This document shows, in pieces, positions 1 to 39,500 of a DNA stretch of 39,500 nt (the first letter of the stretch is position 1; every line of letters starts with the position of its first letter). The position numbers and the translations under genes are program-made. Origin of the DNA: Chitinophagaceae bacterium (lineage in GTDB: Bacteria > Bacteroidota > Bacteroidia > Chitinophagales > Chitinophagaceae); assembly GCA_019247775.1 (NCBI GenBank), contig JAFBAN010000231.1, positions 1-39,500 on the forward strand. Direction: 5' to 3'. Below the pieces are notes generated by a model. The model searched no databases. It saw only the letters and a list, made by a program, of their open reading frames with translations, and was not told the DNA's origin.

Positions 1-1275
1 GATTCAGCTCTCAATGTGAATACGCATGAAGTAAACCTGGTATTCGACGAATATGTAACGCTGGACAACCCTGTCAGCAATCTCATTATTTCCCCATCGC
101 TGAAAAATACGCCGCAGATCACTTCAAAACTGCGGAATGTAACGATCAGTTTTCCCAAGGATACCCTGTTGCCGAATACCACGTATGCGTTCGACTTCGG
201 CAATTCGGTAAAGGATGTGAATGAAGGGAATATCGCCAGGGACCTCCGTTATGTCTTCTCCACCGGCAGCCATATCGACAACAATAACTATGGAGGGAAA
301 GTAGTGCTCGCTGAATCGGGTAAGGTAGACAGCAATATGATCGTGATGTTGCACCGCAACCTGGATGATTCGGCGGTTGCCAAAGAAAAGCCGGAATACT
401 ATACCCGCGTTAATGGCAATGGCCAGTTCATCTTCCATAACCTGCCGGAGGGGGTGTTCGCCGTGTATGCATTGACGAAGGGAACCTACAATAACCTCTA
501 TACGGATACGTCCAAAACCTTTGCTTTTTTAGACAACCCGGTCCGCATTGGCGCAACAACTCCATCTGATACCCTGTATGCCTACCAGACTGTTAAACGG
601 GATGCAGCGCAACAGCAGGTTGCCGCGGCCAGCCCGGTAAAATTGCCGAATGCCGATAAGCGACTCAGGTATACGGTGGAGTTTGACAATGGCTTTCAGG
701 ATATACTTACCAATATGAGCCTGAGTTTTCCGCGCCGCCTGAATGCGCCGGATACTGCGGGGATCGTGCTGTACGATACGGCTTTCCGGAAGCTGAATGG
801 TTACCGGATACGGCTGGATTCTGCGCGGACACGGATCCTGATCGCCTATCCCTGGAAAGAAAATACACCCTATCGCCTGATCATCGCCAAAGAGGCCGTT
901 AGCGATACGCTCGGGAATACGCTGGGCAAAACAGATACCGTAAAGTTCACGACCAGGAGGGAGGCGGACTATGGCAGTATCCGGATCCGTTTCGCCAATA
1001 TCGATCTGCAAAAAAATCCTGTGCTGCAACTGGTGCAGGGAGACAAGCTTGTGGAATCGGTACCGCTGACCGGCCCTGAATTTTCGCGTAAATTATACAA
1101 ACCCGGCACCTATGATCTGCGCATCCTGTATGATACCAACAGGAACGGCGTATGGGACCCGGGCCGATTTTTCCGCGGCAAACACCAGCCCGAGATCGTC
1201 CAGAACCTGCCCAGGCAACTGATCGTAAAAGCGAACTGGGATAATGAGGTCACAATTAACCCCCCGGCCCCCTGA
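1..1275 (+). CDS. Ig-like (Big_5) domain lipoprotein, C-terminal part
   Basis: The frame is open to the first base, so the 5' end lies outside the window; the first in-frame ATG is not the true start. The visible part begins inside a Big_5/SbsA-like Ig domain. The segment reading VFDEYVTLDNPVSNLIISP, followed by PKDTLLPNTTYAFDFGNSV, is characteristic of a widespread Bacteroidota lipoprotein family whose missing N-terminus normally carries a lipobox and a glycine/proline-rich linker. Later segments hold a carboxypeptidase-regulatory-like strand (about residues 95-160) and a second Ig-like module. The role is unknown; a cell-surface or periplasmic location is expected from the family. The last residues (INPPAP) and the TGA stop come from a GC-rich intergenic repeat arm, so the C-terminus may have been altered by repeat insertion. 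Confidence 0.8.
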   Translation, partial: DSALNVNTHEVNLVFDEYVTLDNPVSNLIISPSLKNTPQITSKLRNVTISFPKDTLLPNTTYAFDFGNSVKDVNEGNIARDLRYVFSTGSHIDNNNYGGKVVLAESGKVDSNMIVMLHRNLDDSAVAKEKPEYYTRVNGNGQFIFHNLPEGVFAVYALTKGTYNNLYTDTSKTFAFLDNPVRIGATTPSDTLYAYQTVKRDAAQQQVAAASPVKLPNADKRLRYTVEFDNGFQDILTNMSLSFPRRLNAPDTAGIVLYDTAFRKLNGYRIRLDSARTRILIAYPWKENTPYRLIIAKEAVSDTLGNTLGKTDTVKFTTRREADYGSIRIRFANIDLQKNPVLQLVQGDKLVESVPLTGPEFSRKLYKPGTYDLRILYDTNRNGVWDPGRFFRGKHQPEIVQNLPRQLIVKANWDNEVTINPPAP

Positions 1276-1397
1276 AGGGGGAGTTGAGGTACCTAAAAAA
1301 AATTTGAGAACCCTTCGGGATTAGGAATAGAAAACCTGGAGAACAAGACGGCAGGAAAATAAAAAAATCCCAACTCCCCCTTCAGGGGGCTGGGGGG
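1261..1397. repeat. GC-rich inverted repeat between the Ig-like gene and recR
   Basis: Arms at 1261-1286 and 1371-1396 are reverse complements at 25 of 26 positions. Each arm also contains the palindrome CCCCCTGAAGGGGG. The left arm encodes the last codons and TGA stop of the upstream gene. The right arm ends within 20 nt of the recR start. The 84 nt between them show no gene. Similar C-run/G-run elements are common in Bacteroidota intergenic DNA (recollection, not searched). Confidence 0.85.
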
Positions 1398-1402
1398 TGA
1401 GC

Positions 1403-1410
1403 TATCTTTA
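1403..1410 (+). promoter_or_regulatory. Putative -7 element of recR
   Basis: TATCTTTA matches the Bacteroidota -7 consensus TAnnTTTG except at the last base. It ends only 4 nt before the recR ATG, which would make the transcript leaderless or nearly so. No convincing -33 TTG is visible because the upstream DNA is the repeat arm. Confidence 0.4.
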
Positions 1411-1414
1411 CATT

Positions 1415-2029
1415 ATGCAACTACCATCTTCTTTATTACAAAATGCTGTCGCGGAATTTGCGAAACTGCCGGGTATCGGTAAGAAGACAGCATTACGGCT
1501 GGTACTGCACCTGTTGAAGCAGGATGTGACGGAAGCGAAACAGTTTGGTGAAGCGATAGCCAGAATGCGGGAAGAGATCAAGTTCTGTCAGCGCTGTTTC
1601 AATGTGAGCGATGGCGATATCTGTTCCATCTGTTCCAATTCCCTGCGCAACCAGCGCATGATCTGCGTGGTGGAAACCATCCGGGATGTGATCGCCATTG
1701 AGACCACGCAGCAACTGAACGGCACTTACCATGTTCTGGGCGGGATCATTTCCCCGCTGGATGGTATCGGTCCCGATCAACTGAATATCGAAACACTGGT
1801 GGCGCGCATCCAGAAAGAGGAAACGGAAGAATTGCTGTTTGCGCTCAATCCGAATATCCAGGGCGACACTACCATTTACTATATCCAGAAAAAGATCGCG
1901 CACCTGCCATGCCGCATCACTACCATCGCCAGGGGTATCGCATTTGGCGGAGAACTGGAATATGCCGATGAAATGACCCTTGCGCGCAGCATCGCCAACC
2001 GCCTGCCGGTACAACAGTATGTTAAATAA
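1415..2029 (+). CDS. recR: Recombination mediator protein RecR
   Basis: A 204-residue protein of normal RecR length. It has an N-terminal helix-hairpin-helix (FAKLPGIGKKTALRL, about residues 15-29), a four-cysteine zinc finger (C58, C61, C70, C73) and a Toprim domain starting near residue 82 (ICVVE), followed by the C-terminal Walker-B-like region rich in glycine (about residues 165-190). RecR acts with RecO, and in many species RecF, to load RecA on gapped single-stranded DNA. The open frame extends upstream to a GTG at 1397, but that lies in the repeat arm. The ATG at 1415 gives the family-typical start MQLPSSLL and is preferred. Confidence 0.95.
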   Translation: MQLPSSLLQNAVAEFAKLPGIGKKTALRLVLHLLKQDVTEAKQFGEAIARMREEIKFCQRCFNVSDGDICSICSNSLRNQRMICVVETIRDVIAIETTQQLNGTYHVLGGIISPLDGIGPDQLNIETLVARIQKEETEELLFALNPNIQGDTTIYYIQKKIAHLPCRITTIARGIAFGGELEYADEMTLARSIANRLPVQQYVK

Positions 2030-2129
2030 CCAGCCGCCGGCCATCACCGTTCAGGCAACCATTTATTTCCCGATCCCGTACCTTTTCGTATCGTAACATT
2101 GAATAATTTGCGGCTTTAACGGCATAAAT

Positions 2130-2549
2130 ATGAAAAACTGGGTTAAAGTAGTGCTGGTTATCGGTGTGATAGGGTTGCTGGCAGCGGCAGGGTTGGTCTA
2201 TTATGTATACAACAAGCCGCACCGCGACGTGAGCAAGGAGCAGGGCCTGCAGTTGTCGGCACAGAACTTGTACGACGCCTTCCGCACCAATGAAGCCCAG
2301 GCGAATAAACTTTACCTCGATAAAGCCATCGAACTGAGTGGAGAAGTGGCCGATCTGACCACCAACCAGGATGGAAAGACCGTGGTGAATTTCAAGACCA
2401 GCGATCCCCTGTTCGTGATCAACTGCACGTTCAGGGATAATCCGGGGGACCTTAAGCCGGGACAGATCATCACTTTCAAAGGCATCTGTACGGGTTATAT
2501 CCCCGATGCCAATGTGGTGATCAATGAAGGTGTACTTGTAAAAAAATAA
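2130..2549 (+). CDS. Membrane-anchored OB-fold (tRNA_anti-like) protein
   Basis: A 139-residue protein with an N-terminal membrane anchor or uncleaved signal (about residues 4-26), then a domain resembling the tRNA_anti-like OB-fold family. That domain reads LYDAFRTNEAQANKLYLDKAIELSG and then alternating beta strands ending in VVINEGVLV. The family occurs in Bacteroidota and has no established function; nucleic-acid binding is suggested only by the fold name. YceI follows after 16 nt, so the two are probably co-transcribed. A near-promoter TAATTTG lies at about 2104-2110. Confidence 0.7.
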   Translation: MKNWVKVVLVIGVIGLLAAAGLVYYVYNKPHRDVSKEQGLQLSAQNLYDAFRTNEAQANKLYLDKAIELSGEVADLTTNQDGKTVVNFKTSDPLFVINCTFRDNPGDLKPGQIITFKGICTGYIPDANVVINEGVLVKK

Positions 2550-2565
2550 AGTAAAGCAACAACCG

Positions 2566-3090
2566 ATGAAATCTGTAATTGTACTTGTGCTGTCGATGGC
2601 GTTTTTTGCAACAGCGGCCGACGCCCAGAAAATATTCTCTACTCGTAACGGGAAGATCAGTTTTTCCGCTCCCAAAGACGAGGATGTCAAAGCTGTGAAC
2701 AACGAAGTGGTCAGTCGTATTGCCGATAACGGTCAGATCACGTTCAGCATGGTAATCAAAAGTTTCCGGTTCAAATTTGCGGAGATGCAGGAGCATTTCA
2801 ACGACCAGTATCTCGAGAGCAGCAAATTTCCCCGCGCCGATTTCAAAGGAAATATCGTGAACCTGTCCGATGTGAACTTTTCAAAAGATGGCGTGTACAA
2901 AGTAACCGTGAAGGGCGACCTGACCATGCACGGCGTCACCAAAAACCTGACCGTGCCGGGAACCATCACCATCAGCGGAGGCAAACCGTCGGTAGAAGCG
3001 CAGTTTACCGCCCTGATGAAAGATTTCAATGTGAGCGCTTCCAGTGTTACCGACAGGGTAACCGTAGATATTGCCTGCCAGTATCAATAG
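2566..3090 (+). CDS. YceI family periplasmic protein
   Basis: A 174-residue protein with a Sec signal peptide (residues 1-20, cleavage after ADA). The YceI lipocalin-like beta-barrel is recognisable from the strands ending in SSKFPRADFKG and KGDLTMHGVTKNLTVP, the family signature with the conserved TMHGVTK turn. YceI proteins bind isoprenoid-type lipids and are linked to alkaline, osmotic or respiratory physiology in other bacteria; the ligand here is unknown. It follows the OB-fold gene by 16 nt and precedes a DUF5777 gene. YceI and DUF5777 genes often neighbour each other in Bacteroidota (recollection). Confidence 0.9.
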   Translation: MKSVIVLVLSMAFFATAADAQKIFSTRNGKISFSAPKDEDVKAVNNEVVSRIADNGQITFSMVIKSFRFKFAEMQEHFNDQYLESSKFPRADFKGNIVNLSDVNFSKDGVYKVTVKGDLTMHGVTKNLTVPGTITISGGKPSVEAQFTALMKDFNVSASSVTDRVTVDIACQYQ

Positions 3091-3118
3091 TCCATTACTT
3101 TACATAAAAACTGAGCTT

Positions 3119-4018
3119 ATGAAGATCCCTCCTTACCGGGTACTGCTATTTATTTGCATTAACTGTATGGCGATGGCTGCTTTTGGGCAGCAGGTAGACC
3201 TGTTCAAAATGCAGGACAGTACCAATACCCAAACCGGCGCCAGCCGCGGCGAACCTGTACTCAATACATTTTATTCCACAAGGCTTGTAAACACCCATAC
3301 CGTGGAGATCACGGGGAAAGGCAGTATGGATTTCCGGATCAATCACCGCTTTGCACCGCTTAATTCCGGGCTTTATAATATGTTCGGTCTGGATGCGGCA
3401 TCCATGCGGATGGGTTTCGATTTCGGCATCGCCAATAACCTGATGATCGGTATCGGCCGTTCTACGCTCTACAAGGAGCTCGACTGGTTCATCAAATACC
3501 GGCTGGTCCACCAGCGCGAAGGGGGATCGGTGCCCATATCTGTAGCACTGCTGGCTGCCTGGGCATACCGGACACTCGATTACGATCCTACGCTGAAAGT
3601 GAGCGGCTCTGACCGTACTTATTTCACCGGCGCTTTGCTGATCGGCAGCAAACTGAGTTCAACCACGTCTATCCAGGTATCGCCTACCTATACCCATTAT
3701 AACCGGGTGCTCAATTTCAATACAACCATCAGGGATCTGTTTGCGATCGGACTGCTGGCCAGGCAGCGGGTAAGCCGCCGGATGAGCATCAATGCGGAGT
3801 ATGTGATCCAGACAAATCGGTTTCCCGGCACCTATGATCCGTTGTCTCTGGGCGTAGACATCAATACCGGCGGACACGTATTCCAATTGCATTTTACCAA
3901 TTCTTCCGGTATGAACGAGCACAGCGCCATCCATGAGACCACCGGTTCATGGGGTAATGGCGATGTACGCTGGGGCTTTAATATTTCGAGGATATTCAAT
4001 ATCGGGAGAAGGCACTAA
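3119..4018 (+). CDS. DUF5777 family outer-membrane beta-barrel protein
   Basis: A 299-residue protein. The open frame begins at 3071, overlapping yceI, but the ATG at 3119 directly precedes a signal peptide (MKIPPYRVLLFICINC, cleavage after FGQ) and is chosen. The mature part is rich in alternating aromatic strands and carries the DUF5777-typical start RLVNTHTVEITGKGSMDFRI and later LDWFIKYRLV. The family is a predicted outer-membrane barrel of unknown function. It ends in INIGRRH rather than a classic terminal aromatic residue. A strong hairpin terminator begins 21 nt after its stop. Confidence 0.8.
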   Translation: MKIPPYRVLLFICINCMAMAAFGQQVDLFKMQDSTNTQTGASRGEPVLNTFYSTRLVNTHTVEITGKGSMDFRINHRFAPLNSGLYNMFGLDAASMRMGFDFGIANNLMIGIGRSTLYKELDWFIKYRLVHQREGGSVPISVALLAAWAYRTLDYDPTLKVSGSDRTYFTGALLIGSKLSSTTSIQVSPTYTHYNRVLNFNTTIRDLFAIGLLARQRVSRRMSINAEYVIQTNRFPGTYDPLSLGVDINTGGHVFQLHFTNSSGMNEHSAIHETTGSWGNGDVRWGFNISRIFNIGRRH

Positions 4019-4038
4019 AGTAAGCCTGTAACGCAGTG

Positions 4039-4080
4039 AGGGCCGTCGTTTATATTTTGATATAAGCGCACGGCCCTTTA
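4039..4080 (+). terminator. Terminator after the DUF5777 gene
   Basis: Stem AGGGCCGT (4039-4046) pairs with ACGGCCCT (4070-4077), with an inner TTATAT/ATATAA extension, followed by TTTATATTTG. The short T run merges directly into a -7 promoter element. Confidence 0.75.
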
Positions 4081-4086
4081 TATTTG
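4079..4086 (+). promoter_or_regulatory. -7 promoter element of the methionine synthase leader
   Basis: TATATTTG is an exact match to TAnnTTTG and lies 1 nt past the terminator stem. Transcription would start near 4091, giving a 5' leader of about 255-265 nt before the first methionine synthase gene. Confidence 0.6.
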
Positions 4087-4090
4087 CAGA

Positions 4091-4210
4091 ACCTCAACAG
4101 GCGGATTTGTTTATTGTTCGGCCTGTCGTTCCCGGCGCAAGCAGGGAAGAATCGAACTAATAAACGTTCTGAAGTGGTATTCCCACATTCCCGGCGTTTA
4201 TTGGTTTGTC
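4091..4210 (+). promoter_or_regulatory. Structured 5' leader with mutually exclusive stems
   Basis: Segment 4153-4166 can pair in two ways. Upstream, it pairs with GTTTATTGTTCG at 4109-4120 (12 pairs, one bulged T at 4158). Downstream, it pairs with 4195-4208 (14 consecutive pairs, two of them G-U). Further helices are ACAGGC/GCCTGT (4097-4102 with 4121-4126), TTCCC/GGGAA (4129-4133 with 4144-4148) and GTGG/CCAC (4174-4177 with 4183-4186). The first of these would be pseudoknotted with the upstream pairing. The arrangement resembles the alternative pairing of a riboswitch or attenuator. No B12 box, SAM-I core or other class signature was recognised. Its place before methionine synthase suggests a response to a methionine-cycle or cobalamin metabolite, which is inference. 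Confidence 0.5.
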
Positions 4211-4222
4211 AGGTGTCGTTAA

Positions 4223-4332
4223 CGTGAGACGTGAATCGTCAGGCGTGAAACGTGAGCGGCTCCGCATATCGGAAGCTCTGATGCTAAATTGCTCACGATT
4301 GACGTCTCACGCCTGACGATTCACGTCTCACG
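4223..4332. repeat. Inverted pair of heptamer arrays (CGTGANN family)
   Basis: The left arm 4223-4257 is five 7-nt units of the form CGT(G/C)Ann, for example CGTGAGA, CGTGAAT and CGTCAGG. The right arm 4291-4332 is the reverse complement in the same unit order but with six units; the extra one reads ATTGACG. The arms can form a long hairpin ending 12 nt before the first possible ATG of the methionine synthase gene, so it lies in that gene's leader. A short single-arm relative sits at 13552-13572. Confidence 0.85.
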
Positions 4333-4356
4333 ACCACAACTTAAATGCATAACGCC

Positions 4357-5367
4357 ATGAACATTCGCAAAGAACTCGAAAAAAGGATCCTGGTGATCGA
4401 TGGGGCCATGGGCACAATGATACAGCGGCATAAGCTTGGAGAAGCCGATTACCGCGGTGAGCGTTTCAAAGACTGGCATACAGATGTGAAGGGGAATAAT
4501 GACCTGCTCTGCATCACCCAGCCGGAGATCATCAAAGGCATTCATAAGCAATACCTCGCCGCCGGTGCAGATATCATCGAAACGAATACATTCAGCAGCA
4601 CCGTTATCGCCATGGCCGATTACGATATGCAGTCGCTGGCTTACGAGCTCAATGTAGCAGCTGCACGTTGCGCGCGCGAAGCAGTGAAGGAATTCCTGAC
4701 CGAGAACCCCGCAGCCGCACCCAAATTCGTGGCTGGCGCTATCGGTCCGCTCAATAAAACGCTGAGCCTTTCACCGGATGTGAACAATCCAGGGTACCGT
4801 GCCGTCAGCTTCAATGAAGTGGTGGATGCTTATTATGAGCAGATCCGCGGACTCGTAGACGGCGGGGTCGATCTGCTGCTGATCGAAACGATCTTCGATA
4901 CCCTGAATGCGAAAGCGGCCATCTTCGCCGCAAAAAAATATTTCAGGGCCACCGGTACCGAGCTGCCTGTGATGATCAGCGGAACGATCACCGATGCATC
5001 GGGCCGTACGCTGAGCGGACAAACATTGGAAGCCTTCTACACTTCAGTAATGCATGCCGAACCACTGAGCGTTGGCCTGAACTGCGCGCTGGGCGCCGCG
5101 GAAATGCGAAGTCATATTGAGGAGCTGTCGCAGATCGCATCCTGTTATACATCCGCCTACCCCAATGCAGGCCTGCCCAATGCGATGGGCGAATACGATG
5201 AACAGCCGCACGAGACCGCGCATTTCATCGAAGACTGGGCGAAACAGGGATTTGTAAATATCGTGGGCGGCTGCTGCGGCACTACGCCCGATCATATCAG
5301 GCATATCGCCGCACAGGTAAAAAATCTCACACCAAGACCATTGCCCGTTCTGGAAATGGCTTTATAA
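4357..5367 (+). CDS. metH: Methionine synthase, homocysteine-binding module (split MetH)
   Basis: A 336-residue homocysteine S-methyltransferase domain: [11 protein letters not shown] near the start, then ETNTFSS, LNCALG and VGGCCGTTP. The three zinc-binding cysteines lie in the LNCALG and GGCCG motifs and are all present. They activate homocysteine for methyl transfer from methylcobalamin. In most bacteria this is the N-terminal third of one MetH of about 1,230 residues. Here it ends with its own stop and the remaining modules follow after an 18-nt gap. An ATG at 4345 is also in frame, and counted from there the cysteines are 247, 310 and 311. The ATG at 4357 ([10 protein letters not shown]) fits the family start better. 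Expression is probably controlled through the structured leader upstream. Confidence 0.93.
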
Positions 5368-5385
5368 ATTTCATCGCGGATACTT

Positions 5386-8088
5386 ATGAGTGATCTGACA
5401 ACTATCAAACCTTACCTGCGACTTTCCGGACTGGAGCCATTGGTGATCCGTCCGGAAACCAATTTCGTTAATGTAGGTGAACGGACCAATGTAACCGGCT
5501 CTAAGAAATTCGCAAGGCTGGTACGCGAAGGACAATATGAAGAAGCACTTTCTGTTGCCCGGCAGCAGGTAGAAAGCGGGGCCCAGGTGCTGGACGTGAA
5601 TATGGATGATGCCATGCTCGACGGCGTTTCGGCCATGCGCACTTTCCTCAACCTGGTGCAAAGCGAACCCGATATTGCCCGCATCCCGATCATGATCGAC
5701 AGTTCCAAATTCGAGATCATTGAGGCGGGATTGCAATGCGTGCAGGGTAAATGTATCGTGAACTCGATCTCGATGAAGGAAGGCGAAGCCAAATTCATAG
5801 AGCAGGCATTCACCTGCAAGGCCTACGGCGCCGCAGTGATCGTGATGGCTTTTGACGAGGAAGGACAGGCCGATACCAAGAAAAGGAAAGTGGAGATCTG
5901 TCACCGTGCGTACAAGATCCTTACAGAGAAAGTGCATTTTGCGCCGCAGGACATCATTTTCGATCCGAATATTTTCGCGATCGCCACGGGTATTGAAGAG
6001 CATAACAACTATGCGGTGGATTTTATCGAGGCCACCCGCGAGATCAAACGGCTGATGCCTCTTACCAAGGTAAGCGGCGGGGTCTCCAATGTATCTTTTT
6101 CCTTCCGCGGTAACGACCATGTGCGTGAAGCCATTCATGCCGTATTCCTTTACCATGCCATCAGGGCAGGTATGGACATGGGTATCGTTAACGCAGGACA
6201 GCTGGTGGTATACGATGAGATCGAACCTACCCTGAAACAGCTTTGCGAAGATGTGATCCTGAACCGCAATAACGATGACAACAGCGCCACCGAAAAGCTT
6301 ATCCAGCACGCCGAAACGGTGAAAGCGAAAGGCAAAGTGGAAGTGAAAGATGAAGCCTGGAGAAATGATACGGTTGAAAAAAGATTATCGCATTCGCTTG
6401 TCAATGGCATCACCGATTATATTGAAGCCGATACCGAAGAAGCCCGGCAGAAATACCCCACGCCGCTGGAAGTGATCGAAGGTCCGCTGATGGATGGCAT
6501 GGGCATCGTAGGCGACCTGTTCGGCGCCGGCAAAATGTTCCTGCCGCAGGTAGTGAAAAGTGCAAGGGTGATGAAGAAAAGCGTGGCCATACTCACTCCA
6601 TACATCGAAGCGGAGAAAGAGCAGCGAAAAAAAGCCGGCGGCGCCGGCGACACTTCGGGCGCGGCGAAGATCCTGCTGGCAACGGTAAAGGGCGATGTAC
6701 ATGATATCGGCAAGAACATCGTGGGTGTGGTGCTGGGATGTAATGGTTATGATATCATCGATCTTGGCGTAATGGTGCCTTCGGATAAAATACTTGATAC
6801 CGCACAGAAAGAAAATGCAGCCATCATCGGGCTTAGCGGACTCATCACGCCTTCACTGGATGAAATGGTGCATATTGCCAAAGAAATGAAACGCCGCGGT
6901 ATGGTGCAGCCCCTGTTGATCGGCGGCGCCACCACCTCGCGCATCCATACCGCCGTAAAAATTGCGCCTGAATACGAACAGGGAGTGGTGCATGTGCTGG
7001 ATGCTTCGAGAAGCGTAACTGTTGCCGGTTCGCTGCTGAGTAAAGAACAGAAGACCGGGTTCCTCAGCGATACCCAGTCTGAGTACATTCGTCTGAAAGA
7101 AGGTTTCGATAGTAAAAAATCGGTTAAGAGTTACCTGGCTTATGAAGATGCACTGAAGAACAAAGTGAAGGTAGACTGGGATGCACACCTCACACAAACA
7201 CCTGAATTTACCGGCACCAGGGTTTTCGATGACTTCGATCTTGGTGCGTTACGGCCTTATATCGACTGGAAACCTTTCTTCATTACCTGGGAAATGCATG
7301 GCAATTTTCCGGAGATACTGACCGATAGCGTGGTGGGTAAAGAAGCGACGAAACTGTACAACGATGCCAATGCGCTGCTCGACAAGATCATCGCCGAAAA
7401 ATGGCTGCAGGCCAAAGGCATTATCGGTTTCTGGGAAGCGGCAGGCAATGGCGATGATGTTATGGTGAAGAACGGTGCCGAAAGCGTAAAGCTGTCTTTC
7501 CTGCGGCAGCAGATCAAAAAGGCGCCGGATCAACCCAATCTTTCGCTCGCGGATTTCATAGCGCCTGCATCAACCGGTAAAAAAGATTATATCGGTGCAT
7601 TCGCCGTAACCCTGCACGGCATCGAAACACATATCAAACGGTTTGAAGCAAGCCACGACGACTACAACAAGATCATGCTGCAGGCGCTGGCCGACCGCTT
7701 TGCGGAAGCTTTTGCCGAGGCGTTGCACCAGCAGACCCGGAAAGAATTCTGGGGATATGCAAAAGATGAGCAGCTCAGCAATGCAGACCTGATCAAGGAA
7801 CAATACATCGGTATCCGTCCGGCGCCGGGTTACCCCGCCTGCCCCGATCATACCGAAAAACATAAGCTGTTCGGGTTATTGCAGGCAACAGAGGCGATCG
7901 GCATACAATTGACCGAGAGCCTGGCCATGTATCCCGCATCTTCTGTCTGCGGCTGGTATTTCTCTAACCCGAAAAGTCAGTACTTTGGTGTGGGCAAGAT
8001 CCAGCGCGACCAATTGGAAGACTACGCAAAACGAAAGGAAATGCCGCTGGAAACAGTGGAGCGATGGCTGAGCCCGGTACTGGAATAA
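5386..8088 (+). CDS. metH: Methionine synthase, folate, cobalamin and reactivation modules (split MetH)
   Basis: A 900-residue protein. The pterin-binding (methyltetrahydrofolate) domain spans about residues 20-290 ([22 protein letters not shown]). The cobalamin cap helices cover about 335-415. The B12-binding Rossmann domain follows with DVHDIGKN (437-444); His439 is the expected cobalt ligand. The AdoMet-binding reactivation domain covers about 590-895 and contains [12 protein letters not shown] near 811-822. Together with the preceding gene this covers every domain of cobalamin-dependent MetH, so the pair should form a functional two-subunit enzyme converting homocysteine to methionine. 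No frameshift debris is visible in the 18-nt gap, so the split looks like a natural gene boundary. Two-gene methionine synthases occur in other Bacteroidota (recollection). Confidence 0.95.
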
Positions 8089-8151
8089 GGCTTTTTCAAA
8101 ATTGAATACTGCTGCCGGTAATGCGGCTGCGGGCGTTAAACCAAAACTAAC

Positions 8152-8958
8152 ATGAGCTTCTGCAGGATACTGCTGACAGCACTTCTTTTTCTTCCCTTTT
8201 CCCTGATCGCCCAGAAGCGCCAGGAAAGGGCCGGGGAATTTTATTTTTCCTGGGGCTATAACAAGGAATGGTACACGCGTTCCGATGTTAATGTCTCCCA
8301 ACCCGAACTCAATACTTTTTATACGCTTCATTCGGTGCATTCGCATGATCATCCCGGCTGGGATGAGGGATTGTTTTCAACCCCGATCAGCATTCCGCAA
8401 TACAATTACCGGCTGGGCTATTTTTTCAATCGCAAAAAAGGCTGGGGACTGGAGATCAATTTCGACCATACCAAGCATATCATCCAGGACAATCAGTTAA
8501 TAGAAGTGAGCGGTTCATTCAATAACAAACAGACCGATTCGGTGATCCGCTTTTCAGAATCCAACGGATTTTATTACTACCTGAATAACGGCGCCAATTT
8601 TCTGCTCTTCAATCTGGTGAAGCGATGGAACTGGCAGGAAAGTCCGTCAGGCAAATTCAAACTGGATGCCCTGGCCAAAGCAGGTATCGGTCCTGTGATC
8701 CCGCATGTACAGAACAGTTTTTTCGGCCAGGCGAATGACGCGGGTTTTCAGCTGGGCGGTTGGAATATGGGGATAGAGGCAGGAATGCGCGCTACTTTTT
8801 TCAGGCGTGTTTATCTTGAGTTCACCAATAAACTCGACTATGCCCGCTACTCCGGGCTGAAAGTTTACCGCGGCGAGGCGAGTCAGGCATTCGGCACCTA
8901 TGAGCTGATCCTTAGCCTGGGTGTTACCGTAGCGGCGGGCCCTAAACACATGCAATAG
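8152..8958 (+). CDS. Predicted outer-membrane beta-barrel protein, function unknown
   Basis: A 268-residue protein with a signal peptide (MSFCRILLTALLFLPFSLIA, cleavage before QKRQ). The mature part begins GEFYFSWGYNKEWYTRSDV and continues as alternating hydrophobic/aromatic strands (NYRLGYFFNRKKGWGLEINFDHTKH, LEFTNKLDYARY), typical of a small outer-membrane barrel. I do not recognise a named family. It begins 63 nt after methionine synthase without a clear promoter, so read-through transcription is possible. It converges with the LOG-family gene, with only 3 nt between the stop codons and no terminator visible. Confidence 0.65.
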   Translation: MSFCRILLTALLFLPFSLIAQKRQERAGEFYFSWGYNKEWYTRSDVNVSQPELNTFYTLHSVHSHDHPGWDEGLFSTPISIPQYNYRLGYFFNRKKGWGLEINFDHTKHIIQDNQLIEVSGSFNNKQTDSVIRFSESNGFYYYLNNGANFLLFNLVKRWNWQESPSGKFKLDALAKAGIGPVIPHVQNSFFGQANDAGFQLGGWNMGIEAGMRATFFRRVYLEFTNKLDYARYSGLKVYRGEASQAFGTYELILSLGVTVAAGPKHMQ

Positions 8959-8961
8959 CGC

Positions 8962-9711
8962 TTATCGTTTTTCGAACAGCCACCACAGTCTTTTACGCGG
9001 CTTTACGGTAAAGTTTTTGGAGATATAGGTCTCTATATGCTGCATGGCATCGTCTACGCTGTCTGTAAGCAACACCAGTTTTTTGTCTTCCGGCGATGCC
9101 GTTCCCTTTGCGATCATGCTGTCGATAAAATCGATCAGTGGCTGGTAGTATTCCTTTCCGAACAATACGATCGGGAAATCTGTGATCGATTTTGTCTGGA
9201 TCAGTGTAAGCGTCTCGAAAAACTCATCCATGGTGCCGAATCCCCCGGGCAGGATGATGAATGCGTAGGAATATTTTATCAGCAATACTTTCCTGATGAA
9301 GAAATAATCGAACGTGATCCATTTATGCATGTAGGGATTCGGGTATTGTTCCCTTGGCAGTTTTACATTGCATCCTACGGAAGCGCCCTCATTCTCGAAA
9401 GCCCCGCGGTTGGCGGCTTCCATTGTACCCGGACCACCGCCGGTCATGGTAGTGAAACCAAGCCCTGCAATGCGTTTGCCGATCTCCCGGGCCTGGGCAT
9501 AATAGGGATGATCTTCTTTGAACCGCGCAGAGCCGAACACGGTAATGCAGGGTCCCACAAAGTGCAGGGTTCTGAAGCCTTTGATGAACTGCATAAAAAT
9601 ATCCCGGGCAAAAGCGAACTCGTTCATGCGGGGCTTGGGTCCGTCGAGGTATACCGATTCTTTGGCCGGGATCAGTCTTTCTGTTTTTGCCATTACATTG
9701 CTTATTTTCAA
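8962..9711 (-). CDS. LOG-family (TIGR00730) nucleoside-monophosphate phosphoribohydrolase
   Basis: A 249-residue Rossmann-fold protein with both LOG signatures: GGGPGTMEAANRGA (about residues 91-104, the GGxPGxxE class motif with N101) and PGGFGTMDEFFE (155-166). Characterised relatives cleave nucleoside 5'-monophosphates or cytokinin riboside monophosphates to release the base; PpnN-type relatives are nucleotidases. The substrate here is not known. An alternative start is MAKTERL at 9693, six residues in. A TAATTTG near-match to the -7 element lies just upstream on this strand. The 54-nt gap to the divergent secreted-protein gene probably carries both promoters. Confidence 0.9.
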   Translation of the reverse strand: MKISNVMAKTERLIPAKESVYLDGPKPRMNEFAFARDIFMQFIKGFRTLHFVGPCITVFGSARFKEDHPYYAQAREIGKRIAGLGFTTMTGGGPGTMEAANRGAFENEGASVGCNVKLPREQYPNPYMHKWITFDYFFIRKVLLIKYSYAFIILPGGFGTMDEFFETLTLIQTKSITDFPIVLFGKEYYQPLIDFIDSMIAKGTASPEDKKLVLLTDSVDDAMQHIETYISKNFTVKPRKRLWWLFEKR

Positions 9712-9765
9712 TCGTTAGTCAAATTAGCATAAAATTTGCTGCACCAGGGCAACCAACAGCGCCGC

Positions 9766-11106
9766 ATGAGAAAACTGCTACTCTTATTCCTCTTTATTGC
9801 GAGTGCCCGCGACATGCAGGCACAACAAAAAATCGTATTTGAAGAATTACGCTATGCTTCTCCCATCAATTACCTGCATACCGATACTTTACGCCAACGG
9901 TTCCTTGGCAGGGTGAACAGCCTGCTATTGAAATACCGGAACCTGCCGCTTGCCGATACCACTCGGCTGCCGATGATAGACCTGAGTGCTGCTGCCGAAA
10001 CAAAGCCCTCGCCCAGGCCGGATCCGAGCGATACCTCATCGCTGCATCTTTACATGACCATCGGAGAGTTTTACCCGCGGAGTTTTTTTTCCGCAACCAA
10101 TGATCCTGCCGATTCGTTGCTCCGTAAAACTGCAAAGACCGTATTCCGTATCGTGGTGCGGCTGTTGAAATATGATAATACAGCGGTGCAGAACGATATC
10201 CTGGATGTGGTGGTCAGCCACACGAAAGGAGCAGGTATCGGAAATGAGTCGCCCGTGGTATTATTGATGCCGGGAACTTTTGTTGAATTGATGCGCGCAT
10301 CGCTTAATATCCTGCTTGATCCCTCTCATGACATTACACGAATAGGGATGCAGGTGCCCCCCGCATTCATGACAGACAATTATATTTCTCCGCTGGTAGA
10401 AGGTAAACCGCGTACGTTTACAGTGGCAACAGAGGAGTTCAGCCAGTACCTGTATGCCGGTGAAAAGCAGATGCTGCGCATGGGCAAACCGGTGTATGAA
10501 GAAATAATGCTCAGGGGTAAAAAAGCACAGCGATACAATGATACCCTGGTTACCGGCATCGTAAACAGTCCCAATTTCCGACACTCGGATTATGTTTTTC
10601 TGCGTCAGGATTGCCGTGACGTACTTCACGACAAAAATTACCTGGTAAAACTGGTAGTGCAGGTAGACCCGGCGAACCCCGATCATCTGGGCGAATACAT
10701 GTTCACGAATTTTTTGCCCGGCAGTTTTCACTTGCTGCTCAGTGACAGGGATACGCTGGCGACCTTTGCCATCCTGCGCAAAGTGGCCGGCAGGGAACAG
10801 AAGCAATACCCCGGCAGGATATACAATGGAATGGACAGCGCTTCCCTGGTAGAGATCGCAGCCCTGAAAACTGTTTGGGATGTTAACTATGATTACCTGG
10901 TGGATGGTGAGATCCTGGGTAAGAAGTTCAGGGTATTCTGTGGTGGCGCCGGCAACAGGCTGAAGCAGATCTATCTCAACGGAAAACTGGTCTGCATTGC
11001 CCAGGGAAAATTTACCCCCGAGGTTTTTGTGGTTTTTGATGCAACTTTGTCGCCGGTACTATTTAACCAGTTGCTCATTGTCGCGTTCAACCGGTTCCTC
11101 GAGTAA
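9766..11106 (+). CDS. Secreted protein of unknown function
   Basis: A 446-residue protein. An upstream TTG at 9736 keeps the frame open but lies inside a promoter-like TAAAATTTG. The ATG at 9766 directly starts a signal peptide (MRKLLLLFLFIASARDMQAQ) and is preferred. The mature part shows no motif I can assign. It is mixed alpha/beta with a segment of about 110 residues (ETKPSPRP to NESPVVLLMPG) that starts in a proline-rich linker, and its end returns to short beta strands (DGEILGKKFRVFCGG, LNGKLVCIAQ). It lies 10 nt before exonuclease III, so the two are probably co-transcribed, but a functional link is not evident. Confidence 0.65.
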   Translation: MRKLLLLFLFIASARDMQAQQKIVFEELRYASPINYLHTDTLRQRFLGRVNSLLLKYRNLPLADTTRLPMIDLSAAAETKPSPRPDPSDTSSLHLYMTIGEFYPRSFFSATNDPADSLLRKTAKTVFRIVVRLLKYDNTAVQNDILDVVVSHTKGAGIGNESPVVLLMPGTFVELMRASLNILLDPSHDITRIGMQVPPAFMTDNYISPLVEGKPRTFTVATEEFSQYLYAGEKQMLRMGKPVYEEIMLRGKKAQRYNDTLVTGIVNSPNFRHSDYVFLRQDCRDVLHDKNYLVKLVVQVDPANPDHLGEYMFTNFLPGSFHLLLSDRDTLATFAILRKVAGREQKQYPGRIYNGMDSASLVEIAALKTVWDVNYDYLVDGEILGKKFRVFCGGAGNRLKQIYLNGKLVCIAQGKFTPEVFVVFDATLSPVLFNQLLIVAFNRFLE

Positions 11107-11116
11107 AACCAAAGCT

Positions 11117-11884
11117 ATGCGTATCATCTCGTACAATGTGAACGGCATCCGTTCCGCTATCAACAAAGGATTTCTCGACTGGATGCAGACCCATCCCGCC
11201 GATATCATCTGCCTTCAGGAGACCAAAGCGGTAAAAGAAAACATCGAATACCAGAAGATAGAAGCGATGGGTTATGAGCACCATTGGTTCTCTGCTGAAA
11301 AAAAAGGTTATAGTGGCGTGGCAATATTCACCAAGATCAAACCCGACCAGGTATTATGCGGCAACCAGATCCCGCAAAGCGACCTGGAAGGCCGGGTGAT
11401 CCGCGCCGATTTTGGAGACACTACCCTGATCAACGCCTATTTTCCGTCGGGCACCAGCGGAGACGACAGGCAGACCTACAAATACCAGTGGCTGGATGAA
11501 TTCTTCGATTATGTGCAGGAACTGCGTAAGACAAGGCCGAAACTGATCGTTGTTGGCGACTACAATATTGCACACCGGGAAATAGATATCCATGATCCCA
11601 AGGGCAATAAAAAATCTTCCGGATTCCTTCCGGAAGAGAGGCAGTGGCTGGATAAATTCTTATCGAATGGCTGGGTTGATACTTTCCGCCATATGAACCC
11701 CGAAAAGACCGGCGCGTACTCATGGTGGAGCCAACGGTTCCCTACGGTGCGCGCGCAGAATAAAGGCTGGCGCATCGATTATATCTGTGTAACGGACCCG
11801 CTGAAACTACAGATCAAAGACGCTTGTATTTATCCCGACGTCAAACACAGCGACCACTGTCCTATTTATGCAGAGATAAAATAA
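11117..11884 (+). CDS. xth: Exodeoxyribonuclease III
   Basis: A 255-residue AP endonuclease / 3'-5' exonuclease of the ExoIII (EEP) superfamily. Catalytic motifs are SYNVNGIRS (5-13), LQETK with metal ligand Glu35, GDYNIAH (147-153, Asp148 and Asn150), RIDY with Asp221, and the terminal HSDHCPI (244-250, Asp246/His247). It acts in base-excision repair at abasic sites. The frame is open back to 10997 inside the upstream gene, but the ATG at 11117, 10 nt after that gene's stop, gives the conserved start MRIISYNVNG. Length and motifs are complete. Confidence 0.96.
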   Translation: MRIISYNVNGIRSAINKGFLDWMQTHPADIICLQETKAVKENIEYQKIEAMGYEHHWFSAEKKGYSGVAIFTKIKPDQVLCGNQIPQSDLEGRVIRADFGDTTLINAYFPSGTSGDDRQTYKYQWLDEFFDYVQELRKTRPKLIVVGDYNIAHREIDIHDPKGNKKSSGFLPEERQWLDKFLSNGWVDTFRHMNPEKTGAYSWWSQRFPTVRAQNKGWRIDYICVTDPLKLQIKDACIYPDVKHSDHCPIYAEIK

Positions 11885-11958
11885 TGGTAAGGCAGTCAGG
11901 CCGCGTTCGTGTGCTGTGAAGGATTACCTGTAAGCTTCGCGTTTTAGCGATCACAGGT

Positions 11959-12351
11959 TCATATCAATCGTTCCAGTTTGCCTTTTCGCTTTACAAGGTT
12001 TTTGTAGTCCCACTGAATTTTTTGCGCTTTGTCAAGCCAGCGTTCCAAGTCTGCTGTTTCGATCTGCGATGCGCTGTGGTAGAAAACAGAAGCATCCTTG
12101 AATTTTCCACCTGATACGTTAAGGTTTTCTTCGTCGAAATCAGCTCCGCTCCAGAACATCAGCCGGATTCCTTTGCTCTGTTTGCTGTAGCCAACAACGG
12201 GATTGCCGTCCAGAAACCAGACAGGATGAGCGTGCCAGATCTTGTTTTCTGCGTTGCGCAGGTTTTTGTCAATTGTCTTTGCAAGCAGATCGCAGACTTC
12301 TTTGTGTTCAGGAGTTTGTTTGCTGTTGTATGAAAGTATGTCTGGGTTCAT
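11959..12351 (-). CDS. DUF1801 family protein
   Basis: A 130-residue cytosolic protein with the DUF1801 (YdhG-like) pattern: an N-terminal helix around HKEVCDLLAKTI, then ENKIWHAHPVWFLDGNPVVGYSKQSKGIRLMFWSG spanning about residues 36-69, and a C-terminal helix DLERWLDKAQKIQWDYKNLVKRKG. The family is small and widespread, and its role is not established. It converges with xth over a 74-nt gap. Confidence 0.8.
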   Translation of the reverse strand: MNPDILSYNSKQTPEHKEVCDLLAKTIDKNLRNAENKIWHAHPVWFLDGNPVVGYSKQSKGIRLMFWSGADFDEENLNVSGGKFKDASVFYHSASQIETADLERWLDKAQKIQWDYKNLVKRKGKLERLI

Positions 12352-12462
12352 TTCAGATCGGTTCAGGCCAAATTACAAAGGCGGCGGAGAATTCCAAATG
12401 CTATGGGCCGGTTTTTTGTTGTCCACCAGATGGCATAAGCTCTTCAATTCACCCCGCCTGCC

Positions 12463-12470
12463 TACCTTTG
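12463..12470 (+). promoter_or_regulatory. -7 promoter element of the DUF4286 gene
   Basis: TACCTTTG matches TAnnTTTG exactly and ends 19 nt before the ATG at 12490. A start site near 12475 would give a leader of about 15 nt. Confidence 0.55.
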
Positions 12471-12489
12471 ACGTCCATACTCATTAACC

Positions 12490-12795
12490 ATGCTCATCTA
12501 CAATGTCACCATCAAAGTCTCCTGGTCCATTCATGATAACTGGCTGCTGTGGATGAAGGAACAACATATCCCCGATGTGATGGCAAGCGGCTGTTTCGAT
12601 GAAAGCCGGCTGGTACGCCTGCTGGAGATAGATGAAGAGGACGGTCCCACCTATGCAGCGCAGTATCATACGACCGATTATGACCGATACCAGCAATATA
12701 TTTCGGTATTCGCACCAGCAATGCGTAAGTCGGTAACCGATAACTGGGGCGATCAACTCGTACTGTTCCGTTCGCTGATGGAGGTTGTGAATTGA
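12490..12795 (+). CDS. DUF4286 family protein
   Basis: A 101-residue protein with the DUF4286 pattern: MLIYNVTIKVSWSIHDNWLLW, a short helix IPDVMASGCFDESRLVRLLE, then YAAQYHTTDYDRYQQYISVFAP and a C-terminal helix. It resembles a ferredoxin-like alpha/beta dimeric barrel. The family is nearly confined to Bacteroidota and is uncharacterised. The gene is monocistronic with its own promoter. Confidence 0.85.
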   Translation: MLIYNVTIKVSWSIHDNWLLWMKEQHIPDVMASGCFDESRLVRLLEIDEEDGPTYAAQYHTTDYDRYQQYISVFAPAMRKSVTDNWGDQLVLFRSLMEVVN

Positions 12796-13049
12796 GTGTG
12801 GAAACTTTAAGGTATCTGTTTTGACGCTATCAGATCTTCCTTATATTTCGCCGCAACAATCTCGTTGTTACAACATGCACCCGATACGCTGAAACCCTTA
12901 TCTGTGCTGGGTTTCACGGGATTAGAGCTGCTTCATTCCAATTTTAAGGAAATATCTAACAGGCTGAAATGCTTGCTGCGTCTGGGTTTGACTGAAACGA
13001 ACACTTGTTCAGGACCGATAAAAATATTTTGCTGCTTAGGAAAAGCGAA
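12796..13049. other. Intergenic region before hup, no gene supported
   Basis: An open frame of 67 codons at 12865-13068 runs through the hup promoter and has no recognisable protein features, so it is not called. Only a small palindrome, GTTGTTACAAC at about 12864, stands out. No RNA gene was recognised. Confidence 0.5.
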
Positions 13050-13057
13050 TAAATTTG
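13050..13057 (+). promoter_or_regulatory. -7 promoter element of hup
   Basis: TAAATTTG is an exact -7 match. A TTTTG (13027-13031) lies 18 nt upstream as a plausible -33 element. The expected leader is about 23 nt. Confidence 0.65.
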
Positions 13058-13085
13058 TCGCTCATTAAAAAAACAAACAAGTCTT

Positions 13086-13355
13086 ATGAACAAAGCTGAA
13101 TTGATTGCCCAGATTTCTGAGGAGGCCGGTGTAACCAAGACCCAGGCAAACGCTGCGCTGGATTCTTTTGTGGGTGCTGTTACCAAAACTTTGAAAAAAG
13201 GAGATAAAGTAACGCTGGTTGGCTTCGGTACTTTCTCCGTATCCAAGCGTGCCGCACGTACCGGTCGCAATCCGCAGACTGGTGCTGCTATCAAGATCAA
13301 AGCTAAAAAAGTGGCTAAATTCAAAGCCGGTAAAGAACTGAGCGCAAAAATCTGA
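13086..13355 (+). CDS. hup: HU family DNA-binding protein
   Basis: An 89-residue histone-like protein of canonical length. The dimerisation helices [20 protein letters not shown] and the beta-arm signature [21 protein letters not shown] with the intercalating proline (NPQTG) are intact, and the C-terminus is lysine-rich. It binds and bends DNA non-specifically in the nucleoid. It has its own consensus promoter and an intrinsic terminator, so it is transcribed alone, followed at once by the bTHX gene. Confidence 0.96.
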
Positions 13356-13375
13356 GTTTTCAGGTCAAACGAATT

Positions 13376-13402
13376 AAAACCCCGGCATTGCCGGGGTTTT
13401 TC
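13376..13402 (+). terminator. Intrinsic terminator of hup
   Basis: AAAACCCCGG (13376-13385) pairs with CCGGGGTTTT (13391-13400) around a 5-nt loop, followed by T-rich DNA. The T tract runs straight into the next promoter. Confidence 0.9.
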
Positions 13403-13410
13403 TATTTTTG
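13403..13410 (+). promoter_or_regulatory. -7 promoter element of the bTHX gene
   Basis: TATTTTTG is an exact consensus match built into the tail of the hup terminator, 21 nt before the bTHX ATG. Confidence 0.55.
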
Positions 13411-13431
13411 GCGTTCATAAAAAAAATTACC

Positions 13432-13548
13432 ATGGGAAGAGGTGACAAAAAAACCGCCAAAGGAAAAAGATTTCAGGGATCATTCGGCAAAACACGGCCG
13501 GCCAAAGGAACAAAATCGAAGAAGCATTCGGTGAAGCAGTCGAACTAG
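13432..13548 (+). CDS. 30S ribosomal protein bTHX
   Basis: A 38-codon gene. The product starts MGRGDKKTAKGKRFQGSFGK and continues with lysine, arginine and serine. The pattern MG(K/R)GDKKT(x)KGK(x)FxGS(F/Y)GK is the bTHX/Thx signature seen in Bacteroidota. The peptide binds in a cavity at the head of the 30S subunit in Thermus and is thought to stabilise 16S rRNA folding. It has its own -7 element and no visible partner in an operon. The C-terminal extension after residue 24 is longer than the shortest family members. Confidence 0.9.
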   Translation: MGRGDKKTAKGKRFQGSFGKTRPAKGTKSKKHSVKQSN

Positions 13549-13551
13549 GAA

Positions 13552-13574
13552 CGTGAGGCGTGAGTGCGGAGACG
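13552..13574. repeat. Short single-arm heptamer array (CGTGANN family)
   Basis: The units CGTGAGG, CGTGAGT and a degenerate GCGGAGA follow the bTHX stop by 3 nt. They belong to the same family as the 4223-4332 element but have no inverted partner nearby. Confidence 0.5.
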
Positions 13575-13600
13575 ACTTGCGTGCAACCTGCGAAGGTTTC

Positions 13601-13667
13601 AATAGAAGAAGAACGGAGTTTAAGAAGAAAAGAAGTCAGCCGCTTCTTTTCTTCTTAAACTCCGTTT
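13601..13667. repeat. Perfect 24-bp inverted repeat
   Basis: AACGGAGTTTAAGAAG plus eight more purine-rich bases (13612-13635) is perfectly complementary to 13643-13666, with a 7-nt loop. A diverged copy of 13601-13635 (30 of 35 identical) lies at 15613-15647 beside the meaB stop. A T-poor tail makes a simple intrinsic terminator unlikely, though bTHX transcription could end here. Confidence 0.85.
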
Positions 13668-13717
13668 ATCTTTTAGCGAACGCGCTCGAATAGGAGCATG
13701 TTTAAATTCTATAGTAG

Positions 13718-13803
13718 GTTTCGCCAGGAGTGGATAAGAGCAAAAGAGCTTTAGGGGGCTACTCTCCTGTTACCCTCTTTCTCTCCTTGGCTCTTAGTGA
13801 AAT
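13718..13803 (-). repeat. 86-bp dispersed repeat, copy 1 (reverse)
   Basis: The reverse complement starts TTTCACTAAGAGCCAAGGAG and is roughly 80-85 % identical to 15496-15580. The first 30 bases after position 1 are identical. The element's own ends, CACTAAGAG and CTCTTAGCG-like, are inverted, so each copy can fold on itself. Confidence 0.85.
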
Positions 13804-13863
13804 CATTCTGGAGCCGGCATTATTATTAAGACAGCAATAAGTACGGCGATCTCGCGCCGCCAA

Positions 13864-15201
13864 CTACTTTCCTTTTTTAGCTATTTCTTCAATAGCCATT
13901 ACCAGCTTATCCAGGTCCTGCAGCCTGGTGTACACATGCGGCGTTACCCGCACGCATGAGATATTTTCCCAGACAATACCCACCGTATGGATCTTATAGT
14001 TGTTGAACAGGGCGCCATCCAACTCCTGTGGGGTCATACCATCAACCGTAACGCCGCAGATGGCGCAGGAGTATTCGGGTTTGAATGAGGTATGGATCTT
14101 TACTTTCGGGATATCTTTCGCCCGCATTGCCCAGTAATTCTTCAGGTAGCGGATCCGTTCTTCTTTGCGTTTACTGCCGATCGCATTCTGGAAATTCACC
14201 GCCTCGCCAATGCCCTGTTCTATCGGGAAACTGCGCGTACCGAGGGTCTCGAACTTGCGAATATCCCCGCTGCGGGGTTTATCGTTGCAGACCAGCGGCC
14301 AGATCTTCTCGATCTTTTCTTTCCTTACATACAACATGCCGCTTCCGATAGGCGCGCTCAGGAATTTGTGCAGGCTGGTGCCGAAATAATCGCAATCGAG
14401 ATCGGGTATTTTAAAATCCAGCAGACCGAAAGAATGCGCTCCATCCACGATCACTTCCAGTCCATGCCGGTGCGCCATCTGGGCGATCTTTCTCACCGGC
14501 AATATCTGTCCGATCCAGTTAATGATATGGGTGATGTGCAGGATCTTCGTTTTGGGAGTGATCGCTTTTTCGAATGCGGAAACGATCTCTTCATCATTTT
14601 CTATCGGGAAATTGAAATTCAGCTGCGTGTATACGATGCCTTCGCGCAACGCCCGCTGGCGCCAGGCCTGGATCATGTTGGGATAATCCTGTTTGGTGCC
14701 GATCACCTCATCGCCTGCTTTCAGGTCGAGGCCGTAGATCACGGTATTCAGCGCTTCCGTAGCGTTGCGGTTGACGGCGATCTCCTCCGGCGAACAGCCT
14801 GCCAGCAAAGCCAGTTTCTGCCGCAAAGGCTCCCGCCCCTGGTCCAGGATGCGCCACATATAGTAGGAGGGGCCCTCATTCGACATGCGGTTATACCGCT
14901 CCACGGCCTCCTGCACGATCCTCGGCGAAGGGCTTACGCCGCCATTGTTGAGGATGATCAGGTTTGAATTGACCGTATAGGACTGTTGGATCACACTCCA
15001 GTAATCCTCGTCTGCCGCAACCGCTTCCGGCGAAAGGCTGCCGATCTTTTTCTCTGCCGCTTCCCAGGAAGCCGCATGCAACTGGTTGAACAGGCTGTTG
15101 GCCGAAAATGCGCCCGCCATCAGGCCTATTTGCTGGATGAATTTTCTGCGTGGTTCCAATGTTAATGATTGAGGCAGAAAGTTAACAATTCCCCCCTGCA
15201 T
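13864..15201 (-). CDS. Tat-exported class V aminotransferase-fold PLP enzyme
   Basis: A 445-residue protein. The N-terminus carries a twin-arginine-type signal (PRRKFIQQIGLMAGAFSA, about residues 17-34), suggesting periplasmic export of a folded enzyme. The catalytic domain is fold-type I, aminotransferase class V (isopenicillin-N-epimerase/NifS-like): NRNATEALN (144-152), VDGAHSFG (252-259, PLP-binding Asp253 and His256) and the Schiff-base lysine in SLHKFLSAPIGSG (Lys279). The substrate is not predictable; exported members of this group are often annotated as isopenicillin N epimerase-like. The start at 15201 is the only ATG before the Tat motif. The gene diverges from the small CxxC protein and is bracketed by inverted copies of an 86-bp repeat. 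Confidence 0.88.
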   Translation of the reverse strand: MQGGIVNFLPQSLTLEPRRKFIQQIGLMAGAFSANSLFNQLHAASWEAAEKKIGSLSPEAVAADEDYWSVIQQSYTVNSNLIILNNGGVSPSPRIVQEAVERYNRMSNEGPSYYMWRILDQGREPLRQKLALLAGCSPEEIAVNRNATEALNTVIYGLDLKAGDEVIGTKQDYPNMIQAWRQRALREGIVYTQLNFNFPIENDEEIVSAFEKAITPKTKILHITHIINWIGQILPVRKIAQMAHRHGLEVIVDGAHSFGLLDFKIPDLDCDYFGTSLHKFLSAPIGSGMLYVRKEKIEKIWPLVCNDKPRSGDIRKFETLGTRSFPIEQGIGEAVNFQNAIGSKRKEERIRYLKNYWAMRAKDIPKVKIHTSFKPEYSCAICGVTVDGMTPQELDGALFNNYKIHTVGIVWENISCVRVTPHVYTRLQDLDKLVMAIEEIAKKGK

Positions 15202-15210
15202 TTTAGCGCT

Positions 15211-15218
15211 TATCTTTG
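15211..15218 (+). promoter_or_regulatory. -7 promoter element of the small CxxC membrane protein gene
   Basis: TATCTTTG is an exact match and ends 11 nt before the ATG at 15230. It predicts a leader of only about 5 nt. The element sits just upstream of the divergent aminotransferase start. Confidence 0.55.
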
Positions 15219-15229
15219 CGGGAGAATAG

Positions 15230-15454
15230 ATGATGAAAAAGATAATTTACCTCTGTTGCGTACTGCTTTCGGCCTTCAGCGTTCAACTTGCCAACGCCCA
15301 GTGCTCGATCTGTACGAAGACCGCTTCCCAGCTGGGACAAGGCCCCGCCTCCGCCCTCAATTCTGCCATCATCTACCTCGCTGCCGCACCTTTCGCGGTG
15401 ATGGGCTATATCGGCTACAAATGGTGGAAGAACGAGAAAAACATAAATAAATAA
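15230..15454 (+). CDS. Small exported CxxC membrane protein, function unknown
   Basis: A 74-residue protein (or 73, since two ATGs are adjacent). A signal peptide MMKKIIYLCCVLLSAFSVQL with cleavage after NAQ is followed at once by CSIC, a short linker, then one TM helix (about residues 46-64, IIYLAAAPFAVMGYIGYKWW) and a lysine-rich tail. Small proteins of this layout are common in Bacteroidota but uncharacterised (recollection). The CxxC placed between signal peptide and TM suggests a metal or thiol role at the outer face of the inner membrane, which is inference. Confidence 0.7.
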   Translation: MMKKIIYLCCVLLSAFSVQLANAQCSICTKTASQLGQGPASALNSAIIYLAAAPFAVMGYIGYKWWKNEKNINK

Positions 15455-15495
15455 CTCCGCGTAAACTCTGTCCCTCCTGTTCTGCTGTGAAAAAC

Positions 15496-15580
15496 GTTTC
15501 ACTAAGAGCCAAGGAGAGAAAGAGGGAAGCAGGAGTAAACCCTCCTAAACTCCTTTGCTCTTATCCACTCTTAGCGAAAC
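15496..15580 (+). repeat. 85-bp dispersed repeat, copy 2 (forward)
   Basis: Partner of 13718-13803 in opposite orientation. The ends GTTTCACTAAGAG and CTCTTAGCGAAAC are inverted at 12 of 13 positions. The left half can be read as loose 7-nt units (AAGAGCC, AAGGAGA, GAAAGAG, GGAAGCA, GGAGTAA). An open frame at 15487-15708 crosses it but is not a credible gene. Confidence 0.85.
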
Positions 15581-15612
15581 AGACGCAGCGTTCTGGAAGA
15601 GCGGCCGGTTCC

Positions 15613-15672
15613 AATAAAAGAGGAACGAAGTTGAAGAAGGAAAGAAGGGACCCACTCTCTTGGTCTTCTATT
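15613..15672. repeat. Purine-rich repeat at the meaB 3' end
   Basis: 15613-15647 is a diverged copy of 13601-13635 (30 of 35). Its far end reads TCTTCTATT on the + strand, the inverse of AATAAAAGA with one mismatch. That end contains the meaB stop codon. Confidence 0.6.
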
Positions 15673-16561
15673 GCTTGCTGTAGTTCAGAACAAACTGATA
15701 AAGATTGATGGTGGGGTTTGCTTCGAAAGCTTTCAGCAGATCCTCGCGGGTTATGTTCTTCATCCGCTGCTGCCTGATCAGGTGATAGGCTCTTTCCACG
15801 AACAGCCAGCTTTTCTTTTGCGCCGAAAGATGCCGGCGGTGATCCAGTATTTTCTGATAAAGTATATCGATCCCTTCTTTTTGCGTGGCAATGGTTTTGA
15901 GGATAGGGATCTCAGCTACCGAACGCTGAAAAGCAGGAGCAAGCATTTGTCGCAGGCTGCTTACATACCTGTCAGCCTCCGGACGATCGGATTTGTTCAC
16001 CACGAAAATATCTGCGATCTCCATCAATCCTGCTTTCATCGTCTGCACTTCATCTCCCGACTCGGGCACTGTTACCACAACCGTCGTGTCTGCCAGCCCG
16101 GCGATCTCGATCTCGCTTTGTCCTACACCAACTGTTTCAATAATGATCTCTTTAAATCCCGCAGCTTTTACCAGGTCGGCTATCTCGAGTATTTTAGGAT
16201 GGAGCCCGCCCAGATTGCCGCGGGTGGCCAGCGACCTGATAAACACATTCGGATCATTGTACCATTCGCTCATGCGGATCCTGTCGCCCAGCAAAGCACC
16301 GTGATGAAAAGGGGAAGAGGGATCAACGCAAAGCACAGCTGTTCTTTTACCTGCTTTGATGCATTCGCCGATCAGCGCATCTGTGAGTGTGCTTTTTCCC
16401 GCGCCCGGCGGTCCTGTAATGCCGGTGATACTGGCATCCGATGCGGGCAGTTGCTGCAGCAATTGTTCATGATCGTCCCGCTCATTTTCAATAAAGGAGA
16501 TCGCTCTCGCCAGCGCGGTGATACTGCCGTTGCGGATATCGTTCAATAATTCCACCCACAT
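15668..16561 (-). CDS. meaB: Methylmalonyl-CoA mutase-associated GTPase MeaB (ArgK family)
   Basis: A 297-residue G3E P-loop GTPase: Walker A GPPGAGKST (50-58), CVDPSSPFHHGALLGDRIRM (78-97), ETVGVGQSE (142-150, switch III/Walker B region) and base-recognition NKSD (189-192). MeaB protects and reloads adenosylcobalamin-dependent methylmalonyl-CoA mutase. The mutase is not in the window. The frame is open far upstream to 17035, antisense to the O-antigen ligase gene. The ATG at 16561 (MWVELLNDIRNG) gives the family start and is chosen. Together with MetH it shows that the cell uses cobalamin. The stop codon lies in a repeat. Confidence 0.93.
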   Translation of the reverse strand: MWVELLNDIRNGSITALARAISFIENERDDHEQLLQQLPASDASITGITGPPGAGKSTLTDALIGECIKAGKRTAVLCVDPSSPFHHGALLGDRIRMSEWYNDPNVFIRSLATRGNLGGLHPKILEIADLVKAAGFKEIIIETVGVGQSEIEIAGLADTTVVVTVPESGDEVQTMKAGLMEIADIFVVNKSDRPEADRYVSSLRQMLAPAFQRSVAEIPILKTIATQKEGIDILYQKILDHRRHLSAQKKSWLFVERAYHLIRQQRMKNITREDLLKAFEANPTINLYQFVLNYSKQ

Positions 16562-16598
16562 GATTGCTAAAGTAACCCGGATGCACGAATTTAGACGC

Positions 16599-17804
16599 AT
16601 GATGCCGAAAAATAAATGGCTGCAGCAATGGACCGTAGTTTGCCTGGCGTTGATTGCGGTGGGACTTGTATTCAGCCGTGCGGTTCTGTCCGTTGGCTGC
16701 GGACTGGTATTGCTGCCATTTTTTTTCCAGGCTTCTGCCATGCATAACAGACGGATGATCTTTACCGGGCTGCTTTTGATCCTGCTTCCGGTATTCATAT
16801 CGGGTTGCTGGTCTGCTGATATCCGTAACTGGGCAGAGAGTATCACTGTACGTCTTCCTTTGGTTAGCATTGCACTCGGCTGTTCGGCGGTGATATTTTC
16901 CCGTAAGAACTGGCTGCTGGTCGCGTGCGTATACCTGATCTCGATCGCTATCGGCTGCGTATGGAGTCTGTGGCAGTATGCGATAGACCCGGCAGCTATG
17001 CAGGCATCGTATCTCAAAGCGAAAGTGCTGCCCACGCTGGCCGACCAGGATTATGTGCGCTTTAGCTGGATGGTGATGATCGGCGTCCTGATCGCCTTCA
17101 GGTCTTTTGCATTGATCAGATCGCGGCTATCGAAGTACATATTGATTGCGCTGATTGTTTTTTTCATCATCTACCTGCATATACTTGCTGCAAAAACAGG
17201 ACTGCTCTGTCTCTATGCCTGTGCAATTGTGTATATGATCGATCTGATGATCAGGCAGCGTAAATGGAAAACAGGATTGGCATGGATGGCTGCCGCTGTA
17301 ATGATCATATTTGTTGCCTATCAGTCTTTGCCAACCCTGCGCAACCGGGTGCAGTATGTGCGGTTCGATTTCAGCCTGTATTCAAAGAATGGTTCTGCGC
17401 CCGGCTATAATGATGCCGCGAGATGGGTATCGTTGCGTGCAGGTTACGAACTCACGAATGCACATCCATTCACCGGCGTCGGCTTCGGCGATATGCGCAG
17501 CGCCATCAATGCATGGCACGAAAAAAACCTGCCTTCCAGTCTGGCTTATGAACGCTTTTTACCGGCAGATGAATGGCTGGTGTACGGCACGGGCAGTGGC
17601 TGGCCCGGCATGCTCTGTTTTACAGCCGGATTGCTGTTCCTACTGTATGCGACTGCAACCAGACAGATACTTTCGGTGCTGTTTACGATCACCGCTGTCA
17701 TTCCATTGATCACAGACGATACACTGGAAGGGCAGATCGGCGCAGTACTCTTAGGTTTTATTAGTTTCTTTGGACAACAGAATCCCACTACCCATTATGA
17801 ATAA
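16599..17804 (+). CDS. O-antigen ligase / Wzy-type polysaccharide membrane protein
   Basis: A 401-residue polytopic membrane protein with about 10-11 hydrophobic helices. A large periplasmic loop holds the ligase-type signature: RWVSLRAGYELTNAHPFTGVGFGDMR, an arginine before the (N/H)P-x-x-G-x-G-x-G-D motif. WaaL-like ligases and Wzy-like polymerases share this pattern, and the two cannot be separated from sequence alone. The start is uncertain: ATGs at 16581, 16599 and 16602 are all possible, and 16599 places a short charged stretch (MMPKNKW) before the first helix. It diverges from meaB and overlaps the next glycosyltransferase gene by 8 nt, so the two act together in LPS or surface polysaccharide assembly. 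Confidence 0.8.
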   Translation: MMPKNKWLQQWTVVCLALIAVGLVFSRAVLSVGCGLVLLPFFFQASAMHNRRMIFTGLLLILLPVFISGCWSADIRNWAESITVRLPLVSIALGCSAVIFSRKNWLLVACVYLISIAIGCVWSLWQYAIDPAAMQASYLKAKVLPTLADQDYVRFSWMVMIGVLIAFRSFALIRSRLSKYILIALIVFFIIYLHILAAKTGLLCLYACAIVYMIDLMIRQRKWKTGLAWMAAAVMIIFVAYQSLPTLRNRVQYVRFDFSLYSKNGSAPGYNDAARWVSLRAGYELTNAHPFTGVGFGDMRSAINAWHEKNLPSSLAYERFLPADEWLVYGTGSGWPGMLCFTAGLLFLLYATATRQILSVLFTITAVIPLITDDTLEGQIGAVLLGFISFFGQQNPTTHYE

Positions 17805-18561
17805 TGCGTTATCTGTCGTTATCATCTGCAGGAACGAAGCCCATATCATCCGCGACACCATTGCGGCGGCGCGGAAAGTATCGGACGATGTGGTGGTGGT
17901 AGACAGCGGCAGCACCGATGGCACCCAGCAGGCGGTGATCGATGCAGGCGGCCGGCTGATAGAGACCGGCTGGGATGGCTATGGTCCGAATAAGAATAAA
18001 GGGGTGGCCCAGGCGCGGCACGATTGGATACTGTCGATCGATGCGGATGAGATTCCCGATGAAACACTGATCAGGAAATTGCAGACGCTGAAATTTAATG
18101 ACCCGTCTACATTATACAATCTTCGCTTCCGCGCATTTTTCGGCGATCAGATGATCCGTTTCGGAGAATGGGCCAGGGATGAACATATCAGGCTTTATAA
18201 CCGCACCGTTGTGAACTGGGATGCGGCGCAGGTGCATGAATCGCTGCAGTTGCCCGCTGCCTGGAAGATCATTACGCTCGATGGCTATATCCATCACTAT
18301 ACTTCCCGCAACCTGCAGGAGCTGGCTGCCAAAACCCTGCATTATGCCATGCTGAATGCGGCCAAATACCATCGGCAGGGAAAAAAAGCGGGCTGGCTGC
18401 GCTGCCGGTTATCGGGACCATTTTCTTTTTTCACCAATTACCTGCTGCGTCTGGGTTTTCTCGATGGCGAAGCCGGCTATACCATTGCCAAGATGAATGC
18501 CTGGTATACCTGGCTGAAGTATACGCAGCTGCGGGATCTTAACAGTCGCGAACCATCCTGA
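17797..18561 (+). CDS. Family 2 glycosyltransferase (WaaE/KdtX-like)
   Basis: A 254-residue GT-A enzyme: SVVIICRNEAHIIRDTI (7-23), VVVDSGSTDGTQQ (about 34-46) and the DxD-type metal site SIDADEIPDE, followed by the HESL region and a C-terminal amphipathic helix pair typical of the beta-1,4-glucosyltransferase subfamily that modifies the LPS inner core. The ATG at 17797 overlaps the O-antigen ligase stop by 8 nt (ATGAATAA), implying translational coupling. A TAnnTTTG promoter is not visible, consistent with an operon. The acceptor sugar is unknown. Confidence 0.88.
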   Translation: MNNALSVVIICRNEAHIIRDTIAAARKVSDDVVVVDSGSTDGTQQAVIDAGGRLIETGWDGYGPNKNKGVAQARHDWILSIDADEIPDETLIRKLQTLKFNDPSTLYNLRFRAFFGDQMIRFGEWARDEHIRLYNRTVVNWDAAQVHESLQLPAAWKIITLDGYIHHYTSRNLQELAAKTLHYAMLNAAKYHRQGKKAGWLRCRLSGPFSFFTNYLLRLGFLDGEAGYTIAKMNAWYTWLKYTQLRDLNSREPS

Positions 18562-18602
18562 TAATATCGAGGTTAATTATTTACCGCCTGTTTCCAGATC
18601 AC

Positions 18603-18700
18603 TCTTTGCGTTCCCTGCGGTCCTTTGCGTTCCCTGCGTTACCATTGAGCCGCGGATTTAGTAACGCACAGAACGCAAAGGACCGCAGGGAACGCAAGGG
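18603..18700. repeat. Inverted repeat of TTTGCGTTCC-type units
   Basis: Arms 18603-18642 and 18661-18700 are reverse complements at 36 of 40 positions around an 18-nt loop. Each arm is about four units of 9-10 nt (TTTGCGTTCC, CTGCGGTCC). The same family recurs at 22238-22335. Confidence 0.9.
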
Positions 18701-18729
18701 TTGTTGGGTATGCAAATTGCAGTAAGGAT

Positions 18730-18737
18730 TATTTTTG
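18730..18737 (+). promoter_or_regulatory. -7 promoter element of the Lon N-domain gene
   Basis: TATTTTTG is an exact match and ends 3 nt before the ATG at 18741. A TTG at 18704-18706 lies 23 nt upstream. If used, the mRNA would start at or next to the A of ATG. Confidence 0.5.
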
Positions 18738-18740
18738 CCT

Positions 18741-19364
18741 ATGACGAACTTCGTTCCCATATTCCCGCTCGGTATTGTGGTATATCCCGGTGAAACCATC
18801 AACCTGCATATTTTCGAACCGCGTTATAAACAGCTTATCAGCGAATGCCATGCTGCGAAGAAGCCATTCGGCATCCCTGCCGTTCTGAAAAATGCGGTGG
18901 CTGAAATGGGAACACTGGTAGAGGTAATCGAGATCGCCCAACAGTATGAGGACGGTAAAATGGATATCCGGGCAACCGGCCTCCAGGTTTTCCGCATTCT
19001 CGAAATAGTGCAGTCCATCCCCGATAAATTATACAGCGGCGCCATCGTCAATTATCCGCCCAACGATATGTCAAAAAAAACCATGATCCGCAAAGTAGTG
19101 GCATCGTTGCGCGAACTGCATAAGTTGCTGGGCGTATCGAAGGATTTCAAAAAAAGCGATGATATACTCCTCAGTTACGATATCGCCCATCATGCCGGGC
19201 TTTCCCTGGATGAAGAATATGAGCTGCTCGGCTTAATGCAGGAGCTTCAACGGCTCGAATACCTGAAACGACACCTGGCCAAAGTACTTCCTGTGGTGGC
19301 CGGCATGGAAAGCCTTAAAGACAAGATCAAACTCAACGGGCATTTTCGTGAGCTGAAGGCTTAA
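18741..19364 (+). CDS. Lon N-terminal (substrate-binding) domain protein
   Basis: A 207-residue stand-alone LonN/PUA-like domain: FVPIFPLGIVVYPGETINLHIFEPRYKQLISEC (about 4-36) is the hallmark, followed by EMGTLVEVIEI and DIRATGLQVFRI strands and a helical C-terminus. It lacks the ATPase and protease parts of Lon. Such proteins are common in Bacteroidota; some relatives are called peptidase S16, but there is no catalytic Ser-Lys pair. The frame could start at a TTG (18735) inside the promoter motif; the ATG at 18741 is preferred. Its TAA stop is part of a heptamer array. Confidence 0.88.
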   Translation: MTNFVPIFPLGIVVYPGETINLHIFEPRYKQLISECHAAKKPFGIPAVLKNAVAEMGTLVEVIEIAQQYEDGKMDIRATGLQVFRILEIVQSIPDKLYSGAIVNYPPNDMSKKTMIRKVVASLRELHKLLGVSKDFKKSDDILLSYDIAHHAGLSLDEEYELLGLMQELQRLEYLKRHLAKVLPVVAGMESLKDKIKLNGHFRELKA

Positions 19365-19455
19365 AAGCTGAACGCGGAAGGCCTAAAGCGGAAAGCCAGG
19401 TTCATAGAGAAAGCCTCCGTGAGCTCTTGCTCCCTCCGTGCCCCCTGTGTTGAAA
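19351..19455. repeat. Heptamer array (NGCNNAA) plus CCTCCGTG-type unit run
   Basis: From 19351, 7-nt units of form NGCNNAA run to 19393 (AGCTGAA, GGCTTAA, one extra A, AGCTGAA, CGCGGAA, and so on). The first two units encode the last residues and TAA stop of the Lon N-domain protein. A second motif, CCTCCGTGAGC then CCCTCCGTGCC (about 19414-19445), resembles the CACAGAG family at 27881. No clear inverted partner is present. Confidence 0.7.
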
Positions 19456-19528
19456 AAAGTCCCGCAAAACCGGTTCGTTGCGTCCGTAGGCAGACTGCAT
19501 AATCTCCTTTTACACGATATTCGCATCC

Positions 19529-20257
19529 ATGCAAACCACACTCTGCCTCGACTTCGGCAACACCCGCCTCAAATGCGCGGTCTTCCAGGGAAAACAATTC
19601 CTGGAAGAAAGGGTGCTGGACAATGCTCATGCTGAAACCGTGGAGCCGCTGATCAAAGAATTCCGGCCTGCATTTTCGATCCTTTCGTCGGTGATCAATC
19701 ATCCTCCCGAGCTGGAAGAGCTGCTGAGAACGCAGACCCGGTTCCATAAACTGGACCACAACAGTAAATTACCTGTGACCACGCCGGTGGGCAAGCCGGA
19801 GACTATCGGCGCAGACCGGCTGGCGATCGTTTCGGCGGCGGTTGACCTGTTTCCGGGTCAGCATAACCTGGCCATTGGCCTGGGCACCTGTATCACCTAC
19901 AATTTTGTGAACAATGCCCATGAATTCCTGGGAGGCAGCATTTCGCCCGGCATGCACATGCGTTTTAGGGCCATGCATGAGCAGACCGCATTGCTGCCGC
20001 TGATAAAAGCAGAACATAATTTCCCGCTGGTGGGCTACGATACCAAAACCAACCTGTTAAGCGGCGTAATACTTGGAATGGCTAAGGAAATTGACGGTAT
20101 AATCGATGCTTATGCATTGAAATACAACAACTTTAACGTGCTGTTAACCGGGGGGGATATGGGTTTTTTTGTGCCGCACCTAAAAAACAAGATATTTGCC
20201 GACCCTTACCTAATCTATAAAGGCTTGTATGCTATCAGTGCGTCTAACCATTTCTAA
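19529..20257 (+). CDS. coaX: Type III pantothenate kinase
   Basis: A 242-residue ASKHA-fold kinase: LCLDFGNTRLKCAVF (phosphate-binding loop, about 5-19), GADRLAIVSAAVDLFPG, LGTCITYNFVN, GGSISPGMHMRFRAMHEQTA and LTGGDMGFF, all type III signatures. It phosphorylates pantothenate in the first step of coenzyme A synthesis and is not inhibited by CoA in the family. It is the first gene of a tight cluster with an outer-membrane protein and lptC. It overlaps the next gene by 29 nt. No confident promoter was found in the repeat-rich gap upstream. Confidence 0.95.
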   Translation: MQTTLCLDFGNTRLKCAVFQGKQFLEERVLDNAHAETVEPLIKEFRPAFSILSSVINHPPELEELLRTQTRFHKLDHNSKLPVTTPVGKPETIGADRLAIVSAAVDLFPGQHNLAIGLGTCITYNFVNNAHEFLGGSISPGMHMRFRAMHEQTALLPLIKAEHNFPLVGYDTKTNLLSGVILGMAKEIDGIIDAYALKYNNFNVLLTGGDMGFFVPHLKNKIFADPYLIYKGLYAISASNHF

Positions 20258-21608
20258 CATTTCCAGGCTTTGTGCAGCACTCTTTTTCGCCTTTGTACTG
20301 GTAGGCGCCTCGGCACAGGAAAACTCTCCCTTCTCACGATACGGCATCGGTGAATATTATACCAACCAGCATATCATCAGCCGCTCTATGGGCGGACTTA
20401 CAGCTGCTTATGCCGATGGAACAAATAATAACGTAGGCCAGTCGGTCAATTTCAGCAACCCGGCCACTTATGGGCATTTTTATATGTCCACTTTCGATGT
20501 GGCGGTAACCATCGACTCGCGCACCTTGTATAGCGCTACACCTACAGGTAAATTCGGTTCAGCCAATTTTTATCCCGCCTATCTCGCGCTCGGCGTTCCG
20601 CTGAACCGGGTAAAAGGCTGGGGTATCGCATTTGGCCTGAAACCGATCAGCCGCATCAACTACTCCGTGCAAAGCCTCCAGCGAATAGCCGGCGACAGTC
20701 TGCAGACACTGTATGAAGGAAGCGGAGGTCTGAACCAGGCGTTTGTAGGCATAGGCAAGCGTTGGGGAACTTTCAGCCTGGGTATCAATACCGGATACAA
20801 TTTCGGACGTAAGGAGATCGATACCCGTAAAACGTTCATAAACGATACGGTCAGTTATTATTCTTCAAAATCGAGCACTAACACCAATTTCGGCGGGGTT
20901 TTCCTGAGCGGCGGAATGCAATACGATCTTCTGCTGAGCAAGCATACCAATACCACCGCAAAGACTACGGAAAGTTATATGCTGCGCTTCGGCTTCACAG
21001 GTACTTTGCAGCAGCGCATGAAAGCCACGCAGAGCATCGACAGGCAAACCTATACGGTTTCTGCATCAGGCGATCTGAAAATAGACAGCGTTTCTACCCA
21101 GAGCGATATTGCAGGTACGGTACAGTTGCCCGCAACATATGCAGCGGGCGTAACATTCCATAAAACAGCAGCCAATTCCAGGGGCGTGTTCGAACTCTGG
21201 TCTGTGGGAGCGGAGTATACATCTACCCAGTGGACGAAATACAGGTTTTACGACCAGGCAGATAAGCTCGCCGACAGCTGGCAGTTCAAATTCGGTCTTC
21301 AGTTTGCGCCCGATCCGCTGGCGAGCCGGGGATACTGGAACAACGTGAATTACCGTGCAGGATTTTACATGGGTAAGGATTATATCGACGCTGATGGCAA
21401 AGGACTGAAAACATTCGGCGTTTCGCTTGGCGCCGGCCTTCCTATCCGCAAATGGTCGAGCTACAACGACCAGTTTACGGTAATGAACCTGGCCCTGCAG
21501 TTCGGCAAAAGGGGTTCTGCCGCTAATAATGTTACCGAAAACTACATGCAGTTGTCTCTCGGCATCAGTTTGAGCGATATCTGGTTTGTTAAACGCAGGT
21601 ATGATTAA
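20229..21608 (+). CDS. Outer-membrane beta-barrel protein of the coaX-lptC cluster
   Basis: A 459-residue protein with an N-terminal signal (about 1-29, ending VGASAQ). The start of the mature protein, ENSPFSRYGIGEYYTNQH, then RSMGGLTAAYADG and NFSNPATYGH, resembles FadL/OmpP1-like transporters, and the rest is alternating strands. It lies between coaX and lptC, a linkage frequent in Bacteroidota (recollection), suggesting a role in envelope lipid handling; the substrate is unknown. The ATG at 20229 lies inside coaX, and the stop overlaps lptC by 8 nt. Confidence 0.8.
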   Translation: MLSVRLTISNISRLCAALFFAFVLVGASAQENSPFSRYGIGEYYTNQHIISRSMGGLTAAYADGTNNNVGQSVNFSNPATYGHFYMSTFDVAVTIDSRTLYSATPTGKFGSANFYPAYLALGVPLNRVKGWGIAFGLKPISRINYSVQSLQRIAGDSLQTLYEGSGGLNQAFVGIGKRWGTFSLGINTGYNFGRKEIDTRKTFINDTVSYYSSKSSTNTNFGGVFLSGGMQYDLLLSKHTNTTAKTTESYMLRFGFTGTLQQRMKATQSIDRQTYTVSASGDLKIDSVSTQSDIAGTVQLPATYAAGVTFHKTAANSRGVFELWSVGAEYTSTQWTKYRFYDQADKLADSWQFKFGLQFAPDPLASRGYWNNVNYRAGFYMGKDYIDADGKGLKTFGVSLGAGLPIRKWSSYNDQFTVMNLALQFGKRGSAANNVTENYMQLSLGISLSDIWFVKRRYD

Positions 21609-22212
21609 CAGGTTCCTCTATAAAAATATTTTGACAGCAGCCCTCGCGAGTGGCTGCTTTTTTATGAGCGCCTGCGAAAATGATGTGAATGAAGTACGGG
21701 CCCTGGGTCAGAAAAAGACGGGAGTGGACGAAGGCCGGAATATCGACAGCTATCTGAGCATGAACGGCCGGATGAAAGCACATCTTACCGCGCCCCTGCT
21801 GCTGCGATACCAGGGCGATAGCGCCAGCAAAGCGGAATTCCCCAATACCCTTCATGTGGATTTCTATAATGACAGTGCAAAGATCGAGAGTAAGCTCCGC
21901 GCCGACTACGGGCGCTACATGGAGAACGAACACAAAGTATTCCTGCGCGGCAATGTGATCGCGTTCAATGTGAAAGGCGATACCTTGTATTGTCCCGAGC
22001 TCACCTGGGATCAGAATACCGGCAAGTTCTTCACCGATAAACGGGTAGTGCTGAGTAAGGGGCACCGGAGCAGCGTATTCATAGGCCTGCATGGAATGGA
22101 CTGCACCCAGGATTTTTCCACCATCAACCTCTACACGATGGAGCCCGGCAGCTTTTTCAATATTCCCGATAGCACCAAGGGAGCTGATACCACCGCGAAA
22201 CCCGCCCAATAA
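21601..22212 (+). CDS. lptC: LPS export protein LptC (lipoprotein form)
   Basis: A 203-residue protein. The ATG at 21601 overlaps the upstream stop (ATGATTAA). A lipobox FMSAC with Cys25 indicates a lipid anchor, common for Bacteroidota LptC where the E. coli protein has a TM helix. The LptC beta-jellyroll shows as MKAHLTAPLLLRY, FPNTLHVDFYNDSAKIES, ADYGRYMENEHKVFLRGNVIAFN and DTLYCPELTWDQNTGKFFT. It bridges LptB2FG to LptA in LPS transport. The stop codon lies within a 16-bp sequence repeated 138 bp further on. Confidence 0.92.
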   Translation: MINRFLYKNILTAALASGCFFMSACENDVNEVRALGQKKTGVDEGRNIDSYLSMNGRMKAHLTAPLLLRYQGDSASKAEFPNTLHVDFYNDSAKIESKLRADYGRYMENEHKVFLRGNVIAFNVKGDTLYCPELTWDQNTGKFFTDKRVVLSKGHRSSVFIGLHGMDCTQDFSTINLYTMEPGSFFNIPDSTKGADTTAKPAQ

Positions 22213-22361
22213 TTTTCGAAATTGAGCACCTTTGGCCTCCCCTGCGTTCTTTGCGTTGCTTTACGCTCTCTGCGTTAAGAATCCGCAAGCCGATAATATC
22301 GCAAAGAACGCAAAGGACCGCAAAGATCGCAACGGGTGTCTTCCGAATAATTTTCGAAATT
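22208..22361. repeat. Inverted-repeat element flanked by a 16-bp direct repeat
   Basis: AATAATTTTCGAAATT occurs at 22208-22223 and again, without a mismatch, at 22346-22361. Between them lie arms 22238-22275 and 22300-22335 built of TTTGCGTTCT-type units, inverted with roughly 80 % match. The 122-bp interior with flanking direct repeats looks like a small inserted element, or like a duplication around it. An open frame at 22232-22510 is judged spurious. Confidence 0.8.
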
Positions 22362-22418
22362 TCCCAATCTCCCAATTCCAAAATCCTTACCTAACTTGCT
22401 TACTCAAAAATCTACAAA

Positions 22419-23408
22419 ATGGAATACAGGCGAATGGGCCGGAGCGGCTTGCAGTTAAGTGTACTGAGTTTTGGCAGCTGGGTAACATTTCACAAACAGA
22501 TCGCCGATAACAGCGCGGATCTGCTGATGGGACTGGCTTATGACAACGGGATCAATTTCTTCGACAATGCCGAAGTATATGCACTCGGGGAAAGTGAGAA
22601 GATGATGGGCCGGGTATTGAAAGCCAAGAACTGGGATCGCACATCCTATACCCTTTCGTCCAAAGCCTATTTCGGATGGCGTGGAAAGGAGAATAAGCCC
22701 AACCAGACCGGACTGAGCCGCAAGCACCTCACCGAAGCCTGTCATGAAGCGCTGCAGAGACTCCAGACAGATTATCTCGATATTTTTTTCTGCCACCGGC
22801 CGGATGTGAATGTGCCGATCGAAGAAGTGGTATGGACCATGCACAACCTGATCCAGCAGGGAAAGATCCTGTACTGGGGCACGAGCCAGTGGAGCGGCGC
22901 GGAGATCATGGAAGCACACCGTGTGGCGGGAGTGAATAAACTGGTCGGTCCAACCGTGGAGCAGCCGCAGTATAATATGTTCGAACGGTTCAAGATGGAG
23001 CAGGACTATCTGCCGGTATTTCAGAATGTAGGCATGGGTACTACCATCTGGAGCCCGCTGGCGGCCGGATTCCTGACCGGCAAGTACAATAATGGCATCC
23101 CGGCGGATTCCCGGCTCGCCATCGAAGGGTTTGACTGGCTGAAAGACCGCTGGATCCAGGATGCCAAGCTCGAAAAAGTGAAAAAACTGGCTGTGCTGGC
23201 GCAGGAAATGGGCGTATCCCTGGCCGCGCTGGCCATTGCCTGGACCATCAAAAACCCCAACACCACCACCGCCATCCTCGGCGCCACTAAACCCGAACAG
23301 CTGACAGAGAACCTGAAAGCACTGGACGTGGTGAAACTGATCAGTGAAGAGATCAACAATAAGATCGAGGAAATCCTGCAGAATAAGCCTAAGATGGACT
23401 TGAGTTAG
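22419..23408 (+). CDS. Aldo/keto reductase, Kv-beta / YghZ-like
   Basis: A 329-residue (beta/alpha)8 NADPH-dependent oxidoreductase. The catalytic tetrad is visible: Asp49 (FFDNAEVY), Tyr54, Lys82 (LSSKAYFG) and His126 (FFCHRPD). C-terminal nucleotide-binding motifs are WSPLAAGFLTGKY and AILGATKPEQL. It resembles the potassium-channel beta-subunit-like group (AKR6/14), whose bacterial members reduce aldehydes such as methylglyoxal; the actual substrate is unknown. It is bordered on both sides by repeats, and its TAG stop is the end of a GAGTTAG heptamer. It shares no operon with the sigma factor gene, which begins 211 nt later. Confidence 0.93.
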   Translation: MEYRRMGRSGLQLSVLSFGSWVTFHKQIADNSADLLMGLAYDNGINFFDNAEVYALGESEKMMGRVLKAKNWDRTSYTLSSKAYFGWRGKENKPNQTGLSRKHLTEACHEALQRLQTDYLDIFFCHRPDVNVPIEEVVWTMHNLIQQGKILYWGTSQWSGAEIMEAHRVAGVNKLVGPTVEQPQYNMFERFKMEQDYLPVFQNVGMGTTIWSPLAAGFLTGKYNNGIPADSRLAIEGFDWLKDRWIQDAKLEKVKKLAVLAQEMGVSLAALAIAWTIKNPNTTTAILGATKPEQLTENLKALDVVKLISEEINNKIEEILQNKPKMDLS

Positions 23409-23442
23409 TCTGGAGTCTGGAGTTTGGAGTCTAGAGTTAGGT
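23403..23442. repeat. Heptamer array (GAGTNNG family), single arm
   Basis: GAGTTAG, a 4-nt TCTG, then GAGTCTG, GAGTTTG, GAGTCTA and GAGTTAG. The first unit includes the aldo/keto reductase stop. It is the same family as 26493-26572. No inverted partner is present within the gap. Confidence 0.75.
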
Positions 23443-23496
23443 CCGAGTGCATTTCGAAGGCTCCTCGTGTACCGATCCCATGCCAGGAAGAGCTAT

Positions 23497-23565
23497 TGGC
23501 CATGGACTATGGACCATGACCCCGGCAATTCCAGAATTTCCCAATCCCAAATCCCAAAATTTCTC
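23497..23565. repeat. Other short-period repeats before the sigma factor gene
   Basis: CCATGGA/CTATGGA/CCATGAC-type 7-nt units (about 23500-23520) are followed by AATCCCA units (about 23541-23556). These are two further sequence families with 7-nt spacing in the same 211-nt gap. Confidence 0.5.
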
Positions 23566-23619
23566 ATCTTCCCTTCCAACCTTTTACCCACCGCCCCCTC
23601 TTATACCCGGACTTACTAA

Positions 23620-24171
23620 TTGGAACAGGTAACGACCATACAAACGGCTGTTGTGAGAAAAGCCTGCAAAGGTGACGCGGATGCGCAGGCCTGGCTATAC
23701 CAGCAATATAGCAAGAGCATGTTCAATATCTGCACCCGGATGACGGGCAACAGGGCCGATGCGGAAGATATCCTGCAGGAATCGTTCATCATCGCGTTCA
23801 GGAACCTGCACCAGTTAAAGGAGGCCGTTCAGTTCGGCGGCTGGCTGAAACGCATCGTAGTGAATGAATGCATCCGGCACAGCAAAAAGAACCAGTACTG
23901 GAACGAATGGGACGATGACCGGAACGACCAGATGGTATCGGAAGAGACGGAGTGGTGGAAAACGGTCGACTTTACCATCATTCACCGCGAGATCAAAGGG
24001 TTGCCGGACGGCTGCCGCCAGGTCTTCAACCTGTTTGTGATAGAGGATTACAGTCACAAGGATATCGCTGGCCAGCTGGGAATTTCCGAATCAACCAGTA
24101 AGAGCCAGTACCACCGGGCGAGACAGCTATTAAAAGAGAGAATTACAAAGCAATTACAAATACATGGATGA
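23620..24171 (+). CDS. ECF-type RNA polymerase sigma-70 factor
   Basis: A 183-residue sigma factor with region 2 (AQAWLYQQYSKSMFNICTRM, DAEDILQESFIIAFRNL, FGGWLKRIVVNEC) and region 4 (LPDGCRQVFNLFVIEDYSHKDIAGQLGISESTSKSQYHRARQLL, written here as the DYSHKDIAGQLGISES core). The start appears to be TTG at 23620: an in-frame TAA lies directly before it, and the first internal ATG falls inside region 2. It overlaps the downstream anti-sigma candidate by 8 nt. It likely directs a small envelope-stress regulon together with the next two genes. No promoter for it was recognised. Confidence 0.9.
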   Translation: MEQVTTIQTAVVRKACKGDADAQAWLYQQYSKSMFNICTRMTGNRADAEDILQESFIIAFRNLHQLKEAVQFGGWLKRIVVNECIRHSKKNQYWNEWDDDRNDQMVSEETEWWKTVDFTIIHREIKGLPDGCRQVFNLFVIEDYSHKDIAGQLGISESTSKSQYHRARQLLKERITKQLQIHG

Positions 24172-24901
24172 ACTGAAAAAATACCTGCAGCAACATGCGC
24201 CTGAACTGGACCTGGACGAGCCGCGTTCTGAGGTCTGGGAACAGATCCGTTCTGAAGTGCAGGGTAAACCCAAAGCCAAACTGGTAATGCTGGTTACCCG
24301 TTGGGCCGTTGCCGCCTGTGTGCTGGCGCTGGCTGGCATCGGGGGATGGTACCTGCTGCGGCAGGAGCCAGCCCGGGAGATCGCAAAAGTTCCCACGCCG
24401 ATCGTTAAGCAGCCGGCTACTGTTCCGGTTCAGGAACAGCCTGAGCGGAAAGAAACTGTGCAGCAGCCCTCCGAAGACAGGCTTACCGCCAGGGTGGAAA
24501 CTCCGCACAGGCAACACCCTCAGGCGGTGAAACCGCGTGCTGCCGGAGAGCCGAACAGCAACGGTATGGCGGCACTCAACGAATTGGAAAACAGTTTTAC
24601 ACAGGTGATCAATCTCCAGCGTGCACGCGTGAGCAATATCCCCATGTATGCGGAAACGCCTGAATACTTCGCCGATTTCAAAACACAGATGCGGCAGATG
24701 GAAAAAGACGAGAAGACGATCAAAACAGATATCGCCAAACGCGGCCTCAGCGGCGAACTGCTCGATCAGCTGATCAACCTGTACCAGCAAAAACTCAACA
24801 TACTCAAACAACTGCAGATCGAAATGAACAAGACCAACAACCGCTTTAAACAGAACCGCGGCCCTGTTGATTCCACCAGAACCTATTTCCTGAACATTTA
24901 A
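24164..24901 (+). CDS. Putative anti-sigma factor, single-pass membrane protein
   Basis: A 245-residue protein: a short cytoplasmic N-domain (1-43) containing RSEVWEQIRSEV, one TM helix (about 46-65), a proline/glutamine-rich periplasmic linker (70-130) and a helical, probably coiled-coil C-terminal domain (about 135-235; MRQMEKDEKTIKTD, LLDQLINLYQQKLNIL). The 8-nt overlap with the sigma gene and the topology fit an anti-sigma factor, but no canonical zinc HxxxCxxC motif is present, so it would belong to a non-ZAS class. It is followed 10 nt later by the DUF4097-like gene. Confidence 0.7.
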   Translation: MDELKKYLQQHAPELDLDEPRSEVWEQIRSEVQGKPKAKLVMLVTRWAVAACVLALAGIGGWYLLRQEPAREIAKVPTPIVKQPATVPVQEQPERKETVQQPSEDRLTARVETPHRQHPQAVKPRAAGEPNSNGMAALNELENSFTQVINLQRARVSNIPMYAETPEYFADFKTQMRQMEKDEKTIKTDIAKRGLSGELLDQLINLYQQKLNILKQLQIEMNKTNNRFKQNRGPVDSTRTYFLNI

Positions 24902-24911
24902 AAGTGAAGAA

Positions 24912-26291
24912 ATGAAACCACTTATGCGTAATACAGTTTTCAATGCAATCCTGCTCTGCCTGGCCTTCGGTGCAAACGCACAGCAAAGCACCATCGTAAT
25001 GCCTCCGCGTCCTGCCGAAGCGCTTGCACCGGTAGCGCAGTTATCGGGCACTACCATCAATTCCAACGGCTATTATTTTTCCGATAAGCAGATCGACGAG
25101 AAAGATCTTAAATCGAAAGAAGTGAGTAAAGAGATCAGCACACCCAAAGGTGCGGATATCTACATCGAGAATGCCAACCGCAGCATCGTTATAAAGACCT
25201 GGGATCAGCCCAAAGTGAAAGTAACTACCACTGTTTACTACGAAGGCGACAGCAAACTCACCGATGAGGAATGGCTGGAACGCGTGAACCTGTCGCTGAA
25301 AACCCTGGGGTCTTCGGTGAAGATCAAATCAGGCACGCCGGGTAATGGTAACGGCGCTTTCACGCTCTACAGCGGACAGGGCTATTCCTACAGCACCAAT
25401 GGCGGAGTGGCGATCTTCAATGCCGGCGGTCAGAATATCGGTACCAAATCCAATATGAAAAGGATCGTTACCGTAACCGTACCGGCAGGCAGTAAACTGG
25501 ATATCGAGAGCAAGTATGCGGATGTGCAGCTGCCAGCCAGTATCGGCGATGTGAACGTGGATATCCAGAACGGCAACCTGGAAGCGGAAAACATCAATAA
25601 ACTGGTGCTTCGTTCACGCTATTCCAATGCCAATATCGGCGATGTAAAAACTGCCGAACTCGAATTCAGCAACGGCCGCTTCAGCGCCAAGAATATCGAT
25701 GATCTGGATATCGAAAGCAAAGCTTCCACTATTGAAATGGCAGCAGCAAAAAAAATAGTGCTTCGCAGCACCAATGATGAATACGAGATCGAGGAAGCAG
25801 GTGAAGTGCGCGGCCGCAAGAACTATGGCAACCTGCGCATCACCAAACTCAATAATTCACTCGAAGTGGATGGCGCCAACGCAGACGTTAAGATCCGCAA
25901 TGTAGGCTCCGGAGTCAGCCTGATCAAGCTCGACAACAGGTATGCCGATGTGCGCATTCCCCTGCGCGCCGTGAAGGATTATGCGGTAGACTTCTCCGGC
26001 TCTTATAGTTCGGTATATGGCAACTTCGAGAAGGTGCCGGTGACCACCGACAGTAAGGACAAAGAAAAAGCGACAGGCTCAGCCAGCGGCACCCCCACTG
26101 CCAATGCACCATCGCTGGCGGCTGCTGAAGTTGCGGCTGTAGGCGGACACACTTATGTTACCTCAACGCGTCCGGGTATGGTCTGGGGTACTCAAAGCAA
26201 TGGCCCATCCCATTTTACCGCCACAGTAGGCAGCGGCAAGGGATTGAAGGTGGAAATGAAGTGCATGAACTGCACAGTTGATTTCAAATAA
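24912..26291 (+). CDS. DUF4097-like / adhesin-type beta-repeat exported protein
   Basis: A 459-residue protein with a signal peptide (MKPLMRNTVFNAILLCLAFG, cleavage after NAQ). The body is a regular beta-solenoid-like repeat: DIYIENANRSIVIKTW, KLDIESKYADVQLP, DVNVDIQNGNLEAE, AELEFSNGRFSAKN, DLDIESKASTIEMA and LEVDGANADVKIRN. This is the pattern of DUF4097 proteins found downstream of Bacteroidota sigma/anti-sigma pairs. A glycine/serine-rich loop (about 140-170) interrupts it. A terminal CMNCTV places two cysteines near the C-terminus. The function is unknown. It is likely the envelope effector or sensor of the module, which is inference from the operon. Confidence 0.75.
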   Translation: MKPLMRNTVFNAILLCLAFGANAQQSTIVMPPRPAEALAPVAQLSGTTINSNGYYFSDKQIDEKDLKSKEVSKEISTPKGADIYIENANRSIVIKTWDQPKVKVTTTVYYEGDSKLTDEEWLERVNLSLKTLGSSVKIKSGTPGNGNGAFTLYSGQGYSYSTNGGVAIFNAGGQNIGTKSNMKRIVTVTVPAGSKLDIESKYADVQLPASIGDVNVDIQNGNLEAENINKLVLRSRYSNANIGDVKTAELEFSNGRFSAKNIDDLDIESKASTIEMAAAKKIVLRSTNDEYEIEEAGEVRGRKNYGNLRITKLNNSLEVDGANADVKIRNVGSGVSLIKLDNRYADVRIPLRAVKDYAVDFSGSYSSVYGNFEKVPVTTDSKDKEKATGSASGTPTANAPSLAAAEVAAVGGHTYVTSTRPGMVWGTQSNGPSHFTATVGSGKGLKVEMKCMNCTVDFK

Positions 26292-26298
26292 ACGCTCC

Positions 26299-26340
26299 CA
26301 GGCCGGGCAGTAAGACCTTAATGTCCGGCCTGCGGGGTTT
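26299..26340 (+). terminator. Hairpin after the DUF4097-like gene
   Basis: CAGGCCGG (26299-26306) pairs with CCGGCCTG (26325-26332), followed by CGGGGTTT. The stem is strong and the T run short. It lies 7 nt after the gene. Confidence 0.6.
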
Positions 26341-26390
26341 CTGCCATAAAAAATGCGGTTTCCCTGTAACCCTGCGGCCAAAACTGCGTT

Positions 26391-26490
26391 TATCTCTGTA
26401 ACGGCGAATTTCTCATGTGCATATATCTCACACGCCGATTCTCATGTTGTTAATTATCGGTACGTGCCCCGTGTCTACGGGGCACTTTTT
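26391..26490 (+). ncRNA. Candidate small RNA with its own terminator
   Basis: TATCTCTG (26391-26398) is one mismatch from the -7 consensus. It is followed by CGGCG/CGCCG (26402-26406 with 26433-26437) and then a textbook terminator (26464-26490). No open frame of note lies within. The terminator is separated from the previous gene by another hairpin, so it appears to end a distinct short transcript of about 85 nt. A direct repeat, ATTTCTCATGT and ATTCTCATGTTG, lies in the body. No family was recognised. Confidence 0.3.
26464..26490 (+). terminator. Intrinsic terminator
   Basis: GTGCCCCGT (26464-26472), loop GTCT, ACGGGGCAC (26477-26485), then TTTTT. The 9-bp stem is perfect. Confidence 0.85.
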
Positions 26491-26492
26491 AG

Positions 26493-26572
26493 TTGAGTCT
26501 GGAGTCTGGAGTTGGAAGTCTGGGGTTGGGTAAAACTTACTCCAGACTCCAGACTCCTAACTCCAGACTCAA
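26493..26572. repeat. Inverted pair of heptamer arrays (GAGTNNG family)
   Basis: The left arm 26493-26530 consists of 7-nt units (GAGTCTG twice, GAGTTGG, AAGTCTG, GGGTTGG). The right arm 26539-26572 is the reverse complement of GAGTCTG, GAGTTAG, GAGTCTG, GAGTCTG. It lies 18 nt before the CNNM transporter gene. Confidence 0.88.
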
Positions 26573-26590
26573 TTTTTCTTAACTTGCCTT

Positions 26591-27850
26591 ATGTCTGAGC
26601 TCTACACCGTCATATGGATAGGCATTACCCTGCTGCTCATCGCATTTTTTGCGGGGTATGAGATCGCTTTTGTGACCGGCAACCGGCTGAGCATCGAGCT
26701 GAAAAAAAAACAGGGGCGCAGCAGCGGCATTATCCTGTCGGATTTTCTGGAACATCCGGCCAAACTGATCGGGACCTGTCTGGTGGGACTGAATATTTTC
26801 CTGGTGATCTACGGGTTGCTTTTTCATGACCTGCTTAAAAAAATTGTCTGGAACCCCTTACACCTGCAGAATGAGTACCTCAAGCTTGCATTCGATACTT
26901 TTCTGTCGTCTGTAGTAGTATTGATACTCGGAGAGTTCCTTCCCAAAGCGATATTCAGGGCAAAGAATGATTCGTTGCTCAGTTTTTTTGCGCCGATCGT
27001 AAAATTTTTCCATAGCCTGTTCCAGCCTATCACCAATTTCTTCGTGGGATTTTCGCAGTGGGTACTGAAGTACATGTTCAATGTGCGGGTGAACGACAGG
27101 AGCGAAGCATTCTCGAAAGTAGACCTCGAACATTTTTTCCAGCAGACCAAGGAACAGGATGAGGACGGGCAGGAGTTGAATACGGAACTGTTCGAGAATG
27201 CGCTCAGTCTGCCGATGGTCAAGATAAGGCAGTGCCTGGTGCCGCGAACGGAGATCGAAGGGCTTGATATCAATTCTCCGGTAGATGATTTGCGGCGGCA
27301 GTTCATCAGCACCCAGTTGAGCAAACTGATCGTGTTCGACGATAATATCGACACCATACTCGGCTACGTGCACCAGATCGATCTGTTTAAAAGACCAGAG
27401 TCTATCCGGGATATCCTGCATCCTATTATGGCCGTTCCGGAGAGCATGAGTGCTACCGACCTGATCGGCAAGTTTACCCGCAACCGCAAAAGCATCGCCT
27501 GGGTGGTGGATGAATTCGGCGGCACTGCGGGCATTGTTACGATGGAAGATGTGCTTGAAGAGATCTTCGGCGAGATCCAGGACGAATATGATGTGGAAGA
27601 AAGGGTAGAGAAACAGCTCGCTGATGATGAGTTCATCTTCAGCGGCCGGATAGAGCTCGACTATCTCAACGAAAAATATGCTATGAAATTCCCCGTAGCC
27701 GAATCTGAAACCCTCAGCGGTTACATCATCACCGAGCACCAGGATATCCCCAAACAAAAAGAGACCATCATCATCGGCGATTACCGCTTCGACATCCTCA
27801 ATGTGAGCGATAAGCGGATTGAGATGGTGAAGATGAAGGTGTTGAGATGA
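26591..27850 (+). CDS. CNNM/CBS-domain transporter (hemolysin C / CorB-like family)
   Basis: A 419-residue membrane protein: an N-terminal DUF21/CNNM region with four hydrophobic helices (about 5-25, 62-80, 98-118, 124-150; FFAGYEIAFVTGNRLSIEL, SSVVVLILGEFLPKAIF), a CBS pair (about 205-325, VPRTEIEGLDINSPVDDL, WVVDEFGGTAGIVTMEDVLEEIFGEI) and a C-terminal CorC_HlyC domain (about 330-415, FIFSGRIELDYLNEKY). CNNM/CorB proteins export magnesium or related cations; the GldE gliding protein of flavobacteria belongs to the same family. In many Bacteroidota this gene directly follows lptC (recollection), whereas here 4.4 kb separates them. Confidence 0.93.
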   Translation: MSELYTVIWIGITLLLIAFFAGYEIAFVTGNRLSIELKKKQGRSSGIILSDFLEHPAKLIGTCLVGLNIFLVIYGLLFHDLLKKIVWNPLHLQNEYLKLAFDTFLSSVVVLILGEFLPKAIFRAKNDSLLSFFAPIVKFFHSLFQPITNFFVGFSQWVLKYMFNVRVNDRSEAFSKVDLEHFFQQTKEQDEDGQELNTELFENALSLPMVKIRQCLVPRTEIEGLDINSPVDDLRRQFISTQLSKLIVFDDNIDTILGYVHQIDLFKRPESIRDILHPIMAVPESMSATDLIGKFTRNRKSIAWVVDEFGGTAGIVTMEDVLEEIFGEIQDEYDVEERVEKQLADDEFIFSGRIELDYLNEKYAMKFPVAESETLSGYIITEHQDIPKQKETIIIGDYRFDILNVSDKRIEMVKMKVLR

Positions 27851-27880
27851 ATTGCCTGATAAAACAAAATCGGAGGCTTT

Positions 27881-27955
27881 ACCACAGAGTCACAGAATAC
27901 ACAGAGTGCCACGGAGTGCCTCTGTGAGCCTCAGTGTAATCTGTGCCTCTGTGGT
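27881..27955. repeat. Inverted repeat of CACAGAG-type units
   Basis: Arms 27881-27918 and 27919-27955 are adjacent and roughly 80 % complementary. Each is built of 8-10-nt units such as CACAGAGT and CACAGAATA. ACCACAGAG/CTCTGTGGT at the outer ends is perfect. CACAGAG elements of this kind are seen in many unrelated bacterial phyla (recollection). Confidence 0.85.
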
Positions 27956-28018
27956 GAAGTGAAATCACCCATCTAAAAATTACGGCAAATACGCTATTTG
28001 TCGACAGATGGCATGAGT

Positions 28019-28026
28019 ATTTTAGC
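28019..28026 (+). promoter_or_regulatory. Possible -7 element of the GxxExxY gene
   Basis: TATTTTAG is one mismatch from TAnnTTTG and ends 3 nt before the GTG start. Confidence 0.3.
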
Positions 28027-28029
28027 AAA

Positions 28030-28419
28030 GTGACCGCACAGCAATACAATACTATCAGTTATAAAATTATCAAATGTGCCATGGAGGTTCATCGACACCT
28101 GGGGCCTGGATTGATGGAATCTGTTTATGATGTTTGCCTCACCCGGGAATTACAGCATACTGGGCTTTTTTTCGAACGCCAGAAACAACTTCCTGTTAAT
28201 TATAAAGGTTGTTTGTTGGAAAAAGATTTTTTTATCGATATCCTGGTTGAAGCAGAAATTGTTGTGGAGCTAAAAGCTATAGAAGCCATCCTGCCGGTTC
28301 ATGAGGCGCAATTATTGACTTATCTAAAATTATCTGAAAAGAAACTAGGGTTATTATTGAATTTCAATGTACCAGTTATGAAACAGGGAGTATGCCGTAA
28401 AATAAATGGTAACTTGTAG
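28030..28419 (+). CDS. GxxExxY family protein
   Basis: A 129-residue protein with a GTG start. It contains the family signature GPGLMESVY (25-33; Gly27, Glu30, Tyr33) and then FFIDILVEAEIVVELKAIE, in which Asp70, Glu80 and Lys82 fit a PD-(D/E)xK nuclease-like core; HEAQLLTYLK follows. The family (TIGR04256) is widespread, sporadic and without known function. The gene is visibly more A/T-rich than its neighbours and follows the CACAGAG repeat, which suggests recent transfer. The family's association with mobile or defence regions is recollection only. It ends 16 nt before the next gene. Confidence 0.88.
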   Translation: MTAQQYNTISYKIIKCAMEVHRHLGPGLMESVYDVCLTRELQHTGLFFERQKQLPVNYKGCLLEKDFFIDILVEAEIVVELKAIEAILPVHEAQLLTYLKLSEKKLGLLLNFNVPVMKQGVCRKINGNL

Positions 28420-28435
28420 CCGCAAAGCAAATGTT

Positions 28436-28798
28436 ATGGGAAAATTTTTTGCGAAGACTGTGGCTACTGCGGTGGCGGTGGTGGTAGCAGCTTATATTCT
28501 TGGCGGCGTACATGTGGATACCACACTTACCGCCCTGATCGTAGCGGTAGTGCTTGGCCTGCTCAATAGTTTTGTAAAGCCCATATTTATTTTACTCACC
28601 ATTCCGATTACCATTTTTACGCTTGGATTGTTTTTGCTTGTTATCAATATCATCATCGTAAAACTTGCGGCGGGCATTGTACCCGGGTTTTCGGTAGACA
28701 GCTGGTGGTCTGCATTGCTGTTCAGCCTGGTGGTAAGTATTGTCTCCTCTATTATCGAAAAAATGATCGGCAGCGACGACAGGCGCGAGCGCTCATAA
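28436..28798 (+). CDS. Phage holin family IV-like (PF04020) four-TM protein
   Basis: A 120-residue integral membrane protein with four hydrophobic helices (FFAKTVATAVAVVVAAYIL, LTALIVAVVLGLLNSFVKP, IPITIFTLGLFLLVINIII, SWWSALLFSLVVSIVSSII). This is the pattern of the PF04020 'Mycobacterial 4 TM phage holin' family, which is common on ordinary chromosomes without any phage and is of unknown role. The frame is open from 28406, overlapping the GxxExxY stop; the ATG at 28436 (MGKFF) is chosen. Confidence 0.85.
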   Translation: MGKFFAKTVATAVAVVVAAYILGGVHVDTTLTALIVAVVLGLLNSFVKPIFILLTIPITIFTLGLFLLVINIIIVKLAAGIVPGFSVDSWWSALLFSLVVSIVSSIIEKMIGSDDRRERS

Positions 28799-28816
28799 GT
28801 GTTTTCTTCATTGATA

Positions 28817-29305
28817 CTATAGTCCTATCCTGGTACTTCTTCTCTCGAGCAGTACAGTATCGCGCCATTGATCATTCATCCTGCCGATCCGTTCGCGGAT
28901 ACCAATGGTCCGGAAACCACAGGAGCGGTGTATGGCAAGACTCGCTCCATTTTCGGGGAAAATGCCAGCCTGCAATGTCCAGTAATTATTTTCTTCGCTT
29001 GCGGTGATGAGTTCATGCAGCAGTTGTTTGCCGATCCCTTTGCCGCGTGCGTGGTCGGCGATGTACACACTCACTTCGCCAACGCCTGCATACACACAAC
29101 GGCCGCTCACGGGCGTGATGGCTGCCCAGCCTAATATGATCTCATTCTCAACAGCAATAAGCCTTGGTTGCGCTGCATGCGCAGCATCCCATTCTTGCCA
29201 GGAAGGCGCGGCCGTCTGGAACGTTGCATTACCCGTAGCAATGCCCTGTTCATAAATTGTTTTGACTGCATCCCAGTGATGGGGAAGCATGCGAAGGATT
29301 TGCAT
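28817..29305 (-). CDS. GNAT acetyltransferase (phosphinothricin acetyltransferase-like)
   Basis: A 162-residue protein with the GNAT acetyl-CoA loop (D-H-A-R-G-K-G-I-G-K, about 85-93; RGKGIG) and flanking GEVSVYI and FPENGASLAIHRSCGFRTIGIRERIGRMN. The C-terminal GF(R)xxGxRERxGxxxxxWRD stretch is typical of the PAT/bar subfamily, which acetylates small amines such as methionine sulfoximine or phosphinothricin. It is convergent with the holin-like gene, with an 18-nt gap. Confidence 0.88.
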   Translation of the reverse strand: MQILRMLPHHWDAVKTIYEQGIATGNATFQTAAPSWQEWDAAHAAQPRLIAVENEIILGWAAITPVSGRCVYAGVGEVSVYIADHARGKGIGKQLLHELITASEENNYWTLQAGIFPENGASLAIHRSCGFRTIGIRERIGRMNDQWRDTVLLERRSTRIGL

Positions 29306-29539
29306 CGATGCTAAAATACGAACTGACTGAAGGTCTAGCGCAGGTAGATAAGCCGATTACTGGGCCAGAGAAAGAAGAGTCCTAAACGCGGTGTGAGCCA
29401 TGCCACCCGGGAAAGGCCATTTGTCATGAAAAATAGCCGTTTACCATTTTCTTTTTGGATCGTTTTCTCATAATTCGCTGTATGACAACAACTTAAGTAA
29501 AGCCAGTTATTGTTCTGTGCCCATTACCTAAAAAAAACT
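29306..29539. other. Intergenic region before the PadR operon
   Basis: A 234-nt stretch with no open frame worth calling and no recognised RNA. It probably holds the upstream promoter region of the divergent acetyltransferase gene. Confidence 0.4.
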
Positions 29540-29562
29540 GGTACTATGTGTTGCATAGTACC
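29540..29562. promoter_or_regulatory. Palindromic putative operator of the PadR operon
   Basis: GGTACTATG and CATAGTACC form a perfect 9-bp inverted repeat with a TGTTG spacer. It lies 11 nt upstream of CATCTTTG (29574-29581, one mismatch from the -7 consensus), where the -33 region should be. The nearest regulator is the PadR protein encoded 360 nt downstream, so this is its likely binding site. Confidence 0.6.
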
Positions 29563-29573
29563 AAATAATCCCC

Positions 29574-29581
29574 CATCTTTG
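29574..29581 (+). promoter_or_regulatory. Putative -7 element of the PadR operon
   Basis: CATCTTTG differs from TAnnTTTG at the first base. It is placed immediately after the palindrome. Confidence 0.4.
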
Positions 29582-29649
29582 TGTTGTCAAAGGGAATGAT
29601 AGAAGCCCTTTACCGAAACCCAATTTCAAAAACTTATAATAGAAAGATC

Positions 29650-29838
29650 ATGAAAACGCAAAACATTCACTTCTTCCAGTCACTCGGTACCACCCAACTG
29701 AACAACCTGGTAAAAGAAGTAAAAGAAACTGTAGCAACTGTTCCTGTCATCAATCATAAACCGGCTTTCGGTATCGTTGATCTGTGGAACCTGGAACGCA
29801 GCAGCAAAAAAAGGATCGCGAGAAGGCACCTGGTATAG
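29650..29838 (+). CDS. Small protein heading the PadR operon, function unknown
   Basis: A 62-residue protein, MKTQNIHFFQSLGTTQLNNL..., hydrophilic, without signal or TM segment, ending in a basic stretch (SSKKRIARRHLV). The frame extends upstream to 29581, inside the putative promoter, so the ATG at 29650 is preferred. It precedes padR by 85 nt that contain a strong hairpin. I do not recognise the family. It could be a small regulator or adaptor of the operon, which is inference. Confidence 0.55.
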   Translation: MKTQNIHFFQSLGTTQLNNLVKEVKETVATVPVINHKPAFGIVDLWNLERSSKKRIARRHLV

Positions 29839-29883
29839 AAGCCCCCAAGCTACTGCGATCTAAAATTTTTAATTAACAAGAAT

Positions 29884-29904
29884 CCCGGCCGGCAACCGGC
29901 CGGG
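29884..29904 (+). terminator. GC-rich hairpin before padR
   Basis: CCCGGCCGG (29884-29892), loop CAA, CCGGCCGGG (29896-29904). There is no T run after it, so it is better seen as a partial attenuator or mRNA-stability element than as a full terminator. Confidence 0.45.
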
Positions 29905-29923
29905 AGCTACAAAAACTCCGGCT

Positions 29924-30289
29924 ATGGATATTCAGAACACACAAAGTCAGATGCGAAAGGGTGTATTGGAGTTTTGCATTTTGTCCATCATTCGCCAGGG
30001 CGAGGTTTATCCCAGTGACCTGGTAGAACGGATGAAAGCAGCCAACCTTCATATTCTGGAGGGCACACTCTATCCTTTGCTTACCCGATTAAAAAATGCA
30101 GGACTGCTGACCTACCGCTGGGTAGAGAGTAATAGCGGACCGCCCCGTAAATATTTTGTCATGACGGATAAAGGCCTCGAGTTCTATGGTGAGCTCGAAA
30201 GGACCTGGCAGGAACTGGCAGATGCGGTGCAATCGCTTACCCAACCGGCAGAGAACGCAACATCCTCTGAAAACCCAACCCAACCTTAA
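29924..30289 (+). CDS. PadR family transcriptional regulator
   Basis: A 121-residue winged-helix protein: MRKGVLEFCILSIIRQGEVYPSDLVERM and LHILEGTLYPLLTRLKNAGLLTYRWVESNSGPPRKYFVMTDKG are the PadR core (helix-turn-helix plus wing), followed by a dimerisation helix. PadR proteins usually repress their own operon and respond to small molecules or envelope stress. It is followed after 23 nt by the PspC-domain gene, a pairing common in Bacteroidota. The upstream palindrome is the probable operator. Confidence 0.93.
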   Translation: MDIQNTQSQMRKGVLEFCILSIIRQGEVYPSDLVERMKAANLHILEGTLYPLLTRLKNAGLLTYRWVESNSGPPRKYFVMTDKGLEFYGELERTWQELADAVQSLTQPAENATSSENPTQP

Positions 30290-30312
30290 CCAACCATAAA
30301 TAAGAAAAGACC

Positions 30313-32553
30313 ATGAAAAAGGTAATTAATATAAACTTCCAGGGCAGGGTGATTCCCATCGAGGAATCGGCCTACGACATGCTGAAACAGTATGTGGAAA
30401 GTTTGAGAAAGTTCTTTGCCAACGAGGAGGGACGTGACGAAATCATCAACGATATCGAAGGCCGTATTGCCGAACTGTTTGTGGAGAGCCTGAAAAAAGG
30501 AAGCACCTGCATTACTGACGACGATGTAAATGCCATTATTGTAAGCATGGGCCGCCCCGAAGATTTCGAAGGCGAAGAGAGCAGGGTTCAATCACAACTC
30601 GGTGCCGAGCACCACGAACAGGCAGGCCGCAATTTTGAGCAGGCTGCATCCGATGCACCCCGCGGACGACTGTACAGGAATGATGCCGACAAGATCCTCG
30701 GTGGCGTGTGCGGTGGCCTGGCGAGTTATCTGCGCGTTGATCCTACCATTATCCGTATCGTATTTGCACTGATCAGCTTCGGCGCCGGTACCGGTATCTT
30801 ACTTTATATATTGTTGTGGATCATCCTGCCCTCAAGGCCGATGGCTGCAACCAGTTCTACCAAGCGGCTGTACCGTAATCACGACGAGAAAGTGATCGCC
30901 GGTGTTGCCAGCGGTATTGCTTCTTATTTCGATATAGCGGTATGGATACCGAGGCTGATCTTCGCGCTGCCGCTGGTGGCCGGGATCGTTACCTCTATCT
31001 TCCGCAGTGCACTATGGTTCGATGTGGATCCGTTCCCCGGCATCATCTTCGGTTCATTCGGCGGTACCCTGTTCGTGGTATATGCAGTTCTGTGGGCCGT
31101 GATCCCCGAAGCGAAAAGCGCTTCTGAAAAACTGGAAATGCGCGGTGAGAAAGTAGACCTCAATACAATTAAGAATACCATCCAGGAAGATCTCGAAGGT
31201 TTCAAGACCCGTGCAGAAAAATGGGGCGGTGAAGTGAAAGACCGTGCTACGCAGTTCGGGAAAGAATTTGGTCAGACCATGGGTCAGAAAGGCCAGCAAT
31301 TCGGCACCGAAGCGGCCTATGTGGCCCGCAGCGGCGGCAGCCGGTTATTGCGCGCGATCGGCATCATGTTCAAGGCATTCTTTTTGTTCCTTGCCGGCGT
31401 ACTCGCTTTTGCACTGCTGGTAACATTGCTCGCATTCCTGGTTGCCGGCGTAGGCGTATTTCCGCTGAAGAATTTCTTCCTCGAAGGATTCTGGGAAAAC
31501 TTCCTCGCCTGGACCACACTGCTGCTGTTCCTCGGCATACCGGTAGTTGCTTTCATCACCTGGCTGATCCGCCGTATCATGGGCGTGAAGTCGAAGAACA
31601 AATACCTGGGCTTCACATTCGCCGGTTTATGGTTCATCGGCCTGGTATGCGCAGGCATACTCGCAGTTTCCATCGCCCGCAATTTCGATGCAAGGGCCAG
31701 GGACTCGCAGGAGTTCACCATCAGCCAGCCTGCAACCGGTAAACTGATCGTGAAAGTGCCCGACAGCAAAGTAAAAGTGATCGGACGTTTCTTTAAGATG
31801 GACGGCATCATCAGCATTAACGATGACAGCCTGTTCCTGAACAATGTGCGGCTCCGCATCGTGAAAAGCAAGGATTCACTTTACCATATGACCGCTACCA
31901 AATACAGCAGTGGTCCAAATGAAGCAGCCGCTCTGCAGAATATCAAGGAGATAAACTATGGTATTAACCAGGCAGACAGCACCATCTGGCTCGACCGCGG
32001 TTTTGCGCTGAAGAACGGAACCCGTTTCCGCAACCAGGGAGTGGCAGTAACACTGCAGGTGCCTGTTGGAAAAAGGATCCTGATCGATAACAGTGTTAGC
32101 CGGAGGCTTAACTGGTTCCGCATGAGCATGGGCCGTAACGATTGGGACTGGGAAGAAGATTGGGGTGGCAACGAATACCAGCACTGGTATGATAACGTGG
32201 AATATATCATGACACCCGGAGGCCTGGAGAGAGTAGGCAAAAAAGAAGCGGAAGAACAGGTTACCGAGGAAAATCCGGACGAGAACAGCACGATAGAGCG
32301 TTACAAAAAAAGCAAGGAAGAACTTCAGAAGGAATATGACCGCAAGAAGAAGGAAGCAGAGGACCTGAAGAAAGAACTGGACAAAGGACTCGAGAAAGGA
32401 GTCGACAGCACCAAATATCACTATAAAAAGGCAACGACTGCCGTAACGCCGGCAAGCGGCAATGTGCAGACTGCCGAAAAAGAAAATACGCCGGAGCCTG
32501 TGGATATTTCAGAAGGCACCGTGATGCTCGCATTGATGCAAAGCGCATCATAA
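30313..32553 (+). CDS. PspC-domain membrane protein with two PspC modules
   Basis: A 746-residue protein. The N-terminal cytoplasmic region (1-115) begins MKKVININFQGRVIPIEE. Two PspC domains follow: PspC1 (about 119-175, LYRNDADKILGGVCGGLASYL) and PspC2 (about 185-270, LYRNHDEKVIAGVASGIASYF). Further TM helices lie at about 352-382, 396-420 and 432-455. A periplasmic beta-rich domain (460-620) and a charged, probably coiled-coil C-terminus (655-715) complete it. PspC is a membrane sensor of the phage-shock response in proteobacteria. The operon with PadR suggests envelope-stress control. The following two genes encode small membrane-anchored proteins and are probably co-transcribed. Confidence 0.92.
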   Translation: MKKVININFQGRVIPIEESAYDMLKQYVESLRKFFANEEGRDEIINDIEGRIAELFVESLKKGSTCITDDDVNAIIVSMGRPEDFEGEESRVQSQLGAEHHEQAGRNFEQAASDAPRGRLYRNDADKILGGVCGGLASYLRVDPTIIRIVFALISFGAGTGILLYILLWIILPSRPMAATSSTKRLYRNHDEKVIAGVASGIASYFDIAVWIPRLIFALPLVAGIVTSIFRSALWFDVDPFPGIIFGSFGGTLFVVYAVLWAVIPEAKSASEKLEMRGEKVDLNTIKNTIQEDLEGFKTRAEKWGGEVKDRATQFGKEFGQTMGQKGQQFGTEAAYVARSGGSRLLRAIGIMFKAFFLFLAGVLAFALLVTLLAFLVAGVGVFPLKNFFLEGFWENFLAWTTLLLFLGIPVVAFITWLIRRIMGVKSKNKYLGFTFAGLWFIGLVCAGILAVSIARNFDARARDSQEFTISQPATGKLIVKVPDSKVKVIGRFFKMDGIISINDDSLFLNNVRLRIVKSKDSLYHMTATKYSSGPNEAAALQNIKEINYGINQADSTIWLDRGFALKNGTRFRNQGVAVTLQVPVGKRILIDNSVSRRLNWFRMSMGRNDWDWEEDWGGNEYQHWYDNVEYIMTPGGLERVGKKEAEEQVTEENPDENSTIERYKKSKEELQKEYDRKKKEAEDLKKELDKGLEKGVDSTKYHYKKATTAVTPASGNVQTAEKENTPEPVDISEGTVMLALMQSAS

Positions 32554-32642
32554 CAAAGGTTGAAGTTGGGAATTATAGAACCCTGTCTTGTTCACAGGAT
32601 GGGGTTCTTCCCTTCTTATTCGCTCACCATCAAAACAACCAT

Positions 32643-33044
32643 ATGCAAAAGCCATTACTCGTACTCGCCATCCTCGTTTTCTGTGTGATCAGCATTTTCG
32701 CGTCGATCTTTTCCCGGTGGCGAAATCACCGGAATGTATTCGGCAGGCACTATGTTTCAGTAAGTGAAAGTGAATGGGATCACCGGTACAGGTTGACTGC
32801 CCATTACGACAGGAGCAGAGCCGGGCGGCTGGAACGTTGTCTCGAACGGCATCTCCGCGCCGATCATCTTTTCAGGCATGCGCGCATGAATGGGAACCTG
32901 ATACTGGATGATCGGACCAGACTCTATATCAAAAGCAAACCTGGTGAACTGCTGATCAGGTTCGACAAAGATGAGAACAGCGAGGAAGCGTTTCGCCGCA
33001 TCCAGGCATTGGGCAACGATATTAAATTACAGCTTACCGATTAA
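32643..33044 (+). CDS. Small membrane-anchored protein, paralogue A
   Basis: A 133-residue protein with an N-terminal TM anchor (about 4-23), then a soluble domain: YRLTAHYDRSRAGRLERCLERHL ... LILDDRTRLYIKSKPGELLIRFDKDENSEE. It is clearly related to the next gene's product: both share an alpha helix with R/L spacing, then L(T/I)LDD(R/S)TR, a PG(E/K) turn and IR(F/L)(D/S)K(D/W)ENS. I do not recognise the family. Its position at the end of the PadR-PspC operon suggests an envelope role. Confidence 0.65.
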   Translation: MQKPLLVLAILVFCVISIFASIFSRWRNHRNVFGRHYVSVSESEWDHRYRLTAHYDRSRAGRLERCLERHLRADHLFRHARMNGNLILDDRTRLYIKSKPGELLIRFDKDENSEEAFRRIQALGNDIKLQLTD

Positions 33045-33050
33045 CCGAAT

Positions 33051-33443
33051 ATGAAAAAGCTTCCGATCATCGTGCTGGTACTGGTGATAAGCGTGATTGG
33101 CTTTTTTGGGTTTGTCGCTTACCGCGTAAGTCACGGCGAACTTTTCAGGTCAGGCAGTTCTATCCGGGTTTACGACAACGACAGCAAATATGAATTCAAT
33201 GCCCGCTATCCATCCGATCTGACGGAGAAACTGCAGCGGTTCCTCGATGCCAGGCTTCGTACCAAATTTTTTACTACCGACCATATCGACGAAGACCTGA
33301 CACTCGACGATAGTACCCGGATTCTTGTCTGGAATAGCCCGGGCAAGATCGTGATCCGGCTGTCGAAATGGGAGAATTCGACGCAGTCCTGTACGCGCAT
33401 CAGGCAGCTGGCAGAAGAACTGCGTTACCGGCTCTCCGAATAA
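33051..33443 (+). CDS. Small membrane-anchored protein, paralogue B
   Basis: A 130-residue protein, 6 nt after paralogue A. It has an N-terminal TM anchor (about 4-25), then [46 protein letters not shown] and a C-terminal helix. The tandem arrangement and shared motifs indicate gene duplication followed by divergence; only the LDDxTR, PG and ENS signatures are closely kept. The operon ends in a hairpin terminator 28 nt after its stop. Confidence 0.65.
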
Positions 33444-33470
33444 TCCAGGTACACCTGTCTATATACACCG

Positions 33471-33500
33471 AGCGTTGCCGAAAACAACGCTTTTTTATTT
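33471..33500 (+). terminator. Terminator of the PadR-PspC operon
   Basis: AGCGTTG (33471-33477) pairs with CAACGCT (33485-33491), followed by TTTTTATTTTTG. The tail creates a -7 match at 33496-33503. Confidence 0.8.
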
Positions 33501-33529
33501 TTGTGCCCCCTCCGCTTCACTTATTTTTG
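33496..33529 (+). promoter_or_regulatory. Tandem -7 elements upstream of gcvT
   Basis: TATTTTTG occurs twice, at 33496-33503 (in the terminator tail) and 33522-33529. The second is the likely promoter: the TTG at 33501-33503 sits 18 nt before it and can serve as -33, and the ATG is 18 nt after it. Confidence 0.6.
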
Positions 33530-33547
33530 CCGCCACAAGACCTGACG

Positions 33548-34633
33548 ATGAAAAATACGCCGTTCACCCAGAAACATATTGCGCTTGGCGCCAAGATGGC
33601 CGAGTTTGCCGGATATAATATGCCGATCAGCTATACCGGTATCAACGACGAGCATGCAGCCGTGCGCAACAATGCCGGGGTCTTCGATGTGAGCCATATG
33701 GGTGAATTCATGCTGAAGGGCGAACATGCGCTCGACCTGATCCAGCGCGTTACTTCCAATGATGCTTCCAAATTGTCCGATGGGCAGGCGCAATACAGTT
33801 GCCTGCCTAACAACAAGGGGGGTATTGTAGACGACCTGATCGTATACTGTCTCGAGAAAAACAAAGTATACATGCTGGTAGTGAATGCATCCAATATTGA
33901 GAAGGACTGGAACTGGATCAGCGGGTTCAATCACCAGAACGTGGAGATGCACAATATCAGCGACAAGACCTGTCTGCTCGCTATTCAGGGGCCGAACGCC
34001 ACCAAAATATTGCAGCCGCTGGTCGACACCGATATCATGAACCTGAAATATTACACGTTTACCAAAGGCGTGTTTGCCGGTGTAAATAATGTGTTGATCA
34101 GCGCTACCGGATATACCGGATCGGGTGGCGTGGAAATTTATTTTGAAGACAGGGACGGGGCTGCCGATAAGATCTGGGATGCGATCTTCAATGCCGGAGG
34201 GCCGCAGGGACTAAAACCGATCGGGCTTGGGGCGAGGGACACGTTGCGGCTTGAGATGGGTTATTGCCTGTACGGTAATGATATCGACGATACCACATCG
34301 CCGCTTGAAGCGGGGTTGGGATGGATCACCAAATTCACCAAGGATTTTACTTCGAGGGATATCATCGAGCAACAGAAAGCGGATGGTATCACCCGCAAGC
34401 TGGTGGGTTTTGAAATGATCGACCGCGGCATTCCCCGCCATGACTACCTGATCAAGGACGAACTGGGAAATACCATCGGCAAAGTGACCAGCGGCACCCA
34501 GGCGCCTTCGCTCGGCAGAGCCGTAGGACTGGGCTATGTATCGATGGGCGAAGCCAATATCGACAACGAGATCTTCATCGAGATCCGCAATACGCCGGTG
34601 AAAGCGAAAATTGTGAAGGTGCCGTTCCGCTGA
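33548..34633 (+). CDS. gcvT: Glycine cleavage system T protein (aminomethyltransferase)
   Basis: A 361-residue protein: [27 protein letters not shown], then [11 protein letters not shown] (the folate-site DVSHM motif), [42 protein letters not shown] and a C-terminal barrel with [10 protein letters not shown] and [13 protein letters not shown]. It transfers the methylene from the aminomethyl-lipoyl H protein to tetrahydrofolate, feeding one-carbon units that MetH can use as methyl-THF. The open frame extends upstream to 33368, but the ATG at 33548 matches the family start and follows the promoter. Confidence 0.95.
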
Positions 34634-34705
34634 TCCTGCCTCGGTTATTCACAGAACCGACGATGCTGTGAACAATAATCATTTTCTTTAACTGCAGCAG
34701 GCAGA

Positions 34706-34713
34706 TAGTTTTA
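34706..34713 (+). promoter_or_regulatory. Putative -7 element of the RlpA gene
   Basis: TAGTTTTA is one mismatch from TAnnTTTG and ends 4 nt before the ATG. A TTCACAG/CTGTGAA hairpin (34648-34672) lies upstream and may end gcvT. Confidence 0.4.
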
Positions 34714-34717
34714 CAGG

Positions 34718-35074
34718 ATGAGAAACATTGTTTTGATCCTGCTCATTTTCCTTGCATGCTCCTGTCACCGCAAAGCGTATCCGGGCTCAGGTTCGGAGAC
34801 CGGGCTGGCTTCTTATTATTCGGAAAGCTATAACGGCAAGACCACGGCCAATGGCGAGATCTTCCGTTCTTCGGAAATGACCGCTGCGCATAAAAAACTT
34901 CCTTTCGGTACCAAAGTAAAAGTCACCAATCTCAGTAACGGCAAAACAGTAAAAGTACGGGTGAACGACCGCGGCCCTTTTGTGCAGGGCCGGATCATAG
35001 ACCTTACACGAAAGGCCGCCAAAAAACTGGACATGCTCGCTGCCGGTATCGCAAAAGTGAAGATCAGCTACTGA
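34718..35074 (+). CDS. rlpA: RlpA-like septal ring lytic transglycosylase lipoprotein
   Basis: A 118-residue lipoprotein: lipobox LACSC (Cys16) and a double-psi beta-barrel: ETGLASYYSESYNGKTTANGEIF, MTAAHKKLPFGTKVKVTNLSNGKTVKVRVNDRGPF and GRIIDLTRKAAKKL. The conserved DPBB catalytic segment (NDRGPF with Asp, and GRIIDLT) is intact. There is no SPOR domain, as in many short Bacteroidota RlpA proteins. It cleaves naked glycan strands in peptidoglycan. Its 3' end overlaps the convergent zinc-ribbon gene by 11 nt. Confidence 0.92.
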   Translation: MRNIVLILLIFLACSCHRKAYPGSGSETGLASYYSESYNGKTTANGEIFRSSEMTAAHKKLPFGTKVKVTNLSNGKTVKVRVNDRGPFVQGRIIDLTRKAAKKLDMLAAGIAKVKISY

Positions 35075-35465
35075 TCTGAGGTTTCGTTTTTTCCTCCTGC
35101 GCTTTTAGTTTCATGATCTGAACAAGATCCTTGCCTTTCAGCCGATACCCATAGTCGTAACAGAAATAACAGATCACACCGTTTCGGTTGATATGGGTAT
35201 GCGTACAGTAGCTGAACAGGAAACCCCTGGCCGAAAGACTTGCAGAAGAGTAGTGGGCACCCTGTCTCGCGCCAAGCAATTGCTGCATGATGCGACGGTT
35301 CCTGCGAATGCAGTTATCGATATACCGCAACCCATTGTTATGACGGTTATTGAGCCTGTTGTTGTAGGTGTTGCGGCAGTACTCGTTACAGAATTTCTTA
35401 TCGGTGCGGCCATGCAGGTTCCGGCCGCAGGTAAGACAGGTCCTGGAAACAGAATTTTCCATCAT
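35064..35465 (-). CDS. Zinc-ribbon protein of unknown function
   Basis: A 133-residue protein (start at 35465, or one codon later). An N-terminal treble-clef/ribbon motif, CLTCGRNLHGRTDKKFCNEYC (Cys10, Cys13, Cys26, Cys30), resembles the DUF2116-type 'GR-x-D-KKFC' ribbon. A second cluster, C87-x-H89/H91 and C99/C102 (ICYFCYDYGYRLKG), follows after an arginine-rich helix. It may bind nucleic acid. It overlaps rlpA by 11 nt tail to tail. Similar proteins appear in other Bacteroidota (recollection). Confidence 0.75.
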   Translation of the reverse strand: MMENSVSRTCLTCGRNLHGRTDKKFCNEYCRNTYNNRLNNRHNNGLRYIDNCIRRNRRIMQQLLGARQGAHYSSASLSARGFLFSYCTHTHINRNGVICYFCYDYGYRLKGKDLVQIMKLKAQEEKTKPQISS

Positions 35466-35556
35466 GTTTTTTTTCTGCTAAACTATTATCCCATCCTGCG
35501 TGCCGCTAGCGTATTGTCCGCGGAAATTTTTTCAAAAATAACCTGCGTAATTACCG

Positions 35557-38500
35557 TTATCTGATCACGGTGATGGAGCCGGAGAAGATCTGGCCGTTGT
35601 ACCGTGGATTGATGATATAATAATAAGTGGCAACAGGCACCGGTTTGCCGTTGTAGGTTCCGTCCCATGGTTTGGCATAGCCGAGGGAGCCGAATATTTT
35701 CATGCCGCCCCTGGTATAGATCTCAACAGTGGCGCCCGGATAGTTATTGAGCTCGGGTATTTCCCAGGTATCGTGAATGCCATCTCCGTTCGGCGAAAAA
35801 ATATTGGGGATCTCGATCGGCTTCAGCACCTTGATGAAGATCTCATCGTAAGAAGTACAGGAGCTGTCGCCTGTTACGGTAAGCCGGTACGTAATGCTGT
35901 TCTTTCCCGTCATTACCGCATTCTTGATCTTATTGTCTGCCAGGTCCGTGGCCGGCGTCCATTCATAACGAAGACCGGTACCGGTAACCACCGGTGTGAA
36001 CACATATTTATCATTCAGGAAGATCGTTTTATCAGGACCTGCATCTACTTTCGGCGCAGCAATGATCGCCGCCTTTACTGTGTCGGATGCGGCAAGGCAG
36101 GAGCCGTTGCCGGTGGTAACGACATAGAACTGTACACTGCCTTTCAAAATATCCTGACGTGATGGAATATAGTTCGGATAAAGATCACCGCTTCCAGACC
36201 TGCTGAAACTTCCGGAGCCCAACGTATACCATTGTCCACCCCCCGCAGTAACAATGCTGCCCTGTAAACGGATGATCGAATCATTGGAACATACCGCTAT
36301 ATCGGGCCCTGCATCTGCTACAGGCGCGTGCGTGATGTTCACCATCAGGGATGAAGTGGATACAGCACACACTTTGTTATTGGTGGTAGACAGGCTCAGA
36401 TGCACCAGTCCTTTCGCCGTATCGGCGCGACTTGGGAGATAGGCTGTGTTGAGACTGCTTTCGCCTGGCTGAAAGATGCCTGTGCCGTCTGTTTTCCAAA
36501 CACCTGTCTTGGTATCCTCCCCGCTGATGCTCCCATTCAGTTGAACGGTTGCATTATTGGCGCAGACAGTCTGATCGTTGCCTGCAGCAGCAATAGCGGG
36601 TGTAACCACGGCAACTTTGGTAGAGCCCGTATCGCCTTTACAGCCATTCAATGTTGCTACGACATAATAGGTCTGCGCATCCGATACCGCCACACTCGGG
36701 ATAACAGGATTCTGCGCAGTAGAACTGAAACCCGATGAAGAACTCCATTGGTAACTGGCGCCGGCAAGCGGCGAAACGAACAGTGTGAGTGCATTGCCTG
36801 CACAGACCGGGCTATTACTTCCGGCGGTGGGAAGTTCGGGAGTGAGATTAACGGTAACAGGAACCGAGGCATTTGCGGTGACCGTACAGCCTGTAGTAGT
36901 GGCGATAACGGTATATGTACCGCTGTTTTCCGGCGCTGCTTTTCTGATGATCGGATTGGGCGAAGTGGAACTGAAACCATTTGGCCCCGTCCATCTGAAG
37001 CTGGCGCCCGCAACGCTTGTGGCCACAAGCATCACCGAATCGCGGGAACATACCGGGGAATTGCTTGCGACCTGCGGTGTGGTAGGCGGAATATTCACCA
37101 GCACTTTTACCGAGTCGGTCAATCCCGGACAGCCGGCAATTGAGGCTGTTACATAATAAGTACCGGCATTGCCCGGCGATACGGCAGGGATAGACGGATT
37201 CTGCACAACTGCGGTAAATCCTGCCGGACCAGCCCACTGATAAGTTGCTCCTGCGAGATTGCCTGCGGAAAGCGAAAGATTGTTTCCGACGCAGAGCGGT
37301 CCATTGCTTGCTGCAACCGGCGCAGCTATGACCGGGAAAATGTTTTTGTTCCCGGCATGACTGGTACAGCCACTGACAGTAACCGTTACCGAATAAATAC
37401 CGGCTGACTTCAGCGTAATATTGGACAGCACCGGGTTTTGCTGCGTGGAAGAAAAATTATCTGGCCCCGTCCAGTTATACACGGCATTGCTTACCGCAGG
37501 CGTGGACAATGACAGCGTACTTCCCACACAAACCGGCGAGCTGGCGCTTACGGCGGGCGTGTTAGGCGTAGGATTGACGGTAACAGTGTATAGGAACGGA
37601 TCGCCGGCGCAGTTGTTATTGGTAGGAACGATCGTATACACCACGGTAACAGCTGCGCTGGTATTGCTGTTGAGCACTTCGCTGATCTGTCCGTCCGTAA
37701 AGCCCGAAGCGGCAGCATTCGTAATACCCGGTATAGTGCCGCGCGACCAGTTGTATAAAGTGCCTGGCAGGTTTCCGGTGATATCATACACCAGTGCCGT
37801 ACCTGTGCAGGCCGATCCGCTGCTGACGCTGTTGATCGCCGGCTTTGGCGTAACACTGACGGTTATCGGCGAACGGTTGCCCGGGCAGTTGTTAATGATA
37901 GAACGAACATAATAAGTGGTAGAAGCGGTGAGTACCGGTGTAACATAAGAACCTGAACTGGCAAGCAGGTTACCACCGCTTGGCGCATCGTACCATTCGT
38001 AGAGACCACCCGGCGCGGTTGCGATCAGCGTGGCTGCAGATCCGGTGCAGACAAATCCGCCCGAAACCACGGGAGCAGCTGGCGTTGGGGTAATGAATAT
38101 CTGCATGCTGTCCACAGCAACACCGCAGGGCCCTGCAGGATCATCCGTGGAAAGATATAGTGTCACGATCTTCTCGCCCGCGGCCGGCGTGTATTGACTG
38201 GTGACTGAATTCGCATTCGAAAAACTTCCGCCGCCACCTGACCAGCTTGCCTTTGTTGCTGATCCGCTGAATGATCCGGCGAGCTGTACCGTAACGCCTG
38301 CACATACCACCTGGTTGGGTCCTGCATAAACGATAGCTGCAGGGTGGATGATAACTGTTCCCGATGCATTGGCTGCCGCACAGCCTGATGATGCGGCAAT
38401 ATTATTGTTGACCGAATAAGTGCCGGGCGCTGTCTTGGAGAGATCGATCTCGCCCGTACTGCTGCTGATGAAGACCAATCCTGCCGGACTTGCGCTAAAA

Positions 38501-39500
38501 ATACCCGCGCTTGCACCTGTTGGAAAATCGGGTAGAACACTTGGCTGCTGCTGACAGAACGGACCATTGTAAGAGAAGGCAGAATTGGGAGCAGTAGTGA
38601 TCGTGATCTTTGAAGAGCTGCTGTACACACATGCCCCGCCGGTTGTGAACGTTACCGTATAGGTGCCCGGTGTACTCGCCGCTACATTGATCTGCCCGGT
38701 TGAATTGCTTACAAATACAAGTCCCGAAGGCGCGGCGCTGAAAGATCCACTCAACCCACCGGAAACAGATGGTGTTGGATTGCTGCCTGAAATACAGAAT
38801 GTGCCGGATGGATATTGAAAAGCAGGATTGAGTTTGGGAATCACCGTAACGGTAACTGCCGTCCGCGGTCCTGTGCATCCTGAAACCGTTGTTTGTACAT
38901 AGTAACTGGTGGTGGCTGCGAGAACAGGTGTATTGTATCTGGCGCCGGTATAGAGCAGGTTGCCGCCCGTTGCCGCATCATACCATTCATACGAACCGCC
39001 GGGCGCAGTTGCTGTTAAACCGGTGCTGTTATCCTGGCAAATACTCGATGCCGCCGCAACCGGTGCGGAAGGGATAGGTGTAACAGTTACAGTAACCATC
39101 GTTCTCGGGCCGGCGCATCCCGAAGCCACTGCCTGCACATAATAACTGGTGGTGGTGTTCAGTACCGGGGTTGCATACGATGGGCCGGTATTGAGCATAC
39201 TGCCTCCGGCAGGCGCATTATACCATTGGTAAACACTTGCCGGCGCCGATACTGATAACAGCGATGCATTGCCGGCGCAGATCGTACTGCCGGTAACAAC
39301 AGGCGCCGCGGGAAGCGGCGTAACGTTTACCTGCACCTGCGTTCTGCTGCTGACGCAACCGGAAACCGTTGTCTGAACAAAGTATGAACTACCTGTATTC
39401 AACACAGGAGTAGTATATCCCGAACCGCTTGCCAGCAGGTTGCCGCCCGAACCTGCGTCGTACCATTCGTAGTTGCCGCCGGGCGCACTGGCCGTTAATG
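35557..39500 (-). CDS. Giant Ig-repeat adhesin with type IX secretion C-terminal domain, partial
   Basis: The frame is open through the right edge, so the N-terminus is missing; at least 1,314 codons are present. From the edge inward: several Ig_7-type repeats (EWYDAxxGGNLL ... TTYYVQ), a pair of FSYNGPFC-like modules, an AGPNQVVC module, another Ig_7 repeat, four SPVCxGxxLxL ... QNPxI PKD/Ig-like repeats, then three AGPD/AGND-type modules and an RYEWTP linker. The C-terminus holds the type B sorting signal: PNIFSPNGDGIHDTWEIP, VEIYTRGGMKIF, KPWDGTYNGKPVPVATYYY and a final GSITVIR. This is the signature of SprB-like adhesins exported by the T9SS. Cysteines are paired within repeats. Stop at 35557. 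Confidence 0.93.
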   Translation of the reverse strand, partial: LTASAPGGNYEWYDAGSGGNLLASGSGYTTPVLNTGSSYFVQTTVSGCVSSRTQVQVNVTPLPAAPVVTGSTICAGNASLLSVSAPASVYQWYNAPAGGSMLNTGPSYATPVLNTTTSYYVQAVASGCAGPRTMVTVTVTPIPSAPVAAASSICQDNSTGLTATAPGGSYEWYDAATGGNLLYTGARYNTPVLAATTSYYVQTTVSGCTGPRTAVTVTVIPKLNPAFQYPSGTFCISGSNPTPSVSGGLSGSFSAAPSGLVFVSNSTGQINVAASTPGTYTVTFTTGGACVYSSSSKITITTAPNSAFSYNGPFCQQQPSVLPDFPTGASAGIFSASPAGLVFISSSTGEIDLSKTAPGTYSVNNNIAASSGCAAANASGTVIIHPAAIVYAGPNQVVCAGVTVQLAGSFSGSATKASWSGGGGSFSNANSVTSQYTPAAGEKIVTLYLSTDDPAGPCGVAVDSMQIFITPTPAAPVVSGGFVCTGSAATLIATAPGGLYEWYDAPSGGNLLASSGSYVTPVLTASTTYYVRSIINNCPGNRSPITVSVTPKPAINSVSSGSACTGTALVYDITGNLPGTLYNWSRGTIPGITNAAASGFTDGQISEVLNSNTSAAVTVVYTIVPTNNNCAGDPFLYTVTVNPTPNTPAVSASSPVCVGSTLSLSTPAVSNAVYNWTGPDNFSSTQQNPVLSNITLKSAGIYSVTVTVSGCTSHAGNKNIFPVIAAPVAASNGPLCVGNNLSLSAGNLAGATYQWAGPAGFTAVVQNPSIPAVSPGNAGTYYVTASIAGCPGLTDSVKVLVNIPPTTPQVASNSPVCSRDSVMLVATSVAGASFRWTGPNGFSSTSPNPIIRKAAPENSGTYTVIATTTGCTVTANASVPVTVNLTPELPTAGSNSPVCAGNALTLFVSPLAGASYQWSSSSGFSSTAQNPVIPSVAVSDAQTYYVVATLNGCKGDTGSTKVAVVTPAIAAAGNDQTVCANNATVQLNGSISGEDTKTGVWKTDGTGIFQPGESSLNTAYLPSRADTAKGLVHLSLSTTNNKVCAVSTSSLMVNITHAPVADAGPDIAVCSNDSIIRLQGSIVTAGGGQWYTLGSGSFSRSGSGDLYPNYIPSRQDILKGSVQFYVVTTGNGSCLAASDTVKAAIIAAPKVDAGPDKTIFLNDKYVFTPVVTGTGLRYEWTPATDLADNKIKNAVMTGKNSITYRLTVTGDSSCTSYDEIFIKVLKPIEIPNIFSPNGDGIHDTWEIPELNNYPGATVEIYTRGGMKIFGSLGYAKPWDGTYNGKPVPVATYYYIINPRYNGQIFSGSITVIR

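Follow-up and report, generated by a model that had tools for sequence, protein, structure and literature searches.

Introduction

The closest described relatives of the RNA element considered here are the SAM-II and SAM-V riboswitches. In an excerpt of the SAM-V structure paper (PMC6061858), U47 holds the adenine of SAM, the triple U20:A48.U9 faces the sulfonium and the next triple is U19:A49.U10, while A18 and A50 pair and A50 contacts the amino-acid end of SAM. Among the SAM-II papers, each represented by excerpts, PMC8494917 gives a metX RNA sequence with GAUUU, UAUUG and GC-U-AAA, PMC1273637 places SAM-II in the Bacteroides group and proposes an OFF switch, and PMC2864571 lists SAM-II long loops for Bacteroidetes.

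We analyzed the window, a 39,500-nucleotide stretch of DNA from a Chitinophagaceae bacterium (contig JAFBAN010000231.1), in which metH is split in two behind a structured leader. As to the SAM-II literature above, we take PMC1273637 to be Corbino et al. 2005 and PMC2864571 to be Weinberg et al. 2010. Judged from its sequence and that of its relatives, the metH leader is probably a divergent SAM-II-type riboswitch with an H-type pseudoknot aptamer and SAM as the probable ligand.

Architecture of the metH leader

Window positions 4097-4166 fold as an H-type pseudoknot, in which the loop of hairpin P1 pairs with a downstream strand to form P2. The features of the locus, in window coordinates, are as follows.

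4079..4086, + strand: -7 promoter element TATATTTG, TAnnTTTG type, read in the sequence and conserved in relatives
4097..4102, + strand: P1 5′ strand ACAGGC, partner of 4121-4126; 5 of 6 P1 pairs changed on both sides among 98 relatives
4104..4108, + strand: GAUUU, counterpart of the third strand in L1 (U8-U10 in SAM-V; residue roles from the excerpt of PMC6061858)
4109..4119, + strand: P2 (pseudoknot) 5′ strand GUUUAUUGUUC, in the P1 loop, pairing with 4154-4165
4121..4126, + strand: P1 3′ strand GCCUGU, from sequence and covariation
4127..4153, + strand: variable linker with a small hairpin, 4129-4133/4144-4148
4154..4165, + strand: P2 3′ strand GAACUAAUAAAC (GAAC-U-AAUAAAC) with bulged U4158 (roles from the excerpt of PMC6061858)
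4167..4194, + strand: loop and upper hairpin of the rival stem P3, from folding
4195..4208, + strand: P3 3′ arm CGUUUAUUGGUUUG, a near-copy of the P2 5′ strand and its rival for 4154-4166 (14 pairs)
4357..5367, + strand: metH part 1, homocysteine S-methyltransferase domain (PF02574; TIGR02082 positions 1-324)
5386..8088, + strand: metH part 2, with pterin-binding, B12-binding and activation domains, above the TIGR02082 and NF007024 cut-offs

P2 has 11 base pairs, and its sole bulge, U4158, sits between G-C and U-A pairs. Pairing of 4109-4120 with 4153-4166 is worth -11.1 kcal/mol and pairing of 4153-4166 with 4195-4208 -14.5 kcal/mol; as hairpins, P1 (4097-4126) reaches -10.9 kcal/mol and P3 (4153-4208) -24.0 kcal/mol. 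Of 200 dinucleotide shuffles of 4080-4260, a stretch that also takes in some of an unrelated repeat, 199 fold less well than the native sequence (z -3.1). P2 is longer than its SAM-V counterpart and may be stable without ligand.

A first-pass annotation of this DNA had described a regulatory leader with mutually exclusive pairings. All the pairings that it named are present at its coordinates, and exclusivity follows from one partner strand being shared by the P3 arm and the P2 5′ strand. The pairing that it had drawn from 4109-4120 is real, yet it is no ordinary stem: it is the P2 helix of the H-type pseudoknot, a fold that the annotation had itself raised as a possibility and that covariation in both P1 and P2 now bears out. 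Its small hairpin at 4129-4133/4144-4148 is likewise there, but the linker that holds it is not conserved in length.

The first part of metH scores below the whole-protein cut-off of TIGR02082, as expected for a part. Its start is more likely at 4357 (MNIRKEL) than at the listed open reading frame start, 4345; most homologues align from residue 2-13 on, mostly about 3-7.

Conservation and covariation of the pseudoknot

Of 147 genomes of the family, 132 gave matches at E<=1 in a DNA search, and the strong matches lay mostly over the P1-loop segment 4097-4126. The N-terminal MetH protein is present in 144 of the 147, which supplied 145 metH places whose upstream regions served as leaders. We defined the core as GAUUUGUUUAUUGUUC with GAACUAAUAAAC 8-70 nt behind it, allowing up to 4 edits in total over 28 nt. 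So defined, it lies upstream of metH at 107 of the 145 places, with 8-70 nt (median 18, P1 3′ strand counted in) between the loop and the P2 3′ strand in these 107 leaders. Two of the 38 leaders that lack the element have less than 50 nt of upstream sequence.

Both helices vary in a compensatory manner. In alignment A1, which holds 98 of the 105 distinct cores and excludes linkers longer than 45 nt, P1 is changed on both sides at 5 of its 6 pairs and 99.5% of P2 cells are paired. Alignment A2, a chosen set of 38 sequences that includes other families, has 97.1% of P2 cells paired and covariation at 5 of 5 P1 pairs. Compensatory changes occur at three P2 pairs in A2: the end pair goes from C-G to U-A in 8 sequences (and is unpaired in 6 of the 38), the second pair from the other end goes from U-A to C-G in 5 and to A-U in 1, and another pair goes from U-A to A-U in 1. 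None of 500 shuffles reached the A2 covariation score, and 5 of 500 reached its number of pairs changed on both sides. Six of the 11 P2 pairs are invariant, hence neutral on pairing.

The motifs GAUUU, UUG and CUAA are each invariant in all 104 equal-length family copies (104 of the 107, three with core insertions excluded), and copy L385, from another family, carries UAUUU in place of GAUUU. Because relatives keep it, the pseudoknot is conserved and covarying far beyond chance. Conservation of the alternative pairing in relatives, on which the first-pass annotation had staked its reading, thus held up at 107 of 145 places, with covariation in P1 and P2.

The motif TAnnTTTG precedes P1 in 93 of the 107 leaders, compared with 2 of 106 for a control stretch; in 88 of the 93 it is 5-11 nt away from P1. 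The -7 element that had been noted just upstream is therefore a shared feature of these leaders, and with this motif conserved before P1, the transcript is expected to have its 5′ end close to that hairpin. A GC-rich hairpin at 4039-4086 (gggccgtcg...cgcacggccc) extends into the metH promoter and may serve as terminator for the DUF5777 beta-barrel gene upstream.

Comparison with SAM-II and SAM-V

SAM-V numbering can be laid over the window element residue by residue. U8-U10 fall at 4106-4108, A18 at 4113, U19 U20 G21 at 4114-4116, C24 at 4119, G43 at 4154, C46 at 4157, U47 at 4158 and A48 A49 at 4159-4160, and the core is identical to SAM-V at every one of these residues. Aligned by eye, SAM-V reads AGGC-AUUUGAACUGUAUUGUGC-GCCU...GCAC-U-AAA and the window element CAGGC-GGAUUUG-UUUAUUGUUC-G-GCCUG...GAAC-U-AAU. 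The exception is position 50, A50 in SAM-V, which is U4161 in the window and U in 104 of 104 equal-length copies; one ligand contact is therefore missing, and the U could pair with A18. The same U is found in L406, one of 15 RNAs of RF01726 above cut-off. In simulated random pseudoknots of the same shape and similar base composition, the core arises by chance at 4.3e-4, and together with UAUUG at 4.5e-5. The earlier statement that the leader has no SAM-II core did not survive this comparison, as the P2 pseudoknot has most of the SAM-II/SAM-V ligand-site residues.

With SAM-V (RF01826, Pelagibacteraceae) the element shares the H-type pseudoknot, the AUUU third strand, UAUUG...C24, G43...C-U-AA with bulged U47 and, in short leaders, a P2 end near the start codon; in both, P1 is joined to the P2 3′ strand by a linker in which a stem may be present. 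In contrast to SAM-V, it is 3 nt shorter between U10 and A18, its P2 is extended to 11 bp, and no Shine-Dalgarno sequence is seen before the AUG in its short leaders; neither covariance model detects the other. A scan of genome contigs for a SAM-V-type residue pattern returned at least 118 stretches, with many Pelagibacteraceae among the matches listed. Rfam labels 11 of 13 tested pattern loci SAM_V, and the other two are chance matches in other bacteria.

Among 119 genomes of the window's class, 14 have SAM-II RNAs of the long-loop type (RF01726) that score above cut-off. The 15 loci listed (L393-L407) belong to other families of the class and lie before metK-like genes, one metK protein having been checked. 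They have in common with our element the bacterial class, an A-rich linker, GAUUUG (11 of 15), CUAA (15 of 15) and, by eye, a place mostly right after a TTTG-type promoter motif. They differ in standing before metK, not metH, in having GCUAAA (14 of 15) and in a P1 that is mostly GUGG/CCAC. SAM-II proper (RF00521) shares the pseudoknot and the GAUUU, UAUUG and CUAA core, and differs at the P2 end. SAM-I (RF00162) resembles the element in location, standing before metH in L176, L177 and L178, and is absent from the window; its fold differs from the SAM-II/V-like pseudoknot.

Because the A50 contact is missing and the models are blind to each other, we do not file the element as SAM-II or SAM-V. 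It is very likely a variant that works like them.

Database and model searches

At gathering score, Rfam has no match anywhere in the window, and at E<=10 the stretch 3950-4400 gives chance hits only, none of them to a riboswitch or SAM family; in particular, the window leader has no Rfam match to a cobalamin or SAM-I riboswitch. The covariance-model check that the first-pass annotation had proposed thus matched no known class, which fits its suggestion of a class not yet described, or a diverged one. Covariance models of the SAM families likewise found nothing at E<=10 in narrow stretches of the other-family copies L247 and L241. RF00521 has no hit above cut-off in 60 family genomes, with sub-threshold matches at E<=1 in 46 of the 60, and RF01726 none in 40, with sub-threshold matches at E<=1 in 25 of the 40. 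The best sub-threshold RF01726 hit, L254, has no downstream same-strand open reading frame of 80 aa.

In the other direction, covariance model R1, built on this element, does not pick up SAM-V at 39 Pelagibacteraceae loci; the 7 hits that it gives at E<=10 fall elsewhere. A loose SAM-II text pattern fits 3 of 30 metK leaders of the family (L424, one of the 30, offers hardly any upstream sequence) and yields no convincing SAM-II RNA there: judged from their letters the three are chance matches, two of them apparently inside the upstream gene. From titles and abstract openings in the open-access literature, we recognized no work on metH leader RNA in this bacterial group. Taken together, the leader is probably an overlooked riboswitch variant that RNA databases do not recognize.

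Association with metH

The covariance model of the element matches in 111 of the 147 family genomes, strongly (E<=6.3e-6) in 109. There are 110 strong hits, one per genome except for two in G049, and 107 of them coincide with the fetched metH leaders. The strong hit in G122 precedes a metH fragment. In G134, the element (L234 455-583) stands before an nhaA gene that the contig end cuts off after 43 codons, and the last 285 nhaA codons (L136 195-1049) stand directly upstream of metH at another contig end; with nhaA pieces at both ends, an nhaA-metH operon under the switch is likely in this genome. The remaining strong hit, G049:C62, sits at a contig end.

The order sample has 298 genomes, 89 of them with a match, and at loci outside the family with E<=0.006 metH is the next gene in 12 of 13; the exception, L243, is a fragment at a contig end that gave no match. 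The class sample gives 14 of 395 genomes, of which 8 belong to the family, 1 is a strong match outside the order (at metH) and 5 are weak matches without metH. The phylum sample gives 9 of 247, with 7 in the family and 2 weak ones without metH. We regard the weak class and phylum hits, as well as L249, L250, L251 and L252, as chance, there being no metH at any of them.

Several relatives in the order (L236, L245, L246, L248) carry a single long fused metH downstream of the element; the switch is therefore independent of the metH split. Three of the 38 leaders without the element (L176, L177, L178) have a SAM-I riboswitch before metH instead.

The P3 stem and the sign of control

Set against 200 mononucleotide shuffles, P3 arm pairing is stronger at p<=0.05 in 67 of the 100 long leaders, with p 0.005 in the window. 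At the edge of P3 there are two compensatory changes (L124, L068). The consensus fold of P3 hairpins is weak, at -0.11 kcal/mol in alignment A3, which comprises 48 of 60 hairpins preselected for a good arm.

In 100 of the 107 leaders with the element, the window among them, the metH match begins 59-455 nt downstream. An AUG directly after the P2 strand is found at six other-family loci of the order (L237-L242) and, within the family, in L155, L163, L111 and L174. Such short leaders imply that the pseudoknot would be the OFF state, hiding the translation start much as proposed for SAM-V.

Long leaders point elsewhere in part of the family. A U-rich run follows immediately after the P3 arm in 24 of 84 leaders, compared with 4/73, 9/59, 0/52 and 4/41 in the next four stretches and 19/321 upstream. 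The 100 leaders contain 70 hairpins with U-runs, of which 24 are P3 (mean -13.0 kcal/mol), 37 lie downstream (mean -5.3 kcal/mol) and 9 are others (mean -12.1 kcal/mol). With U-rich runs behind it, P3 looks like a terminator in some long leaders, and the pseudoknot like an antiterminator, which would imply an ON switch. The window itself has no U-run after P3 and no terminator-like site. The short and long arrangements would thus imply opposite signs of control. A Rho-dependent mechanism, with the pseudoknot laying bare a C-rich P4 loop, is also conceivable.

Two arrangements that would keep the OFF sign in long leaders were considered. One, in which the P3 arm would pair with sequence farther downstream as a second terminator, was rejected, since the downstream U-run hairpins are mostly weak, with a few going down to -16 kcal/mol. 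In a single case, L161 (G088), a second copy of the P2 strand, CUGAACUAAUAUG, lies at the metH start codon, and by eye the P3 arm GGUUCAG could pair with either copy; this arrangement would preserve OFF control despite the long leader.

Discussion

If the leader is a SAM-II-type riboswitch, its parts can be assigned roles by analogy. The GAUUU third strand after P1 would be placed in the major groove of P2, and the bulged U would occupy the adenine-holding site of SAM-V, beside the U:A.U triple that faces the sulfonium charge. Binding of the ligand, most likely SAM, would then stabilize the pseudoknot. We favor SAM because SAM-I takes the same slot in three relatives, the target is metH and the sulfonium triple is conserved. 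Where the AUG lies right behind P2, a stable pseudoknot would block the translation start, a feedback OFF by a product of the methionine cycle. In most of the family, the window included, the downstream loop mimic, the P3 arm, would compete for the P2 3′ strand. The switch would choose between pseudoknot and P3, with P3 acting as a terminator or an anti-repressor stem.

A different ligand for the same pseudoknot is unlikely. Under this reading S-adenosylhomocysteine, methylthioadenosine, methionine or another adenosine compound is bound, position 50 alters recognition of the tail, and long leaders are ON by preventing P3 termination. The A-to-U change at position 50 in 104 of 104 equal-length copies speaks for it, as do the U-rich runs behind P3 (24 of 84) and the share of P3 among U-run hairpins (24 of 70, mean -13.0 kcal/mol); known SAH riboswitches are ON switches. 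Yet the uridines that face the sulfonium, U9 and U20 of SAM-V, are invariant in 104 copies, SAM-I stands in the same slot in three relatives, short leaders with the same aptamer imply OFF, and position 50 is U in L406 too, a SAM-II RNA that scores above cut-off.

We give a similarly small chance to a separate class derived from the SAM-II/V pseudoknot. In such a class, a U50-A18 pair would shape a pocket for, e.g., SAH, and in most of the family the added loop copy would have moved the same gene from translational OFF to transcriptional ON control.

It is quite improbable that the pseudoknot is bound by a protein or the ribosome, in the manner of a ribosomal-protein leader, with no small ligand. 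Both P2 strands are very strongly conserved, even where pairing alone seems needed, and P2 is long enough for stability alone. Strong hits, however, are almost always at metH, the residues match a ligand site one by one, and a metabolite riboswitch takes the slot in three relatives.

An ordinary catalogued riboswitch (SAM-I, cobalamin, SAM-II or SAM-V) is very improbable. metH is a usual target of SAM and cobalamin riboswitches and the core resembles SAM-II/V, but at Rfam thresholds the idea is refuted, with 0 matches in the window and none at E<=10 in 3950-4400. A non-regulatory leader whose two stems are complementary by chance, a reading for which the AU-rich sequence alone could speak, is refuted by the 107 of 145 metH places, the covariation and the promoter placement, and has a negligible chance of being right.

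Should the SAM-II-type riboswitch hold, methionine synthase would be under an RNA sensor that Rfam misses in most sampled members of the family and in some related families. The SAM-II/V superfamily would be widened, showing which ligand contacts can change, and a single gene would allow translational and competing-stem versions of one aptamer to be compared.

Repeats beside the leader

An imperfect inverted repeat of the cgtgagacgtgaatcgtcaggcgtga type occupies 4221-4332, between the leader and metH. In a DNA search of the window's own genome with 4020-4345, nearly all of the 121 BLAST matches listed fall in this dispersed repeat, and we excluded 4221-4332 from further searching. The repeat is a sign of loose spacing to metH in the window. 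In L051, L062, L067 and L074, a recurring GTTGCGTCGCAC(TCTTGTAC)-like stretch lies between the switch and metH, perhaps another dispersed repeat.
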